Shown in pieces: positions 1-64,000 of a DNA stretch of 64,000 nt; the stretch's first letter is position 1; each line of letters begins with the position of its first letter. The position numbers were made by a program, and so were the translations under genes. The notes beneath the pieces are model-generated. The model had not been told where the DNA came from. It saw only the letters and a list, made by a program, of their open reading frames with translations, and searched no databases. This stretch comes from Melioribacter sp. (GTDB taxonomy: Bacteria; Bacteroidota; Ignavibacteria; Ignavibacteriales; Melioribacteraceae): positions 62,001 through 126,000 of the forward strand of contig PMDS01000037.1 in NCBI GenBank assembly GCA_003155655.1. The letters are read 5' to 3'.

Positions 1-63
1 TAATTTTCTAACAATGTATAAACAGATATCTTTCAACCAATAAATAACAGCAGGAGAATCAGT

Positions 64-765
64 ATGAAAATATTACAAACCAACAAATCAAAATTTATTG
101 CAATGTTAACAATTATACTACTCGCTTTGTTCTCAATAGCAATATCAGCGCAGGATAAAGAGAAGCCTAAATCCAAAATGGACCAGTTAAAAGGCAAAGT
201 TGAAAAAATTACAGTCAAGGTTGACGGTAAAGATGTAGTTTTTGAGGGCAAAGAAGCTGAAAAACTTGCCAAACAATTAAGAGGACAAAGAAGAATAGAA
301 GTAGTAACCGATGATGATGGGGAAATGATGAGTGAGGGTGAAGGCGATGTTGTAATGTTTAATTCAAGACATAGAGATAAAGACTATAACTTTTCATTAA
401 ATAAGGGAGACGAAAACAAGAATATAAATGTTGAAGATAAAGACGGTCAAAAAACTGTTACTGTAACTACTAAAAAAGACGGCAAGGAAGAAACCAAAAT
501 ATATAAAGGTGAAGACGCGGAGAAATTTTTAAAAGAAGAAAAAGGTAAAGAACATTTCAAATTCTTCATAGGCGATGATGAAGATATGCCGCGCGGCAGA
601 TCTATGTATTTTAACCATAAGGGTGATGATGAAGGCTGTTGCTGCTGCGGATGTGGAAACAGAATGATGATGCGCAAACCAATGCCCGGAAAAATGAAAC
701 ACATGATCATCAAAGATTTTGACGATGATGATAAGCCAAAAGAAGAAAAACCTGAGAAAAAATAG
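64..765 (+). CDS. Secreted acidic protein with CCCCGC cluster, unknown function
   Basis: I do not recognise the family of this 233-residue protein. Residues 1-29 form a signal peptide (basic start, hydrophobic stretch 11-28, cleavage likely at ISA/Q), so it is exported. The mature part is very rich in Lys, Glu and Asp. Two segments (about 51-72 and 134-159) look like an internal duplication sharing a DGK...GKEAEK-L pattern. Near the C-terminus, G191-CCCC-GC-G gives five cysteines within six residues, followed by a Met-rich stretch, which suggests metal binding (inference). An AGGAG ribosome-binding site lies 9 nt before the ATG. It stands alone and is followed by a terminator hairpin at 797-824. 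Confidence 0.75.
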   Translation: MKILQTNKSKFIAMLTIILLALFSIAISAQDKEKPKSKMDQLKGKVEKITVKVDGKDVVFEGKEAEKLAKQLRGQRRIEVVTDDDGEMMSEGEGDVVMFNSRHRDKDYNFSLNKGDENKNINVEDKDGQKTVTVTTKKDGKEETKIYKGEDAEKFLKEEKGKEHFKFFIGDDEDMPRGRSMYFNHKGDDEGCCCCGCGNRMMMRKPMPGKMKHMIIKDFDDDDKPKEEKPEKK

Positions 766-796
766 GCAGTCTTCTCTATTTATTAATACAAGTATA

Positions 797-824
797 AAAG
801 GGAATCCAAAAGATTCCCTTTTTC
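797..824 (+). terminator. Rho-independent terminator after the CCCCGC protein
   Basis: Inverted repeat AAAGGGAATC / GATTCCCTTT with a 4-5 nt loop, followed by a T-run. It lies 30 nt after the stop codon of the gene ending at 765. Confidence 0.8.
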
Positions 825-1039
825 AATTATAAAGAGTTCCCAACCATAATCTTTCCTGAATTTTTTTGTTGCAACATCGTGATATTAAAATTATCTTCAA
901 ATCAGAATTATTACACTGAAATTCAAACTACACTTTATTAATAATAAGCATGATCAATTTAGATATAGATAATTCCAAACTGCTGCGTAACAAATTATTG
1001 AGTTGGAAACTTTGATCATAATAGCATGGAGAGTAAAAG

Positions 1040-2677
1040 ATGGAATCTTCTCCTGATGCTGAAAAGATTAGTCAGATAATTTCTTATCTGAAAAATATAG
1101 ATTCACGAATTACAAGACTTGAGACCCTCCTGAATCTTACCGGGGAATACCCGGAGGGCGATTTCAAGCCGCCCGCAATTTTACCTGAAAACATTTCAGA
1201 TCGTGCAGATTTGCTTGAAAACCAAATTGGTCAATTCTGGTTTGCAAAAGCGGGAATTATTCTTCTCTCAATAGGAATAATTTTTTTACTCACATTTCCA
1301 TACCAAAATCTGCCTCCCGTATTTCCGGGAATAATAGGATTTATACTTACCGGCGTTTTATTCTGGTTATCACGCTACTTAAAAGATTCATTTACATTTC
1401 TTTCCCGGTACATATTCGGCGGGGCATTGCTGCTTCTTTATTTTACAACTTTGCGGCTTCATTTTTTTGGTTTAACACCGGCAATTACAAGCATACTGAT
1501 AGAAAGTATTTTGCTTACTGCTGTTTCCGTTGTTCATCTTTCTATTTCAGTAAAAAGGCAATCTGTTTATTTAAGTTCTATTGGAATTGTGCTTGGATGC
1601 ATAACTTCCTTAATTATAAATAATTCATATTCCATTATTTTATTCTCTATTGCCCTATCGAGCCTAATTGTGTATTTGAAATTAAAATATGATTGGAAAT
1701 ACTTTTGGGTTTTGGGAATTATAATTGTTTATCTGACCAACTTTGTCTGGATAATAAATAATCCGCTTCTTGGAAATAATTTAGCATTACAAAACATACC
1801 TTATATATCAGCTGTTTCTTTGTTGATATATGCTGTTATTTTCTCTGCCGGAAATTTTTTGTCGTCAAAAGAAAACTCTGAAAACGCAAATGTTATAATC
1901 AGCACAATTGCTAATTGTTTCTGGTGCTACAGCTTATTCTTATTAGTAACTATCACAAAATATAAAGACTCAATTGCAATCTCTCATTTAATCACGTCTC
2001 TTTTATTTCTAACCATGGCAATTGTTTTTTGGCTTAAGCGTGACAGCAAATATTCAACATTTTTCTACTCATTGCTTGGCTATACTGCATTAAGCGTTGC
2101 TATAATCTCAGCGTTTCCCAAACCGGATTTATTTGTTTGGCTGTGCTGGCAAAGCCTGGTTGTTATTTCAACTGCACTATGGTTCCGTTCCAAAATTATT
2201 ATTGTGGCTAATTTTATGATGTTCCTGCTTATATTTTTCTCTTATCTCTTAATTGCAGGAACAATCGGTGTAGTAACTTTAAGTTTTGGTTTTGTTGCAC
2301 TGATAAGCGCAAGAATATTAAACTGGCAAAAACACAGGCTGGATTTAAAAACCGAAGCAATGAGGTTATTTTATCTAGGCACCGCCTTTTTCATTTTCCC
2401 TTATGCATTATATCATATTGTACCTAATGAATACGTCAGCCTTTCATGGACAATTGTTGCAATAATTTATTATCTAATAAGTGTAGTCCTAAAAAATAAA
2501 AAATACCGGTGGATGGCAATATTAACTTTTCTGCTTTCAATTTTATATATCCTTTTTGCAGGGTCAATCAATCTTGATCCTATTTACAGAATAATATCTT
2601 TCATCGTTCTTGGAATAGTACTGCTGGTTATATCAATATTCTATGGGAAAGTAAAATCAAGAATCCGTAACACTTAA
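1040..2677 (+). CDS. DUF2339-like polytopic membrane protein
   Basis: A 545-residue protein. The first 65 residues are soluble, with a short helical stretch (ISYLKNIDSRITRLETLL) that may form a coiled coil. The rest is almost entirely hydrophobic, with some 15 or more predicted membrane helices. The motif FWFAKAGIILLSIG after the soluble head matches the start of the membrane part in DUF2339 family proteins (W-x-K-x-G-x2-L...). The function of that family is unknown. It lies 41 nt ahead of the Rieske gene in the same direction, so it could share a transcript with the cytochrome cluster, but nothing in the sequence ties it to respiration. Confidence 0.7.
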   Translation: MESSPDAEKISQIISYLKNIDSRITRLETLLNLTGEYPEGDFKPPAILPENISDRADLLENQIGQFWFAKAGIILLSIGIIFLLTFPYQNLPPVFPGIIGFILTGVLFWLSRYLKDSFTFLSRYIFGGALLLLYFTTLRLHFFGLTPAITSILIESILLTAVSVVHLSISVKRQSVYLSSIGIVLGCITSLIINNSYSIILFSIALSSLIVYLKLKYDWKYFWVLGIIIVYLTNFVWIINNPLLGNNLALQNIPYISAVSLLIYAVIFSAGNFLSSKENSENANVIISTIANCFWCYSLFLLVTITKYKDSIAISHLITSLLFLTMAIVFWLKRDSKYSTFFYSLLGYTALSVAIISAFPKPDLFVWLCWQSLVVISTALWFRSKIIIVANFMMFLLIFFSYLLIAGTIGVVTLSFGFVALISARILNWQKHRLDLKTEAMRLFYLGTAFFIFPYALYHIVPNEYVSLSWTIVAIIYYLISVVLKNKKYRWMAILTFLLSILYILFAGSINLDPIYRIISFIVLGIVLLVISIFYGKVKSRIRNT

Positions 2678-2718
2678 GCGGATTTAATTAAATAAAAATA
2701 TCAATAATAAAACACGTT

Positions 2719-3156
2719 GTGGATATGCAAATAGACAGAAGAAAATTTTTGAATATACTTTTAGGTATTGGCGGCATTGGAGGGGTACTTGCAATTATCT
2801 ATCCGGTACTTTCATTTCTAAACCCGCCCAAAAGCGCAGAGCCAAAAGTAAATTCCGTTAAAGCAGGTTTGAACAATGATTTTCCCGCCAATAGTTCTAA
2901 GATAATAAAATTCGGCAGGCAGCCTGTAATTCTCATAAAAACTGAAGACAATCAATTAAAAGCGCTCTCTGCAAGTTGTACGCATCTTGATTGTATTGTT
3001 CAATACAGACAGGACACAAAACAAATTTGGTGCGCCTGCCATAACGGCACATATGATTTAAATGGAAGGAATATTTCCGGTCCGCCTCCCAAACCATTGG
3101 AGGAATATGAAGTTAAAGTTGTCAAAGATGAAATTGTAATTACTAAAGCAGGTTAA
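2719..3156 (+). CDS. Rieske [2Fe-2S] protein of a cytochrome bc/b6f-type complex
   Basis: A 145-residue Rieske protein. A basic IDRRKFL segment and one hydrophobic helix (about 11-34) form an uncleaved or Tat-type N-terminal anchor, and the cluster domain faces the periplasm. Cluster box 1 is C87-T-H89-L-D-C92 and box 2 is C105-A-C107-H108-NGTYD. By family rules C87, H89, C105 and H108 bind the 2Fe-2S cluster, and C92 and C107 form the stabilising disulfide. It moves electrons from quinol to a cytochrome c. The called start is GTG at 2719; an ATG two codons later (2725) is equally possible. Cytochrome b follows after 4 nt. Confidence 0.93.
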   Translation: MDMQIDRRKFLNILLGIGGIGGVLAIIYPVLSFLNPPKSAEPKVNSVKAGLNNDFPANSSKIIKFGRQPVILIKTEDNQLKALSASCTHLDCIVQYRQDTKQIWCACHNGTYDLNGRNISGPPPKPLEEYEVKVVKDEIVITKAG

Positions 3157-3160
3157 ATAA

Positions 3161-4240
3161 ATGAAAAATATCGGATCAAAATTAATTGCCTGGATTGATG
3201 AGCGGTATGATCTAACGCCCGTTCGCAATCTTCTTGAACATAAAAAAGTGCCCGTACACAAGCATTCGATCTGGTACTACATGGGCGGTGTAACATTGTT
3301 TTTATTCATGATTCAGCTTTTCACTGGAATTTTACTGCTGCTCTATTACCGTCCCGGTGAAGACAGCGCTTATGAGAGTGTGCGCTTTATAGTTACCAAT
3401 GTAAAATTTGGCTGGTTAATTAGAAATGTTCACAGCTGGTCTGCAAATCTTTTAGTTCTATTTGCATTCATTCACATGTTTAGCGTTTTCTTTTCCAAGG
3501 CGTATGAAAAACCAAGAGAGCTTACCTGGGTTACAGGATTTATTATTTTAATTTTTACACTGGCATTTGGATTTAGCGGTTACCTGCTGCCATGGAATGA
3601 ATTGGCTTTCTTTGCAACAAAAGTGGGGACTGATATTGTCGGAGTAATTCCAATAATTGGAGAACCCTTAAAAGTATTTTTGCGCGGCGGTGAGGACGTA
3701 ACCGGCGCAACTCTTTCAAGATTTTTTGGAATACACGTTGCTGTTCTGCCTGCAATATTTACATTCTTTTTAGCTCTGCACTTACTTTTTATTCAGCGCC
3801 AGGGAATGCACGAGCCGGAGCATTTCAAAAATTTACCGGAGGAAAAGAAAAAATATATTCCGTTCTTTCCTGATTTTGCCCTGAAGGATTTGCTCTTGTG
3901 GGTGGTTGTTTTTAATGTACTGATTTTTCTTGCTTTATATTTTCCCTGGGAGCTTGGAAATAAAGCAGACGCTTTTACTCCTGCGCCTGCCGGAATCAGA
4001 CCTGAATGGTATTTTATGTTCATGTTCCAATCCTTAAAGTTATTACCCGCGCACATAATTTTTATTGAAGGCGAGCTTTTGGGTATTTTGTTCTTTGGTG
4101 TAGCCGGATTTGTATGGATGTTAATCCCCTATATCAAAATAAAAAATAAACCTAACTGGAAAATTCAACCGTTAGCTTTAATTGGAATTATTATAGTCTC
4201 ATTCATAGTAGTAATGACTGTTTTAGGTTATTTATTATAG
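3161..4240 (+). CDS. Cytochrome b subunit, b6-like, of a quinol oxidoreductase complex
   Basis: A 359-residue membrane protein combining the cytochrome b6-like N-terminal half and the subunit-IV-like C-terminal half. Haem ligands are visible as H91/H105 and H192/H207. The 14/15 spacing is that of cytochrome b6 rather than mitochondrial cytochrome b (14/14). The quinol-site motif PEWY is at 281-284. About eight membrane helices are apparent. It oxidises (mena)quinol together with the Rieske protein just upstream (4 nt gap). The next gene, 11 nt downstream, is a nonahaem cytochrome c that takes the place of a classical cytochrome c1 or f as electron exit. Start ATG at 3161. Confidence 0.93.
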
Positions 4241-4251
4241 GAAACTTCAAA

Positions 4252-5532
4252 ATGAGAAAGAGATTTTATTACATAATTATTTGCCTTATAACAAGTTTAT
4301 CCCTGTTTGGTTTTAACCTTTCAGATAAAAATGAAGATAAAGCAAAAGCCGGTAAAAAAGAGGATCATTGTATCACCTGCCATAAAGAAATGGAAAACAT
4401 GCCAAAAGATTTTTCAGAAAACAATGTTCATCTACATGCAAACTTAACCTGCGCATCATGCCATGGCGGGGATCCGAATAGTGCAGATCAAGAATCTGCA
4501 ATGAATCCGGCAAAAGGATTTATCGGCATTCCAAAAAGAAAAGACATTCCCAAACTTTGCGGTAAGTGTCATTCTAATATCGATTATATGAGGACCTATC
4601 AGCCAAGAATTGCAACCGACCAGGTTGAACAGTATTATACAAGCATGCACGGCAAAAAACTTTTGGCTGGTGATGAAAACGTGGCAGAATGTACAAGCTG
4701 TCATACTGCTCATAATATAATGCCGGTAAAAGATCCGCGTTCAACAGTTTATAAATTAAACATTCCTAATACATGCAATAAATGTCATGGCAATACCGAC
4801 ATGATGAAAAAATATAATCTTCCGGGTAATCCTCTTGAAGAGTACACAAAGAGCGTGCATGGTGAAGCATTATTAAAGAATAAAGATTTGGGCGCACCGG
4901 CATGTAATGACTGTCACGGCAATCACGGAGCAATGCCTCCGGGTATTACATCAATTTCACATGTCTGCGGAATCTGCCATGCAAGCAATATGGAATATTT
5001 TAATTCATCAAAGATGGCAAAGGTATTTCAAGAGCAGGATTTTCACGGCTGCGAGCAGTGTCATGGTAATCACGCGATTCAAAAGCCAAACGACAATATG
5101 ATAGGGGACGACAAAGAATCAAAATGCAATGATTGTCATTCAAAGGGAGACGCCGGTTTTGATGCCTCTGTAAAAATTAAAGGGCTGCTGGTTAATCTTA
5201 AAAATAAATACGATGACGCTAATGCAAAGTATCTTGAAGTAAAACAGAAAGGAATGAATGATGTTGAAATTGGATTCCTTCTTCAGGATGCAAAGCAAGC
5301 TTTGATACAATCAAGAACTTTAATTCATACTTTTGACACTGCAAAGGTAGGAACAAGGACAGATGATGGAATCGGGATTTCGGAAAAAGCTTCTGTATTA
5401 GCTCAAAAGGAAATTGATGAATATTATACAAGAAGGAATGGATTTGCTGCTGCAACTTTTGCGTTCTTAATTTTTGCTGTTGCACTTTATTTTAAAATAA
5501 AAGAGAAAAATATAAAAAAGAAAGTTGGTTAA
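4252..5532 (+). CDS. Nonahaem cytochrome c with C-terminal membrane anchor
   Basis: A 426-residue exported protein with an N-terminal signal or anchor helix (about 5-21). It contains nine CXXCH haem-c motifs (CITCH, CASCH, CGKCH, CTSCH, CNKCH, CNDCH, CGICH, CEQCH, CNDCH), spread over the first 300 or so residues. A helical haem-free stretch follows, then a C-terminal membrane helix (about 398-415) with a basic tail. Its place 11 nt after cytochrome b suggests that it accepts electrons from the Rieske/cytochrome b pair and passes them to periplasmic acceptors, as in multihaem bc-type complexes. That role is inferred from context. The closest named relatives cannot be determined without a search. 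Confidence 0.9.
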   Translation: MRKRFYYIIICLITSLSLFGFNLSDKNEDKAKAGKKEDHCITCHKEMENMPKDFSENNVHLHANLTCASCHGGDPNSADQESAMNPAKGFIGIPKRKDIPKLCGKCHSNIDYMRTYQPRIATDQVEQYYTSMHGKKLLAGDENVAECTSCHTAHNIMPVKDPRSTVYKLNIPNTCNKCHGNTDMMKKYNLPGNPLEEYTKSVHGEALLKNKDLGAPACNDCHGNHGAMPPGITSISHVCGICHASNMEYFNSSKMAKVFQEQDFHGCEQCHGNHAIQKPNDNMIGDDKESKCNDCHSKGDAGFDASVKIKGLLVNLKNKYDDANAKYLEVKQKGMNDVEIGFLLQDAKQALIQSRTLIHTFDTAKVGTRTDDGIGISEKASVLAQKEIDEYYTRRNGFAAATFAFLIFAVALYFKIKEKNIKKKVG

Positions 5533-5673
5533 AATGTTAATAAAATTTGTGTTTTACAGTGAACATTATGGAATAATTCGGGACACTATTAATCAGAATT
5601 TCCGTTTTTAAGTGAACTTAATGGAATAAATTTGTACAAATAGGTACAAATAAGTATTAACAGAACTCACTCT
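5533..5673. repeat. Short direct repeat between convergent genes, possible IS-end remnant
   Basis: Two near-copies of an AGTGAAC-(8 nt or so)-TGGAATAA element occur at about 5551-5576 and 5604-5630, with GGGACACTA between them. A GTACAAATA doublet follows. Reiterated elements of this kind are seen at the ends of some insertion sequences (IS21-type ends carry repeated blocks), but no transposase is present here. Origin uncertain. Confidence 0.35.
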
Positions 5674-6615
5674 CTAATTAGTAGAAATATTTATTACGAC
5701 ATTTCTTTTTGAGAGAAACGACTGTACGTGCTGAAGCGAGGGTAAGCCAGTCCGCCCGCCAAGAAACCGGCTGTTGATAGAAGCAACTGCACTGGCAAAG
5801 GCAGCAGTATCTTCCAATTCTAAACCCTTAAGCAGACCGAATAGAAATGCCCCATGATAGCTATCGCCGCAGCCGGTTGTATCAATTGTATCCGGAGACA
5901 GAAATGCCGGTTGATGGAAACTTTTGCCATTCCTCTGAAAAATCCAGCTGCCCTTTTTCCCTTGCGTTATTACAACTAAGCTTGGACCGGAAGAAGACAA
6001 TATTTTAGCAGCTTTTAAGCAATCTCCTTCCGATGTATACTTTTCGGCAAAATCTTGCGCGACGATACATGCGTCTGTTAATGGTAACAATTCCCTAAGT
6101 TCCGGCCTGTAGCGGTTCGCCCCGCCATCAAATGAAATCTGCACACCGGCATTTTTTGCCAGTTTAACAGCTTTGAGGCAAGCATCCCAATGCCGCCCAT
6201 TAACATGTAAATACTTCGCAGATTTTATCGCACTGGCATCTAAATTAGAAGGAGATAATTCCGGCGTATTTCCAGGCAAAAATATAGCAGCGCGGTTTCC
6301 GTCTTTTTTTGTTACAAGTACATTGGCAGTGGAAGACGTACAGTTGTGGCATTTAACAATATATTTTGTATTCACACCTTCTTTAATAAATTCATCAAGA
6401 ATAAGGTTTCCACGCCAATCATCTCCCAGACTATCAACCATTGCCGTTTTTGCACCTAAACGGGCTAGCGTTACCAATGCTGTGGCTACAGGTCCGCCAC
6501 CTTGTATAACCATATCCAGCGCTTGCTGCACTTCACGCTCTTTTGGATAATGATCAATAAGTGTAATTATATCTAAAGGAGAAACACCTAAACCAATTAC
6601 ATCAATAAGCGCCAT
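5674..6615 (-). CDS. PfkB-family sugar/nucleoside kinase
   Basis: A 313-residue ribokinase-fold kinase that would phosphorylate a sugar or nucleoside with ATP in the cytoplasm. The N-terminal GG-rich signature is visible (QGGGPVATALVTLARLG), as is the C-terminal PfkB signature DTTGCGDSYHGAFLFGL. The catalytic Asp is in GCGD; the usual family form is DTxGAGD, so Ala is replaced by Cys here. The substrate cannot be told from the sequence. It lies on the opposite strand between two cytochrome genes that would otherwise form one cluster, so it may be an insertion into that cluster. The ATG at 6615 diverges from the NapC-like gene. Confidence 0.85.
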   Translation of the reverse strand: MALIDVIGLGVSPLDIITLIDHYPKEREVQQALDMVIQGGGPVATALVTLARLGAKTAMVDSLGDDWRGNLILDEFIKEGVNTKYIVKCHNCTSSTANVLVTKKDGNRAAIFLPGNTPELSPSNLDASAIKSAKYLHVNGRHWDACLKAVKLAKNAGVQISFDGGANRYRPELRELLPLTDACIVAQDFAEKYTSEGDCLKAAKILSSSGPSLVVITQGKKGSWIFQRNGKSFHQPAFLSPDTIDTTGCGDSYHGAFLFGLLKGLELEDTAAFASAVASINSRFLGGRTGLPSLQHVQSFLSKRNVVINISTN

Positions 6616-6764
6616 TTCTTTACTCTTGCTTCAAATTTGAAAATATCAGTTATATCAATAGTTGGAATTTCATCCGGCACTAACTAATTTTGTTATAATG
6701 TAAAACTCTTTTGAGATTACACTTCTAATTAAAATAAATTTTTTGCTACATCAAAAGGTGTAAA

Positions 6765-8276
6765 ATGAAATTAAAATTACCTCATTCAACCCAGAACTGG
6801 CTTTCCCTGGTTGGTGCAACAATAGCAGTAATAAGCCTTTTCATGATAATATTTTTATTTGCAATCACAGCTATGTCATCACAGGGCGGAACTTACCTTG
6901 GCCTTGTAGTCTTTATAATTCTGCCTGCTTTTTTAGTTGCAGGTTTGATATTAATTCCGGTTGGTATGTTTTTAAAAGTTAGGAGAGATAAAAAGCAGCA
7001 TATTATACCTCCTACCGAATGGCCGATGGTTAATTTAAATGATCTTCGTCATAGGAACGCGTTTTTTATCTTCACAATCGGCACAACAATATTTCTATTT
7101 CTTACCGCTATTGGCAGTTATGAAGCTTTTCATTATACAGAGTCTGTTGAATTTTGCGGCAAAACATGTCATAGTGTAATGAAACCGGAATTCACTGCAT
7201 ACCAGAACTCTCCGCATGCAAGGGTTGCTTGTGTTGAGTGCCATGTTGGTTCCGGCGCAAATTGGTATGTAAGATCAAAACTTTCAGGCTTGTACCAGGT
7301 TTATGCAGTTACGCTTGGAACTGTACCAAGACCAATTGAAACTCCTATCACAAATTTGCGCCCGGCAAGAGAAACATGCGAACAATGCCACTGGCCTCAG
7401 AAATTTTACGGACGCAAATTAATAACCCAAAAACATTTTTTGCCCGATGAAAAAAACAGTGAATGGGATATTACTCTTACAATGAAAGTCGGTGCTGCTG
7501 CCAGCGCATTGGGTCTCCAGGAAGGGATTCACTGGCATATTAATCCTGATGTAAGAATTGAATATAAATCTTCCGACAAGAAGAGAGAAGTTATTCCATG
7601 GGTCAGGTATACAAATCTCAAGACCGGTGAATCATTTATCTACCAAAATAAAAATGGAAGCATTGATCAGAAATCTTTAGATACAATGGCAACAAGAACG
7701 ATGGACTGTATGGACTGCCATAATCGTCCGGCTCATAATTACCAGCCGCCGGCATTTTTTATAAACAATGCTTTGGCTTCCGGTTCAATTCCACAGGATC
7801 TGCCAAAAATTAAATCTACCGCACTTGACCTTGTAAGTCAAAAATTTGGAACAGCTGATTCTGCAAAAATGATAATTTCCGAAAAAATAAATTCGTTTTA
7901 TAAAAGCAATTATCCCGATATCTATGCCAACAAACGTGAACTTGTTAATAAAGCAATTGCCGGAATAACGGACGCATTTAGTAAAAATATTTTCCCGGAA
8001 ATGAAAGTAAGATGGGATGTTTATCCGAATAACATTGGACATATGGAATTTATAGGGTGTTTTAGATGCCATAACGATAATCACACAGCACAGAACGGGC
8101 GTGTAATTAAAAAGGACTGCAATCTTTGCCATAACATAAATGCGCAGGGACCCGCTGATAAATTAGAATTTGCACCAATAAATGCATCGCTAATATTTAA
8201 GCATCCGGCAGAAGAAGTTGGTGATTCATGGAAAGAAATGAATTGCTCCGAATGCCATACCGGATTAGCTCCGTAA
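6765..8276 (+). CDS. NapC/NirT-like multihaem cytochrome c, seven haem sites
   Basis: A 503-residue protein. Three membrane helices (about 12-36, 44-70 and 98-117) lead into a periplasmic multihaem domain. The first haem site is C131-GKT-C135-H136, a CX3CH spacing instead of CX2CH, followed by M139. Six ordinary sites follow (CVECH, CEQCH, CMDCH, CFRCH, CNLCH, CSECH). The block from 130 to about 210 is the NapC/NirT domain, which takes electrons from menaquinol and hands them to periplasmic reductases. The longer haem-rich C-terminal half sets it apart from plain NapC/NrfH. It is probably functionally linked to the cytochrome bc cluster upstream (inference from position). Confidence 0.88.
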   Translation: MKLKLPHSTQNWLSLVGATIAVISLFMIIFLFAITAMSSQGGTYLGLVVFIILPAFLVAGLILIPVGMFLKVRRDKKQHIIPPTEWPMVNLNDLRHRNAFFIFTIGTTIFLFLTAIGSYEAFHYTESVEFCGKTCHSVMKPEFTAYQNSPHARVACVECHVGSGANWYVRSKLSGLYQVYAVTLGTVPRPIETPITNLRPARETCEQCHWPQKFYGRKLITQKHFLPDEKNSEWDITLTMKVGAAASALGLQEGIHWHINPDVRIEYKSSDKKREVIPWVRYTNLKTGESFIYQNKNGSIDQKSLDTMATRTMDCMDCHNRPAHNYQPPAFFINNALASGSIPQDLPKIKSTALDLVSQKFGTADSAKMIISEKINSFYKSNYPDIYANKRELVNKAIAGITDAFSKNIFPEMKVRWDVYPNNIGHMEFIGCFRCHNDNHTAQNGRVIKKDCNLCHNINAQGPADKLEFAPINASLIFKHPAEEVGDSWKEMNCSECHTGLAP

Positions 8277-8971
8277 CATTTTTGTTAGGAGTTAATATTA
8301 TTGTCGGAGCAACTTGAGCTTACCTGCCTTGGTGTATTACTTTAGCAATTCGGTAGCAACCTTAAGGCAGGTAATCATCAAGATTTTATTCATGAATTTT
8401 AATATTTTTCATGGTCTCTTTTCTCAGAATACATCGAATCTTTTTATAATTCTGGACCTCAAATTTTCCAACCATTTCCACCAGTTTTCATCCCATTTTC
8501 ACCCTGATTTTTATCCCATTTCCACCAGTTTTCATCCCATTTTCACCCTGATTTTTATCCCGTTTTCACCCTGGTTTTATCCCATTTTCACCAAGGTTTT
8601 CGGCATCGGTTGAATTGTCAGTATGTCAAAGAACTTTTCCCAGCATCAAATATTTTTACATTATCCTCCCTCTCCTTTTTTTAAGGAGAGGGCTGGGGTG
8701 AGGTTCTTTGCAAATATGCAAAACTTCTTTTAAAAATAATTTTGAATACTTCAAAATACTTGTCCCGACGTTTTTTGTCGGGGAATTCTCCAATTTTTTT
8801 GTAGTGAACTTGTCCCGATGTTTTTGTCGGGGTTTACCAGCCTTTGATTTACCTGCCTTTTGAATAGCTGATGGATTGCTGTGCTGAATCTCTCATTCTC
8901 AATTCTCAATTCCCCATTCGACTAACTTCATTTTGTTTTATATATTTCATGTTAACTTTCTTAGTAATCTC
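8277..8971. repeat. Repeat-rich intergenic region, no credible gene
   Basis: A 695-nt gap filled with small repeats. It holds a perfect 11-bp inverted repeat TTACCTGCCTT / AAGGCAGGTAA at 8320-8330 and 8364-8374, a 22/44-bp tandem repeat at 8474-8600, and a palindrome with arms CCCTCTCC / GGAGAGGG at 8668-8692 that recurs at 12091-12117. Two copies of a CTTGTCCCGA...TCGGGG hairpin lie at 8758-8788 and 8808-8832. A 99-codon open frame here (8314-8613) simply reads through the tandem repeat and is not a convincing gene. Confidence 0.75.
8474..8600. repeat. 22/44-bp tandem repeat
   Basis: Two identical 44-bp units (8474-8517 and 8518-8561) are followed by a degenerate 22-bp half unit (8562-8583) and a further partial one. 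Each 44-bp unit is itself two diverged half units of 21-23 bp, both ending in ATCCC. Adjacent, ungapped copies rule out a CRISPR array. Confidence 0.85.
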
Positions 8972-9703
8972 ATGATAGAAATTATTAATCTTCACAAAAG
9001 CTTCGGCACAAATAAAGTTTTACGCGGTGTAAATCTTACTATACAAGAAGGTGAATCACTTGCAATAATAGGAAAAAGCGGCTGCGGAAAAAGCGTTTTG
9101 CTAAAACATATTGTTGGACTGCTTTTTCCTGATGAAGGCTATGTTAAGTTTGATGGGAAAATTATAAGTGAGCTTGAGAGAAAAGAACTTTATGAAATCA
9201 GAAGGCGTTTTGGTTTTTTATTCCAGGGAGCTGCACTTTTTGATTCTATGACAGTTGGTGAGAATGTGTCCCTGGCGCTTGTTGAAAATAATTCAAGTAT
9301 TTCAAAAGAAAAAATAAATGAAATTGTTACAGAAAAACTTGAGCTTGTTGGTTTGCCGGGAACTGAAAATCTAAAACCTGCTGAGCTTTCCGGGGGAATG
9401 AAAAAACGGGTCGCCCTTGCACGCGCGCTGGTTACTAATCCCGATTATATACTCTATGATGAACCAACTACCGGTTTAGATCCTGTTATGTCCGATGCAA
9501 TTGATGACTTAATTAAGTCTTTGAATGAAAAATTAACAGTAACTTCAATTATTGTTACGCATGATATGTTTAGCGTTAGAAACACCGCCGATAAAATTGC
9601 TATGATGTATGAAGGGAAGATTTATTTTACAGGAACCCCTCAGAATCTTTTAGAAAGCACAGACCCGGTAATTCAAAAGTTTATACAGAGAACGGGAATT
9701 TAG
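8972..9703 (+). CDS. ABC transporter ATPase, MlaF-type
   Basis: ATPase of a lipid-transport ABC system of the Mla type (phospholipid or other hydrophobic substrate, between the membranes). About 243 residues from the ATG at 8972 (MIEIINLHKSFG); an upstream in-frame ATG at 8933 would add 13 residues with no family counterpart. The Walker A is GKSGCGKSVLLK, the signature is LSGGMKKRVALARAL, and the Walker B is ILYDEPTTGLDP, with the switch His in VTHD. LSGGMKKR is typical of MlaF/Mkl ATPases. The permease (mlaE) that usually precedes it is absent here; upstream is only repeat DNA. Its TAG stop overlaps the GTG start of radA by one base. Confidence 0.85.
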   Translation: MIEIINLHKSFGTNKVLRGVNLTIQEGESLAIIGKSGCGKSVLLKHIVGLLFPDEGYVKFDGKIISELERKELYEIRRRFGFLFQGAALFDSMTVGENVSLALVENNSSISKEKINEIVTEKLELVGLPGTENLKPAELSGGMKKRVALARALVTNPDYILYDEPTTGLDPVMSDAIDDLIKSLNEKLTVTSIIVTHDMFSVRNTADKIAMMYEGKIYFTGTPQNLLESTDPVIQKFIQRTGI

Positions 9704-11052
9704 TGAGCAAATCCAGGGTAAAATATATTTGCTCAAGCTGCGGATATGAATCATTAAGATGGCTGGGTAAATGCCCATCGTGTGAAAGCTGGAATTCTTT
9801 TACCGAAGAGCTGGTTGAAGAAAAAAAATCCGGCAAAAAAAAATACAGCGGGGATTTCAGCATATCAAAATTGATTTCCGAATCCATTCAAAAAGAAGAA
9901 AGAATTAAAACCAACATAGCAGAATTTGACCGTGTGCTTGGCGGTGGCTTGATGCCCGGTTCCGTTGTATTGATTGGCGGTGATCCCGGAATTGGAAAAT
10001 CAACGCTTGTAATGCAGGCTGCATCAAAAATAAATACTGATGTTTTATATGTAACCGGGGAAGAATCAATTAACCAGATAAACATTCGGGCTAAAAGATT
10101 AAAGGTAGTCAATGAAAAAATTTCGGTTATGACTGAAACCGACCTGGACATTATTCTAAGTGCAATTGAAAAACATACACCGGAAGTGGTAATAATTGAT
10201 TCGATACAGACTACATATAAAAAGGATTTTGATAACGCTCCCGGTACAATAACACAAATAAGGGAATGCACTTCGGAACTGATGCAGCTTGCAAAGAAAA
10301 AACATTGCGCCATATTAATTGTAGGGCACGTTACAAAAGAAGGCACTATTGCAGGGCCCAAAGTTCTTGAGCACATTGTTGATACGGTTCTTCAATTTGA
10401 AGGGGAAAGAAGCTACTCATATAGAATATTACGCGCGCAGAAAAACCGCTTTGGAAGCACTAATGAAATCGGAATATTTGAAATGCATGATGATGGTCTG
10501 CATGAAGTGCTTAATCCAAGCGAGATATTTTTAAGCGAGCGGGAAAAGGAAATCAGCGGGTCTGTTATTACTTCAAGCATGGAAGGCACACGCCCAATAC
10601 TTTTAGAAGTGCAGGCGCTTGTAACTCCTTCTGCTTACGGAAACCCGCAGCGCGTTGCCACCGGTTTTGATTACCGCAGGCTGTCTATTCTTCTTGCAGT
10701 TCTTGAAAAAAGAGCAGACTTAAGATTGTCCGTACAGAATGTATTTGTAAATATTGCAGGCGGAATTAGAATTGATGAGCCTGCTGTTGATCTTGCAGTA
10801 TGCTGTGCAATCGCCTCAAATTTTAGCGGTAAGATTGCAAAAAATGATGCTGTTGTTATTGGAGAAGTTGGCCTGGGCGGTGAAGTACGAAGCGTAAGCA
10901 ACATTGAAAAACGTATCCAGGAAGCTGCAAAACTGGGATTTAAAAAAATTATTATTCCTGCAAATAATCTAAAATCATTAAAGAAAAAAGAAAATATTAA
11001 TATCATTCCCATAAATGATGTTAACTCTGCGCTTAAAGAAATACTTGTATAA
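9703..11052 (+). CDS. radA: DNA repair protein RadA
   Basis: A 449-residue RadA (Sms), the RecA-like helicase that promotes branch migration during recombinational repair. The N-terminal C4 zinc finger (CSSCGYESLRWLGKCPSC) starts at residue 10. The Walker A is GGDPGIGKSTL, the RadA-specific motif KNRFG is present (AQKNRFGSTNEIG), and a C-terminal Lon-like domain follows. Length is normal for the family. The start is GTG at 9703, sharing its first base with the stop codon of the MlaF-type ATPase gene, so the two are co-transcribed and probably translationally coupled. Confidence 0.96.
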   Translation: MSKSRVKYICSSCGYESLRWLGKCPSCESWNSFTEELVEEKKSGKKKYSGDFSISKLISESIQKEERIKTNIAEFDRVLGGGLMPGSVVLIGGDPGIGKSTLVMQAASKINTDVLYVTGEESINQINIRAKRLKVVNEKISVMTETDLDIILSAIEKHTPEVVIIDSIQTTYKKDFDNAPGTITQIRECTSELMQLAKKKHCAILIVGHVTKEGTIAGPKVLEHIVDTVLQFEGERSYSYRILRAQKNRFGSTNEIGIFEMHDDGLHEVLNPSEIFLSEREKEISGSVITSSMEGTRPILLEVQALVTPSAYGNPQRVATGFDYRRLSILLAVLEKRADLRLSVQNVFVNIAGGIRIDEPAVDLAVCCAIASNFSGKIAKNDAVVIGEVGLGGEVRSVSNIEKRIQEAAKLGFKKIIIPANNLKSLKKKENINIIPINDVNSALKEILV

Positions 11053-11132
11053 ATATACATCATAGAAATTGTTTGTAACCAATAAGGAACTTTCTCACTT
11101 TCATTCTGATTTAGTTTATAAAAAGGAATTTA

Positions 11133-11711
11133 ATGCCGCTTAATATTTCAATAATACTCAGTTCAATGCGCCATAAAAGCCAGGGTGTAAGACCTGCAAA
11201 GTTTATATTTAATAAATGTAAAGAGCGCGGATTTAACGTAACATTGATTGATCCCAAAGAATATAACCTTCCCATTCTTGATGCTATGTATAAGGAATAT
11301 GCAAAAGGAACTGCTCCTGAACTGCTTGAAAAGCTCCATAAAATATTTTCTGAAACAGACGGATTTATTTTATTAACGGGCGAATACAATCATTCTCTTC
11401 CGCCTGCATTAACTAATCTTATGGATTATTTTCGTGAGGAATATTTTTTCAAACACGCTGCAATAGCAAGCTACAGCGGCGGACCAATTGCCGGAATGCG
11501 TTCAGCAGTTCAGGCAAGAGTATTTTGCGGCGAACTTGGAATGACAACTCAAAGAACTATGTTTGGCATTCCAAACGTACATTCTGCATTTGATCCGGAA
11601 GGAAATCCAGCTGATGAGTCTTTTCATCCTAAGATAAAACGTTTTCTTGATGAACTTGAGTGGCATGCTAATGCATTGAAAGAAGCGCGAGCAAAGGGAC
11701 TTCCATTCTAA
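11133..11711 (+). CDS. NADPH-dependent FMN reductase family protein
   Basis: A 192-residue flavodoxin-like protein of the NADPH-dependent FMN/azo/quinone reductase family (SsuE/ChrR/ArsH-like). The N-terminal strand and phosphate loop are ILSSMRHKSQGVRPAKF. The typical middle motif GEYNHSLPPALTNLMDY is present, and SYSGGPIAGMRSAVQ forms part of the flavin site. It would reduce flavin or quinones with NAD(P)H in the cytoplasm; the physiological substrate is not evident. It stands alone: 80 nt after radA and before a repeat-rich gap. Confidence 0.88.
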   Translation: MPLNISIILSSMRHKSQGVRPAKFIFNKCKERGFNVTLIDPKEYNLPILDAMYKEYAKGTAPELLEKLHKIFSETDGFILLTGEYNHSLPPALTNLMDYFREEYFFKHAAIASYSGGPIAGMRSAVQARVFCGELGMTTQRTMFGIPNVHSAFDPEGNPADESFHPKIKRFLDELEWHANALKEARAKGLPF

Positions 11712-12255
11712 TAACTCCGCCGTTCACGGCGGAGGCAAAAGACAGCAACAAAAAAAAGGGCTTTAGCCCAAGGGATGGCTATGCCAGTGCTAAACATTGG
11801 TAAAATTACCTTCTGAAAGCACTAACTATTGCTGATTTCCTCGGCGGTCAAGAACCATTCTTTGACCGGAAAGCCATTTATTGTTGATGAATAATTATTC
11901 ATAATGTTTGACTTTAGCCCAACTCTTAGTTTAATAGAAACATAGTTTCGTTATTAGCCCGCATCTTCCTCCATTTTATTTGGGCTAAAGCCCTTTTCTC
12001 TTTTGTTCTCTCTTATCCCCACCGTGAACGGTGGGGTTATATTTTTAACCACGCCCTTCAGGGCGTGGGTTCTGGCTAAGCAAAAAGTTTCCCCTCTCCT
12101 TTTTTTAAGGAGAGGGGCAGGGGTGAGGTCCTTTCCCCAAGGGATGGCTATGCCAGTGCTAAACATTGGTAAAATTGCCTGCTGAAAACATTAACTATTG
12201 CTGATTTCATTTTTAATCGTTAAAATGTAATTATAACAATTATATTATAATATAA
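11712..12255. repeat. Palindrome-rich intergenic region with a 73-bp direct repeat
   Basis: No gene seen in 544 nt. Palindromes: CTCCGCCG/CGGCGGAG (11715-11734), GGGCTTTAGCCC (11758-11769), a REP-like GGTCAAGA..CCAT..TTTGACC (11846-11867), CCCCACCG/CGGTGGGG (12017-12036), CCACGCCCT/GGGCGTGG (12049-12068) and CCCCTCTCC/GGAGAGGGG (12091-12117). A 73-bp segment at 11767-11839 recurs almost exactly at 12136-12208. Short open frames crossing these repeats are not credible genes. Confidence 0.8.
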
Positions 12256-13131
12256 ATGAAAAATGTAATTACACTCTCACTTAAAGTATTCATTGGTTTA
12301 GTGTTTCTCCTATCGGCATATTCAAAACTTATAGCCCCGGGAATTGTTGAAATAATTTTAGTGGATCATGGGATAGTTTCTTCACGGGAAATAGCGGCGG
12401 TAATTGTTCATTTGTTAGTTGGATTTGAACTTGCACTCGGGTTATTGTTTTTTCAACCCTACTCAATTAAAAAAATTGTAATTCCTGCATCGTTTTTATT
12501 TTTGATTGGTTTTACTGTTTACCTTGTTTACACCGGCTTTATTTTGAATGATAAACAGAATTGCGGCTGCTTTGGTGAAATGATCAAGATGCCGCCCGTT
12601 GAATCAATAATTAAAAACATTGTTCTAATGGGCTTGCTTTTTGTACTTTATAAATTTGTTGAAGAAAAAAAGAACTATCTGGTTCCCGTTATATCTCTTG
12701 TCCTGGCAGTCGCATTTGTTTTTGTTGCCATGCCGATTAAATCTCAAAAAGATTTTAAGTTTGCAAAGTATACAAGTTTTGAAGGTAAAGGACGTGTAGA
12801 TTTATCCAATGGAAACAAGCTGGTTGCTATTTTAAATTTAGAATGTGATCACTGCCAAAATCTGGTTAAAGAATTATCCGCACTAGAAAAAACTGCAACA
12901 AATTTCCCGGAAACTTATGCATTACTTTTCAGCGAAGGGAATGTTTCTCTAGATTCATTTAGAAAAATGACTGGCTTTGATTTTCCATATAAAATGATTG
13001 GCGCTACTGAATTTTTTGATTTGATCGGTCAATCTCCGCCAAGAATTTACTGGCTGCAGGATGGAAAGCTAAAAGAAATATGGGATAAAGATTTTGTAGA
13101 GAATATTTCTAAAAACTTTCCGGTTAAATAA
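12256..13131 (+). CDS. DoxX/MauE-like membrane protein fused to a thioredoxin-like domain
   Basis: A 291-residue protein in two parts. Residues 1-160 carry about five membrane helices of the DoxX/MauE type, including the redox-type motif NCGCFGE at 102-108, which is typical of MauE relatives that handle periplasmic disulfides. Residues 165-291 form a soluble thioredoxin-like domain with C197-DH-C200. Together they suggest a membrane thiol-disulfide system in one chain (inference). Start ATG at 12256. A slightly altered copy of the last 66 bases of the coding region plus 42 downstream bases lies beyond the decayed transposase at 13886-13994. Confidence 0.8.
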   Translation: MKNVITLSLKVFIGLVFLLSAYSKLIAPGIVEIILVDHGIVSSREIAAVIVHLLVGFELALGLLFFQPYSIKKIVIPASFLFLIGFTVYLVYTGFILNDKQNCGCFGEMIKMPPVESIIKNIVLMGLLFVLYKFVEEKKNYLVPVISLVLAVAFVFVAMPIKSQKDFKFAKYTSFEGKGRVDLSNGNKLVAILNLECDHCQNLVKELSALEKTATNFPETYALLFSEGNVSLDSFRKMTGFDFPYKMIGATEFFDLIGQSPPRIYWLQDGKLKEIWDKDFVENISKNFPVK

Positions 13132-13173
13132 AATTTATAACCACGTCCTTTCAAGACTATGAACGGTGGAGTT
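13066..13173 (+). repeat. Copy 1 of a 108-bp direct repeat, 3' end of the DoxX-fusion gene
   Basis: The last 66 nt of the DoxX-fusion gene plus 42 nt downstream are repeated at 13886-13994, with about eight differences by eye including one inserted G. The two copies bracket two REP palindromes, the RAYT pseudogene and a third REP. Confidence 0.9.
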
Positions 13174-13180
13174 CCCCGGC

Positions 13181-13202
13181 GGTCAAGGACCATTCCTTGA
13201 CC
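13181..13202. repeat. REP palindrome, GGTCAAGGA/CCAT type
   Basis: Arms GGTCAAGGA and TCCTTGACC around the loop CCAT. The surrounding 33 nt (CGGCGGTCAAG...CCGGAAAGCC) recur at 11842-11874. It belongs to the same sequence family as the REPs at 13221 and 13860. Confidence 0.85.
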
Positions 13203-13220
13203 GGAAAGCCCTAAATACGG

Positions 13221-13244
13221 CTGTCAGGGACCATTCCCTGACAG
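13221..13244. repeat. REP palindrome upstream of the RAYT pseudogene
   Basis: Perfect 10-bp arms CTGTCAGGGA / TCCCTGACAG with loop CCAT. It is the inverted partner of the REP at 13860-13883, and the two flank the decayed RAYT gene. Confidence 0.9.
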
Positions 13245-13304
13245 AAAAAAGTAGAGGCTTCCATCAAAAATAGTTGAGAACTATTTATTAATAAAGGGGT
13301 TAGA

Positions 13305-13857
13305 TTGGGACTAAGAGGGCGAAACAATTTAGAAAAGGAACATTTTTTTTGTAACAACAACAGTTGTCAATTTCAATAAAGTTTTCACGAATAATTTATA
13401 TTGTAATATCTTAATTAAGAATATTAAACACTACCAGGAACGATATAATTTCGAGATTATTGCTTACTGTATAATGCCTACACATTTTCATTGGATAGTA
13501 AAAACAGATCCATCCAAAGGGACAATCTCATCAATAATGAGAGACATAAAGAAATACAGTGCGTAGGATATTATAGATCAGTTAAAAAAGGAAGAGTCAA
13601 CGTTAATTAAGGATTTTACTTGTGATATAAAAGAGGGTCTAAAACACCGGTTCTGGATGCCCAGGTTCGATGATGAGGTAATAAGAGATTAAAAAATGTT
13701 ATGGACAAAGATAAAATATATTCACAACAATCCAGTTGAAGCTGGTATTGTAATAAAACCGGAAGATTTTAAATATTCAAGTGCGAGAAATTATTTTCTT
13801 GATGAACAATCAGTTTTATATGTAGAGAAAAGCTGGGCGGGAATAGAAATAGTTTAA
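13305..13857 (+). pseudogene. Decayed REP-associated tyrosine transposase (RAYT, IS200-like Y1)
   Basis: Reading from TTG 13305 gives a recognisable RAYT start (GRNNLEKEHFF). A frameshift at a run of eight T (about 13345) moves the frame to VTTTVVNFNKVF and on to IIAYCIMPTHFHWIVKT, where HFH is the HUH metal-binding pair. Two in-frame stop codons follow: TAG at 13564-13566 (after KKYSA, where family members usually have Trp) and TAA at 13690-13692. The frame then continues through KIKYIHNNPVEAG, the catalytic-Tyr region, to the natural stop at 13855. The gene is therefore dead. It is flanked by inverted REPs at 13221-13244 and 13860-13883. Confidence 0.88.
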
Positions 13858-13859
13858 TT

Positions 13860-13883
13860 CCGTCAGGGAATGGTCCCTGACGG
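13860..13883. repeat. REP palindrome downstream of the RAYT pseudogene
   Basis: Arms CCGTCAGGGA / TCCCTGACGG around the loop ATGG, the reverse complement of the loop in the upstream REP. The two REPs thus face each other across the transposase gene, the arrangement expected for cognate REPs of a RAYT. Confidence 0.9.
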
Positions 13884-13885
13884 CC

Positions 13886-13994
13886 AAGTTAAAAGAAATA
13901 TGGGGATAAAGATTTTTTGGAGAATATTTCTAACAACTTTCCGGTTAACTAAAATTTATAACCACGTCCTTTCAAGACAATGAACGGCGGAGTT
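13886..13994 (+). repeat. Copy 2 of the 108-bp direct repeat, detached gene 3' end
   Basis: Near copy of 13066-13173, carrying the sequence for the last residues of the DoxX-fusion protein with a one-base insertion, so it is non-coding. It starts 2 nt after the downstream REP. A further hairpin of the CTTGTCCCG...CGGGG type lies at 14053-14075. Confidence 0.9.
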
Positions 13995-14141
13995 ATTTTA
14001 GTAATCACGTTCTTCAGGACGTGCAACCCCTGTTTCCCCTTCTCTTATTAAGCTTGTCCCGTGCCTTTTACGGGGAGAAGGGGACTAAGGGGATGAGTTA
14101 TTTTTGTATACCTGACAGCATCAGGAATTGAAGTATGTCCC

Positions 14142-14171
14142 AAAAAAATCCCGGCAGACCGGGATTTTTTT
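14142..14171. terminator. Terminator hairpin downstream of the zinc-ribbon gene
   Basis: AAAAAAATCCCGG / CCGGGATTTTTTT with a 4-nt loop. A-run and T-run on the two sides make it usable in both directions. It lies just after the stop of the minus-strand gene ending at 14178. Confidence 0.85.
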
Positions 14172-14177
14172 ATAGTC

Positions 14178-14915
14178 TTAAAACTGTATCTTCTTTTGCA
14201 CTTCTTCTGCAACGTCAGGCGAAATTAGAATTCTTCCGCAAGACTCACATGAGAATAATCTTTTACTTTGTTTAATTTCAATTTGCCTTTGCGGCGGAAC
14301 AACATTATGGCAGCCGGAGCAGGCAGCGCGTATTATTGTAACAACAGCCTTGCCGCCCAGGGCTTTTCTGATTCTCATGTATGTATTATAATCCGGTTTT
14401 TTAACCTTGGCGGCTATTTTTGTACGCTTATCATTCAACTTTGTTTCTTCACGTTCATTCGCTTTAATAATTTGTTTAAGCTCAGTTTCTTTTTCTTTTA
14501 ATTCTTTTCCAAGACCTTCAAGCTGAGGTTTTATCTCGTCAATTTCCTTTTTCAATTTTTGAACGAGATCTTCAAGCGCCATTGTTTCAGCTTCAAGCCT
14601 GGTAATCTGTTCTTCAGTATGATCAATTTCTTTTGTAAGTGCATCATACTCTTTGTTATTTCTTACCTGGTAAAGCTGTGATTTGAATTTTTTTAAGCTT
14701 GCTTTGAAGCGTTCCACATCCTCGTCATTTTGCTTGCGCTTGGAGTTGGAACTTTTTTTCTCGGCGTCTTTAGTTTCAATTTGCTCTTCAATTGTTTGTA
14801 TTTGCTGTTTCAAATCATTAACAGCAGCGGGCAGATCGCCGCGTAGTTCTTCCAGTTCATCAAGTTGATTGTCGATTAACTGGAGTTCATAAAGAATAGC
14901 AAGTTTTTCTATCAA
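14178..14915 (-). CDS. Zinc-ribbon coiled-coil protein (DUF164/C4-type zinc ribbon family)
   Basis: A 245-residue protein. Residues 10-170 form a long charged coiled coil (ELEELRGDLPAAVNDLKQQI and onward). The C-terminal zinc ribbon has two Cys pairs, CSGCHNVVPPQ and CESCGRILI. This is the architecture of the C4-type zinc-ribbon family, commonly found next to Nif3-like genes. It may bind nucleic acid or act as a chaperone-like factor; no biochemical role is established as far as I know. It lies 10 nt after the Nif3-like gene in the same direction, which supports a two-gene operon. Confidence 0.85.
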   Translation of the reverse strand: MIEKLAILYELQLIDNQLDELEELRGDLPAAVNDLKQQIQTIEEQIETKDAEKKSSNSKRKQNDEDVERFKASLKKFKSQLYQVRNNKEYDALTKEIDHTEEQITRLEAETMALEDLVQKLKKEIDEIKPQLEGLGKELKEKETELKQIIKANEREETKLNDKRTKIAAKVKKPDYNTYMRIRKALGGKAVVTIIRAACSGCHNVVPPQRQIEIKQSKRLFSCESCGRILISPDVAEEVQKKIQF

Positions 14916-14925
14916 TTTAGACTCC

Positions 14926-16038
14926 TTATAGTTTAAAAAACTTTGCCGGGTTTGTGTTACCCGTATATTTCAAAACCTTTATTTTCATTTCTGGTCTAAT
15001 AAACTTTTCCATTTTTTGCTTGACTGCATCAAGAGAAGGAATTTCAGTTTCATAATGTCCTGCATCTATAAGTAAAATCTTTCCTGTGGCATCATGGTAT
15101 GTATGATATTTAATATCTGCCGTTACAAAAGCATCTGCTCCACAACCGGCCGCTTTATCCAGGAGGTCGGAACCGGCGCCTCCGCATACTGCAACTTTTC
15201 TAATCTTTTTATTTTTCCCTGTGCAATATTTAATTGTTTTAATTCTAAGCGACCTGCAGACATGCGTTAGAAAATCTTTTTCACTCATTTCTTTTACTAA
15301 CTCACCAACTGCACCCATTCCGTAGTTCACATTTTTATTTTTAAGCGGATAAATATCATAAGCGGGTTCTTCGTAAGGATGAGATTTTTTAATAGCTGAA
15401 ATTACATTATTAAGGCTCCAGGAATTAACTATAAATTCAAGCCGTACTTCATTTACTTTTTCAAATCTATTTTTCTTTCCGAGTGTAGGATTTGATTTTT
15501 CCGAACCTTTAAACGTTCCTTCGCCATTTATTTTAAAACTACAGTTTGAATATTCACCGATTATTCCGCCCCCAGCTGAAAAAACCGATTCCGCAACTTT
15601 ATCTGCACTATCAACCGGGATAAATACAACAACCTTAAATTGATTACCTTCTTCATTTTCAAGAAAGTTAATGTTCCTAAGTTTGATTGCCCTAGCAAGT
15701 GTGAACGAAACGCCGTCTTTTGTATAATCCAGATTTGTGTGGGCTGAATAAACAGCTATATCATTTTTAAAAATCCTTTGGATTAATTTTGCTTTAGGAT
15801 CGTTTTCGGTATCAAATCTTTTTATGGGATTAAAAATGAGAGGGTGATGTGTAAAAATTAAATTGCAATTTTTTTGAAGGGCTTCTTGCAGGACTTCTTC
15901 ATCAAGCTCAAGAGCCAGTAAAATGTTTTTTATTTTCTGCCTTCCGGAGCCAATCTGAAGCCCGACATTGTCTTTTTCCCATGCAGCTCCGGGTGGAGCC
16001 CAATCTTCCAAGTATTTTGTCAAATCGCCAACAGTCAT
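14926..16038 (-). CDS. Nif3-like dinuclear metal centre hexameric protein
   Basis: About 370 residues of the Nif3/YqfO family, which forms toroidal hexamers binding two metal ions per subunit. Some members act as GTP cyclohydrolase-like proteins, but the role is unsettled. Seen: the N-terminal KDNVGLQIG, the metal motif THHPLIF, a central PII-like insert (about 125-230) as in the long YqfO form, and the C-terminal VTADIKYHTYHDA and DAGHYETE with metal-binding His/Glu. I chose the ATG at 16038 (MTVGDLTKYLEDW). The upstream ATG at 16056 lies inside the terminator hairpin of ispG and adds six residues without family support. Confidence 0.88.
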   Translation of the reverse strand: MTVGDLTKYLEDWAPPGAAWEKDNVGLQIGSGRQKIKNILLALELDEEVLQEALQKNCNLIFTHHPLIFNPIKRFDTENDPKAKLIQRIFKNDIAVYSAHTNLDYTKDGVSFTLARAIKLRNINFLENEEGNQFKVVVFIPVDSADKVAESVFSAGGGIIGEYSNCSFKINGEGTFKGSEKSNPTLGKKNRFEKVNEVRLEFIVNSWSLNNVISAIKKSHPYEEPAYDIYPLKNKNVNYGMGAVGELVKEMSEKDFLTHVCRSLRIKTIKYCTGKNKKIRKVAVCGGAGSDLLDKAAGCGADAFVTADIKYHTYHDATGKILLIDAGHYETEIPSLDAVKQKMEKFIRPEMKIKVLKYTGNTNPAKFFKL

Positions 16039-16048
16039 ATATACAAAA

Positions 16049-16078
16049 AAATGCACTCTTAAAATTGAGAGTGCATTT
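16049..16078 (-). terminator. Terminator after ispG
   Basis: Inverted repeat with arms AAATGCACTCT / AGAGTGCATTT and a T-run on the minus strand, 131 nt after the ispG stop codon. It separates ispG from the Nif3-like gene and sits directly upstream of the chosen Nif3 start. Confidence 0.8.
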
Positions 16079-16209
16079 ACATTTATCAGAAACTTCTATT
16101 TGAAATCTCTGTTCTCTTTTTCTTCGCCAGTTTGATTGAAAATTTTCTCATAATGTTAGTCAAATATACCACAAACGATAATTATTTTCAAACAATTGTT
16201 GCTTTAACC

Positions 16210-18156
16210 TTAAAAAGGTAAAATCCACCTGCCATCTCCCTGAATAATTGAAATCAACTCTTCAACTGCATTTTCAGAATTCACACCCTTTCTTACTACC
16301 TCTTTTCCGCGGTATAACGTTATTTTACCTGCACCTGAGCCTACATAACCATAATCTGCATCCGCCATTTCACCGGGGCCATTAACAATACAGCCCATTA
16401 TAGCAATTTTAACCCCTTTGAGATGCTCGGTACGGTTTCGGATTTTATTTGTAACTTCGACGAGGTCAAATAATGTTCTTCCGCAAGACGGGCAGGCAAT
16501 ATATTCGGTTTTGGAAATTCTTGTTCTTGCTGCTTGGAGTACCCCAAAACAGGTTCTGTTCAAAAAAACAAGATTTTTATTATCTGTTTGGTCTTTTCCG
16601 GAAAGCCAGACTCCGTCTCCAAATCCATCTATTAGAAGTGCGCCAAAATCCGTTGATGAATAAAGAAGCAGTTTTTCATTATCAATATTATATTTTCTCA
16701 AAATAACAACGGGATTTTTCACATCTTTATTTTTTAATTCTAAAAAAGCGCGGCGCTGTTCAGCCATTCCATGATTGTTCTTTGTAGTAAGAATAAAAAC
16801 TACTGCCGGATCATTTGCAATTAATTTAAGCTGATCACTTATTACTGTAGTCAAATCCAGTTTTACAAAGTTCAGAACAAATGACTTTGTTTTTGAACTG
16901 CTGAATTGCTCTAATGATTCAAAGAGGGGAATCCCTTTAGTTTTATCTTCAAGTGTCTGCCATTTTTCAAAATCATTAATCAGTTTTAAGTTATTCGGTG
17001 CGTCAAAAGTAAGATCATTTTTTCCTAAATAAATAAAATCGCATGCTTGTTCATTCACGCTCCATTTATCAAGTGTGGAATTATAATTATATCCGATCGC
17101 GCCCAAATCGGTGAGTCCAATACTACTTCTATCACTTAGATCCAGAAAAACTTTAGGGACATTGGTTCCTCCTAAAGAAGTTACTTCGAATGTCTCTCTT
17201 CTTTTATAATTAAAAGGATCGTACGGTATATCATGGATAGAAATTATTGATTCATGATCATTTCTATTTAGATACCTGTTCACAAGAGAAATTGCAATGG
17301 GCACTTCACACTCCGGCTCTTCGGTTAAAGATACGCGGACTGTGTCGCCAATTCCATCCTCAAGTAAAGCCCCGATTCCAAGAGCGGATTTTATTCTTCC
17401 ATCTTCTCCATCACCGGCTTCTGTTACACCAAGATGAAGAGGGTAGTTCATGCTTTCCATTTCCATTTTCTGAATTAGCAGGCGGTAAGCTTGAATCATT
17501 ACTTGCGGGTTGCTTGACTTCATTGAAAGAACAATGTTGTGATAGTTCAAATCTTCACATATTCTCAAAAATTCAAGCGCAGATTCAACCATGCCAAGCG
17601 GAGTATCTCCATAGCGGCTCATAATTCTATCTGATAAAGAACCATGATTAGTACCTATGCGCATTGCCGTACCATATTCCTTACAAATATTTACTAGGGG
17701 AGAAAATTTTTCTCTAATCCGGTCTATCTCTTCATTATACTGTGCATCAGTATACTCAAGCGTTTGGAATTTTTTTCTGTCTGCATAGTTACCCGGATTA
17801 ACCCGCACCTTTTCAACAATTTTAGCAGCGAGCTCTGCTGCATTTGGTGTAAAATGTATGTCCGCAATCAATGGGGTTTTGTATCCGCGTTTGTGCAGCT
17901 CATTTTTAATATTAAGAAGATTCTGTGCTTCATTTATACTGGGTGCCGTAATTCTTACATAATCACAGCCTGCATTTATCATACGGATTGATTGTTCAAC
18001 AGTAGCAATTGTGTTCATTGTGTCCGTTGTTGTCATCGATTGGATTCTGATTGGATTGCTGCCTCCTAAAGGAACATCTCCAACAGAAACTTCGCGGGTC
18101 TTGTAGCGTGAGTATTTAGTTAAGCTGTTACAATATTTTTTTACCGGCTCCATCAT
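16210..18156 (-). CDS. ispG: 4-hydroxy-3-methylbut-2-enyl diphosphate synthase IspG, long form
   Basis: A 648-residue IspG (GcpE), the [4Fe-4S] enzyme that converts MEcPP to HMBPP in the MEP isoprenoid pathway. The N-terminal TIM barrel starts with the usual RIQSMTTTDT. The cluster domain carries C555-PS-C558 and C589-IVNGPGE596 (three Cys and a Glu ligand). Classical IspG has about 370-400 residues; the extra 250 or so between barrel and cluster domain form the large insert known from plants, Bacteroidota/Chlorobi and Chlamydiae. Start at the first of two tandem ATGs. Confidence 0.96.
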   Translation of the reverse strand: MMEPVKKYCNSLTKYSRYKTREVSVGDVPLGGSNPIRIQSMTTTDTMNTIATVEQSIRMINAGCDYVRITAPSINEAQNLLNIKNELHKRGYKTPLIADIHFTPNAAELAAKIVEKVRVNPGNYADRKKFQTLEYTDAQYNEEIDRIREKFSPLVNICKEYGTAMRIGTNHGSLSDRIMSRYGDTPLGMVESALEFLRICEDLNYHNIVLSMKSSNPQVMIQAYRLLIQKMEMESMNYPLHLGVTEAGDGEDGRIKSALGIGALLEDGIGDTVRVSLTEEPECEVPIAISLVNRYLNRNDHESIISIHDIPYDPFNYKRRETFEVTSLGGTNVPKVFLDLSDRSSIGLTDLGAIGYNYNSTLDKWSVNEQACDFIYLGKNDLTFDAPNNLKLINDFEKWQTLEDKTKGIPLFESLEQFSSSKTKSFVLNFVKLDLTTVISDQLKLIANDPAVVFILTTKNNHGMAEQRRAFLELKNKDVKNPVVILRKYNIDNEKLLLYSSTDFGALLIDGFGDGVWLSGKDQTDNKNLVFLNRTCFGVLQAARTRISKTEYIACPSCGRTLFDLVEVTNKIRNRTEHLKGVKIAIMGCIVNGPGEMADADYGYVGSGAGKITLYRGKEVVRKGVNSENAVEELISIIQGDGRWILPF

Positions 18157-18239
18157 CAGTCATTTCTAATCATTATATGATCGAATAATCAATTTTTACT
18201 GTTAAACAATTCATTTTAATGATAAGTTCTTTCGTATAA

Positions 18240-18794
18240 TTAATTATTGATAAGCTCATATAAGAAGGTTTTAATAAACTCGGGAGTTGCTGCTGGATTT
18301 TGAGCAGTAATTATTTTCTTTTGATTTACAACGGAAGTATCAATGTAACTTATTCCCTCTTTTTCAAGAGCAGGTTTATCATCGGGGAAACATGTGGCCG
18401 AACCGGTAAGCAATCCTGCCCTGGCAAGTATTATTGGCGCACTGCAAATAGCGCCTATAGCTTTTTTGCTATGGGCAAACTTTTGAACTACGGTTCTTAT
18501 TAACGAATTATTCCAGTATTCACGGGTGCCGCTGCCGCCGACAAGAATTAATCCGTTAAAATTGCTCTCATGGATATTGTAAAGCTGTACATCATGTTTT
18601 ACCTTTAGTCCTTGTGAACCAATACAAAGCGAATAAGAGTCGGACGCGATAAATATTTTAACGCATACGCGTTCTAAGGCGTCAATTATAATCAGGTATT
18701 CTTCTTCGTTGAAGTTTTGCGCAGGAAGAATTAATAAAACACTTTTTGAGACCAAGAATTTCTTCTTATTTTGATTTACTGAGTCAAAATACAA
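18240..18794 (-). CDS. DJ-1/PfpI family protein
   Basis: A 184-residue class I glutamine-amidotransferase-like fold protein. The nucleophile elbow is AIGAICSAPIILARAG, with the conserved Cys; the usual upstream acidic residue is in NFNEEEY. Family members include deglycase/chaperone (DJ-1, YajL) and protease-like (PfpI) proteins; which activity applies here is not evident. The ATG at 18794 leaves about 20 residues before the first beta strand (KSVLLILPAQ). It stands alone, convergent to nothing and divergent from dnaG. Confidence 0.85.
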   Translation of the reverse strand: MYFDSVNQNKKKFLVSKSVLLILPAQNFNEEEYLIIIDALERVCVKIFIASDSYSLCIGSQGLKVKHDVQLYNIHESNFNGLILVGGSGTREYWNNSLIRTVVQKFAHSKKAIGAICSAPIILARAGLLTGSATCFPDDKPALEKEGISYIDTSVVNQKKIITAQNPAATPEFIKTFLYELINN

Positions 18795-18909
18795 ATATTA
18801 TATTTAGACGGCAATTTTATCGGCTTTTTGTTTGAATAAATAAATCTCTAATTTGACAGCAGAGAAAGAGTTTTTAACTGCCGGTTTGATTGTTTTACAA
18901 GTATATGTG

Positions 18910-18951
18910 CAAGATTAAGAATAAGATTATGATTAAGATTAAGAGAAAGAA
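18910..18951. repeat. TAAGAN hexamer tract
   Basis: A run of about seven 6-nt units of the form (T/C)AAGA(T/A/G), in the gap before dnaG. Similar tracts occur at 34302-34340, 41333-41366, 55919-56014 and 56167-56260. Confidence 0.75.
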
Positions 18952-18981
18952 AAGATTAATGCCATATTTGAGAAATTACAC

Positions 18982-20862
18982 TTGAGAATACCCGAACAAA
19001 AAATTGAAGAGATTAGGAACGCGGCTGATATTGTTGATATTATATCAGGCCAGCTTCATCTGCGTAAACGCGGTAAAAATTTTGTCGGGCTGTGCCCGTT
19101 CCACCAGGAAAAAACTCCGTCATTTACTGTAAGCGAAGATAAACAAATATACCATTGCTTTGGGTGCGGTGCAGGAGGCAATGTTTTTAAATTCTTAATG
19201 GAATTAAAAAACATTTCATTTGTTGAAGCCGTGGAAGAAATTGCAGATCATGTGGGGATCAAAATTGATTACGAAACTAGTGGTCAGGATGCCCAGCAAA
19301 ATGAACTTGAAGAGCTTTATGAAATGAATATTATTGCAGCAAAATTCTTCTCGGAGAATCTTCTTAAAGGACTGGATGGTGAAGATGCACGCGAGTACCT
19401 GAAACGCAGGAATATTAAACAGCAGACTCAGAAAATTTTTGGTGTTGGTTTCGCTCCTTTCGGATGGGATAATTTTTTAGCACATGCGAAAGAAAACAAA
19501 GTTGACTTATCTAAAGCAAAACTTCTTGGATTGATTGATACGAACGACAAGGGCGAATATTATGATAAATTCCGGGGCCGGGTAATATTTCCTATTTTTT
19601 CTCCAAATGGAAGAGTAATTGCGTTTGGAGGAAGGGTTCTTGAAAACAAAGAAAATACAGCAAAGTATCTTAACTCACCTGAATCTCAGATCTATTCTAA
19701 AAGGCGTTCACTATACGGTTTGTTTCATTCAAAGGAAGAGATAAGAAAGCTTGACCGCGCAATTCTTGTTGAAGGTTACTTGGATTTGATTTCTCTCTAC
19801 CAGGCAGGGGTAAAAAATGTTGTGGCTTCTTCCGGTACTTCTTTAACCGAAGAGCAGGTGCAGCTTCTTTCTCGTTTTACAAAAAACATAATCGTTTTGT
19901 TTGATGCTGATCCTGCAGGTCAAAAAGCTTCCATGCGAAGTATCGAAATTTTACTGAAACAAGACTTTGAAGTTAAAGTCATTTCCCTTCCAAAGGGAGA
20001 AGACCCGGACTCTTATATTATAAAATACGGCAGGGATAAGTTTGAAGAAGAAGTTATGCATGCTAAAAATTTTCTTGAGTACCAGACTGCACAATTTGAA
20101 GAACAGGGATTATTTGAAGACTCTGCCGATATGGCAAAGGCAATTCGCGAACTTGTAAGAACTCTTGCCTTGGTTAATGATGAACTGAAGCGGAATCTTT
20201 TAATGAAATCAATTGCTAAAAAATTCAATCTGCGTGAAAAATTAATTGAAACCGAACTTAATATTTTTCTTTCTCAGCAGGCGGAAAGACCTGCATCAGG
20301 AATTATACGGCAGGAAAATATAATTCCGGCGCAGCAAACAGCCGGACAGTTTAACCTTTTAAACGAGTCAAATATAGAAAGCCATTATGAAAAGGAATTA
20401 GTAAGATTACTTTATAGCGGTAATGAAGATATTATTAACCATATTCTGAATAGAGTATCACCGGAAAGGATCTTGAATAATAGATACAGAAAACTTACTG
20501 AAATAGTTCTGGAAGGATTAAACGAAAATAAAATTTCTCCAGCTTATTTAATTGATAAAATTCCGGATGAAGAATTGCGGAATTTTATACTGGATTTAAC
20601 TTTATCTGATGAAACAATAAGCAAAAAGTGGGATGAGCTTTCTTACAACGGAAAAATCGAAAAAGATTCGTTTGAACATTCAGCTGAAGTAGTTAGAATG
20701 TTTCTTAAAAATCAAATTGATCTTGAAATAAAAAGGAATAATCAGCTTATTGCCGAATCAAAAGATGAGATGCTATATATCGAACTCATGAAGAGAAATA
20801 AAGAACTTCAGGAAGAAATAAAATCTTTGATGGGATCAAAGGGCAAACTTGAAAACGAGTAA
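18982..20862 (+). CDS. dnaG: DNA primase DnaG
   Basis: A 626-residue bacterial primase that lays down RNA primers at the replication fork. The N-terminal CHC2 zinc-binding domain reads C38-PFH...C-FGC. The TOPRIM core shows VEGYLDLISLYQAG and LFDADPAGQKAS, the metal-binding acidic motifs. The C-terminal third is diverged, as expected for the DnaB-interacting region. The start is TTG at 18982 (MRIPEQKIEEIR matches family N-termini). The stop is followed after 2 nt by a GH13 gene, so the two are probably co-translated. Confidence 0.95.
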   Translation: MRIPEQKIEEIRNAADIVDIISGQLHLRKRGKNFVGLCPFHQEKTPSFTVSEDKQIYHCFGCGAGGNVFKFLMELKNISFVEAVEEIADHVGIKIDYETSGQDAQQNELEELYEMNIIAAKFFSENLLKGLDGEDAREYLKRRNIKQQTQKIFGVGFAPFGWDNFLAHAKENKVDLSKAKLLGLIDTNDKGEYYDKFRGRVIFPIFSPNGRVIAFGGRVLENKENTAKYLNSPESQIYSKRRSLYGLFHSKEEIRKLDRAILVEGYLDLISLYQAGVKNVVASSGTSLTEEQVQLLSRFTKNIIVLFDADPAGQKASMRSIEILLKQDFEVKVISLPKGEDPDSYIIKYGRDKFEEEVMHAKNFLEYQTAQFEEQGLFEDSADMAKAIRELVRTLALVNDELKRNLLMKSIAKKFNLREKLIETELNIFLSQQAERPASGIIRQENIIPAQQTAGQFNLLNESNIESHYEKELVRLLYSGNEDIINHILNRVSPERILNNRYRKLTEIVLEGLNENKISPAYLIDKIPDEELRNFILDLTLSDETISKKWDELSYNGKIEKDSFEHSAEVVRMFLKNQIDLEIKRNNQLIAESKDEMLYIELMKRNKELQEEIKSLMGSKGKLENE

Positions 20863-20864
20863 AC

Positions 20865-22343
20865 ATGAATTATAACCCCTCCATTTACGAAATCAATACG
20901 CGCGTATGGATTAATCAATTTCGTCAAAAAAATGAAAACGTTACGATTGCAGATATTCCGGATTCATATTGGGATCAGTTTGGCAATGAGGGAATTGATT
21001 ATGTCTGGCTGATGGGTGTTTGGAAAACTTGTGATAATATAATTGAAAAATACTGCTATGAAGAAAATCTTATTAAGAGCTACGACAAAGCATTAAAAGG
21101 ATGGACGAAACAAGATATTATCGGCTCCCCATTTGCAATCGATGTTTATAACGTAAGTCCCCGTGTGGGAGATAAAAAGTCTTTGCTCAATCTAAAATCC
21201 TGCTTAAATAAAAAAGGAATTAAACTGATACTTGATTTCGTGCCAAATCATTTCAGTGCCGGCAGCAGTTTAATTAAATCCAATCCGGCAATATTTCTTT
21301 CAGTTAATCAAGATACTTTCTTAAAAGATACATATACATTTTTCCAGCCTTTTAAGGATGAGGAAAGATATTTAGCACACGGACGAGATCCTTTTTTCCC
21401 CGCCTGGCTGGATACGGTTCAAGTAAATTTGTTTAGTAATGAAGCGCGGGAATTTCTTACAGACATACTTTTGCAATTAACCAATGTTTGTGACGGTGTA
21501 CGATGTGACATGGCTATGCTGGCGCTTAATAATGTTTTTAAAAATACGTGGGGCGGTGTCTTATCCGGTGAAGAAATTGGATCTATGCATAATGATTTTT
21601 GGCAGACCGCAATTGAACGGGTCAAAAAGGTACGCCCCGGTTTTATCTTTATTGCGGAATCCTATTGGGATTTGGAATGGACTCTTCAGCAGCAAGGCTT
21701 TGATTACACTTATGATAAAAAACTGACTGACCGTTTAATTAGTTCTTCTGCCGGCAACATAATTGATCACCTTAAGGCAGGATTGGATTATCAAAAAAAA
21801 TCTCTGCGGTTTATTGAAAATCACGATGAAGAACGCGTTGCAGCTGTCCTGGGAAAAGACAAATCAAAAGCCGCTGCAATTGTAATAAGTACTATCCTTG
21901 GGATGCGTTTTTACCACAACGGGCAGTTTGAAGGGAAGAAAATAAAATTACCCGTTCAGCTTGGTAGGGCGCCAGATGAATTTGAATCCAGCGAGATAAA
22001 AAATTTTTATAAAACACTTCTTTCCATAACATCTCAAGAGATTTTTAAACGCGGGCAATGGAAACTGTTGGAACCCTTGCCTTCGTGGGATGGCAATGAA
22101 ACATTTAAAAATATTTTAGCATGGCAATGGGTTTACAACAGCCAGAAGCGTGTTGTAGTAGTAAATTATTCAACATCATTAGCTGCCTGCCGTTTAAAGC
22201 TGGACGTTAAAGGTTACCAGGAAGAATTATTTATTATAGATTTGTTAAATGATCAAAGCTACACACGTTCTGCAGAAGAAGTTTTTCAACTTGGACTTTA
22301 CATTGATCTTAAGCCATACCAGTCTCATATATTTTCATTTTAG
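20865..22343 (+). CDS. GH13 alpha-amylase family glycosidase, cytoplasmic
   Basis: A 492-residue (beta/alpha)8 glycosidase without signal peptide. Conserved regions seen: LILDFVPNHF (region I), GVRCDMAML with the nucleophile Asp (region II), FIFIAESYWD with the acid/base Glu (region III), and RFIENHDEERV with the transition-state Asp (region IV). It acts on alpha-glucans or maltodextrins; hydrolase versus transferase cannot be decided by eye. The ATG lies only 2 nt after the dnaG stop, an unusual pairing. A bidirectional terminator follows at 22397-22425. Confidence 0.9.
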   Translation: MNYNPSIYEINTRVWINQFRQKNENVTIADIPDSYWDQFGNEGIDYVWLMGVWKTCDNIIEKYCYEENLIKSYDKALKGWTKQDIIGSPFAIDVYNVSPRVGDKKSLLNLKSCLNKKGIKLILDFVPNHFSAGSSLIKSNPAIFLSVNQDTFLKDTYTFFQPFKDEERYLAHGRDPFFPAWLDTVQVNLFSNEAREFLTDILLQLTNVCDGVRCDMAMLALNNVFKNTWGGVLSGEEIGSMHNDFWQTAIERVKKVRPGFIFIAESYWDLEWTLQQQGFDYTYDKKLTDRLISSSAGNIIDHLKAGLDYQKKSLRFIENHDEERVAAVLGKDKSKAAAIVISTILGMRFYHNGQFEGKKIKLPVQLGRAPDEFESSEIKNFYKTLLSITSQEIFKRGQWKLLEPLPSWDGNETFKNILAWQWVYNSQKRVVVVNYSTSLAACRLKLDVKGYQEELFIIDLLNDQSYTRSAEEVFQLGLYIDLKPYQSHIFSF

Positions 22344-22396
22344 TATGCACATTTGAATAATATACCAATATTCTTTAGGTACATACATAGATAATA

Positions 22397-22425
22397 AAAA
22401 TCCCTTTCCAAATGAAAGGGATTTT
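22397..22425. terminator. Bidirectional terminator between convergent genes
   Basis: AAAATCCCTTTC / GAAAGGGATTTT around a short loop, between the GH13 gene (plus) and the outer-membrane protein gene (minus, ending at 22435). Confidence 0.88.
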
Positions 22426-22434
22426 ATAAAAAGA

Positions 22435-23364
22435 TTAGAAGGTAAATGTTAATCCAACTTTGAATGTTTCGTAAGTGAGAGGCGCTTCAGTTTCAAAAGG
22501 CCAATTCATTTTTTCCTTCTTTAAAGCATAAAATGCATAAGAGAATCCGTTCTTCAAAAGGAAATTAACAATTGGTGCAACATATGGTGAAGAATCGGAA
22601 ACTTCATCAATGAAATGATCAAGAACTTTTAGACCGGCTTCCTCGATTATTGCGCTTCCTACATGTTTCCAAAACATATATCTCGGAAAAACTACAGAAG
22701 CCTGGTAACCTGCATCCAACGAAATTGATTTTGAATAATCTAAACGGATACCGGCTTCCCAAACCGTTCCAAATCTTACATTATCGTGGTAACGGTTTAG
22801 AATATCAGTATCATTTATTGCGTCTTGAAGAGACATTGGTGGTTTTAAATTAAGATAAAATTGTGCCGGGTAGTCAATCATTAATAAACGAGACCAGGCG
22901 GCGCCTCGGCTAATGTATGGCAGGATTGCTAAATCTCCAAATTTATATCCATAGCCGCTTCTTTCCTCCAACCCAATTCTAAGCATGCTTGATTTCATAA
23001 CACCAAGCGTTGCATCAGGAGTTTTGATATCTGCCGCTAATCTTGATACAAAAACAAACTTATCGTTAAAATCTACAATGTCTTCATTGAAAGAATTAAC
23101 AGTTGAATAGCCAAGCTTCACTTCAAGTAAACCAACATCGGCAAATTTGCTAACAAGCTTATCACTTTTGGGTGTGCCCATACCATAATTTACTTCAATA
23201 AATGGATTCCCGTGAAATCTCCACTTCCAGTCAGATTTAAACCAAGGGTGGTGAGTCCGCTTATGCCAGTCTTTGGCTGTAGAATCTTTATCATCCTGTG
23301 CAAGTAAATTAATATTTGCCAGGAACAACAATGCAATGAGGTAAAACAGCATTTTTCGTATCAT
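22435..23364 (-). CDS. Predicted outer-membrane beta-barrel protein, unknown family
   Basis: A 309-residue exported protein with a signal peptide at 1-22 (hydrophobic core LFYLIALLFLANINLLA, then QD). The mature part alternates hydrophobic and polar residues as in beta strands. It ends in an aromatic-rich strand with terminal Phe (FKVGLTFTF), the usual outer-membrane insertion signal. About a dozen strands seem possible. I do not recognise the family and no substrate is suggested. It is a single gene, followed by a shared terminator and preceded by 79 nt of AT-rich DNA after the receiver-domain gene. Confidence 0.75.
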   Translation of the reverse strand: MIRKMLFYLIALLFLANINLLAQDDKDSTAKDWHKRTHHPWFKSDWKWRFHGNPFIEVNYGMGTPKSDKLVSKFADVGLLEVKLGYSTVNSFNEDIVDFNDKFVFVSRLAADIKTPDATLGVMKSSMLRIGLEERSGYGYKFGDLAILPYISRGAAWSRLLMIDYPAQFYLNLKPPMSLQDAINDTDILNRYHDNVRFGTVWEAGIRLDYSKSISLDAGYQASVVFPRYMFWKHVGSAIIEEAGLKVLDHFIDEVSDSSPYVAPIVNFLLKNGFSYAFYALKKEKMNWPFETEAPLTYETFKVGLTFTF

Positions 23365-23443
23365 AATTAACCCCTTAATTATTGATAATTATAAAATAGT
23401 TTGAATAACGTGATGTATTCAATATTAAAATATTAATTAGTTA

Positions 23444-23845
23444 TTATTCTAATGTGATATTAGTTTTTTGCTCTAATGCAATAGCTAAACTTTTAATAAG
23501 CAGATCACCTTGAACAGGTTTAGTAATAAAAATATCAACGCCAGCCCTGTACGCGTTATCTTTATCTTTTTGAAAAGCGTGGGCTGACAGCCCTACGATT
23601 GGAATATTTTTATACTTGGTATTATTTCTTATTTCCTGTGTCAGCTCTAAACCGTCCTTTATTCCGCGTAAAGAGATATCCATCAAGATTATATCGAAAT
23701 TATTTTTTTCTAATTTTTCATAAAACGTTTCAGCAGAATCGCAGACGTCAATATCAAATCTTTTTCTCAGGAATATTTTTAAGAATTTTTGATTTTCTGC
23801 GTCATCTTCAACTACTAACAATCTTGGTTTGCTTATCTCTCCCAC
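23444..23845 (-). CDS. Single-domain response regulator (receiver only)
   Basis: A 133-residue CheY-like receiver domain without output domain. Seen: the acidic pair in VVEDDAEN, the phosphoacceptor Asp in IILMDISLRG, the conserved Ser in IVGLSAHA, and the conserved Lys in FITKPVQG. It would take a phosphoryl group from a histidine kinase and act through protein contacts, as in a phosphorelay. No kinase is nearby, so the partner is unknown. It lies 85 nt after carB on the same strand. Confidence 0.9.
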   Translation of the reverse strand: MGEISKPRLLVVEDDAENQKFLKIFLRKRFDIDVCDSAETFYEKLEKNNFDIILMDISLRGIKDGLELTQEIRNNTKYKNIPIVGLSAHAFQKDKDNAYRAGVDIFITKPVQGDLLIKSLAIALEQKTNITLE

Positions 23846-23930
23846 CCAAATGTTCCTATATTTAATTACTATTTATATATAGAAAATAATGATTTTTATT
23901 GAATAGTTATAGTATTTTCTTATAATATTA

Positions 23931-26900
23931 TCAATATTCATCCCAGCTTTTTGCATCTAATTTTAGGGGATCGCAGTTAATTAAAGCTTCTGCAAGACGC
24001 ATAGCAAGCTGCCTGTTTGTTATTAAAGGAATTTTATAATCTACAGCTGTTCTACGAATTATATAATCATTCGTCAACTCTTCCGCCTGGAAGTTTTTAG
24101 GAATATTTATAACTAAATCAATCTTGCCGGATTTAATATAATCAACGGCATTCGGCGACTTACCGCTTGAAGGCCATTCAAGAGTTTCAACTGAGATTCC
24201 ATGCAGCTTCATGAACTTAGCCGTTCCTGCAGTCCCATAAAAAATTACTCCAAGTTTAGTTGAAAGCTGCCTAGTAGGTTCCAATAGTTCTGATTTTGAT
24301 TCAATAGCGCCTGAGGAAATTAGAATTGATTTGATAGGAAATTTATATCCAACTGAATTAAGCGCCTTAAGGAATGCTTCATCAAAATTTTGCCCCAGGC
24401 ATGCAACTTCACCAGTTGAAGCCATTTCAACACCGGTTGTAGGATCAGCTCCTTCAAGACGGGTGAATGAAAACTCCGGTGCTTTTACTCCTACATAATC
24501 ATAGTTGAAGCTTGGATCATCCATCTTTTCTACTTTCTTTCCTACAATAACTTTTGAAGCTATTTCAATAAAGTTTTTCTTTAATGTTTTTGATACAAAA
24601 GGAAAACTCCTTGAAGCCCGTAAATTACATTCTATTACTTTAACTTTATTGTCTTTTGCTAAGAACTGAATATTAAATGGTCCATTTATATTAAGTGATT
24701 TGGCTATATCAGCTGAGAATTGCTTAATCTGTCTCATTGTCTCTAAATAAGTACGCTGCGCCGGCAGAACTAAAGTTGCATCTCCCGAATGTACTCCGGC
24801 ATTTTCAACGTGTTCGGAAATTGCAGAGCAGACAATTTCTCCATTCTGAGCAACAGCATCAAACTCAAGCTCTTTAGCATTAACTAAAAATTTTGAAATT
24901 ACAACCGGATGTTCCGGGGATACATCAACTGCCTTTTGCAAAAATCCGGTTAATTCAAAATCATCTGTTGCAATTGCCATTGCCGCGCCGCTTAAAACAT
25001 ATGATGGACGCACAAGTACCGGATAACCAACCTTATTGGCAAATAATAGTGCATCCTGAAGTGTACTCAGCTTACTCCATTCCGGCTGACCAATTTCAAG
25101 CTCATCCAACATTGCAGAAAATTTGCTTCTGTTTTCCGCAGCGTCTATTGATTCCGGAGATGTTCCAAGAATTTTTACTCCAATTTTATGCAGTTTTAAT
25201 GCAAGGTTATTTGGTGTCTGCCCTCCCATCGAAACAACAACTCCCATCGGCTTCAACGCATCATATATTTCCCAGATGGTTTCAGTTGTAAGTTCCTCAA
25301 AAAATAAAGTATCAAATTCATCATAATCCGTACTTACAGTTTCAGGGTTGCAGTTTATCATTACTGTTTTGTAACCCATTTCCCGCAAAGCCTTTCCTGT
25401 AATAACACAACACCAGTCAAACTCTACAGAGCTTCCTATTCTATAAGGACCTGACCCAAGAATGAAAACACTTTTCTTGAAATTGAATTCAAAATCGTGG
25501 GCAGAACAATTATACGTTAGATAGACATAATTTGTTTTAGCCGGATATTCAGCAGCAAGTGTATCGATATGCTGTATAAATGGATGAAGAGTATACCTTT
25601 CCCGCAGCAGATAAATATCGTGGGCGTCTTTTCCAATCATGTTTGCTATTTGCCTGTCTGAAAAACCATGCTGCTTTGCTTCAAGTAAAAGTTCTTTAGA
25701 GATTTTTTTAGAAGAAGACGCTATTCTATTTTCAATTTTAACAATGTTTTCAATTTTATAAAGGAACCACTTGTTAATGTGAGTTAATGAATGAACCCAG
25801 TCAATAGAATATCCTTGCTTTAGTGCTTGAACAACAGCAAACATTCTTTCTTCGGTCGGGTTGCGCAATGCCTCTTCAAGCTCATCAAATTCAACTTTTG
25901 TCCGGCTTGCAGTTAATCCTTCAACACCGATATCAAGCATACGCATTGCTTTCTGAATGGCTTCTTCAAATTTTCTTCCAATAGCCATAACTTCACCGAC
26001 CGACTTCATTGAGGAACCGAGTTGCTTTTTTACAAGGCGGAATTTTTTCAAATCCCAGCGGGGAACCTTAACAACAATGTAATCAAGAGCGGGTTCAAAA
26101 AATGCTTTTGTTGTTTTTGTGATAGAGTTTGGTAGTTCATGAAGACCAAATCCAAGTGCAAGTTTTGCTGCAATAAATGCAAGAGGGTAACCGGTAGCTT
26201 TGGAAGCAAGAGCAGAACTTCTTGATAGCCTAGCATTAACCTCTATTACCCTATAATCCTGGGATTCCGGATCAAGCGCATATTGAATGTTGCATTCGCC
26301 AACAATTCCAAGATGCCGGATTGTTTTAATTGCAACCTCTCTAAGCATGTGATATTCATTATTGGATAAAGTTTGGCTTGGAGCCACAACAATACTTTCC
26401 CCGGTGTGGATTCCCATCGGGTCAATGTTTTCCATGTTGCAGACAGTTATACAATTGTCATAACGGTCGCGAACAACTTCATATTCAATTTCTTTCCATC
26501 CTTCAAGATATTCTTCAACTAATATTTGAGATGAATAAGAAAGGGCTTTTGATGCTAAAGTTTTTACTTCATTTTTATTACGGCAAATTCCCGAACCAAG
26601 ACCTCCAAGTGCATATGCAATTCTTATTATTACAGGGAACCCAATTTTATGGGCATACTTAATTGCATCGTCAACTGTAGACACAGCCTGGCTTTGAGGA
26701 AACTTTACATTGATCTCAGAAAGTTTATTGCAGAAAAGCTGCCTGTCTTCAGTATTTTCTATTGCGCTAATTTGTGTGCCTAATACCTGTACATTATATT
26801 TTTTTAGAATTCCTTCGCGGTGAAGCGCAAGCCCGCAATTGAGAGCAGTTTGACCTCCAAATCCAAGAATAATTCCATCGGGCTGTTCTTTGACAATTAC

Positions 26901-27122
26901 TTTTTCAACATAATGAGTATTGATTGGGAGAAGATAAACCTTATCAGCCAGGTAATCCGATGTTTGAATTGTTGCAATGTTTGGGTTGATTAAAATTGTA
27001 TAAAGACCTTCCTCTTTAAGGGCTTTAATTGCCTGCGAACCTGAATAATCAAATTCTCCAGCCTCACCAATTTTAAGAGCAGAGCTGCCAATAATTAAAA
27101 CTTTTTTGATCTTATGCTTCAC
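23931..27122 (-). CDS. carB: Carbamoyl-phosphate synthase large subunit
   Basis: A 1063-residue CarB that makes carbamoyl phosphate from bicarbonate, ammonia (from CarA) and two ATP for arginine and pyrimidine synthesis. Two homologous ATP-grasp halves are visible, starting near [20 protein letters not shown] and [20 protein letters not shown]. A C-terminal MGS-like allosteric domain follows (from about 930). Length is normal. The start is GTG at 27122, overlapping the carA TGA stop by 4 nt (GTGA), so the two subunits are translationally coupled. Confidence 0.97.
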   Translation of the reverse strand: [1063 protein letters not shown]

Positions 27123-28201
27123 TTAACATCCTTCAGAAATTCGTCAAAAATAAATGATGTATCAACCGGGCCGGGCGCGGCTTCGGGATGAAATTGTACG
27201 CTGCGGAATGGAAGTTTTTCATGACGTACTCCTTCGTTGGAATAGTCATTTAAATTTTCAAACCAGGGCTGCCAACCGCGCGGTAAAGATTTTGTTGCAA
27301 CTGCAAAGCTGTGATTCTGTGAGGTTACATAACATTTATTTGAATCAACCTGCTTTACCGGCTGATTCTGGCTTCTGTGCCCATATTTTAATTTATATGT
27401 TTTTGCTCCGGCTGCAAGTGATAGTATTTGATGTCCCATACAGATACCAAGTGTTGGGATCTGTTTCTGTATAAGTTTTTTAGCTGAGACAACCAATTGT
27501 TTGTATACCACCGGATTTCCAGGACCGTTTGAAATAACAGCTCCGTCAAAATCTTCTTTGTTAATATCATAATCATAAGGAACGCGCAGTACTGTGACAT
27601 TTCTTTTAAGCAAATTTGTAAGAATACTTTTTTTACAGCCGCAGTCAATAAGCAATATTCTTTTCTTGCCCGATCCAAATTTTTCCGCTTTTTCAGCAGT
27701 TACCTGTGAAATTAGATCTTCAACATCCGGGTTGTAATATTCTACTTTATCTTTACCAAGTTGAATTTTACCAAGCATTGTGCCCCGTTCACGCAATATT
27801 TTAGTAAGACTTCGCGTATCAATTCCCAAAAGACCGGGAACATGAAACCGTCTTAACCATGCATCCAGGCTTTCAACAGCATTCCAATGATTAAAAGATT
27901 CGGATTCTTCGGAAACTACTAATGCTTGTATTTGAACTTTTGCAGATTCAAAATTCTCCGGGATTTCATCAGATTCATTCATTTGTGGAATACCATAATT
28001 GCCAACAAGCGGATAGGTCATTACAAGAATTTGTCCCTTGTATGAAGGATCTGTTAACGTTTCAGGATATCCAACCATACCGGTATTAAAGACTACTTCC
28101 CCGGCTGTAGATCTTTCGCTGCCAAATAATTTCCCTTCAAAAACATGTCCGTCTTCAAGTATTAGTTTAGCGCTCTTTTTAGTTAAATTCGATTTAGTCA
28201 A
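27119..28201 (-). CDS. carA: Carbamoyl-phosphate synthase small (glutaminase) subunit
   Basis: A 360-residue CarA that hydrolyses glutamine and channels ammonia to CarB. The N-terminal CPSase domain begins KLILEDGHVFEGKLFG. The C-terminal class I glutaminase domain carries the nucleophile Cys in LGICMGHQIL and the His/Glu pair in VQFHPEAAPGP. The ATG at 28201 opens a carAB operon. The 198-nt gap to the divergent TonB receptor holds no obvious PyrR-type attenuator or riboswitch that I can see. Confidence 0.97.
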   Translation of the reverse strand: MTKSNLTKKSAKLILEDGHVFEGKLFGSERSTAGEVVFNTGMVGYPETLTDPSYKGQILVMTYPLVGNYGIPQMNESDEIPENFESAKVQIQALVVSEESESFNHWNAVESLDAWLRRFHVPGLLGIDTRSLTKILRERGTMLGKIQLGKDKVEYYNPDVEDLISQVTAEKAEKFGSGKKRILLIDCGCKKSILTNLLKRNVTVLRVPYDYDINKEDFDGAVISNGPGNPVVYKQLVVSAKKLIQKQIPTLGICMGHQILSLAAGAKTYKLKYGHRSQNQPVKQVDSNKCYVTSQNHSFAVATKSLPRGWQPWFENLNDYSNEGVRHEKLPFRSVQFHPEAAPGPVDTSFIFDEFLKDVK

Positions 28202-28399
28202 TCTGTTTTTTCCTTCACTACTTATGAAGTTAAAGTGGTAAAAATGGTAAGAATTCTAAATTGATTGCACGAAAGTATAAAAATTATTTGCACCCTCAAA
28301 ATTTTTTTGTTTGTAACTTAAAATGAATATACCTAATAATTTACATTGAAAAACAGAGAATGATGTTCTAAATTCAGATTATAATTAGGGAAAATTCCA

Positions 28400-30679
28400 T
28401 TGGACCATTCGAAAAGAAATTTTCCGGATAAAATCCGGGGAAATAAGACATTTTTGTTCTTATTTACTGCGCTGCTGATCATCTTTATTTCTTCTTTTAC
28501 AAATCTTTATGGCCAACCCAAAGGGGTTCTACGTGGATTTGTTGCAGATTCACTCAGCGGAGAAGCTCTTCCTTATGCAAATGTTTATATTAAAGAATTA
28601 GAAAGAGGGGCTAATACAGATAACCGCGGATTTTTTGTAATGGCTTCTGTTCCACCAGAGAAAAAACTAACTGTTTCAATTTCTTACGTAGGATACAAAT
28701 CAAAACAGTACATAGTGCGTGTTGACCCATACAGGGTAAAAGATTTACGCGTTGAGTTGATACCCATCAATATCCAGCTGCAGACAATTGAAAAAACCAG
28801 TCAGCGTGTTGCAAAGGAGAATGCTACTGATTTAAGTTTGCAAAGAATTGCCATACGTGATTTGGAAACTTTGCCAAGAGGAGTTGAGCTTGATATTTTC
28901 CGCTCACTTCAAAATTTACCCGGTGTTCAATCCGGCGGTGATGTTTCGGCCAGATATTATGTTCGAGGAAGCACAAGCAACCAAAATTTAGTTCTTCTAG
29001 ATAATGTAACTATTTATAATCCTTTTCATGCTCTTGGCATTTTTAGTTCAATTGATCCCGATATGGTTAATTCCGTCGAATTTTATAAAGGTGGTTTTCC
29101 GGCAGAATACAGTACAAGGCTTTCATCTGTCTTAAAAGTTGTTACCAGGGACGGTAACAAAAATGATTTCAGCGCCAAAGCAAGCTTAAGTCTTCTAACT
29201 GCAAAAATGATGCTTGAAGGACCAATTCCGCATGGTTCTTTTATTCTTAGCGGAAGAAAAAACTATTCTGATTTTATTCTAAAAAAATTCAGAAATAGTA
29301 ATTCGTTGCCTGCAGATTTTTACGATCTCTTTGCAAAGTTAAATTATTCGAATGATGAATTTGTAAAAGATGCAAAATTTACAATTTCTGCATTTTCCAG
29401 CCAGGATCAGATACAGAATAACAATCTTCAGCTTGAGGATTTTAAATGGTCTAATCAGGCATTCGATATTAATTATTTCCAGATTTCAGATTCACCATTA
29501 TTTTACCAGGTTGATGTTTCCTCGAGTAGTTTCAACGGCGAGCGAATTCCAAATTTAAGCGGCGCCAAAGGAGTAAATAACGAAGTTTCCGATGTTACTA
29601 TGAGAATGGATTTTAATTATGTCTACGATAGTAAAAACGAACTCAGCGGCGGTTTCAAAATAACGGAGATTCACACGAAACTTTTTCTTGAAAATTTTAG
29701 AGGACAGTCGACTGACATTGGGTCACATGGGGTAAACATAAGCGCATTTTTAAAATATAAATTACTGCAGTGGTCGAATCTCGGAGTTGATATTGGCGGG
29801 CGTGTAAATGCAACACGTCTTGCCGGTGGCGGACCGGCAGCATTTTATGAACCACGGGCTAGTCTTACATATAGATTCATTCCTCAAATGGCGTTCAAAG
29901 CTTCCTGGGGAATCTATATGCAGGATCTTGTTACGGTTTCTGATGAAAATGAAGTTGTAACAATCTTTGAACCCTGGATTATTACACCAAGTTATTTGAA
30001 TCCATCAAGTGCAATTCACTACATTGCCGGTTTCGAAGCCAATCCTTCACAAAACTTATCCCTTACTCTTGAAGGATATTATAAAATTATGAAAGATTTG
30101 GCAATTGTTAATGATCAAAAATATTTCCCAACTGATAATGATTTTATTCCCGGAAGCGGAACCGCTTACGGATTGGAATTCCAGACAAAATTCCACGAGC
30201 TGCCGGTAGACATTAATCTTTCATATTCATTGCTTTATTCTTTTAAGGATGTTAATGGTGTCAGGTACAGCCCGCGTTATGATTCACGCCACAATGTAAA
30301 TTTATCTTTTGAGTATGATTTTGGTTCAGGATGGTCAGCAAGCGCTGTTTGGAATTATTCAACCGGTATGCCGTTTACTCAAATTGCAGGTTATTATGAT
30401 AAACTCCAAATTGATGATTTAACAAGCAATTATCTTTTAAATTCTTACTATCCTTTTCTTATTCTTTCAGATCAAAATATTGGAAGGCTGCCGGATTATC
30501 ACCGGCTGGATTTAAATCTCTCTAAGAAAATTCAGATGGGAAATCTTAAGATTTATGCAGACTTAAGCCTGCTAAACGCATATAACAGGAAAAATCTTTT
30601 TTACTTTAGAAGAGATACCGGCGAAAGAGTTGATATGCTTCCATTTCTTCCATCGGCATCAATAAAGGTTGAGTTATGA
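28400..30679 (+). CDS. TonB-dependent receptor with carboxypeptidase-like N-terminal domain
   Basis: A 759-residue outer-membrane receptor. The signal peptide (about 17-38) is followed by a carboxypeptidase-regulatory-like domain (GVLRGFVADSLSGEALPYAN...), typical of FCB-group receptors. Next is the plug (LPGVQSGGDVSARYYVRGS and YKGGFPAEY) and a beta barrel ending in SIKVEL. It imports an unknown nutrient using TonB energy. The start is TTG at 28400. The next gene starts 4 nt inside its end (ATGA overlap), followed by a second paralog; both encode DUF4249-type lipoproteins that probably work with the receptor. Confidence 0.9.
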   Translation: MDHSKRNFPDKIRGNKTFLFLFTALLIIFISSFTNLYGQPKGVLRGFVADSLSGEALPYANVYIKELERGANTDNRGFFVMASVPPEKKLTVSISYVGYKSKQYIVRVDPYRVKDLRVELIPINIQLQTIEKTSQRVAKENATDLSLQRIAIRDLETLPRGVELDIFRSLQNLPGVQSGGDVSARYYVRGSTSNQNLVLLDNVTIYNPFHALGIFSSIDPDMVNSVEFYKGGFPAEYSTRLSSVLKVVTRDGNKNDFSAKASLSLLTAKMMLEGPIPHGSFILSGRKNYSDFILKKFRNSNSLPADFYDLFAKLNYSNDEFVKDAKFTISAFSSQDQIQNNNLQLEDFKWSNQAFDINYFQISDSPLFYQVDVSSSSFNGERIPNLSGAKGVNNEVSDVTMRMDFNYVYDSKNELSGGFKITEIHTKLFLENFRGQSTDIGSHGVNISAFLKYKLLQWSNLGVDIGGRVNATRLAGGGPAAFYEPRASLTYRFIPQMAFKASWGIYMQDLVTVSDENEVVTIFEPWIITPSYLNPSSAIHYIAGFEANPSQNLSLTLEGYYKIMKDLAIVNDQKYFPTDNDFIPGSGTAYGLEFQTKFHELPVDINLSYSLLYSFKDVNGVRYSPRYDSRHNVNLSFEYDFGSGWSASAVWNYSTGMPFTQIAGYYDKLQIDDLTSNYLLNSYYPFLILSDQNIGRLPDYHRLDLNLSKKIQMGNLKIYADLSLLNAYNRKNLFYFRRDTGERVDMLPFLPSASIKVEL

Positions 30680-31671
30680 AGAAAATAGTTATTCCTTTGT
30701 TAATTTCTTCAATAGTATTAATCTCTTGTGAAGATCAGGTAAATCCTAAAACAGATCTCAAAGATATTACTGTTCTTAATTGTATCATCAGGGGAGATAC
30801 ATCAGTGCAAACTGCAACTTTATCGCACTCTTATAGCGTTTCAGGTTTTGATCCTTATGAAAACAAAACTGACCCATGTATTAAAGGTGCTGATATTAAA
30901 ATATACTACAACAATTCTGCTTACGCTTTAAAAGACACTTCAATTACCAGAGTGGATACAGGAAGATACAATACTCCATTTAACTTTTATTATTCGAATA
31001 ATCTTGCTTTTATAAATTCCGGACCAATAAGTATAACAGCAATACTTCCCAATCGTGATATTCTTCATGCATCTTCTTTCTTTATAGACCCCGGCGATTT
31101 GTATATCGAATACAAATATACATCTCCTTCCGGAGTTCAATTTTATTTACCAATGAATAGCCAGGGAGATGCTACTTATAAGTTTACATGGGGTTTTTTG
31201 CATAACGTTGAATACTCAGAGAATATTTATTTTTCAACAGAAATGATAATTTATTATTATGTATTAAATAACGGACAAAAAGTTAAATATTCAAAGAGAG
31301 TTCCTCTTTATTATGCCAGTACTTTAGGAAATAAGCCAATTTTTCCCGAAATTCAAAAAGATATTAATTATGTTGTATATGATACTGCTGCAATCAGAAA
31401 ATCACTGGACGATATTTCTTTGAATGACCCTCAAAAAAGTAATTATATTATTGAAAAAGCGGTGCTTCGTATTTTATTGTTAGATGAAAATCTTGCGGCA
31501 TATTATTCGGCACAAAAAACTTTCCTTGATGAATTCTCTATAAGAATAAACCAGCCGGATTTTACTAACATTACGGGTGGAGTTGGCGTGTTTGGCGTGT
31601 ATACAGTAAAAAGTCAAGATTTATATTTTTATGACAACTATATACAATCACTAGGTTACAGTACTTTATAA
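30676..31671 (+). CDS. DUF4249-family lipoprotein, first of two tandem paralogs
   Basis: A 331-residue lipoprotein with signal peptide and lipobox LISC19 followed by EDQVNPKTD. The mature part is beta-rich with many aromatic residues. DUF4249 proteins are commonly encoded next to TonB receptors in Bacteroidota and may be surface partners of the receptor, comparable in position to SusD-like proteins (inference). It overlaps the receptor gene by 4 nt. The following gene encodes a clear paralog: the same EDQVNPKTD-like start, GDT...SHSY, GFDP and a shared C-terminal FLDEFS(I/V)R block. Confidence 0.8.
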   Translation: MKKIVIPLLISSIVLISCEDQVNPKTDLKDITVLNCIIRGDTSVQTATLSHSYSVSGFDPYENKTDPCIKGADIKIYYNNSAYALKDTSITRVDTGRYNTPFNFYYSNNLAFINSGPISITAILPNRDILHASSFFIDPGDLYIEYKYTSPSGVQFYLPMNSQGDATYKFTWGFLHNVEYSENIYFSTEMIIYYYVLNNGQKVKYSKRVPLYYASTLGNKPIFPEIQKDINYVVYDTAAIRKSLDDISLNDPQKSNYIIEKAVLRILLLDENLAAYYSAQKTFLDEFSIRINQPDFTNITGGVGVFGVYTVKSQDLYFYDNYIQSLGYSTL

Positions 31672-31681
31672 AAATGAATTT

Positions 31682-32662
31682 ATGAATAAATTTCAAATTG
31701 TAGTTGTTTCAATTACCTTGTTGGCAATATTTATCTCTTGCGATGATCAGGTAAACCCCAAAACTGATTTTAAACAAATTTATGTATTAAACTGTGTAGT
31801 AAAAGGCGATACTACTTTTCAGATAGCCACTATTTCTCATTCATATGATACAAGTGGATTTGATCCAACTACGAACACAAATGACCCGTTTATTTCGGGA
31901 GCTAAAATAAAATTGTTTTACAACGATTCCGTTTTTGTATTCCGCGATTCGCTTTCGGCAAGGCAGGATATTACTCAATACACAACACCTATCCACTATT
32001 ATTATTTAAAGAAATTTCAACCACAGGATTCTAAACCAATCAGTATCGAGGCAACTCTTCCTAACGGCACAGTATTAAAATCCGCCACTGAAACATTTTC
32101 TCTTAGCGCATTCTATTTTAATAACCAAAATATCACATATCCTAGCGGGACAAGCGGCAATGCAATATCATTTTCCTGGAATTCGCTGGATAATAACGGT
32201 CCCAATGTTGTAATATACTATGCACCGGAATTAGTTATCTTCTATTCAAAAATATTTAATGGAGTCAAGACAGAATTTCAAAAGAAAGTTCCTATTTACT
32301 ATACTTATGGCGGATTGGAAGGTCCTCCAATTTATCCCCCAATCCAGGTTAACCAACTTTCAATTATTTTCCAGGGATTTGTAATTGACCAGGCGATGAA
32401 AGAAATATCCCAGGATGATCCGAATAAAGAAAACTACACAATTGAAAAAGCAGCTTTTCGTCTCTTTATACTAGATAAGAATTTAGCCGCTTACTATGCG
32501 GCACAAAGAACATTTCTTGATGAATTCTCAGTAAGATTCAGTCAGCCTGATTTTACAAACATATCCGGCGGTCTTGGAATTTTTGGAACATATTCAGTTA
32601 AGCAGCAGGACATTCAATTGGATAATTCATACATAAGTTCGTTTGGTTACAATTCACAATAA
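31682..32662 (+). CDS. DUF4249-family lipoprotein, second tandem paralog
   Basis: A 326-residue lipoprotein with lipobox IFISC followed by DDQVNPKTDF. It is collinear with the preceding protein along its whole length, with strongest matches at the N-terminus, in the QKKVPIYY region and in the C-terminal AAYYAAQRTFLDEFS block. This is a local gene duplication 10 nt downstream of its partner. The two may form a pair on the cell surface with the TonB receptor, or have diverged for different ligands; the sequence does not decide. A 126-nt gap follows. Confidence 0.8.
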   Translation: MNKFQIVVVSITLLAIFISCDDQVNPKTDFKQIYVLNCVVKGDTTFQIATISHSYDTSGFDPTTNTNDPFISGAKIKLFYNDSVFVFRDSLSARQDITQYTTPIHYYYLKKFQPQDSKPISIEATLPNGTVLKSATETFSLSAFYFNNQNITYPSGTSGNAISFSWNSLDNNGPNVVIYYAPELVIFYSKIFNGVKTEFQKKVPIYYTYGGLEGPPIYPPIQVNQLSIIFQGFVIDQAMKEISQDDPNKENYTIEKAAFRLFILDKNLAAYYAAQRTFLDEFSVRFSQPDFTNISGGLGIFGTYSVKQQDIQLDNSYISSFGYNSQ

Positions 32663-32788
32663 AATATTCACCTTAAGCGGGAGATTAGTATATCTCCTCA
32701 AATGATTGCAAGTTCTTTATCATGCAATGAATATACAAGCGTTTAATTTCTTCCTTTCTTATTTTAAACCTAACCTTATTTTACAAGC

Positions 32789-33250
32789 ATGATTCAAAAG
32801 ACATTATTTTTATTATCCTGTAGTGTTTTATTGACATTATTCACCGCGTGCGGGTCAACTCCAAGATTCGCTTCAAGAGATTCACGTTTTAATAGAGCAG
32901 AACCGCCTGAATTAACACCTTATAAAGATGCGGCTGTCCTGGAAACTGTTACCGGCACAGCATCTTATTATGCAGATAAATATAATGGTTTGATAACATA
33001 CAGCGGCGAAGTGTACGATATGAATGGATTGAGCGCTGCACATCCAAAGTATCAGATGGGAACAATAATACGTGTAACCAATCTTTCCAACGATAAATCG
33101 GTAATTATTCCTGTAAATGACAGAATGCCCTTTAGACCGGATAGAATTATTGATTTATCTCTAGGGTGTGCAAGGGAACTTGATATGGTAAATGTAGGTA
33201 TTACTGAAGTAAAAGTTGAAGTTCTAGAGTGGGGCAAAGGAAAAAAATAA
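32789..33250 (+). CDS. rlpA: RlpA-like lipoprotein (double-psi beta barrel)
   Basis: A 153-residue lipoprotein with signal peptide and lipobox LFTAC21. The double-psi beta-barrel domain is clear: GTASYYADKYNG, the TYSGEVYDMNGLSAAHP segment, GTIIRVTNL, and VPVND-like IPVNDRMPF with the catalytic-type Asp, then IIDLS. RlpA proteins bind or cleave peptidoglycan glycan strands lacking stem peptides at the division site. This one has no SPOR domain, so septal targeting is uncertain. It is a single gene after the DUF4249 pair. Confidence 0.87.
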   Translation: MIQKTLFLLSCSVLLTLFTACGSTPRFASRDSRFNRAEPPELTPYKDAAVLETVTGTASYYADKYNGLITYSGEVYDMNGLSAAHPKYQMGTIIRVTNLSNDKSVIIPVNDRMPFRPDRIIDLSLGCARELDMVNVGITEVKVEVLEWGKGKK

Positions 33251-33327
33251 TTTATTATTAATGTTCTTTATATTTTGTAAAAAATGTGCATCTTTCTTAC
33301 AGGTTTTCCATCTAATAATTAACAGAA

Positions 33328-33552
33328 ATGGATAATAAACGGATGGCTGTAAAAAAAACATTGATTGTAGCATTATGTGCATCACTGGGATTTGCATATT
33401 ATTACTTTACCGGGTGTACATCCGGTAAATGTCCTATTACCGGTAATCCATATATTTCTACTCTTTATGGAGCGTTGGTTGGTTTTGTACTTGTAATTCC
33501 CGGCAGGAGGCGGAAACACGGTGATGAAAAAAACAAGACCGGGTTATTTTAA
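33328..33552 (+). CDS. DUF6132-like small membrane protein
   Basis: A 74-residue protein with two membrane helices (about 9-26 and 47-62). Between them lies GCTSGKCPITGNPYIST, a Cys-x4-Cys turn that is typical of the small DUF6132 family of Bacteroidota and relatives. The function is not known to me; the Cys pair and the neighbouring TlpA-like thioredoxin gene (starting 56 nt later) hint at a thiol-related envelope role (inference). Confidence 0.75.
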   Translation: MDNKRMAVKKTLIVALCASLGFAYYYFTGCTSGKCPITGNPYISTLYGALVGFVLVIPGRRRKHGDEKNKTGLF

Positions 33553-33607
33553 TTTTTCTTGATAATATTTAATTGTTATTTTGGTAATCAATAAATGTGA
33601 GGAAAAG

Positions 33608-34234
33608 ATGGCTCAACAAATTTCTAATAACGCAAAAAATGATAATGGTCAAAAAAATAAATTTAAAGGGTTAACTAAACAGCATAGAAGCTGGATTTAT
33701 ACCGGCTTCTTTATTGCTGTTATTATTCTATTATTCCTTTTCAACAATTCAGATTATCTTTTTGGAAGAGCAGAAGAAAACGGTCCTTACCCTCCAAACT
33801 ATGTTCCGGCCGCTCAAAAATCTACCGCACTGGCACCGGATTTTAAATTGCAATCAACTGAAGGAAAATCAATAAAATTATCGGATTTTAAAGGTAAAGT
33901 TGTTATTGTTGATTTCTGGGCAACATGGTGCCCTCCATGCCGCAAAGGAATTCCTGATTTAATAGATTTAAAGAAGAAATATGGAAGTAAAGGCTTTGAA
34001 GTTATAGGTGTTTCAGTTGATTCCGACACCAAAGACAAGGTTATTCCTTTTATAAAAGAGAACGGAATGAACTATCCTGTTGTATATAGCGAATCTAATG
34101 TTCTCGAGCTGTATGGCGGCATACATAATATTCCCACATCTTTTGTAATTGATAAAAAAGGAAAAATTGTTGCCAGCTATGTTGGGTTGACGCCTAAAGC
34201 AACTTACGAGGATCATATTAAAAAGCTACTTTAG
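33608..34234 (+). CDS. TlpA/ResA-like membrane-anchored thiol-disulfide oxidoreductase
   Basis: About 208 residues. One N-terminal membrane helix (WIYTGFFIAVIILLFLF) anchors a periplasmic thioredoxin fold of the AhpC/TSA-Redoxin type, with the active site WATWCPPCRKG. The cis-Pro region is HNIPTSFVIDKKG. Such proteins reduce disulfides, for example in apocytochromes c, which fits a genome rich in haem-c proteins (inference). I chose the ATG at 33608, which has a GAGG ribosome-binding site just upstream; an earlier in-frame ATG at 33581 would add nine residues. A terminator follows at 34249-34300. Confidence 0.9.
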   Translation: MAQQISNNAKNDNGQKNKFKGLTKQHRSWIYTGFFIAVIILLFLFNNSDYLFGRAEENGPYPPNYVPAAQKSTALAPDFKLQSTEGKSIKLSDFKGKVVIVDFWATWCPPCRKGIPDLIDLKKKYGSKGFEVIGVSVDSDTKDKVIPFIKENGMNYPVVYSESNVLELYGGIHNIPTSFVIDKKGKIVASYVGLTPKATYEDHIKKLL

Positions 34235-34248
34235 AATTTTTTAAAGCT

Positions 34249-34300
34249 AAGAGCATGATTGCAGGGTTTGTTTAAACAATCTTCCTCATGCTCTTATTTT
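34249..34300 (+). terminator. Terminator after the TlpA-like gene
   Basis: 10-bp arms AAGAGCATGA / TCATGCTCTT with a 27-nt loop that contains further short complementarity. A T-run follows. Confidence 0.75.
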
Positions 34301-34301
34301 T

Positions 34302-34340
34302 GTTCTTAATCTTATTCTTAATCATAATCTTACTCTTAAT
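34302..34340. repeat. TAAGAN hexamer tract (complement orientation)
   Basis: About six units of TCTTA preceded by a variable base, ending directly at the stop of the DUF971 gene. Same family as the tracts at 18910, 41333, 55919 and 56167. Confidence 0.75.
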
Positions 34341-34691
34341 TCAGTGCTCGTGTTCAAAATCTTGATGTAGATTTTCCCTTACCAGCAAATAATCTCCGTA
34401 TTGCAATAATAATTCCCAGGAATATATTCCAAAATTATAGCCGTCTTTCCATTGTATCTGTATTGCATAATTTCCAACCATTTCAATTTTATCAACTTCA
34501 TACGATTCCGGTTTGAGCGGAGCTTTTTTCATTGGCGAGTAATGTTTCCAAAGAATTGTTTCTCCCTTGTTACCTGCATCCGGTGATTCATCCCGTAGAA
34601 ATTTTAACGGGTACTTAATTACTTTACCATTATCCCAGGTAATTTCAATATGTTCCTGCTTCTTCAGTTTTATTTTAGTTGGTGTTGCCAT
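34341..34691 (-). CDS. DUF971 domain protein
   Basis: A 116-residue protein matching the DUF971 (GBBH-like N-terminal) family. It has the IEITWDNGKVIKYPLKFLRDE start, the middle LKPESYEVDKIEMVGNYAI, and the C-terminal signature IQWKDGYNFGIYSWELL. The domain occurs alone in bacteria and at the N-terminus of gamma-butyrobetaine hydroxylases; free-standing versions sit near Fe-S-related genes. No activity can be assigned. It ends in the hexamer tract and starts 28 nt after the DUF1003 reading frame. Confidence 0.85.
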   Translation of the reverse strand: MATPTKIKLKKQEHIEITWDNGKVIKYPLKFLRDESPDAGNKGETILWKHYSPMKKAPLKPESYEVDKIEMVGNYAIQIQWKDGYNFGIYSWELLLQYGDYLLVRENLHQDFEHEH

Positions 34692-34719
34692 AGTTTATTC
34701 AGTTCAATATGTTCTGCAA

Positions 34720-35169
34720 TTATTTATTTTTTATTTCATTTAATGTTTTGTGAATTTCTTCAAGAGCTATATTTTGAGCTTCCATATGTTCCATTAATAC
34801 TCTTATTTCTTCTTCTGCTTTTAAATTGATGTTGAAATCGTTATGAGCTTCAAGTCTATCTCTTTCATATAGCCTATTCTGGCTCATCATAATAACAGGC
34901 GCCGTATATGCTGCTTGAAGAGATAAAAATAAATTTAACAATATAAACGGATATGGATCCTACTTATTAATGTACGCCGCGATATTAACTGTAATCCATA
35001 AAACAATAACTATAGATTGAATTATTAAAAATTTCCATGAGCCCATTATAGCTGCAATTCTATCTGCAGCTTTTTGACCAGCGGTTTTTTTAGTTTCTAT
35101 TATTTCGTTTATATCTTTTATCGGCGGATGCTCATGTTTGTACGCCTTTGGAAAGGATAATGTGTTCAT
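34720..35169 (-). pseudogene. DUF1003 membrane protein gene broken by one amber codon
   Basis: The reading frame from ATG 35169 is a DUF1003 protein (about 149 codons) with the basic helix KTAGQKAADRIAAIMGSWKFL, a first membrane helix, and then AAYINK followed by a TAG at 34960-34962. The same frame continues without any shift into DPYPFILLNLFLSLQAAYTAP, the family's most conserved block. Family members carry Trp right before DPYPF, so this looks like a TGG to TAG change. Downstream residues to the natural stop are intact (SQNRLYERDRLEAHND, then a coiled coil). It may be a recent pseudogene, a readthrough gene or a sequencing error. Confidence 0.85.
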
Positions 35170-35281
35170 GTTTTATTTTTATATTATTAATAATTGTTTC
35201 ATTACAATTAAAAGCAGAAGAAAATTAACGAAGCTGGAAAAAAAATGCTTCTCTTCTTTGTCCTGAATTTTATTATACGTG

Positions 35282-36148
35282 TTATTGATTTAGTATAATT
35301 GGCAGTCCATTTTTACCCGAACCTATAACTACAATTTTACTGTTAGGCGAATTTGCTAATTTTTCCGTTGCTTCAATTCCTTTCCATTGCAAATAATTTT
35401 GACTAATTCCCCTTGCGACTATCTCTTGAAAATCTGCAATACCTTTTGCTTCAATTCTTTTGCGGTCTGCTTCCTGTTCTTCTTTCTTCAAAACGAATTG
35501 CATTTGTTGACTGGCTTGTTCTGCCTGAAGTTTTTGTTCTATTGATGCAGATAGTCCGGCCGGTAAAATTATTTGTCTCATTGGAGCAGATTCAATAGTA
35601 ATTCCACGTGGACCGACTAGTTTTTCCAATTCGTTTTTCATTTCAGATGCTAATTGTTCCCTGGATGCGGTATATAACGCTTTTGCGTCATATCTTGAAG
35701 TCACGCCCCGGACAACAGATCTAAATTGCGGTATTAAAATTATCTCGGCATAATTCTCTCCAACGGATTTGTAAATTTTAGATGCATTTTCAGGGTCAAG
35801 ACTGTAAAGCAAGGTAATTTCAAGTTGAATGCTTAAACCTTCCATGGAAGGAACATTCATTGTTTCTTTAATCTCCTGGGTCTTGATGCTGAATAAAATA
35901 ACATTTGCCATAGGGTTAACCAGGTTAACTCCGGACTTCAAGGTATTATCACTAACATTTCCAAGAAAATCTACAACACCAACAGACCCGGCTGGAACCA
36001 CAGTGAATATTTTATATAACACAAGTAAACCGCCTAATGCAGCACCTAAAATGTACAGCTTTGATTTTAGCGCCAATCCAAGTTTTTTAGAATTATAATA
36101 CATGTAAACAGACCCTGCAATAAGTAATACTGCAATAATGAAAATCAT
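35282..36148 (-). CDS. Prohibitin/SPFH (Band 7) family protein
   Basis: A 288-residue protein with two N-terminal hydrophobic stretches (1-14 and about 29-48), then an SPFH/Band 7 domain: VVPAGSVGVVDFLGNVSD, the middle IQLEITLLYSL, and YTASREQLASEMKNELEKL. A charged helix (QKLQAEQASQQMQFVLKKEEQEADRKRIEAKG) follows. It is predicted to form ring-like membrane scaffolds, as prohibitins and HflK/C do. No protease or partner gene lies next to it. It starts at ATG 36148, divergent from the DUF6600-like gene. Confidence 0.9.
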   Translation of the reverse strand: MIFIIAVLLIAGSVYMYYNSKKLGLALKSKLYILGAALGGLLVLYKIFTVVPAGSVGVVDFLGNVSDNTLKSGVNLVNPMANVILFSIKTQEIKETMNVPSMEGLSIQLEITLLYSLDPENASKIYKSVGENYAEIILIPQFRSVVRGVTSRYDAKALYTASREQLASEMKNELEKLVGPRGITIESAPMRQIILPAGLSASIEQKLQAEQASQQMQFVLKKEEQEADRKRIEAKGIADFQEIVARGISQNYLQWKGIEATEKLANSPNSKIVVIGSGKNGLPIILNQ

Positions 36149-36405
36149 ATTTCCTCCTTTCAGTTTGTTAATTTCGTTTAATCACTTGTGCACAATATAA
36201 CGATTAGGTTGATTATAATTATATATGAATTTGTTGTGACAACACGCACCGGCTCAATTTTAGCGTTAAGGTGAAAAACCCTTTTAACGCTGGTTAAAAT
36301 CTGTTGCTTGTTGAGGAACTAATTTTTAATATAATTGGTAGTAATAGTATTATTCTAGATTGATATTTAGGCTTTTAAACATAAAGTTTAATAGGAGATT
36401 ATTAG
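36149..36405. promoter_or_regulatory. Divergent intergenic region with a palindrome
   Basis: The 257-nt gap between the divergent prohibitin and DUF6600-like genes carries arms AGCGTTAA (36262-36269) and TTAACGCT (36284-36291). This could be an operator or a small hairpin. Nothing else is evident. Confidence 0.4.
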
Positions 36406-37323
36406 ATGAAACGAGCAAATTTGTGCAGTTTATTGCAAATCCTTGCCGGAATTTCCCTTTTTACTATGATAAATATTTTTTTAGCCGGATGTTCAGCTGC
36501 TAGTGATAGCAGTAATGTAAATTATTACCAGGCACCTACAGAATATAATATTGACGATCTTAACCAGTATGGACAATGGATTGAAATCTTTCATTTCGGG
36601 CGTGTTTGGCAACCGTCAGTTGTACAAAATTGGCAGCCATTTCATAATGGGCATTGGATTTATTCTAACGATAACTGGACGTGGGTTTCTTACGAACCTT
36701 TTGGATGGATTGTTTATCATTATGGTTATTGGTATGATGACCAGACCTGGGGATGGGTTTGGATTCCTGAAAATAAAGGATGGTCTCCTGCAACAGTTCA
36801 ATGGCGGCAGTATGATGATTATGTTTCATGGGCTCCATTATCTCCACCAGGTGTAAGTATAAATGAACCATGGGAGGAAAAGGAAGCGCATTATTGGCAT
36901 ACTGTAAATACACATTCCTTTCTTAAAGATAATGTTGGTACTCTTCAGGCAGCCCCTCGTCAATTAGGAAATAATATTAACAAAGAAGGAGTAATTGCTC
37001 AACCACCACAGCCTCAAAATACATTAACACAGCCAAGAATAAGAGATAATAACGGTGAGAGAACGATTAACCGGCAGTCCCCAAATCTGCATGAACTTGA
37101 AACAAGTACAGGGCAAAAAATTAATAATATACCAACTACTAAAGAACCGATTAAAACTCCATCATCCAGCTTACACAGGATAACACTTCCCGACTCTGAA
37201 AGAAAAAGAGTCGAAAATCATCAGCAGGACATAAAAAAGAATGTGCTTGTTCCAAAACAGGTACAAAAAGCTCCTGATAAGAAAAGTGAAAGTAAAGAGG
37301 AAAAGAAGGTTAAAGACAATTAA
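36406..37323 (+). CDS. DUF6600-like lipoprotein with W/Y-rich repeats
   Basis: A 305-residue lipoprotein with signal peptide and lipobox FLAGC29. Residues 45-165 are packed with Trp/Tyr/Gly/His motifs (YGQWIEI, GHWIYSNDNWTWVSY, YGYWYDDQTWGWVWIP, VSWAPLSPPG), the pattern of DUF6600/YXWGXW-repeat proteins. The C-terminal 130 residues are polar, rich in Pro, Asn and Lys, and probably disordered. Function unknown; the family is found in cell envelopes of diverse Gram-negatives. A short lipoprotein gene follows after 7 nt. Confidence 0.8.
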   Translation: MKRANLCSLLQILAGISLFTMINIFLAGCSAASDSSNVNYYQAPTEYNIDDLNQYGQWIEIFHFGRVWQPSVVQNWQPFHNGHWIYSNDNWTWVSYEPFGWIVYHYGYWYDDQTWGWVWIPENKGWSPATVQWRQYDDYVSWAPLSPPGVSINEPWEEKEAHYWHTVNTHSFLKDNVGTLQAAPRQLGNNINKEGVIAQPPQPQNTLTQPRIRDNNGERTINRQSPNLHELETSTGQKINNIPTTKEPIKTPSSSLHRITLPDSERKRVENHQQDIKKNVLVPKQVQKAPDKKSESKEEKKVKDN

Positions 37324-37330
37324 AGAAATT

Positions 37331-37765
37331 ATGAACAAAGGAATAAAATATTTATTTAATCTACTGACTTTCTGGCTTATTTTATTGCTGTATTCTTGTC
37401 AGTTGAAAGATGGTATTAATACTCCCGCTGTAACAAACAGCAATAAAAATGTTCATTACGTTGCCACTATGATAAGTTCTACAAATTCACCAAGTCCTTT
37501 AATCTCATATACAGATCAAACCGGGGGAACAATTCAAGTTCAATTAATGACTCTTGACCTTACACAGAGTATGACTGTTGGTCAAACAGCAAATTTAAGT
37601 GCTACATGTCAGGGTATTTATAGTCCGATAGGTCAGGCATCATCAGCATCAATCGAGTTACAAATATTTGTTAATGATACTCTTAAGGCAGAAGCGCATG
37701 ATCTAAAAACCGATCCGTCTGCAGCAGTAACAGCTTCTTCAACGTGTAGTTATGTAATTAAATAG
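37331..37765 (+). CDS. Small lipoprotein, unknown function
   Basis: A 144-residue protein from the ATG at 37331; an in-frame ATG at 37241 lies inside the previous gene and gives an implausible basic N-terminus. Signal peptide with lipobox LLYSC23, then a Thr/Ser-rich, beta-type mature part with a second Cys pair (ATCQG... and STCSY). No family recognised. It is closely spaced after the DUF6600-like gene, so the two probably share a transcript and location on the envelope. Confidence 0.7.
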   Translation: MNKGIKYLFNLLTFWLILLLYSCQLKDGINTPAVTNSNKNVHYVATMISSTNSPSPLISYTDQTGGTIQVQLMTLDLTQSMTVGQTANLSATCQGIYSPIGQASSASIELQIFVNDTLKAEAHDLKTDPSAAVTASSTCSYVIK

Positions 37766-37770
37766 TATTT

Positions 37771-37794
37771 GTAGGGACAAGTCGAGACTTGTCC
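37771..37794. repeat. Single REP palindrome, GTAGGGAC family
   Basis: GTAG followed by arms GGACAAGTC / GACTTGTCC with centre GA. It lies 5 nt after the lipoprotein gene and 49 nt from the 3' end of the RAYT gene. A half-element of the REPINs listed below. Confidence 0.9.
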
Positions 37795-37842
37795 TCTTTA
37801 TATTTGTATCTATCCCCGTAAATATTCATTCCTCAAATCATT

Positions 37843-38400
37843 TTATATATCCAAATTATCAAGGTCTTTCTCAATTTCCCATTTTAGCGGATTCTGCCGG
37901 ATATATTTCCTTATTTGATATAATTCCTTTTCATTACGTACAACCCTGTCATAAAAAGAACGCTGCCACTTAAAATTTATTAATCCCATTTGATGTATTT
38001 CTTTTGAAGATGTAGTTTTGAAAACACCAATTAATTCCGATAAGGATTTAGTCTTTATTTGTTTTTGTAGGGACAGGTCGCGACCTGTCCCGTTTACATT
38101 TAATTTATTATCGGACGGCTCTAGAGCCGTCCCTACACCAACACTAAAATTATCAATTATCATAATTACATGAACATGATTAGGCATTATAACAAATTCA
38201 TCCAATTCAGTGTAAGAATACCTGTTTGATAGTTCTTTTAGTTTATTTAATACAATGTTGCCGTATGTGTTTAATTGCATCTCACTGTTTTGAATATTTC
38301 CGAAATATTCAATCATTCCATCTGTACAAATTGTAATGAAGTAATAACCGGTTTGTGAATAATCAAATTCTTTTAATCTGTTACGTTTTCGTTGCAGCAT
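37843..38400 (-). CDS. REP-associated tyrosine transposase (RAYT, IS200-like Y1 family)
   Basis: A 185-residue HUH transposase-like protein expected to act on REP hairpins in single-stranded DNA. The N-terminus (RKRNRLKEFDYSQTGYYFITIC) and the metal motif MPNH75VH77VIM are typical. The catalytic Tyr is likely Y166 in KY166IRQNP. Residues about 88-112 (SVGVGTALEPSDNKLNVNGTGRDLSLQ) are not family sequence: they are the translation of a REPIN lying in frame inside the gene at 38067-38136. The protein may tolerate this loop between its two catalytic halves. REPs of the same family sit on both sides. Confidence 0.9.
   Translation of the reverse strand: MLQRKRNRLKEFDYSQTGYYFITICTDGMIEYFGNIQNSEMQLNTYGNIVLNKLKELSNRYSYTELDEFVIMPNHVHVIMIIDNFSVGVGTALEPSDNKLNVNGTGRDLSLQKQIKTKSLSELIGVFKTTSSKEIHQMGLINFKWQRSFYDRVVRNEKELYQIRKYIRQNPLKWEIEKDLDNLDI
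38067..38136. repeat. REPIN inside the RAYT reading frame
   Basis: Two REPs facing each other: arms GGACAGGTC / GACCTGTCC (38067-38091 including the GTAG head) and GGACGGCTC / GAGCCGTCC ending in CTAC (38113-38136), 21 nt apart. The outer ends GTAGGGAC / GTCCCTAC form a larger inverted repeat. The reading frame of the transposase stays open through it. Confidence 0.93.
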
Positions 38401-38422
38401 AAATTAGATTTCCCCAATATTT

Positions 38423-38480
38423 GTAGGGACAGGTCGTGACCTGTCCTAATTATTTCGGACGGCTCGCGAGCCGTCCCTAC
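38423..38480. repeat. REPIN between the RAYT and TPR genes
   Basis: REP doublet: GGACAGGTC / GACCTGTCC (38423-38446) and GGACGGCTC / GAGCCGTCC (38457-38480), with outer GTAGGGAC / GTCCCTAC ends and a 10-nt spacer. It begins 23 nt upstream of the RAYT start codon. Confidence 0.93.
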
Positions 38481-38516
38481 AACCAACCGACAAAATATTA
38501 ATTATTTTTTGTTGCG
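38457..38516. repeat. 60-bp repeat copy 1: REP half plus TPR gene 3' end
   Basis: The second REP of the doublet plus 36 nt that encode the last codons and stop of the TPR gene. The 36-nt tail recurs at 39970-40005 with 32 of 36 positions identical, again directly next to a REP. Confidence 0.85.
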
Positions 38517-39773
38517 CCAGGCTTCAATTTTATCAATTAATGCAAAAATAAAATCTTTCTTTTCCTGCAATGTGTTCTCATGATATCTAGAATTAAGCCC
38601 CCTCTTAATTTCTTCGAAAGACCAGTTTATTATCGAGGAATCATTATTTACGATGGTTTTTATCTTTTCAAAATATTCCTCTATTGTTTTGCTGTTTGTA
38701 TTATTCAAAATAGAATATAATAATTCTAAAAAATACAAACCAAATTTATCTTTATTCTTAGATTCTAGTTTATTCAATTCGTTTAATAAAATAATGCTTT
38801 CTTCTAAATTATTTGAACATATCAGCGCTTCTGTTTTATTTATTCTTGCATCAACATCATTTGGTTCAAGTTCTATCATTTTATTACAATCAGCTATTGC
38901 CAATTCATACATTTCTAATTTAAAATAAGCATAACCACGATTATTATACGCAGCGTAATTGAATAAATCTAAAGCTATTGCGTTTGTATAATATTCAATA
39001 GCTCTTTTATTATTCTTTTCTTTACTGAAAGAATAGCCTAATTGGAAATAAATCGTTGATAATTGGTCTTTATTTAAATGAACAAATTTGTTTTTCAGCA
39101 TTTCTTCATAACTCTTAATCACTTCAGCATATTTATGTGAATAAAATAATTCACTTGTTTGTGCGATGGATTTCTCTATATCACTTGAAGCTGTATTTTC
39201 AATGACCTTTTTGGCAAGCTCTTTGCCTTTTTCAGCTATTTCGGGTGTGGGTTTTTCACGAGGTAAATTCATTAATTCTGAAAAGTTTTCTTTAGCTGTT
39301 TTTTTCAAATCATTTATCTCATTAGCATCAACTCTTGCTTTTTCTTTAATGGCAATCACTTCCTTAACAAACAAATCTTTCTGAATATTTAAATAGCTTT
39401 CATAAAGTTTTATAAAATCATCTATCCGTTTTTTGGATTTTTCAACTTCATCATCAATTCGCTTAGCATATCTGAAGCCCAGAATTCCTAATCCAATTGG
39501 TACACCTACGCCGAAAAGCGTTACCACTATTCCCAAAATATTAAGCCACCAAGCAACTTGGTCCTTCTGATATAATAAATTCTCTTTCTTCAATTCGTAT
39601 TTTTCTTCTAATTCTTTTTTAGTCTTTTCTAATTCTTGCTCAGCATTCTTCTGCTTTTCTTCAAGAAGCAAGAGTCTTTCATTAACGGTTTTGTTATTTG
39701 AACTGTTGTTTTGTGCAGGAATGGATATAGTAATACAAATGCATACGATAAATGATGCCAAATACTTTTTCAT
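38502..39773 (-). CDS. TPR-repeat protein with signal peptide and coiled coil
   Basis: A 423-residue protein. Signal peptide at 1-20 (cleavage near IPA/QN), a coiled coil at about 28-70 (NERLLLLEEKQKNAEQELEK and on), and a membrane helix at about 75-103 (WWLNILGIVVTLFGVGVPIG). A polar stretch and then at least three TPR units follow (YAEVIKSYEEML, RAIEYYTNAIALDLFNYAAY, LAIADCNKMIELEPNDVDAR). TPRs bind other proteins; the partner is unknown. The gene sits between two REPINs, and its last codons lie in a repeated segment, suggesting that it moved or was rearranged with them. Confidence 0.8.
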   Translation of the reverse strand: MKKYLASFIVCICITISIPAQNNSSNNKTVNERLLLLEEKQKNAEQELEKTKKELEEKYELKKENLLYQKDQVAWWLNILGIVVTLFGVGVPIGLGILGFRYAKRIDDEVEKSKKRIDDFIKLYESYLNIQKDLFVKEVIAIKEKARVDANEINDLKKTAKENFSELMNLPREKPTPEIAEKGKELAKKVIENTASSDIEKSIAQTSELFYSHKYAEVIKSYEEMLKNKFVHLNKDQLSTIYFQLGYSFSKEKNNKRAIEYYTNAIALDLFNYAAYNNRGYAYFKLEMYELAIADCNKMIELEPNDVDARINKTEALICSNNLEESIILLNELNKLESKNKDKFGLYFLELLYSILNNTNSKTIEEYFEKIKTIVNNDSSIINWSFEEIKRGLNSRYHENTLQEKKDFIFALIDKIEAWRNKK

Positions 39774-39884
39774 ATTTATTTATTAATTTGTTAAAAGTTT
39801 GCCACATCAAGAAAAGGAAGAATGGAACCCGTACAATATATATTCAACCTAACTAAATTTTTACAATAATCAAACACATGGTTT

Positions 39885-39969
39885 GTAGGGACAGGTCGCG
39901 ACCTGTCCCTGTTTTTAAAAATTACTTTTTTACTCCAACTTTCTGGGACAACTCTCGAGTTGTCCCTAC
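39885..39969. repeat. REPIN between the TPR and nucleoside phosphorylase genes
   Basis: REP doublet: GGACAGGTC / GACCTGTCC (39885-39908) and GGACAACTC / GAGTTGTCC (39946-39969), 37 nt apart, with outer GTAGGGAC / GTCCCTAC ends. Confidence 0.92.
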
Positions 39970-40005
39970 AACCAACATATAAAATGTTAATTATTTTTTG
40001 TTGCG
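39946..40005. repeat. 60-bp repeat copy 2: REP half plus copied TPR gene tail
   Basis: REP followed by a 36-nt tail that matches the end of the TPR coding sequence (reading R-N-K-K-stop on the minus strand), now stranded 7 nt beyond the stop codon of the nucleoside phosphorylase gene. Confidence 0.85.
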
Positions 40006-40011
40006 TCTCAT

Positions 40012-41316
40012 CTACATCAAAATCGATTTTATCATTTTCACTGGCGGAACTTTCTGACTGGAAATTTTAATTGCATTCAATAATTTATTTTTAACCTCGT
40101 CAACTTTTTCTGCTTTATCAGTAAAAATTTCTGCAATCACTTCACCTTTTTTAACTCTTTTACCAATCTTTGGATAGAAAATAATTCCTGCCTTTGGATC
40201 AATCGTATCATCCATTCTAAGCCTTCCCGCACCAAGTTCAAGAGACGCCATGCCAATTTCATAATTATCGATTAACTGCACATATCCGTTCTTTTCTGCT
40301 AATAATTTCTCCTGAATGTTCGATTTTGGATATTTCTCTAAGTCCTTTATAAATGTAACATCTCCATACTGCAGCTCAACAATCTCAAGAAACTTTTCAA
40401 AAGCCTTCCCGTTATTAATCATTTCTTGAGATATTTTAATTCCCTCTTTGATTGTTTTTGCTTTCCCGCCAAGAAACAACATAGCGCCGGAAAGATTAAG
40501 TGTAACCTCTAGAAGGTCATCTACTTTCTCTCCAAGTAAAACTTTTACTGTCTCATAAATCTCCAGCCAGTTGCCGATATAATTTCCAAGAGGCTGATTC
40601 ATGTCGGTAATAAACCCAATTACTTTCTTATCAAACGATTTAGCAGTATTGATAAGAGATTGAGCAAGCTCTTTTGCGTCTTTTGTCTTGCGCATAAAAG
40701 CACCCGATCCGGTTTTTATATCAAGCACAAGTCCGTCAATACCCTCAGCCAGCTTTTTACTCATTATGCTTGCTGTAATAAGCGGAATTGATTCAACAGT
40801 TGCCGTAACATCTCTAAGTGCGTAAATTAACTTATCAGCCGGTGCAATTTCTTTAGTCTGCCCGATAAGAACTGCCCCGCATTTTTGTAAAACGTACTTA
40901 TATCTTTCAAGATAAAGATCGGTTCTGAATCCCGGAATTGATTCAAGTTTATCAAGAGTTCCGCCGGTATGTCCAAGTCCGCGTCCGCTTATCATTGGCA
41001 CTTTAATTCCTGCTGCCGCTACAATTGGCGCGAGAATTAATGAGGTTTTATCGCCTACCCCGCCGGTTGAATGCTTATCAATTTTAACTCCTTCTATAGA
41101 GGATAAATCAAGCACTTCACCGCTGTATAACATCGATTTAGTAAGAGCAGAGGTCTCTTGTTTGTTTAATCCTTTTATAAATGCAGCCATTAAAAATGCA
41201 GCCACCTGGTAGTCTGGAATTTTCCCTTGTATAAAATCAGTAATCAAAAAATTAATTTCTTCGAATGATAAAACGCTCCCGTCGCGTTTTTTTCTGATAA
41301 GTTCTGATATATTCAT
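40012..41316 (-). CDS. Thymidine/pyrimidine-nucleoside phosphorylase
   Basis: A 434-residue phosphorylase that cleaves thymidine, uridine or deoxyuridine with phosphate to base and (deoxy)ribose 1-phosphate. The family signature is clear: DKHSTGGVGDKTSLILAP and SGRGLGHTGGTLDKLESI. Further matches are VLDIKTGSGAFM and the C-terminal domain with DPKAGIIFYPKIGKRVKKGE. DeoA and Pdp cannot be separated by eye. A strong AGGAG ribosome-binding site precedes the ATG at 41316. A hexamer tract at 41333-41366 lies in the divergent gap to pepT. Confidence 0.94.
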   Translation of the reverse strand: MNISELIRKKRDGSVLSFEEINFLITDFIQGKIPDYQVAAFLMAAFIKGLNKQETSALTKSMLYSGEVLDLSSIEGVKIDKHSTGGVGDKTSLILAPIVAAAGIKVPMISGRGLGHTGGTLDKLESIPGFRTDLYLERYKYVLQKCGAVLIGQTKEIAPADKLIYALRDVTATVESIPLITASIMSKKLAEGIDGLVLDIKTGSGAFMRKTKDAKELAQSLINTAKSFDKKVIGFITDMNQPLGNYIGNWLEIYETVKVLLGEKVDDLLEVTLNLSGAMLFLGGKAKTIKEGIKISQEMINNGKAFEKFLEIVELQYGDVTFIKDLEKYPKSNIQEKLLAEKNGYVQLIDNYEIGMASLELGAGRLRMDDTIDPKAGIIFYPKIGKRVKKGEVIAEIFTDKAEKVDEVKNKLLNAIKISSQKVPPVKMIKSILM

Positions 41317-41332
41317 AACACACTCCTTGGTA

Positions 41333-41366
41333 TAAGAGTAAGATTAAGATTATGAGTAAGATTCAT
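41333..41366. repeat. TAAGAN hexamer tract
   Basis: About five units of TAAGA(G/T) in the divergent gap upstream of the nucleoside phosphorylase and pepT genes. Confidence 0.7.
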
Positions 41367-41469
41367 TAAAATTCAAAAGCTAATAACTGCCCGCTTAACA
41401 TTGAAACTCACTATAAATTTCTATTAACTTTCCCACACAAATAATCATTTTAAATGAAATGAGGCAAAA

Positions 41470-42720
41470 ATGTTTGAACCAAATTACAAATTTACTTGCG
41501 TTGAACGCTTCCTAAAATACGTAAAATATGATACTCAATCGAATGAGGATTCAACTACTTTTCCAAGTGACCCGAAACAAATAGAACTTAGCAAAGCCCT
41601 TGTAGATGAGTTAAAGCAGATTGGTTTGAATGACGCCGTACTTGATCAGTATGGATATGTAATGGCAACACTTCCTTCAAATACAAATAAAGATGTTCCG
41701 GTAATTGGATTTATTTCTCACGTTGATACAAGCCCTGCTGTAACAGGAGCAAATGTAAATCCGGTGATTCATAAAAATTATCAGGGAGGGGACATTGTTC
41801 TACCCAAGGATTCAACAAAGGTAATTGATGCTGCCGGCAACCCCGAATTAAAATCCCTCATAGGATTTGATATTATTACTACCGACGGAACAACATTGCT
41901 GGGCGCAGATGATAAAGCAGGCATCGCAGAAATTATGGATGCTGTTAATTACTTGATTACACACCCCGAAGTAAAACACGGAATTATCAGAATCTGCTTT
42001 ACTCCGGATGAGGAAGTCGGCCGTGGCACAGAAAAATTTGATGTAAAGAAATATGGCGCACAATATGCATATACAATTGACGGCTCAACCCGGGGCGAGG
42101 TTGAAACAGAAACATTCAGTGCCGATGCAGTTACAATCAAGTTCAATGGAAAGAACGTTCACCCCGGCTATGCAAAAGGAAAAATGGTTAATGCAATAAA
42201 AATTGCTGCACATTTTTTAGAAAGTCTCCCAAAGAAAAATCTATCACCGGAAACTACTGATAAACGTGAGGGGTACGTTCATCCGACACAGGTGAATGGA
42301 AATGAAACTCAGACTGTTATCAAATTTATTATCCGGGATTTTGATGCAAGAAAGCTCAGCGAGTATGAAGAGCTACTGAATGATCTATGCAAGAAAACAG
42401 TGAAACAATTTCCGGGCTCAACTTTCGATTTTGAGGTATTTGAACAATATAGAAATATGAAATATGTGCTTGATCAACATCCCCAGGTTGAAGCTTATGC
42501 AATAGAAGCTCTCAATCGTCTTGGTATTAAGCCAATTAATTCAGCAATACGCGGCGGAACAGACGGTTCCCGCTTAAGCTATATGGGATTGCCAACTCCA
42601 AATCTATTTGCAGGAGGCCATAATTTTCATGCAATAACAGAGTACGTCGCTATTCAGGATATGGAAGCTGCTGTTAAAATGATTGTTACTGTTGCACAAG
42701 TCTGGGAAGAGAAATCGTAA
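41470..42720 (+). CDS. pepT: Peptidase T (tripeptidase)
   Basis: A 416-residue M20-family zinc aminopeptidase that removes the N-terminal residue from tripeptides in the cytoplasm. Metal-site motifs: SHVDTSPA (first His), GADDKAGIAEIMDAV (bridging Asp), FTPDEEVGRGTEKFD (catalytic and metal Glu), IDGS (metal Asp) and AGGHNFHAITEYV (last His). Length and start (FERFLKYVKYDTQS-like) match PepT. Monocistronic by spacing; a CDF transporter gene follows 96 nt later. Confidence 0.95.
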   Translation: MFEPNYKFTCVERFLKYVKYDTQSNEDSTTFPSDPKQIELSKALVDELKQIGLNDAVLDQYGYVMATLPSNTNKDVPVIGFISHVDTSPAVTGANVNPVIHKNYQGGDIVLPKDSTKVIDAAGNPELKSLIGFDIITTDGTTLLGADDKAGIAEIMDAVNYLITHPEVKHGIIRICFTPDEEVGRGTEKFDVKKYGAQYAYTIDGSTRGEVETETFSADAVTIKFNGKNVHPGYAKGKMVNAIKIAAHFLESLPKKNLSPETTDKREGYVHPTQVNGNETQTVIKFIIRDFDARKLSEYEELLNDLCKKTVKQFPGSTFDFEVFEQYRNMKYVLDQHPQVEAYAIEALNRLGIKPINSAIRGGTDGSRLSYMGLPTPNLFAGGHNFHAITEYVAIQDMEAAVKMIVTVAQVWEEKS

Positions 42721-42816
42721 GGAAGGAAAGATTGAAAGATGAAAAGAAAAAAAATGAAAATATCCAAAACCTGGGCGCAGTTAGATATTCTTCATTTTGG
42801 AGATTGATACTGACAA

Positions 42817-43668
42817 ATGCCTCATAGACTAAAACGTGCAGCCGATGTTGCGCTTGTAATAAATATTTTTCTTTTTGTAATTAAAGCTATTGTTGGATAT
42901 TTATCTAATTCTATTGCTGTAATTTCCGAGGCATTAAATTCCCTTACGGATATTCTTTCTTCAATTGGAATCAAATATGCTGTTAAAATCTCACACGAAA
43001 AGCCGGATTCAAAACATCAGTTCGGTCATAGCGCAGCACAGCCAATTGCAGCTTTTATTCTTTCAGTTTTTGCTTTTGTTGTTGGAATAAATATAATTGA
43101 GGAATCCGTTAAACGTCTAATCCAGCCGCAGGCAATTGATACAATTCCTGCCGTTTATGTTGTATTAATAATTACAATCATCATTAAGATAGCATTAAAC
43201 CGGTACCAGGTACAGATTGGAAGAATATTCAAAAGCCCTGCAATCCGCGCTGCATCAGTAGACAGTATTAATGATGTCTTAGCTTCATCAATTGCGCTGG
43301 TTGGTGTTATAGGCGCTGCGTTCAATTTGAAGTCTATTGACAGTATTGCCGGAATTATGGTTGCAATGTTTATTTTTAAGACCGGTTACGAGGTTGCCCG
43401 CGAAAATCTGGATTACTTAATGGGGCGCTCTGCTGACCCGGAGTTCGACGAAAACATAAAAAAAATTGCTTTGGAAATCAATGGGGTGAAAGGAATTAAT
43501 GATTTACGTTCACACTATGTCGGCAACAAATTTCATATAGAAATTCATATTGAAGTTGACCGCGACAGCGCGACTTCAAAGACCCACGACATCGGCAACG
43601 AGGTAAGATTTACTCTTGAGAAAATTGATGAGGTTCAAAAAGTATTTGTTCATGTAGATCCGGTTTGA
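42817..43668 (+). CDS. Cation diffusion facilitator family metal exporter
   Basis: A 283-residue CDF protein with six membrane helices (first at about 10-30) and a C-terminal ferredoxin-like cytoplasmic domain (HYVGNKFHIEIHIEVD). The transport site residues appear as NSLTD in helix 2 (NxxxD) and DSIND in helix 5 (DxxxD). Zinc exporters usually have HxxxD or DxxxD with a His in helix 5; DxxxD in helix 5 is typical of the Mn/Fe group, so manganese or iron is the better guess (inference). Start ATG at 42817. Confidence 0.88.
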   Translation: MPHRLKRAADVALVINIFLFVIKAIVGYLSNSIAVISEALNSLTDILSSIGIKYAVKISHEKPDSKHQFGHSAAQPIAAFILSVFAFVVGINIIEESVKRLIQPQAIDTIPAVYVVLIITIIIKIALNRYQVQIGRIFKSPAIRAASVDSINDVLASSIALVGVIGAAFNLKSIDSIAGIMVAMFIFKTGYEVARENLDYLMGRSADPEFDENIKKIALEINGVKGINDLRSHYVGNKFHIEIHIEVDRDSATSKTHDIGNEVRFTLEKIDEVQKVFVHVDPV

Positions 43669-43718
43669 TGATTGACAAAAAAAATAAATTTACTTGACAG
43701 TTAAAAACGAGCAGAGCA

Positions 43719-45413
43719 ATGACAGAACTAAAAAAACAAACACTACTTCACGTACTTAACAATAGTGCAGAAGAATATTCCGACAGGCCTGCATTATCAT
43801 TTATTGATAAGCCAGAAATTAATTACCGGGAATTTAAAATAAAAGTAAATTCAATTTCTGATTTCTTGAAAAGCGAAGGAATTATTGCCGGCGACAGGGT
43901 TGCAATACTTAGCGAGAACCAACCAAACTGGGGAATTGCTTACTTTGCTATTACAACCATTGGCGCTATTGCCGTTCCGGTTATGACTGAATTTCATTCG
44001 ACTGAAGTTCATCATATACTGCGCCATTCTGAAAGCAAGGCTGTGTTTGTATCGGCAAAATATTTTAGCAAGGTTGAGGATGCTGAAGTTGATTCGTTAT
44101 TGACAAGAATTTTATTAGATGACTTCTCGGTTATTCCACTTGATATAAAGAATGATTTTCTCAAAGAAGTAATAGCCGGCGGGAAAAAAGAATTTGCAAA
44201 AATTAAAGAAGCTGCATTAAAACTTGTCGGATTAATTTCATCTGAAGTGGAAGAAGATGATACAGCATTAATTTTATACACAAGCGGTACAACCGGACAC
44301 TCGAAAGGCGTAATGCTTACTCATAAAAATGTTGTCTCAGATGCTTTATCAACTCTAAACATGGTGCATATGGATTCAAATACCAGAATGTTGTCAATTC
44401 TCCCGCTCTTTCATACAATTGAATCAACACTGGGACTTGTTATTCCTATAATAAAAGGTGCATCAGTTTATTATCTTGATAAGCCTCCAACTGCCTCGGC
44501 ATTATTGCCTGCTCTTTTAAAAGTGAAGCCAACAGTTATGATTGCTGTTCCTCTAGTAATTGAAAAAATATTCAGAAACAAAATTCTGCCGGAATTTAAT
44601 AAAAGAATTTTGGTACGCGGGCTTTACAAAATTCCAACAATAAGAAAGCGTCTTCACAAAATTGCCGGGAAAAAGCTTATGCATACTTTTGGCGGGGAAT
44701 TGCAGATGTTTTGTATTGGCGGGGCTGCATTAGCTGCCGACGTTGAAAGATTTTTGAAAGAGGCGGGCTTTCCTTATGCAATTGGTTATGGATTAACTGA
44801 AACATCACCGCTTGTAACAGGCTCTAATCCGGAAGGAGTGCGACTGCGTTCTGCCGGTAAAGCAATGAAATGGATGGAAGTAAAAATTGATAATCCTGAT
44901 CCTAAAAATGGTGAGGGTGAGGTTCTTATTAAGGGACCAAATGTAATGAAGGGTTATTATAAGGACACAGAAAAAACAAATGATGTTTTTACTTCTGACG
45001 GCTGGTTTAAAAGCGGTGACCTTGGAGTAATTGATAAGGATGGGTATTTATTTATTAAAGGCAGATCCAAGAATGTCATTATCGGTTCTAATGGAAAAAA
45101 TATTTATCCTGAAGAAGTTGAATCAATAATAAACGAATTTCCATTTGTGTCCGAATCCCTTGTTATTAAAAGCGGGGCTCAATTAAACGCCAAGATATAT
45201 TTGAACTTTGAGGAAATTGATCAAGAATTTAGAATTCAAAAACTTTCCGAGCCTAAAACACGGGAAATAATAAATAAAATTCTTGCCGATCTTCTTATCC
45301 AGATCAACGAGCGGGTTAATACTTTCTCTAGAATAAATAAAATAATTGAACAGCGCGAACCATTTGAGAAAACTCCTACACAAAAAATAAAACGTTATTT
45401 ATATGTGGAATAA
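43719..45413 (+). CDS. AMP-dependent long-chain acyl-CoA synthetase
   Basis: A 564-residue ANL-family ligase that activates fatty acids with ATP to acyl-AMP and then acyl-CoA. The phosphate-binding motif is LILYTSGTTGHSKGVMLTHKN. The motif GYGLTETSPLVTGSN, the hinge region SDGWFKSGDLGVIDKDGYL, and the C-terminal lysine loop are present (the region ending EKTPTQKIKRYLY). It resembles bacterial FadD-type/AMP-binding enzymes, shorter than mitochondrial forms. The chain length preference cannot be read. Its start lies 50 nt after the CDF gene. Confidence 0.92.
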   Translation: MTELKKQTLLHVLNNSAEEYSDRPALSFIDKPEINYREFKIKVNSISDFLKSEGIIAGDRVAILSENQPNWGIAYFAITTIGAIAVPVMTEFHSTEVHHILRHSESKAVFVSAKYFSKVEDAEVDSLLTRILLDDFSVIPLDIKNDFLKEVIAGGKKEFAKIKEAALKLVGLISSEVEEDDTALILYTSGTTGHSKGVMLTHKNVVSDALSTLNMVHMDSNTRMLSILPLFHTIESTLGLVIPIIKGASVYYLDKPPTASALLPALLKVKPTVMIAVPLVIEKIFRNKILPEFNKRILVRGLYKIPTIRKRLHKIAGKKLMHTFGGELQMFCIGGAALAADVERFLKEAGFPYAIGYGLTETSPLVTGSNPEGVRLRSAGKAMKWMEVKIDNPDPKNGEGEVLIKGPNVMKGYYKDTEKTNDVFTSDGWFKSGDLGVIDKDGYLFIKGRSKNVIIGSNGKNIYPEEVESIINEFPFVSESLVIKSGAQLNAKIYLNFEEIDQEFRIQKLSEPKTREIINKILADLLIQINERVNTFSRINKIIEQREPFEKTPTQKIKRYLYVE

Positions 45414-45442
45414 GGGATAAACCTGGGTTATAAAAAATTTAT

Positions 45443-45790
45443 TTACTTAAATTTTTTACTGTCTTTTTGAGGCATGCTTTTCACAATTAAGTCGTACGAG
45501 TGATCAATCCAGCTTTTAATTAATTTATCCGGGATACTTCCGTCCAGCATAATAGTGTTCCAATGAGTTTTATTCATATGATAGCCCGGTGAAACAGCTT
45601 CATATTTTTCACGCAATTCAACCGCTAATTCAGGGTCACATTTTAGATTGATTAAATGCGGAGGGGTTAAAATTGCCAGGCAGAATATTTTATTCATAAC
45701 CTTAAAAACAAGCGTTACCTCATTAAAAGGGAAACTTTCCGTAACAAATTCCTTCTTCAGGCAGTATAAACGAACCTTTTCGATATTCAT
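45443..45790 (-). CDS. MmcQ/YjbR family DNA-binding-like protein
   Basis: About 115 residues from the ATG at 45790 (MNIEKVRLYCLKKEF); the in-frame ATG at 45832 would add 14 residues without family support. It matches the MmcQ/YjbR fold: the ESFPFNEVTLVFKVMNKIFCL start, the NLKCDPELAVELREKYEAVSPGYHMNKTHWNTI core, and the IDHSYDLIV end. Members have a CyaY-like fold and are thought to bind DNA, but the function is unsettled. Convergent with the acyl-CoA synthetase gene. Confidence 0.87.
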   Translation of the reverse strand: MNIEKVRLYCLKKEFVTESFPFNEVTLVFKVMNKIFCLAILTPPHLINLKCDPELAVELREKYEAVSPGYHMNKTHWNTIMLDGSIPDKLIKSWIDHSYDLIVKSMPQKDSKKFK

Positions 45791-45898
45791 TTTTGTTCTA
45801 TTATAATATGAAAGTTGATTACAAATTACCAAAATTTTGTGAAACTAAACTTGTATTTTGGTGTAAGAGATTTTAAACTACTTATGATTGGGACCCAA

Positions 45899-47971
45899 AT
45901 GAGAAAATTAGTAATTATTGTTTTAGCTTTTACATTTTCACTGACTTGCTTTGCGCAGGATCCGAATTCTGTACTTTTAAAAGATCATTCAATAGATTCA
46001 AATAAAGTTATTTTCCCGGATGAAATATACAAACGTGAGTGCCAGGTTATTGTTCAATACCTTTCCTTTTATCACTATAAAAAACAAAAACTGAATGATT
46101 CGCTCTCGTCTGTTATTTACGACCAGTATCTAACAACGTTAGATAATAACAAGCTTTATTTCCTAAAGTCCGACGTGGACAATTTTGAAAAGTACAGACA
46201 TATGATGGATGATTTTTTGCGTGATGGGAATTTAGGACCAGCCTATGAAATATTTAATGTTTATAAAAAACGTCTTAGTGAAAGAATTAAGTACATTGAC
46301 ACACTTTTAAAAAGCAAATTTGATTTTTCAATTGATGAGTCATTTTCGCCTGACCGGGAAAAGGCTGCCTGGTCAAATAAACCGGAGGATCTTGATGAAC
46401 TTTGGAGACTGCGTTTAAAAAATGACGCGTTAAATTATAAATTATCCGGCAAAGATTGGAAAAATACAATAGACTTTTTGGCAAAGCGGTATCATAATTA
46501 TCACAAAATAATTTTGCAGTATGAATCGGAAGATGTTTTTGCTCTTTTCATGAATTCTTTTACAAATGTTTATGATCCTCACACAGATTATTTCTCACCT
46601 GCTGCATCCGAAAATTTTTCAATTCAGATGAAACTTTCACTTGAAGGAATTGGCGCCACATTAAGACAGGATAATGATTACACGGTCGTTCAGAATATTG
46701 TACCCGGAGGTCCGGCATTCAAAAGCGGTCTGCTTCATGAGGAAGACAAAATTATTGGGGTGGCTCAGGGCGATAATGGAGATATGGAGGATGTAATTGG
46801 ATGGAGACTGGATGATGCCATACAGCTTATCAGAGGCAAAAAGGGAACTGTTGTCCGGCTTCAGATAATGAAAGCCAAGGATGGTCAAAACGCTCCGCCA
46901 ACAGAAATTAAAATTGTACGTGAAGAAGTTAAGCTGGAAGATCAGGCGGCAAAAGATGAAATACTTAATGTTGATGAAAACGGTAAAAACTTTAAGCTTG
47001 GTGTTGTAAAGCTTCCTTCTTTCTATACTGATTTTGAAGGGCAGCAGAAAGGCAAACCTGATTATAAAAGCACTACACGTGATGTAAAAAATATATTAAA
47101 TAAATTCAAAGAACAAAAGGTTGATGGTGTTATTCTCGATTTGAGAAATAATGGGGGCGGCTCCCTGCAGGAAGCCATTCAGCTTACAGGTTTATTTATT
47201 AAAGACGGCCCTGTAGTTCAAGTAAAAAATTCTGCCAATATGGTCGAAGTTGACCAGGATCCGGATCCTTCAATAGTGTATGAGGGGCCATTAGCTGTAA
47301 TTACTAATCGGTTTAGCGCTTCGGCATCCGAGATTTTTGCTGCTGCAATTCAAGACTATGGCCGTGGTTTAATTCTTGGTTCTAACTCTTATGGAAAAGG
47401 AACCGTTCAAAACATGATTGATTTGAACCATGCAATCCCGGGAGCCAATAAAAAATTAGGACAGCTTAAATTAACAATTGCAAAATTTTACCGTATAACA
47501 GGCAGCAGCACACAGCATCTTGGTGTAAAACCGGATATTGATTTCCCTTCTCAGTTTAATGGGAAAGAATTTGGGGAAAGCGGTCAGGCAAGTTCTTTGC
47601 CATGGGATCAAATTCAATCGGCACAGTTTAAAAGATTTTCTGATCTTTCAAGATATATTCCAATGCTAGAGAAAAAGCATAAAGATAGAATCAAGACCGA
47701 TCTTGAATACCAGTTTCTGCTTGAGGATATAAAAGAGTTTAACGAAAATCACGACAAAAAAGATTTTTCGTTGAATGAGACCGTGCGTAAGAATGAGCGC
47801 GACGACGACGAAGCAAAACATAAAGCTAGAGATGAAGAACGCGCAAAACTGCTTGGTATTAAAATAGAAGATAAAAAGGAAGTTGAAGCGCCAAAAGTTA
47901 AACCCGTAGATTTTGAACTAAAAGAAAGCGGAAAAATATTAGCTGATTTGATCATGGCAAAAGTTGGATGA
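45899..47971 (+). CDS. Carboxy-terminal processing protease (Prc/Tsp type, S41)
   Basis: About 690 residues from ATG 45899, where a clear signal peptide begins (MRKLVIIVLAFTFSLTCFA/Q); the frame is open further upstream but without signal features. It is a periplasmic serine protease that degrades or trims proteins from the C-terminus. An N-terminal helical domain (Tsp-specific) comes first, then the PDZ domain (IVPGGPAFKSGLLHEEDKI). The S41 core follows, with the Ser of RFSASASEIFAAA and the Lys of GSNSYGKGTVQ, and the C-terminal DUF3340-like domain. Length is that of E. coli Prc rather than the short CtpA type. Confidence 0.93.
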   Translation: MRKLVIIVLAFTFSLTCFAQDPNSVLLKDHSIDSNKVIFPDEIYKRECQVIVQYLSFYHYKKQKLNDSLSSVIYDQYLTTLDNNKLYFLKSDVDNFEKYRHMMDDFLRDGNLGPAYEIFNVYKKRLSERIKYIDTLLKSKFDFSIDESFSPDREKAAWSNKPEDLDELWRLRLKNDALNYKLSGKDWKNTIDFLAKRYHNYHKIILQYESEDVFALFMNSFTNVYDPHTDYFSPAASENFSIQMKLSLEGIGATLRQDNDYTVVQNIVPGGPAFKSGLLHEEDKIIGVAQGDNGDMEDVIGWRLDDAIQLIRGKKGTVVRLQIMKAKDGQNAPPTEIKIVREEVKLEDQAAKDEILNVDENGKNFKLGVVKLPSFYTDFEGQQKGKPDYKSTTRDVKNILNKFKEQKVDGVILDLRNNGGGSLQEAIQLTGLFIKDGPVVQVKNSANMVEVDQDPDPSIVYEGPLAVITNRFSASASEIFAAAIQDYGRGLILGSNSYGKGTVQNMIDLNHAIPGANKKLGQLKLTIAKFYRITGSSTQHLGVKPDIDFPSQFNGKEFGESGQASSLPWDQIQSAQFKRFSDLSRYIPMLEKKHKDRIKTDLEYQFLLEDIKEFNENHDKKDFSLNETVRKNERDDDEAKHKARDEERAKLLGIKIEDKKEVEAPKVKPVDFELKESGKILADLIMAKVG

Positions 47972-47995
47972 TCTTTCTGATATCTCTCTAGTTAT

Positions 47996-48463
47996 ATGAG
48001 CAAGACTAACGCAATTAGAATTTTGGAAGCGCATAATATTATACATAAAGCGTTTGAATATAAATCCAACGATGAAGAGATTGACGCGGTTTCTGTTGCT
48101 CATAAAATTGGTACTGATCCCGAGACTGTTTTCAAGACCCTTGTAGCAAGAAATGAGAAAAATGATTTGTTTGTGTTTGTCGTCCCGGGAAATTTTGAAC
48201 TCAATTTAAAAAAGGCAGCTTCTGCAAGCTCAAACAAAAAAATTGAGATGATAAAGGTAAAAGAGCTGCAGCCATTAACGGGTTATATCCGCGGCGGGTG
48301 CTCACCTATTGGAATGAAGAAGCTGTTTCCGACTTTTATTGACGAAACAGCCCAGCTTCAAGAAAAAATATATGTTAGTGCCGGATTGAGAGGAATGCAA
48401 ATAAACTTAACACCTGAGGATCTGGCAAAGGTAATTGAAGCTAAATTCGCAGATTTAATATAA
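47996..48463 (+). CDS. ybaK: Cys-tRNA(Pro)/Cys-tRNA(Cys) deacylase YbaK
   Basis: A 155-residue YbaK/EbsC-type editing domain that hydrolyses mischarged Cys-tRNA(Pro). Seen: the N-terminal AIRILEAHNIIHKAFEY, the motif VFKTLVARNEKN with the conserved Lys, FVVPGNFELNLKKAA, and GYIRGGCSPIGMKK with the family's GGxSP-like loop. Length is normal. It starts 25 nt after the Prc gene and is likely on the same transcript. A small gene follows at 48539. Confidence 0.9.
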   Translation: MSKTNAIRILEAHNIIHKAFEYKSNDEEIDAVSVAHKIGTDPETVFKTLVARNEKNDLFVFVVPGNFELNLKKAASASSNKKIEMIKVKELQPLTGYIRGGCSPIGMKKLFPTFIDETAQLQEKIYVSAGLRGMQINLTPEDLAKVIEAKFADLI

Positions 48464-48538
48464 AATTCATTAAAAGTTGGTTTTTGTGGTTAGCGGGATT
48501 TTTCTTAGATTTGGTACCAAAATTCATAGGAGTTAATA

Positions 48539-48703
48539 ATGGCAAAACAACAATCATTTGCAGATAAAGCAAAAGCAAAGCATCGTTCATCTGTTGTGAA
48601 TGTTAAATTCATAAAAACTGTAAAGAGCCCAAGCGGCAGTTACAAATTCCAAGAAAAGTTTGTTAAGATTGACGATATAAGCAAGGTAACAACAATCAAA
48701 TAA
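48539..48703 (+). CDS. Small basic protein, DUF4295-like
   Basis: A 54-residue basic protein (12 Lys) with a strong AGGAG ribosome-binding site 7 nt before the ATG and a terminator right after. The middle FIKTVKSPSGSYKFQEKFV resembles the conserved core of DUF4295, short Bacteroidota proteins with the pattern KxVKSPxxGxYxFxE, often encoded near ribosomal protein genes. A ribosome-associated role is possible (inference). It is a real gene by signals (SD, start, stop, terminator) although it is short. Confidence 0.75.
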   Translation: MAKQQSFADKAKAKHRSSVVNVKFIKTVKSPSGSYKFQEKFVKIDDISKVTTIK

Positions 48704-48722
48704 AGAAAAGTGTTGCTTAAAC

Positions 48723-48753
48723 AAAAATCCTCCCGTATAGCGGGAGGATTTTT
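48723..48753. terminator. Bidirectional terminator
   Basis: AAAAATCCTCCCG / GCGGGAGGATTTTT with a short loop, A-rich on one side and T-rich on the other, between the small DUF4295-like gene and the convergent NifU-like gene. Confidence 0.92.
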
Positions 48754-48771
48754 GTTTTAAATGAAATGTTT

Positions 48772-49320
48772 TTAGTCTGCCGAGATTACTTCAATTGACG
48801 GATTTATTTCCCTTCGTAAAAGATTTTCAATTGCTACCAGCGTTCCCCGGATTGAGCTCGGGCAGCTTCCGCAAGCGCCCTGGTAACGGATTTTTAAAGT
48901 ATTGCCTTCTAATCCGGCAACTTGTAAACCTCCGCCATCGCCGGCAAGTGCGGGACGAACACGCTGATCCAAAATTTCATTTATCTTTTTGAGAAGTGCG
49001 GTTTCTTCTTCGCCCGATACCTGTGAAGTAGAAGTTTCTGCGGGAATTGTTGATTTATCGAAAGTTTTAATAAACTCTACAAATGGACGCTGTATTTGTC
49101 CCCATGCAACTTTTGCCTCTTTTTCTATTGTAATAAATTTATTCATGTAGAAAACAGAAACAACTCCGGGTATATCAAAAATTCCTTTTGCCAACGGATC
49201 ATTAGCAGCTTCTTCTTTTGATTGAAAGTTTCTTGTTTCTTTATCTAAAAGTTTTTCATTAAGAATAAACTTAAGCGCTTGTGGATTTGGTGTTAAGTCA
49301 ACATCTTGAACCATTAACAT
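48772..49320 (-). CDS. NifU-like Fe-S scaffold/carrier protein (Nfu type)
   Basis: About 182 residues. The N-terminal Nfu-N (Scaffold) domain begins VQDVDLTPNPQALKFILN and includes GVVSVFYMNKFITIEK. A linker follows, then the C-terminal NifU domain with GDGGGLQVAG and the cluster-binding pair CGSC in GACGSCPSS. Such proteins carry Fe-S clusters to target enzymes. I chose the ATG at 49320 because it has an AAGGAG ribosome-binding site 7 nt upstream; the ATG at 49347 lies before that site. Convergent with the small basic-protein gene. Confidence 0.92.
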   Translation of the reverse strand: MLMVQDVDLTPNPQALKFILNEKLLDKETRNFQSKEEAANDPLAKGIFDIPGVVSVFYMNKFITIEKEAKVAWGQIQRPFVEFIKTFDKSTIPAETSTSQVSGEEETALLKKINEILDQRVRPALAGDGGGLQVAGLEGNTLKIRYQGACGSCPSSIRGTLVAIENLLRREINPSIEVISAD

Positions 49321-49424
49321 AATTTGCTCCTTTTCATTCAAAACCAAATTTACTTTTGATTAGTTCTACTACAACAATAGAGAAAATCGTTTTGTTATTC
49401 AAGCAATCAGAAAAACCTTAATAA

Positions 49425-49874
49425 TTAGACTCCAAATTGAGTTAAATGATGATTAATGTGCTTATACATTTGCGAACTCCACTGGGTTGGTGTTAATTTA
49501 CCAAAAAAGGCATGGGGATTGGTAGTACATTTTGATTCCCCACCCTTGTGGAATTGATTAATGAGACTGATCAAAGTTTGCTTTTCCTTTTCAAAACCTT
49601 CCGTATCACCAATAATAAAACCCGGATGAGTTGGACTGCTTTTACTGATTGGTTTATTATTTGTTGTCTGCGATTTAAATAACCCGCCAATTAGTCTCAA
49701 TAAAAAACTTGATTTAAGAAAAAGTTCGCCTGATGCTGTTTTCATCCCCACAGAACAATGGGCAAGCATTTGGTTAACACTCATTTTACCCCAAAGCCTT
49801 TGTGTTTCAGGCTTAAGCTTGTTGATTCTTTCTACTATTTCATCAACTGCTTCTTTTTGAAATAATGTCTTCAT
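49425..49874 (-). CDS. DUF1569 (DinB-like) protein
   Basis: A 149-residue protein of the DUF1569 family. It has the N-terminal VERINKLKPETQRLWGKMSV, the NQMLAHCSVGM motif that places the metal-type His, and the C-terminal HAFFGKLTPTQWSSQMYKH with HINHHLTQFG. The fold is the DinB four-helix bundle with a His-based metal site; the enzyme activity of this branch is not known. It stands alone, 104 nt upstream of the NifU-like gene. Confidence 0.87.
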   Translation of the reverse strand: MKTLFQKEAVDEIVERINKLKPETQRLWGKMSVNQMLAHCSVGMKTASGELFLKSSFLLRLIGGLFKSQTTNNKPISKSSPTHPGFIIGDTEGFEKEKQTLISLINQFHKGGESKCTTNPHAFFGKLTPTQWSSQMYKHINHHLTQFGV

Positions 49875-49904
49875 TTGACTTTCCCTATTTTTTGATAGAT
49901 TATA

Positions 49905-49991
49905 CTAATTAACTGCTGGTTTCCAATCTACAAATATTTTCTCCAGTGTAAATTCTTTAGCTGCATCGTCAGTTAATTGATGAGACCATCT
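49905..49991 (-). pseudogene. Scrap of a pectinesterase (CE8) C-terminus
   Basis: About 28 codons read RWSHQLTDDAAKEFTLEKIF...WKP and then a stop. This matches the C-terminal end of pectinesterases, where the pattern R-V-x-W-S-(H/R)-Q-L-T-(D/E)-x-E-A-x-x-Y-T-L-x-x-I-F...W is usual. A stop codon lies just upstream in frame and no further pectinesterase sequence can be recognised, so only a relic remains. The family call is from memory of the motif. Confidence 0.5.
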
Positions 49992-50148
49992 AATCTAACA
50001 CGCGCGGTATGCAGCCATGATCACCCCTAAATTTAATCTGCCGCGTCCTCATCTTATAATTTATAAAATTACCGGCTCTTTTCTCGGTGAGGACAAAGTG
50101 TATATTGAAAACCTTTGGATTTATAATTCCTTCATAATAAATTCTGTC

Positions 50149-50835
50149 TTAATGTTTAGGTCTAAAATTATTAATAACTATCACAAATTCCCCCTTTAGA
50201 TTTTTATCCAGTACAATTTTTAATATTTCAGCAGCGCTTCCCCTGTAAAATTTTTCTTCCGCAAGAGTCAGATTAAAAGCAACCACTATTGGAACTGATG
50301 GCGAAAAAATCTTTGATATATCCGTTAAAATGGCTTTAAGCCTGTATGGGGTTTCCATTAAGATGATTAATTCATTTATATTCTTCAAACAAAGAAGTTC
50401 TTTTTTTCTTAAATCGCTTTTAGGCGAAAGCCAACCTGCATAATAAAATTTATCCAGATTGAAGCCGGAACCTACTAACGCCGCCAGAATAGAGCTTGCG
50501 CCCGGAATTGGCACTACATCAATTTTTGCGTCAATACACATTTGAACAAGCAGGCTTCCCGGATCAGAAAAGAGTGGTGTACCGCAATCGGAAATTAATG
50601 CGGATGATTTTCCACCTGCGATTAGTTGAAATAATTCTTTTGAGGATTCTTCTTCATTGTGTTCGTTGAGAGAATGCAATTCTTTTTGTATCTGGAAATG
50701 AGCGAGCAGGCGTTTGGCTTCTTTGAATTCCTCGCAGATAATAAAATCCACTTCCTTAAGAATTTTTAAGGCGCGTAGAGAAATATCTTCATAATTGCCG
50801 ATTGGTGTGGAAACGATATAAAGTTTTATTCCCAT
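50149..50835 (-). CDS. rsmI: SAM-dependent methyltransferase, RsmI family
   Basis: A 228-residue tetrapyrrole-methylase-fold enzyme of the RsmI family, which 2'-O-methylates C1402 of 16S rRNA. Seen: LYIVSTPIGNYEDISLRALK at the start, LISDCGTPLFSDPGSLLV, IPGASSILAALVGSGF, and FYYAGWLSPKSDLRKKEL. It is somewhat shorter than E. coli RsmI (286 residues) because the C-terminal extension is missing; the related short SAM methyltransferases in Bacteroidota share this form, so the exact rRNA target is less certain. It starts 50 nt after proS. Confidence 0.85.
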   Translation of the reverse strand: MGIKLYIVSTPIGNYEDISLRALKILKEVDFIICEEFKEAKRLLAHFQIQKELHSLNEHNEEESSKELFQLIAGGKSSALISDCGTPLFSDPGSLLVQMCIDAKIDVVPIPGASSILAALVGSGFNLDKFYYAGWLSPKSDLRKKELLCLKNINELIILMETPYRLKAILTDISKIFSPSVPIVVAFNLTLAEEKFYRGSAAEILKIVLDKNLKGEFVIVINNFRPKH

Positions 50836-50884
50836 ATATCATAATGAAGTGGTTTTGTAATAAGACCCGGTAAACAAGTCCGGG

Positions 50885-52570
50885 CTAAAAAGGCTCTTGA
50901 AGTTGATCCATCATGCTGTTTAATGCAATAACCTTTTTCTCACCGGTTCTTCTATTTTTAATTTCAACATTGCCGTCTTTTAGATTTTTTTCACCCACAA
51001 TCACCTGGACCGGCATTCCTAACAAATCAGCATCATTGAATTTAAATCCTGCGCTTACATCGTTCCTGTCATCAAACAAAACTTCATAACCATCAGATAT
51101 CAAATCTATGTAAATTTTCTCGCAAGTCTTTGCGACCTCCGAATTTTTCATATTCAGCCCTATAAGGTGTATATCGAATGGACTGAGCGGTTCTTTCCAG
51201 ACAATTCCTTTAGAATCATAATTCTGCTCAATAAAGCATGCAAATATTCTTTCAACACCGATTCCATAACTTCCCATTACAATGGGATGTTCTTTACCGT
51301 TTTCATCAAGATAATTAACGCCAAGCGCTTCTGAATATTTTGTACCCAACTTGAAAATATGTCCAAGTTCTATTGCTTTGAAGACCTCTAACGTAGAACC
51401 GCAGCGAATGCATTTTTCACCGTTTTCAGCAGTCCGCAAATCAAAATATTCTAACGTTGGTAAATCACGTTTTAAATCAATTCCGCCAAGGTGGTAATCA
51501 TTTTTATTTGCACCGCTGAATAAATTATTCCCGTCTTTCAACAGGTTATCGGCAATAATTCTGTGCTTAAAATCAATCGGTCCAATTGACCCTGCATCAG
51601 CGCCGGTAATTTCTTTCAACTCTTCAGGATGAGCAGATCGGACATTCCCGCCGAGTACAGAACCAAGCTTTGTCTCATTTACCTCATCGTTGCCAAGCAT
51701 TAAAACCAAAATTGGTTTCCCATCATGCATATAAATTCTAGATTTAGCGGTTTCATGTTCATGTATTTTTAAAAACGCACATAGTTCATCAATTGATTTT
51801 ACATCAGGGGTCGAAATTTCATAAGGCTGCTTGCTTTCAGTGTGTTTTTTTGCCGGTTCTGCAACAGACTGAGCAACTTCTGCATTAGCAGCATAACCGC
51901 ATTTTTCACAGTGGGCAACAGTATCTTCACCGGCGTCGCTTTTCACCATAAACTCTTCGGATTTGCTGCCTCCCATTGCACCGCTTGAAGCGCCAACAAC
52001 AAAATATTTTAATCCGCACCTGTTAAATATTGTCTTGTATGCTTTTTCATGAAGCGCATAACCCACGTCCAATCCTGCAAAATCTCTGTCCAGGGTGTAA
52101 GCGTCTTTCATTAAAAATTGTCTGCCGCGTATAACCCCGCTGCGGGGGCGCGGTTCGTTCCTAAATTTGGTTTGTATCTGATACCAGATTTGTGGTAAAT
52201 CTTTGTACGAAACAAGAGAGCCTTTTGCATGGTAGGCAACGATCTCTTCATGAGTTGGCGCCAATACATATTCTCTGTTTTTTATATGAAAAAGAATATC
52301 TCCAAAGGCTTCAACGCGCCCGGTCTGTTCCCAAATTTCTTTAGGATTAAGTGCCGGGAAATGAAATTCCTGCCCGCCAATCGCGTTCATTTCCTCACGG
52401 ATTATATCCATTATCTTTCTAATGATTTTGTATCCTATTGGAAGCCACGAATAAATACCGGCAGATAACTGACGGACTAATCCCGCTCGAATCATTAAAA
52501 TATGACTTGGAATAACAGCTTCAGTAGGTACTTCCTTTAACGTAGGTACAAAAGATTTACTTAATCTCAT
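50885..52570 (-). CDS. proS: Prolyl-tRNA synthetase, bacterial type
   Basis: About 561 residues from ATG 52570 (MRLSKSFVPTLKEVP); the frame extends to 52609 but those 13 residues have no family match. Class II motif 1 is near VRQLSAGIYSWLPIGYKI and motif 2 near FRNEPRPRSGVIRGRQF. The bacterial-type editing insertion lies between motifs 2 and 3 (about 210-385). Motif 3 is VMGSYGIGVERI, and the anticodon-binding domain ends the protein. It charges tRNA(Pro). The same window also has ybaK, which clears Cys-tRNA(Pro). Confidence 0.96.
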   Translation of the reverse strand: MRLSKSFVPTLKEVPTEAVIPSHILMIRAGLVRQLSAGIYSWLPIGYKIIRKIMDIIREEMNAIGGQEFHFPALNPKEIWEQTGRVEAFGDILFHIKNREYVLAPTHEEIVAYHAKGSLVSYKDLPQIWYQIQTKFRNEPRPRSGVIRGRQFLMKDAYTLDRDFAGLDVGYALHEKAYKTIFNRCGLKYFVVGASSGAMGGSKSEEFMVKSDAGEDTVAHCEKCGYAANAEVAQSVAEPAKKHTESKQPYEISTPDVKSIDELCAFLKIHEHETAKSRIYMHDGKPILVLMLGNDEVNETKLGSVLGGNVRSAHPEELKEITGADAGSIGPIDFKHRIIADNLLKDGNNLFSGANKNDYHLGGIDLKRDLPTLEYFDLRTAENGEKCIRCGSTLEVFKAIELGHIFKLGTKYSEALGVNYLDENGKEHPIVMGSYGIGVERIFACFIEQNYDSKGIVWKEPLSPFDIHLIGLNMKNSEVAKTCEKIYIDLISDGYEVLFDDRNDVSAGFKFNDADLLGMPVQVIVGEKNLKDGNVEIKNRRTGEKKVIALNSMMDQLQEPF

Positions 52571-52751
52571 ATTATACTTATATTTTTGAATAATGATTGA
52601 AAGCCACAAATTAAAAAGCCGTTCCCTTTAGGAAGGGTTTTTGGTTGGGCTTTGCAAAGATAAGAAATGAGTTTGCTAATTGGAAATAATGTGAATTGGC
52701 TTTATTGTACGATAGTTTAATTGTTATTTTTGCTAATAAGTTTGGAGAAGC

Positions 52752-53141
52752 ATGAACACAAGAATAAATATTTCAACAGGGGCTAAATGGGAATCTGTCG
52801 TTGGCTTTTCTAGGGTTGTAAAAACCGGCAGTCTGGTTTTCGTTTCAGGAACAGTTGCTGTTGATGGCGGGAGTAAAGTAATAGAGCCCAATAATTATTA
52901 TGAACAAACAAAGTTCATAATTCAAAAAATTGAAAAAGCATTAGAACAGGCGGGAGCTTCTCTTAAAGACGTTGTTAGAACAAGAATGTACGTTCTTGAT
53001 ATAGAGCAATGGGAGGAAGTTGCACGGGCACATAAAGAATATTTTGAAGATATAAAACCGGTTACTTCAATGGTACAAATAAGCAAGCTAATTGCAGATG
53101 ACCTTGTTGTAGAAATTGAAGCTGACGCCGTTATTCAATAA
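52752..53141 (+). CDS. RidA family (YjgF/YER057c/UK114) protein
   Basis: A 129-residue Rid protein. Typical members hydrolyse reactive 2-aminoacrylate and other enamine/imine intermediates formed by PLP enzymes. Family landmarks: GFSRVVKTGSLVFVSGTVAVD, IEKALEQAGASLKDVVRTRMYV with the active-site Arg, and a C-terminal LVVEIEADAV. The C-terminus lacks the usual full RidA signature, so it may belong to a Rid2-7 type. It lies 24 nt upstream of an alpha/beta hydrolase and close to a PLP decarboxylase, a sensible functional grouping. Confidence 0.88.
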   Translation: MNTRINISTGAKWESVVGFSRVVKTGSLVFVSGTVAVDGGSKVIEPNNYYEQTKFIIQKIEKALEQAGASLKDVVRTRMYVLDIEQWEEVARAHKEYFEDIKPVTSMVQISKLIADDLVVEIEADAVIQ

Positions 53142-53165
53142 GTAATTAAGATAAGGAAATTATAT

Positions 53166-54008
53166 ATGTTAAAATATGACCCGGTAACCCAGGATCAAAT
53201 ATTAATAGAACCTAACTACCCTCCTTCATTGGTTCCCTTACTTTTTTATAGCAACAAACAGAAAGTTCTGGGCACAATGTTTATTACCGAGAGCAAAGGA
53301 CCTAATCCAACTGTACTGCTTTTAAATGGACATCCCGGGAATGAAGTGAATTTTGATATTGCACACATGCTTCAAAGACAGGGTTTAAACGTATTTACAT
53401 TTTACCCCCGTGGTTCCTGGGGCAGCCAGGGTGCATATTCGTGGAAAAATATTCTTGAAGACGGTAAAGCTGCCATTGAATATTTAAAAGATGACGCGTG
53501 CAGAGAAAAATTTCATGTTGATGGAAACAAAATAATATTGATTGGTTATAGCATGGGTGGCTTTTCTGCTTTATATAATTCACTCATGTTTGAAGACATT
53601 AAGAATATTTGTGTTATCGCGCCATTTAATGTCGGCTTTATGGGGCAGATGATAGCAGCTAGTCCGCAGGTAAAAGAGCTGGCAGAACAAAAAATATCGC
53701 AGACAACAGATTTTATCGAAGGCACTTCTACAGATAAATTAATAGATGAAATGATCGAGCATAAAATTGACTGGAACATTTTAAACTATTCAAATGTGTT
53801 ATATAAAAAAAATCTGTTAATTATTGGCGCTTTGTATGATTCAACTTCACCGGTAGATATTCATCATAAGCCGTTTATAAATAGTTTGCAAAAAGCCGGC
53901 GCAGAAAGGATGCAGGATTATATACTTGCATCCGGTCATTCATTTTCAAATAAACGTATAGAATTAATGAAAAAGATTTCTGATTGGGTAAGTAAAATAA
54001 ATTTATGA
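53166..54008 (+). CDS. Alpha/beta hydrolase
   Basis: A 280-residue cytoplasmic alpha/beta hydrolase. The oxyanion-type loop is LLLNGHPGNE, the nucleophile elbow GYS129MGG, the acid Asp is likely in ALYDSTSPVD, and the His is in LASGHSFSNKR. It resembles esterase/acyl-peptidase-like hydrolases; the substrate is not readable. It overlaps the downstream decarboxylase gene by 4 nt (ATGA) and follows the RidA gene by 24 nt, so the three are probably one operon and may act in one amine/amino-acid pathway (inference). Confidence 0.85.
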   Translation: MLKYDPVTQDQILIEPNYPPSLVPLLFYSNKQKVLGTMFITESKGPNPTVLLLNGHPGNEVNFDIAHMLQRQGLNVFTFYPRGSWGSQGAYSWKNILEDGKAAIEYLKDDACREKFHVDGNKIILIGYSMGGFSALYNSLMFEDIKNICVIAPFNVGFMGQMIAASPQVKELAEQKISQTTDFIEGTSTDKLIDEMIEHKIDWNILNYSNVLYKKNLLIIGALYDSTSPVDIHHKPFINSLQKAGAERMQDYILASGHSFSNKRIELMKKISDWVSKINL

Positions 54009-55462
54009 AAAACATGGGAACTAAAAATCAACTTGGCGACATGCCGAAAGAAGAATTCATTAAATATGGATACGAATTGATTGACTGGGCTGCAAATTAT
54101 TTGGAGCGGATTGACTCACTTCCGGTACTTCCAGATATCAATCCAGGGGATATAAAAGCAAAACTACCACAAAGAGCGCCTCAATCAAGTCAGTCAATGG
54201 ATGACATCATTCCAGATATTGAAAAAATCATAACACCCGGTGTAACTCACTGGCAGCATCCAAATTTTATGGCATATTTTAGTTCGAGCGGCTGTGGTCC
54301 CGGAATTCTTGGAGAACTTGTTGCAGCGGCTTTCAATACAAATGGTATGGTCTGGAAATCAAACCCGGCTTCAACAGAACTTGAAGAAACCGTACTTAAT
54401 TGGTTCCGCGATATAATAGGTCTGCCTAAAGAATTTTTTGGAGTTGTATACGATTCTGCATCTATAAGCACCCTGCACGGTATAGCAGCAGCAAGAGAAA
54501 ATGCAGGCTTGAATGTTAGAACCAAAGGATTATGCGGATTACCAAAATTACGTTTGTACTGCACAGAACATGCCCACTCTTCTATTGATAAGGCATGTTT
54601 GACTCTCGGAATAGGAATGGAGGGAATAAAAAGAATAGCAAGTGATAAAAACTTTAGTATGATTCCATCCGAACTTGAAAAGGCAATTAAAGAGGATAGA
54701 GCAAAGGGCTATACCCCTTTTTGTGCTGTTGCTACGATTGGTACAACTTCATCTACGGCAGTAGATCCTGTAAATGAAATTGCAGACATCTGCGAAAAAG
54801 AAAATATATGGCTCCATTTAGATAGCGCATATGCAGGCGTAACTGCGATGCTTCCGGAAATGAAAAAATATTTTAAAGGTTTGGAGGGAGTTGACTCTTT
54901 TGTTGTCAATCCGCATAAATGGCTTTTTGTTCCATTAGACTTTAGTATTCTTTATATACGCAAGCCGCAAATTTTGAAACAGGCTTTCAGCCTTGTTCCG
55001 GAATACTTAAAGACATCTGTAGATGATGTTGCAATAAATTATATGGATTACGGGGTTCAACTTGGAAGAAGATTCCGCGCAATAAAATTCTGGTTTGTCT
55101 TGCGCTACTTTGGTATTGAAGGACTTCAAGCACGTTTGAGAGAACACATACGCCTGGGACAACTATTTGCCAAATGGATTGATGAACATCCGATGTTTGA
55201 ACGGTTAGCCCCGGTACCGTTTAGCACAGTATGTTTTCGTGCTAAACCTTCCGGATGGAACGATGAAAAAAAACTCAATGAACTTAATGAACGGCTCCTT
55301 AATGAAGTCAATGCAACCGGCAAGGTTTTTATTGTACACACTAAATTGAACGGTGTGTTCACAATTAGAATGGTTATCGCAGGTTTAAGGACTGATGAAA
55401 AACACGTTGAACTTGCATGGCAGATAATAAAAGACTCCTTGAACAAAATTTTAGTTGATTAA
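54005..55462 (+). CDS. PLP-dependent aromatic-L-amino-acid decarboxylase-like enzyme
   Basis: A 485-residue group II decarboxylase that would turn an amino acid into its amine and CO2. PLP ligands by family rules: H191 (TEHAHSS, ring stacking), D273 (HLDSAYAG) and Schiff-base K305 (NPHKWLFVP). The N-terminal FIKYGYELIDWAANYLERID and THWQHPNFMAYF match tryptophan/tyrosine/DOPA decarboxylases more than glutamate decarboxylases. The exact substrate is open. The 4-nt overlap with the hydrolase gene and the RidA gene upstream suggest a small pathway operon. Confidence 0.9.
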   Translation: MKNMGTKNQLGDMPKEEFIKYGYELIDWAANYLERIDSLPVLPDINPGDIKAKLPQRAPQSSQSMDDIIPDIEKIITPGVTHWQHPNFMAYFSSSGCGPGILGELVAAAFNTNGMVWKSNPASTELEETVLNWFRDIIGLPKEFFGVVYDSASISTLHGIAAARENAGLNVRTKGLCGLPKLRLYCTEHAHSSIDKACLTLGIGMEGIKRIASDKNFSMIPSELEKAIKEDRAKGYTPFCAVATIGTTSSTAVDPVNEIADICEKENIWLHLDSAYAGVTAMLPEMKKYFKGLEGVDSFVVNPHKWLFVPLDFSILYIRKPQILKQAFSLVPEYLKTSVDDVAINYMDYGVQLGRRFRAIKFWFVLRYFGIEGLQARLREHIRLGQLFAKWIDEHPMFERLAPVPFSTVCFRAKPSGWNDEKKLNELNERLLNEVNATGKVFIVHTKLNGVFTIRMVIAGLRTDEKHVELAWQIIKDSLNKILVD

Positions 55463-55509
55463 TTAATAGTTAAACACTTTCAAGTTTTATTTTTAACCTA
55501 AATATCGGG

Positions 55510-55871
55510 ATGATGCAAAAATAGAAAAACACCGGGTTTTTACAACAAGCGTTGCAAGTGTCTATCCGCATTATATAGCCAAAGGTGAAAAAAAAGGACG
55601 CACAAAAGCAGAAGTTGATGAAATTATCTGCTGGCTAACCGGTTATAACCAGAAAGAGCTGGAAGCTCAACTCGAAAAAAAGACAGACTTTGAGACCTTC
55701 TTTGCAAAAGCCCCTCACCCAAATTCTTCACGATTTTTAATTAAGGGTGTAATTTGCGGAGTAAGAGTGGAGGACATTAAAGAGCCAACTATGCGCGAAA
55801 TTCGTTTTTTAGATAAGCTGATCGATGAGTTAGCTAAAGGAAAGACAATGGAAAAGATTTTACGGAAATAA
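55510..55871 (+). pseudogene. Frameshifted DUF2200 gene
   Basis: A continuous frame from about 55530 to the stop at 55869-55871 reads [58 protein letters not shown], which is an almost complete DUF2200 protein. It has no usable start in this frame. Two ATG codons at 55510 and 55513 lie in another frame and hit a TAG at once (55522-55524). A single lost base in the A-rich stretch between them would restore a normal N-terminus, so this is a frameshift pseudogene or sequencing error. Function of the family unknown. Confidence 0.8.
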
Positions 55872-55918
55872 CAAATCTTTCGTGGCTATCAAATTGCCAC
55901 CAAATCAAAACTTCTTTC

Positions 55919-56014
55919 TCATACTCTTAATCATAACCTTACTCGTAATCTTAATCTTACTCTAATAACGAGAGTAAGATTAAGAATAAGAGCAAGAATA
56001 AGAGTAAGAGCAAG
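55919..56014. repeat. TAAGAN hexamer tract forming an imperfect hairpin
   Basis: The left part holds complement units (TCTTAN) and the right part holds (T/C)AAGAN units, so the 96-nt tract can fold on itself around CTAATAACGAG. Related to the tracts at 18910, 34302, 41333 and 56167. Confidence 0.8.
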
Positions 56015-56166
56015 AAAAAAAGTAGTGTAAGAATAGGTACAAAAGTTTTTTAGTCACGTCAGAGCTAACATCCTTGATGCTAAACTGGATCAATTTTATT
56101 TTCAGACCCTCCACTCACACAACCTCAAATAAGCGGTAAAATGTTTTCACATTAGACAAACTAACT

Positions 56167-56260
56167 CTTCTTGCTCTTAATCATACTCTTACTCATAATC
56201 TTAATCCTAATCTTACTCTAAAAATAAGAGTAAGATTAAGATCATGATTAAGATTAAGAC
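56167..56260. repeat. Second hexamer hairpin tract before cysK
   Basis: Same architecture: left arm ends ATCTTACTCT, then AAAAAT, then right arm AGAGTAAGATTAAG and on. It lies 26 nt beyond the cysK stop. The stretch from 56015 to 56166 between the two tracts shows nothing recognisable. Confidence 0.8.
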
Positions 56261-56285
56261 AAAAGAAGTGTACTTATAGCTATAA

Positions 56286-57197
56286 TTAAAATAATCCTTC
56301 AACCGAAAGGTATCTCTCGCCTGTATCATAATTAAAGGTAAGAATACTTTTTCCTGGTTCTATCTCACCTAATTTTTTTGAAACTGCAGCAAGAGCTGCC
56401 CCGGAAGAGATACCGATGAACAAGCCCTCCTCTTTTGCTGCACGCTGTGTAAAATCATATGACTCTTCTTTAGTTACTGTAATTACTCCATCCAATAATG
56501 AGGTTTGCATAATTTTTGGAATAAATCCTGCACCTAAACCCTGCAAGGGATGTGGTCCGGGTTGACCGCCCGATAATACCGCCGAAGCCGCAGGTTCAAC
56601 AGCAAAAACTTTCGTAGCAGGAAATTTTTCTTTCAATACTTTTCCCACACCGGTTATATGCCCGCCTGTACCAACTCCGGTAATTACATAATCAATTCCT
56701 TTTGGAAAGTCGTTTAAAATTTCCTGAGCAGTTGTTTTAATATGAATATCAACATTTGCCTGGTTTTCAAATTGCTGTGGAATCCAGGCATTTGTATTGT
56801 TTGATGCAATCTCATTTGCTTTTGCAATTGCGCCTTTCATTCCTTGTTCGCGCGGTGTTAATTCAAAAGTGGCTCCGTAAGCCGACATTAACTTTCTTCT
56901 TTCAATAGACATTGATTCCGGCATTACCAATAATAGTTTGTACCCTTTAACAGCTGCAACAATTGCCAACCCAATTCCAGTGTTTCCCGATGTCGGCTCA
57001 ACAATCAAACTGCCCGGCTTTAAAATTCCTTTTTTCTCGGCATCTTCTATCATTGCAAGACCAATTCTGTCTTTGATGCTTCCGCCCGGATTTGCTTTTT
57101 CCAGTTTTATCCAGACCTCATGTTTATTTCCAAAAAGTTTATTGATTCTAACGTGAGGTGTGTTGCCGATTGTTTCTAATATATTTTGCGCTTTCAT
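56286..57197 (-). CDS. cysK: Cysteine synthase (O-acetylserine sulfhydrylase)
   Basis: A 303-residue PLP enzyme that makes cysteine from O-acetylserine and sulfide. The PLP lysine is K42 in [11 protein letters not shown]. The phosphate/substrate loop is [28 protein letters not shown] is the glycine loop, and [19 protein letters not shown] is the conserved active-site region. Length and N-terminus ([17 protein letters not shown]) match CysK. It lies 12 nt after cysE, completing a two-gene cysteine operon that begins with the polycysteine leader ORF at 58129-58242. Confidence 0.96.
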
Positions 57198-57209
57198 TTT
57201 TTTTCTCCT

Positions 57210-58073
57210 TTAAATTATAAATTCTATTGAGTCTTCAAATTCCTGGTTTGTTCTTATTCTAACTTCACTCTTGTGATATACTATTGAGTTAGGCGGAATG
57301 CTTTGTGTAACCCACGAGTTACCGCCGATAATACTGTTATTGCCAATAACTGTGCTGCCGCCAAGAATTACAGCCTGTGAATAAATTATAACGTCATCCT
57401 CAATTGTTGGATGGCGCTTGATCTGGGCAAGTGATTTATCAACGCTAAGAGCTCCAAGTGTAACACCCTGGTATATTTTTACATTTTTGCCAATAACGCT
57501 TGTCTCGCCAATTACAATACCTGTTCCATGATCAATAAAAAACGGAGAGCCGATTTGCGCCCCGGGATTTATATCCACGCCTGTTTTTTCATGGGCATAT
57601 TCTGTTAAAATTCTTGGAATAATAGGCAGGTGAAGTTGATAAAGTTCATGGGCGATTCTGTAAATTAATATTGCAATAAACCCGGGATAAGCAAGAATTA
57701 CCTCGTCTATACTTTCCGCGGCAGGGTCTCCTTTGTAAATTGCCTCTGCATCCTCCCAAAGCATATCATGGATTTTGGGAAGGCTGCCGATAAATTCTTT
57801 TGCCGTATTTTCTTCATCGCCTGTAAAATTACCGTTAAGGTTTTTAATTAAAGTGATTAAATTCCTTTCAAGCAATTGAAGCTTGGCAAGAATGTCTTCT
57901 TTTGAATAATATACTTTACTTGAAAAATGGGGAAAAAGAAAGTCAATTAGTTCGTTTAAGAATTCAATTGCCTCTGCTTTCAGCGAAGAAGTGCATGAAT
58001 GTGTCTGTCTTTTACCTAATAAGGTTTCTGCAAATTCATTGAACATAGTACTATTATTAATTAATGCTTTCAT
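57210..58073 (-). CDS. cysE: Serine O-acetyltransferase (EpsC/CysE type)
   Basis: A 287-residue acetyltransferase that makes O-acetylserine from serine and acetyl-CoA, the first step of cysteine synthesis. The N-terminal helical part includes YPGFIAILIYRIAHELY. The left-handed beta-helix carries the catalytic His and Asp motifs (TGVDINPGAQIGSPFFIDHG, VIGETSVIGKN, GVTLGAL). It is the longer form with an extended N-terminus common in the FCB group. No Shine-Dalgarno is seen before the ATG at 58073. The polycysteine leader ORF ends 55 nt upstream on the same strand. Confidence 0.95.
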   Translation of the reverse strand: MKALINNSTMFNEFAETLLGKRQTHSCTSSLKAEAIEFLNELIDFLFPHFSSKVYYSKEDILAKLQLLERNLITLIKNLNGNFTGDEENTAKEFIGSLPKIHDMLWEDAEAIYKGDPAAESIDEVILAYPGFIAILIYRIAHELYQLHLPIIPRILTEYAHEKTGVDINPGAQIGSPFFIDHGTGIVIGETSVIGKNVKIYQGVTLGALSVDKSLAQIKRHPTIEDDVIIYSQAVILGGSTVIGNNSIIGGNSWVTQSIPPNSIVYHKSEVRIRTNQEFEDSIEFII

Positions 58074-58128
58074 AGTTGTTTTTTATAATTGTTAAAAAAA
58101 TAATCTAAGATGAAAAGCTAGCGGAATA

Positions 58129-58242
58129 TTAGCAGCAACAACAGCAGCAGGCGGTAAAACCTAAAGCAGGTAAAGAGATTTCCAAAGGTGCGGTCAGAGT
58201 CTCTTTAAACGTTTGTATCATATTTCTTTTTGTTTGCTTCAT
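58129..58242 (-). CDS. Leader peptide ending in six cysteines, upstream of cysE-cysK
   Basis: A 37-codon ORF, ATG at 58242 to TAA at 58129-58131. The body reads MKQTKRNMIQTF and on to ISLPALGFTA, then six consecutive Cys codons (TGC TGC TGT TGT TGC TGC) directly before the stop. It faces the same way as cysE, with 55 nt between. A promoter-like sequence ends about 33 nt upstream. By analogy with known amino-acid leader peptides, and with polycysteine leader ORFs reported in mycobacteria, ribosome stalling at the Cys run when Cys-tRNA is low could raise expression of cysE-cysK. A 7-bp complementarity (AAAGAGA / TCTCTTT) lies within the ORF. No clear intrinsic terminator is visible, so Rho or translational control would be needed. 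Confidence 0.75.
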   Translation of the reverse strand: MKQTKRNMIQTFKETLTAPLEISLPALGFTACCCCCC

Positions 58243-58274
58243 TTTTAAATAAAATGCTTTGTAAATCTGTATCC

Positions 58275-58305
58275 ATTATAACAAATATTTAAATAAAAAG
58301 TTCAA
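58275..58305 (-). promoter_or_regulatory. Promoter-like sequence for the leader and cysE-cysK
   Basis: On the minus strand a TTGAAC (58305-58300) and a perfect TATAAT (58280-58275) are separated by 19 nt. The expected transcription start near 58268 gives a short leader of about 26 nt before the polycysteine ORF. The spacing is slightly long; FCB promoters often differ from this consensus, so moderate confidence. Confidence 0.5.
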
Positions 58306-58339
58306 CATATGCGTGAAAAAATTATATGTGGCATTTTTT

Positions 58340-59587
58340 TCAGATCTTATAGACAATTCCCACTGAAAATGAAAAATTTGTATCGGTATAATCATCGTTT
58401 ATTGTTTGCGGCACAACTAATACCTGGTGCCATTTCAAAATAGAATATTCAAATGCCAGATCCAATACGAGCTTTTTGATGTTGAGCGAAGTGCCAAGTG
58501 TTAAAATATGTTTTATGTTTCTATCTGTATTAACATAATTTGAAACTGTGTTTGACTGCCCGGTTGAATTACCTGAATAATATAATTGGGGCACATATTC
58601 ATAACCGGCCCTAAATGGAATTTGGTAATCCCCATTAGTAGTATATTGAACTCCGGCTCTCAAAATATTGATATTATTCCATACGGGTTTGCCGCCAAAC
58701 TCATAAAGATTCAATTGAACATCAGAAGATTTATACTGGCGTGATTCATAATCCGCTTCAAAAAGCCAATTTGCCGATTCTTTATATGAAAACCCAGCTC
58801 CTATTACAAACGGCATATTCAAATCAGTACTTTCATAATTTGGGAAAAGATATTCATATAATCTGTTTGCGGAAATTTGTTTTGCCGCATCAACATTCAT
58901 TTTAAACGGAGATTCGACAGTTAATCCGGCTGTCCAACTTTCCTGCTTAAGTAATAAGCCCAGTTTTAAATTTATGCCACTCAATTTGCTTGCCAGGTTA
59001 GCCCATTTATCAGCATCATTACCATGGTTATCTCCTACTACACTGCTGGTAATTGTTCCAAAATATTTGTAAACATTAAGACCGGCTGAAAATGAATTAG
59101 AGAAGGAATAACAAATAGTTCCGGCCGCGGCATAAACACTACCGGAAGTTTCTTGTGTAAAAAGATCACTAAATGTAACTGCTCTTTTTTTGTTAATTAA
59201 CTGGGGGTTTAATTTCTGAAAAACACCAACGCCAACAATTAAATTTCCTGTAACCGGGTAAGTGAGCGCTCCGTGTTCAAACGACCATTGAGTTTTATCC
59301 CATACAAAAGTTGTTCCTCCAACAGTGCTGCTGATTCTGTCTAAATCATAAGAATAAAATTTAACTTTTTGTGAAAACGAAATATTTATTGAACTTGGGT
59401 TTATCAATGTAGCTGGGTTTAAGTCAAATGAAGAAATACTTTGAGAGGCTGCAATTCCAGTTTCTCCCATAGAATTATAACTGCCTGAATGATATCTGAA
59501 CAGTAGATCGGAATTTTGCGCTTTATTAGAAAAGCCGGCAAATAGTATGATCAGAAAAAAATATATGGATGGAGTATTTTTCTTCAT
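58340..59587 (-). CDS. Outer-membrane beta-barrel protein, FadL/PorV-like
   Basis: A 415-residue exported barrel with a signal peptide (about 1-23, ending NKA/QN). The start of the mature part, SMGETGIAASQSISSFDLNPATLI, is the usual N-terminal pattern of the OmpP1/FadL and PorV/PorQ groups (a G-x-A-x-A...NPA plug motif). Regularly spaced amphipathic strands follow, and the last strand is FSFSVGIVYKI. It could import hydrophobic compounds or act as a secretion-associated barrel; I cannot tell which. The stop lies 266 nt upstream of cysE with the leader ORF between. Confidence 0.8.
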   Translation of the reverse strand: MKKNTPSIYFFLIILFAGFSNKAQNSDLLFRYHSGSYNSMGETGIAASQSISSFDLNPATLINPSSINISFSQKVKFYSYDLDRISSTVGGTTFVWDKTQWSFEHGALTYPVTGNLIVGVGVFQKLNPQLINKKRAVTFSDLFTQETSGSVYAAAGTICYSFSNSFSAGLNVYKYFGTITSSVVGDNHGNDADKWANLASKLSGINLKLGLLLKQESWTAGLTVESPFKMNVDAAKQISANRLYEYLFPNYESTDLNMPFVIGAGFSYKESANWLFEADYESRQYKSSDVQLNLYEFGGKPVWNNINILRAGVQYTTNGDYQIPFRAGYEYVPQLYYSGNSTGQSNTVSNYVNTDRNIKHILTLGTSLNIKKLVLDLAFEYSILKWHQVLVVPQTINDDYTDTNFSFSVGIVYKI

Positions 59588-59680
59588 TTATTTCTAAAGA
59601 TTATGAACCTGTTTTAAATATAGATATAACAACCATAAAGAAAAATTCATAAATAAAGTTCTATTGAGACATTTAAAATA

Positions 59681-59706
59681 AAAAGCCCCGCAGAGCGGGG
59701 TTTTGG
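59681..59706 (-). terminator. Terminator after the cold-shock gene
   Basis: GCCCCGC / GCGGGG stem with a 3-nt loop and flanking A and T runs, 21 nt after the stop codon of the cold-shock protein gene. Confidence 0.9.
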
Positions 59707-59726
59707 TTGCCAAAATAATAATTAAA

Positions 59727-59939
59727 TTATTTCACAACTTTCACTTCTTGAGCTTGAGGTCCCTTTGGTCCATCACCAACAGTGAATTCAACTGGTTGAC
59801 CTTTCTCAAGTGCACGGTATCCTTCCTGCTGGATAGAAGAAAAATGAACGAATACATCTCCGCCTTGAGCTCGCTCGATAAAACCGTAACCTTTTGTAGC
59901 ATTAAACCACTTTACGGTTCCATTTTCACGTTCTGCCAT
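59727..59939 (-). CDS. Cold-shock protein (CspA family)
   Basis: A 70-residue CSD protein that binds single-stranded RNA and DNA as an RNA chaperone. RNP-1 is KGYGFIER and RNP-2 is VFVHFSSI, within the usual [16 protein letters not shown] start. A strong AAGGAG ribosome-binding site precedes the ATG. The 234-nt upstream gap may hold a structured 5' leader, as is common for csp genes, but I cannot show one. A strong terminator follows, so it is monocistronic. Confidence 0.96.
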
Positions 59940-60173
59940 TAAAACAACTCCTTAAGAATAATAAATGCATGACTCCTAACGCCTCTGCTGCAAAATTGGC
60001 CGCATTAGCTGAATGGTGTCAAACATACAAATAAATATTTTTAAAAGAAATAAATTTTTGAATGCTCTAGTTTATCAAATTGTTAAATCAAACCAGTCTA
60101 TAAATTTTTAAATCTGGGCATAAATCCCTAATGATTTATAAATCAAAAACTAGATTTACTACAAAATTGTACT

Positions 60174-60524
60174 TTACAAACTTTTAGCCATTACAGCAAT
60201 TTGGTTTGCCTGTCTTTGGTTATATTCAAATGCAATTTTTTTATAGTTGACCAGATCTATTATAGTACCAATCATGCAGATTCCACAGGTAAATAGATAT
60301 AGAATACCAAGACCAACCTGGTCGGTAATAAATCTTTGAATGCCTGAAATGCCCAAAAAGCCAACCAAAGTAACAAGCAAAATTGTCTGTGGGTCTTTTC
60401 TGCGTGTACGGTAAACATTTGCAAACTGCATGGCTTGTTTATCATCCATGTTTTTTAGCAGACCGGAAATGTACATCTGCTCTTCACCCATAATTTCAGG
60501 CAATAACTCCAGAACATTTGCCAT
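60174..60524 (-). CDS. TM2 domain protein
   Basis: A 116-residue protein. The N-terminal 45 residues are soluble and helical; then come two membrane helices joined by a short turn, with the TM2 pattern LVGFLGISGIQRFITDQVGLGILYLF and GICMIGTIIDLVNY. TM2 proteins are small membrane proteins of unknown role. Its first 29 nt overlap the end of the upstream DUF2752 gene in a different frame, indicating co-transcription. Confidence 0.87.
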   Translation of the reverse strand: MANVLELLPEIMGEEQMYISGLLKNMDDKQAMQFANVYRTRRKDPQTILLVTLVGFLGISGIQRFITDQVGLGILYLFTCGICMIGTIIDLVNYKKIAFEYNQRQANQIAVMAKSL

Positions 60525-60840
60525 ATAGAACCTCTTTTGTTTTGTGAAAGTTATGATTCATTTTTATCGAAAGTTTTATAACTCGAATTAATATTATAAA
60601 AAAGCCTGCAATCCCAAGCGGATGCGATCTAAAGGAATTGATAAAATCTCCATAATAGAAGAAAGAAATTGACCTTCCAAAACCGCAACCCGGGCAGAAT
60701 GTAATTCCAAGATTGTGAAAAGGACACAGAGTGTAACTTTGAACTTGATAAGGATTAATAAAATACAAATAGATTAATCCAACTAGCCAAAGTACCGCTT
60801 CCCACTCTATAACTGAAAAAAACAACTTTAATCTGTTCAC
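60496..60840 (-). CDS. DUF2752 membrane protein
   Basis: A 114-residue protein with about three membrane helices. The family signature is CPFHNLGITFCPGCGFGRS, in which the CPGCG(x)R motif is typical of DUF2752, followed by FRSHPLGIAGF. Function unknown; the family often pairs with TM2 proteins, as here (29-nt overlap with the TM2 gene). Confidence 0.88.
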   Translation of the reverse strand: MNRLKLFFSVIEWEAVLWLVGLIYLYFINPYQVQSYTLCPFHNLGITFCPGCGFGRSISFFYYGDFINSFRSHPLGIAGFFIILIRVIKLSIKMNHNFHKTKEVLYGKCSGVIA

Positions 60841-60972
60841 ATTTCACACACTAAATTCTTGTTTGGATAATAACCTAAAATATGGATTGAATCAAGTTTC
60901 TTGTTATTAGTCGTTAGAACAAGCAGCCTTGTTCCCTCTATCTTATAAAACAAGAAGGAATTTTTACAGAAT

Positions 60973-61500
60973 TTACTTTTTTAAGTAAATTTCCTTGATT
61001 GTTTTACTGGAAACTTTGTCGTAAACAACAATATCTAATTTGTTAACTGCACCAACTATTTCGATATTTTTTGAGTTAATTTCATCTGCAAGTTTTTTGC
61101 ATTTTACTGCATCCAGGTTATTTGCTATTGTCATGTGCGGAATAAACGGAATATCCAATCTAAGTTGAGGCTCAAGCAAATTTGTATAAAATGCATCATG
61201 GAGCTTTACAAAAATCCTATGCCCTTCTTCAGGAATTAAAAGAACATCTGTATAATCACTAAATGAATCTTTGACTATCTGTGCACACCGCAGCACGAAA
61301 TAAAATTCATTAAATTTCTTTGATATCATTTCAACATGCTTAATGAAGTCCGCTTCACTTACATCAAATACAGGGAAGACTGATGTAAAATGAGGATTGA
61401 ATAAGTTATAATAACGCCCGTCATGTTTTGCACGGAATGACTGGATCCATTCAAAATCTTTCTTTTCTATTTGAGGATATGCTAGTACCAGTAAAGACAT
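60973..61500 (-). CDS. 2'-5' RNA ligase/cyclic phosphodiesterase family protein (2H)
   Basis: A 175-residue 2H-superfamily protein. The two catalytic H-x-T motifs are PHFTSVFPV near residue 37 and PHMTIANNLD near residue 125. Such proteins open or form 2'-5' or cyclic phosphodiester bonds in RNA or nucleotides. The substrate is unknown. It follows the DinB-like gene by 2 nt on the same strand, which places it in one operon with the DinB-like and probably mgsA genes. Confidence 0.87.
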   Translation of the reverse strand: MSLLVLAYPQIEKKDFEWIQSFRAKHDGRYYNLFNPHFTSVFPVFDVSEADFIKHVEMISKKFNEFYFVLRCAQIVKDSFSDYTDVLLIPEEGHRIFVKLHDAFYTNLLEPQLRLDIPFIPHMTIANNLDAVKCKKLADEINSKNIEIVGAVNKLDIVVYDKVSSKTIKEIYLKK

Positions 61501-61502
61501 AG

Positions 61503-62015
61503 TTATTGTAAGTATTTTTCCTTAATTACATTTAAATGATGAGTTACATGTCCTGCCATTATATATGCCAGCGCCCGGACAGTAACGGGATTATTATTGG
61601 CAATACCTTCTCTCTCTGTAGCTTCCTCAGAAAGTGAACTTAACATAAAAATATTTGAAGTCCGTACAGCACAAAATTCATCAACTATATCTTTTAGTTT
61701 GATATCGTTGAAGTTGGAACTGCGGATATATTCATCCTGGTCAAAACCCGGTAGATTGTTCTGCCCTTTACGTGCAATCGATAATGCCCTGTAAGCCATT
61801 ACTCTTTCCGTATCAATGATATGCCCAATTACTTCACGGATACTCCATTTTTCAGGCATGTAACGGAATAATGATTTCTTGGGAGAAATTTCTTTGCAGA
61901 GTTTTTCAACATCCTTAATCTGCTTTTTTAAAATCTTTATAATATCACCCTCCGGTACTAAATCAATATACTTTCCATAATAGGGTTTATACTCTTCTTG
62001 ACTTGGTCTTTTCAT
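61503..62015 (-). CDS. DinB family protein
   Basis: A 170-residue four-helix-bundle protein of the DinB/YfiT-like group. The metal-type His residues are in WSIREVIGHIIDTERVMAYR and AGHVTHHLNVIKEKY. Family members include bacillithiol transferases and other thiol-dependent enzymes; activity here is unknown. The ATG at 62015 follows mgsA by 14 nt, and the 2H-family gene starts 2 nt after its stop. Confidence 0.9.
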   Translation of the reverse strand: MKRPSQEEYKPYYGKYIDLVPEGDIIKILKKQIKDVEKLCKEISPKKSLFRYMPEKWSIREVIGHIIDTERVMAYRALSIARKGQNNLPGFDQDEYIRSSNFNDIKLKDIVDEFCAVRTSNIFMLSSLSEEATEREGIANNNPVTVRALAYIMAGHVTHHLNVIKEKYLQ

Positions 62016-62029
62016 TGAATTTTCCTTTC

Positions 62030-62488
62030 TTAAATTGTTCTGTTAAGATAATTATTGTAATCCAAAACTAAACGCGGATATTCTTCCTTCATTAAAGGAG
62101 AAGAAAAAATAAAATCCGCCGAGGCCCTGTTGCAGGCAATTGGAATATTCCAAACAACTGCGATTCTAAGCAAAGCTTTCACGTCTGGGTCGTGCGGCTG
62201 TGGTTCCAACGGATCCCAAAAAAAAATTAAAACATCAATTAAATGTTCTGAAATTTTAGCGCCAATTTGCAGGTCACCGCCAAGCGGACCGCTCTGCAAA
62301 CGTGATACTTTTAGACCTAATTCCTGCTCAATAAATTTTCCGGTAGTGCCTGTTGCATAAATTTCGTGGTTGCCCAGATTGCCCTTGTTATATTTAGCCC
62401 ATTCAATAAGGTCATGTTTTTTATTATCGTGCGCTACAAGAGCAATTTTTTTCTTTTTTGGCATTTGAACTGTTAAAAATTCATACAT
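62030..62488 (-). CDS. mgsA: Methylglyoxal synthase
   Basis: A 152-residue enzyme, the same length as E. coli MgsA, converting dihydroxyacetone phosphate to methylglyoxal and phosphate. Seen: [29 protein letters not shown] (phosphate binding), [12 protein letters not shown] with the catalytic Asp, and [20 protein letters not shown]. An in-frame ATG at 62464 is another possible start, but the E. coli protein also has a short N-terminal extension. It is the first of three closely spaced genes (mgsA, DinB-like, 2H-family). Confidence 0.95.
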
Positions 62489-62528
62489 ATAAATAGCCTT
62501 GTGTTATTCTAAAATCGATAAATCGAAT

Positions 62529-63746
62529 TTACTTTTGAAACTTAGCAAGCAATTCGGCAACAGCATCTTTATGAACCATAAATCCCAGCATTTTTAGTTT
62601 CACATAATCTTCATGGAAAAAGTAGTATCCTTTATCACCCGTATTAAATGAGCCTGACCCGGAATCTTTAATTAAAAACCAGTCCTTCCCGTCTTTACTT
62701 AAATAACCTACAAGATGAATTCCATGATCATCACCAGTAGTACCATTTGTAAAACGCATTTGTCTTGCGTATTCATCAATGTATGCAGAAGGCATATCAA
62801 ATGATGGAACCATTGCCACCTTGGCATGAGATTCTATTCCCGGTTCAGACACATCGCCAAAAATTGCCATTGTATAACCTTTTCTAATTATACTTTTCAC
62901 GCTTGTCATAAAAACATCCAAAGGAACGTTGTAATAATCTTGGCTATGCCACCAATTATCAGGCACTTCATATTCGGTTTTTTCGTAATACGGTTTTTCC
63001 ATCAATGACATGACTGCTATGTAATCATCCGGATTAAGTTTAACAACGCTCTGCAAATATTCTTTTGGCGTATATTCTTTGCCGTTAACAGTTACCTTTG
63101 CCGGTGGTTCGCCAAGGTAATGATTTAAAATTGATTTAACGGTTTCCAAAACTTCATTTTCATTCCATGAATTTGAATTTTTAATTCCTGTAAGGTAATT
63201 ATTTATTTCCTGAAACATTTTGCTATGATCGTGATGTATTTGACCCGGCAGTTTACCATTGTACACTTCTTCCGGTACAATTCCGTATTGTTTCCAAATT
63301 CGTGTTACTGCATTGGCTTCAGAACCTTCACCAATTGCCGAGTTGCCCCGTTCTTTAACAAAACGGCGTGCTTTTTCAATGTACTCCCAGTATACTGTCC
63401 AAATTTCAGAGAGTTTAACTTTTACTTTATTAATCCTGTAAGCTTCAGATTCCAGGTAAGAAGTTGTTGAAAATGACCAGCATGTTCCGGTATTGCCCTG
63501 GTTGAGCGGATCGTTACGCCAATACGATGTAAATTCGTCTTTTGATTTTGGAAGATTGAGCCCGGTAAAATCCATTTTAAAGATTTTCCCAACGGGTTTA
63601 TCTTTTTTGTTGAATTCATCAATACCTTTTTTAACATCATCCCAGAATTCGCTTTTAGGTTGTATGAATGCGCCTTTATTATGTTCCTGTGCTGATGTAT
63701 AACCTACTACAAATAGGATTAAAAGCATTATCTTGATGTTTTTCAT
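62529..63746 (-). CDS. Secreted papain-family (C1) cysteine peptidase, bleomycin-hydrolase-like
   Basis: A 405-residue protease with a signal peptide at 1-19 (LLILFVVGYTSA/QE), so exported, unlike classical cytoplasmic bleomycin hydrolase. The nucleophile Cys is in NQGNTGTCWSFSTTSYLES, preceded by the oxyanion Gln. The His is in DDHGIHLVGY, and the Asn/Asp region is DWFLIKDSGSGSFN. The pattern is closest to the C1B (PepC/bleomycin hydrolase) branch. It may degrade peptides outside the inner membrane. It is a single gene. Confidence 0.9.
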   Translation of the reverse strand: MKNIKIMLLILFVVGYTSAQEHNKGAFIQPKSEFWDDVKKGIDEFNKKDKPVGKIFKMDFTGLNLPKSKDEFTSYWRNDPLNQGNTGTCWSFSTTSYLESEAYRINKVKVKLSEIWTVYWEYIEKARRFVKERGNSAIGEGSEANAVTRIWKQYGIVPEEVYNGKLPGQIHHDHSKMFQEINNYLTGIKNSNSWNENEVLETVKSILNHYLGEPPAKVTVNGKEYTPKEYLQSVVKLNPDDYIAVMSLMEKPYYEKTEYEVPDNWWHSQDYYNVPLDVFMTSVKSIIRKGYTMAIFGDVSEPGIESHAKVAMVPSFDMPSAYIDEYARQMRFTNGTTGDDHGIHLVGYLSKDGKDWFLIKDSGSGSFNTGDKGYYFFHEDYVKLKMLGFMVHKDAVAELLAKFQK

Positions 63747-63853
63747 GTTAATTCTCCATTTTAAGATGTTTCATAACAAAATTTATAAAAGATAATATTG
63801 ATTATCATGTTTTTTGGTATAATTAGAATTTTTAATTCAGCAGATTCAATACA

Positions 63854-64000
63854 TTAGTGTGTTTGTATTAGGCGCATTTCTTTAGGTACATTAAATAAAT
63901 CTTTGAAATAAAACCCGTGTCTTAAAAGTAAATCTTGATTCTCCTTCAAAAAATCTTTAACTATTTCTATTCCAATTACTTTTGTAATTCCCATCCGCAA
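63854..64000 (-). CDS. C-terminal part of a gene running off the window
   Basis: An open frame enters at 64000 and ends at a TAA at 63854-63856; the last 48 residues include KVIGIEIVKDFLKEN and LFNVPKEMRLIQTH. It is long enough, and has the right codon composition, to be the end of a real gene on the minus strand. I do not recognise the family. The 107 nt between it and the C1 peptidase gene hold nothing notable. Confidence 0.5.
   Translation of the reverse strand: MRMGITKVIGIEIVKDFLKENQDLLLRHGFYFKDLFNVPKEMRLIQTH

Follow-up and report, generated by a model that had tools for sequence, protein, structure and literature searches.

Why does a short open reading frame that closes with six cysteine codons in a row stand directly before a pair of genes for making cysteine? 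The question is raised by one locus in a 64,000-nucleotide stretch of Melioribacter DNA, the whole of which we call the window. The features concerned, all on the minus strand, are the following:

58275-58305, minus strand: promoter-like pair, TTGAAC (58305-58300) and TATAAT (58280-58275) separated by a 19-nt spacer, as read from the sequence
58129-58242, minus strand: leader ORF (upstream ORF, uORF) of 37 codons plus TAA (58131-58129), peptide MKQTKRNMIQTFKETLTAPLEISLPALGFTACCCCCC-stop
58132-58149, minus strand: six consecutive Cys codons, TGC TGC TGT TGT TGC TGC, the proposed sensor (shuffle-tested)
58074-58128, minus strand: spacer of 55 nt from the uORF stop to the cysE start
58101-58128, minus strand: the 28 nt after the uORF stop, with 6 C and 3 G, proposed as part of a Rho-loading region
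57210-58073, minus strand: cysE, serine O-acetyltransferase, 287 aa, with family profile matches
56286-57197, minus strand: cysK, cysteine synthase A, 303 aa, separated from cysE by 12 nt, with a profile match

We propose that the uORF is a leader gene which senses charged tRNA-Cys and controls cysE-cysK, with Rho as the output, and we assign a probability of roughly 0.62 to this reading as a whole. Its parts are held with different strength: it is highly probable that the uORF acts as a cysteine-sensing leader attenuator, for which an expression response is predicted, and we regard the odds of a transcriptional output through Rho in this genome as evenly balanced.

A preliminary description of this DNA had reported the 37-codon ORF with its six terminal Cys codons before TAA, its position 55 nt ahead of cysE, and the TTGAAC/TATAAT pair just upstream, and all of these are found as described. 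The cysE product scores 163.3 bits against NF041874 (serine O-acetyltransferase; cut-off 150) and 165.5 bits against TIGR01172, the latter under the cut-off of 210.65, and the cysK product scores 409.5 bits against TIGR01139 (cut-off 350.95). The promoter-like pair occupies the region 33-63 nt upstream of the uORF start, with its -10-like box ending 33 nt before that start; a consensus promoter scan of the window, which permits spacers of 16-18 nt only, does not list it. An element like its first half ([TG]TGAAC, TGGAAC or TAGAAC, 150-280 nt before cysE) is present in 24 of 40 relatives, compared with a mean of 4.0 and a maximum of 10 for such TTGAAC-like elements in mononucleotide shuffles.

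The cysE gene was followed in three sets: 79 genomes of the family, 52 genomes drawn from its order and class, and a named genome collection (best 80 of 488 cysE loci taken). A complete or nearly complete cysE of this kind is present in 42 of the family genomes, and examination of all 42 loci revealed a start-containing uORF ending in cysteine (at least two Cys in the last nine residues) at 40 of them, the exceptions being L035 and L036, where no Cys leader was found. These leaders are 23-54 codons long, and the distance from the uORF stop to the cysE start, as inferred by script, is 47-95 nt overall and 47-60 nt in 30 of the 40. For comparison, 840 shuffles preserving dinucleotide composition were made from the 240-nt stretches ahead of the 42 family cysE genes, and start-containing ORFs were scored: at least two Cys in the last nine residues were obtained in 5.8% of the shuffles (observed at 40/42 loci), at least three in 0.1% (observed at 25/42), and at least four in none of the 840. 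Once the last nine residues are removed, the bodies of the polycysteine (polyCys) leaders exhibit an identity of 0.22, versus 0.19 when shuffled, for 126 pairs with 70-80% identical CysE, and of 0.28 versus 0.19 for 13 pairs with 80-90% identical CysE; an identity of 0.64 is kept only by four pairs with CysE at least 90% identical. By sequence comparison, then, the Cys-codon tail is retained at cysE of the relatives, the remaining peptide drifting. The preliminary description had expected precisely such ORFs upstream of cysE orthologues, with the Cys codons kept and the rest free to change, and within the family both expectations are borne out.

Against this stand ten related cysE genes that form a well-supported group (L048, L053-L057, L059-L061, L072) and in which no Cys leader was found; in six of these, a cysK-like gene follows 240-320 nt after cysE rather than about 14 nt. 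Of 63 further named cysE loci whose upstream sequence was long enough, 5 had at least three Cys in a uORF tail (shuffle expectation 0.9%). The 52 genomes of the order and class yielded nine near-full-length cysE matches, and one of these (L320, in genome G428), which belongs to a different family within this order, carries a leader with a pronounced Cys tail, CNCCCCLCCCCGC-stop, the richest in Cys that we have seen.

Short Cys-rich ORFs were also noticed upstream of cysE at the Bacteroidia loci L084, L088 and L118 (MKNCCCCCHGFY, MKNCCCYSFY and ...GGVCMCC). The short MKNCCC leader of the Sphingobacteriales loci L084 and L088 was pursued as a candidate and rejected: it matched in 6 of 395 genomes of the phylum, with all six sites inside long open frames.

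Leaders of the same kind also precede other sulfur genes. Excluding the cysE leaders, 99 sites in the family at which four Cys codons run into a stop (Cys4-stop sites) were examined; through genome G023 both TAA and TAG were followed, with the TAG site G014:C215 and all TGA/TGG left out, and in G024-G078 TAA only, where the 66 sites comprise 7 cysE leaders and 59 examined sites. Ninety-three of the 99 lie inside an ORF, meaning here any open frame of 100 codons or more, on either strand, as picked out mechanically. Among the six outside, four precede cysH operons, one precedes an operon running from sulfate uptake to sulfite reductase, and one is without a start codon. A direct search then gave 13 true cysH loci, of which 12 are assessable (L284, with only 327 nt upstream, being excluded). 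At eight of the 12 (L274, L276-L281, L283), a leader ending in CCC or CCCC lies just before the first gene of the operon, a DUF2061 gene, with its stop 74-117 nt ahead of it. At L275, in genome G017, the leader SQSMSCLMYCCCCC-stop stands ahead of an entire operon consisting of a solute-binding gene, two permeases, an ATPase, cysH, cysD, cysN and a likely sulfite reductase, where several of the gene names are our own reading of the translations; the sulfate-binding protein of this operon was found in no other of the 79 family genomes. The leader tails are CMCLCCINC at L285 and CMCMDCIY at L293, and in both cases a strong terminator and then a SAM riboswitch come next; L282 has a SAM riboswitch, a Cys tail not being found there. 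At the level of sequence, the same kind of leader is thus seen before sulfate-assimilation operons of the family. The cysteine sensor that the preliminary description had suggested gains support from the 40 of 42 cysE loci, from the drift of the bodies and from these five sulfur-operon sites; a conserved Cys-rich protein independent of cys genes, which would have spoken against it, is not borne out in the family, the sites adjoining sulfur operons.

Several minor observations concern the cysH loci. A gene for a small DUF2061-like membrane protein (about 75-85 aa; one protein confirmed with Pfam, the others judged by eye) is found directly before cysH at L274, L276-L281, L282, L283, L285 and L293. 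At L285 and L293, a Cys-rich uORF with terminator and then a SAM riboswitch before the DUF2061-cysH operon make two sulfur sensors in tandem. L279 and L281, from genomes of different assigned genera (G056 and G064), have near-identical cysH leaders and differing cysE leaders, which may reflect either horizontal transfer or a binning error.

The 40 cysE leaders of the family are of two kinds. Twenty-five possess Cys-rich tails such as CCCCCC, CCCC, CICCC, CICCCN, CTCCCC and CCCTSFICCN, and the other 15, L039 among them, close with [GSR]Y[FYLI]x[TSA]C[ILVM]C-stop (the TCIC kind; in L267 two extra residues separate the motif from the stop). At L065, the locus of the cultured relative Stygiobacter electus 09-Me, the leader has the ending ACCCTSFICCN. 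A tree comprising the 42 family CysE plus seven others places the polyCys loci in one group (support 100/99) and the TCIC loci in another (85/91, and in 88% of the bootstrap trees). In a larger CysE tree with more named loci, both groups are interrupted by leaderless loci, including the ten described above, so that the leader was probably lost in those ten relatives. Both trees are midpoint-rooted, and the larger one labels L062, L068 and L071 as leaderless, yet each has a CCC ORF; the leader of L045 contains N bases. As far as the literature was searched, we have not seen the TCIC conserved-peptide class of cysteine leader described, and among the matches listed in a search on arrest, nascent and leader peptides there was no cysteine-related report.

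How else might these ORFs be explained? A chance run of TGY triplets could be imagined, since runs of five Cys codons occur at five places in the 4.6 Mb genome, the window leader being one of them. The other four all lie within or antisense to long ORFs, however, and the presence of a Cys-ending uORF at 40 of 42 orthologous loci, compared with 0.1% of shuffles for tails with at least three Cys, refutes a chance run because it is conserved across these loci; the view of the preliminary description that chance is very unlikely was well founded, and we give this explanation practically no credence. That description had named a metal- or thiol-binding micropeptide as the main alternative. A functional micropeptide would account for the Cys-rich tail as such and for the CxC and CC spacings of some relatives, but the body of the window leader is only 0.14 identical to that of its closest relative found (L013, with 80% identical CysE), its peptide has no Pfam or NCBIfam match, and the location of these ORFs is tied to sulfur operons, so that this alternative has become very improbable.

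More weight has to be given to the nascent peptide itself in the relatives with TCIC leaders, as distinct from the polyCys leader of the window. In these 15 leaders, the peptide, and not just slow decoding of Cys, may arrest ribosomes on the stop codon or ahead of it, the signal perhaps being a sulfur metabolite sensed through the CxC end, while polyCys leaders would act as codon counters at the same position elsewhere, including the window. Tyr and both Cys are invariant and Thr is present in 13 of 15, whereas third bases vary at Gly, Tyr and Ile, and hence the TCIC peptide appears to be selected at the protein level; its bodies also drift more slowly (identity 0.34-0.41 at 70-90% CysE identity, 11 pairs). 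A strict DNA pattern for this kind occurs in 8 of the 79 family genomes, with every match just upstream of cysE, and in 4 of 395 genomes of the phylum, namely three cysE leaders already among those eight and one intragenic site. Compared with shuffled sequence, the TCIC leaders have the stronger hairpin at their stop codon (mean z -1.58, Fisher p 2.4e-5, 6 of 15 below 0.05, kinship ignored), and polyCys leaders show no such excess at theirs (mean z -0.22). On the other hand, two Cys codons may suffice for sensing starvation, as in the cysS case described in the accessible part of PMC8632094; the Cys codons of the TCIC kind are themselves fixed in the third base (TGC in 14 of 15, then TGT in 15 of 15), which suggests a constraint on the RNA too; and the hairpin test, which ignores kinship, gives a weaker result in a wider window of sequence around the stop (mean z -0.8, p 0.009). 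Arrest in the TCIC leaders is therefore possible but doubtful. If true, a codon-starvation sensor and a nascent-peptide sensor would exchange places at one orthologous gene.

The sensor may also be the same and the output translational, with leader RNA pairing to the cysE start region as long as no ribosome has stalled on the Cys codons to release it. Translation attenuation has been reported for mycobacterial cysteine genes (PMC13236596, PMC9031893, both as far as their accessible text goes), and in minimum-free-energy folds the Cys codons are paired with the cysE start region for the window leader (L012) and for L014, L015 and L025. We placed a masking ribosome at 15 codon positions in turn and computed the cost of opening the cysE start region. 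For the last eight positions, the mean change over the 40 leaders is only -0.01 to 0.19 kcal/mol, and for positions further upstream it is -0.14 to -0.37 kcal/mol; individual leaders gain up to 3.5 kcal/mol (L025), but the window leader gains at most 0.8 kcal/mol among the positions listed, and the spacers of the 40 family leaders, folded alone, are not more structured than shuffles. In this energy model there is thus no meaningful mean release over the 40 leaders, we reject start-site sequestration of the mycobacterial type on that ground, and a translational output appears unlikely.

An intrinsic terminator is likewise not indicated. The spacer between uORF and cysE in the window contains no terminator-like site, and terminators in the family leader spacers number 3 in 40 versus 3.65 in shuffles, and thus are not in excess. 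What the leaders do share is a C-rich, G-poor region. The 28 nt after the uORF stop contain on average 6.4 C and 1.8 G, with more C than G in 39 of the 40 family cysE leaders, and the uORF bodies together hold 600 C versus 339 G. In the stretch from -55 to -27, C exceeds G in 95% of the leaders versus 46% of 158 control genes, and for the stop-anchored stretch the difference from control genes has a Mann-Whitney p of 4e-14, kinship being ignored; some of the control genes were taken from cysE loci, and if cysE itself is among them, this would only weaken the contrast. C also exceeds G after the stop in all eight CCC/CCCC cysH leaders, and the G017 leader has 8 C and 2 G there, while this was not seen for the terminator-bearing cysH leaders L285 and L293. 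A full Rho gene is present in the genome of the window. The features expected of a Rho-type output are thus found for the family, but the window alone is not exceptional: its own stretch is unremarkable, the 6 C and 3 G being reached by 26% of the control genes. Moreover, the C richness could stem from other selection, for example against structure. Nonetheless, the combination of (i) no excess of terminators, (ii) hardly any start-site release, and (iii) a shared C-rich, G-poor stretch favours Rho as the output. The preliminary description had seen no intrinsic terminator and had considered a Rho-dependent or a translational mechanism; the former remark holds, and these data shift the choice towards Rho.

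The Rho-dependent reading may then be pictured as follows. The uORF would be the first thing translated on the cysE-cysK mRNA. With ample cysteine, the ribosome would pass the Cys codons, terminate and depart, leaving the C-rich, G-poor RNA exposed; Rho could load there, and transcription would end before or early in cysE. With cysteine in short supply, the ribosome would stall on the Cys codons beside the C-rich region, Rho would be kept off, and cysE-cysK would be transcribed.

For a few relatives, namely at L062 and in the cysH leaders L285 and L293, we propose that this sensor is wired to an intrinsic terminator instead; the terminator/antiterminator layout of the trp type, absent in the window, is present by complementarity only at these three loci. 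L062 (cysE 68% identical, with an unclear cysE start) has a uORF ending in ACCCRINTKQSKDFV with a CCC run, and the 5' arm of its terminator is complementary to a segment that begins 25 nt downstream of the run's first base (duplex -13.3 kcal/mol, terminator hairpin -15.4 kcal/mol). By classical attenuator logic, this antiterminator segment would be available for pairing while a ribosome is stalled on CCC, and would be covered once the ribosome has reached the stop. At L285 and L293, the motif GAAGGG just after the Cys tail recurs as the 3' arm of the terminator, and hence could compete for the 5' arm. Folding with a masked ribosome gave no switch for any of the three, the local terminator forming at every ribosome position; the terminator thus wins at equilibrium, and the argument for a switch rests on complementarity combined with co-transcriptional folding.

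How does the window leader compare with known systems, as far as these are covered by the accessible portions of the reports cited here? Polycysteine leaderless short ORFs are described as cysteine-dependent attenuators in M. smegmatis (PMC9031893, PMC9094748 and PMC13236596, citing Canestrari et al. 2020), and Cys-run leaders without conserved terminators were predicted in 2005 for Mycobacterium, P. acnes and B. longum (PMC1262725). Like the mycobacterial leaders, the window has a short ORF with a Cys run near its stop before a cysteine or sulfur operon and, going by the available text of PMC1262725, shares with them the lack of a conserved terminator. Unlike them, it belongs to another phylum, has the C-rich stretch after the stop that is seen in its family, and exhibits hardly any start-site sequestration; its Ignavibacteria family, furthermore, possesses the second, conserved-peptide kind and, in few relatives, intrinsic terminators. 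From the position of the promoter-like pair, a short 5' stretch ahead of the uORF is predicted, so that the window leader is also probably not leaderless. By anatomy, then, it appears to resemble the known Cys-run leaders, without start-site release or a classical terminator.

The uORFC-8-2 motif upstream of cysS in Rhodobacterales, for which ribosome-mediated attenuation has been proposed (PMC8632094), likewise places a uORF with Cys codons before a cysteine-related gene, but there two tandem Cys codons lie inside a structured RNA with an intrinsic terminator, and gene and phylum are different; this layout is resembled here only by L062, L285 and L293. With respect to the proposed output, E. 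coli tnaC is similar in that access of Rho to a nearby site is blocked while a ribosome sits at the end of the leader ORF (PMC8429421); according to the same source, tnaC differs in that free Trp is sensed via the nascent peptide, in that stalling occurs on excess rather than shortage, and in that the operon is catabolic. The E. coli mdtU uORF (34 codons, with its stop 106 nt before the gene, and linked to premature Rho termination) shares with the window leader the short uORF and the involvement of Rho, the C-terminus being the most conserved part, but is responsive to spermidine and is not a Cys-codon leader (PMC7815308). In Flavobacterium psychrophilum, from the same broad phylum group as the window, leader-peptide attenuation has been inferred before amino-acid biosynthesis operons; the amino acids go unnamed in the portion of PMC9723704 at hand, and a cysteine case may be among them. 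Our literature search, with most subscription papers out of reach, found cysteine leaders unreported for this group.

The leader of these cysteine-making genes is very probably a switch which senses cysteine shortage by ribosome stalling. Polycysteine leaders are already known from actinobacteria and a Cys-codon uORF before cysS from Rhodobacterales; Cys leaders across the cysE and the cysH and sulfate-uptake operons of an Ignavibacteria family now suggest ribosome-based cysteine sensing in another phylum. They appear to form a natural series that combines one constant sensor with different outputs (a terminator, a SAM riboswitch in tandem, and probably Rho), and the TCIC kind offers a candidate arrest peptide for sulfur metabolism. 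Patterns of a Cys run plus stop outside genes suggest a way to find such leaders.

Three smaller observations may be added. Where its near neighbour L014 has CCCCC, L015 has TGA in place of one Cys codon, and its run is reduced to three Cys. The gene upstream of the leader in the window (58340-59587, minus strand) is BamG-like, at 73.1 bits and thus below the cut-off of 250. Further upstream (59678-60072, minus strand), the Rfam cspA thermoregulator model matches with 56.1 bits (E 1.2e-12), below its gathering score of 78, and a cold-shock-like gene, named by eye, lies under this match at 59939-59727.
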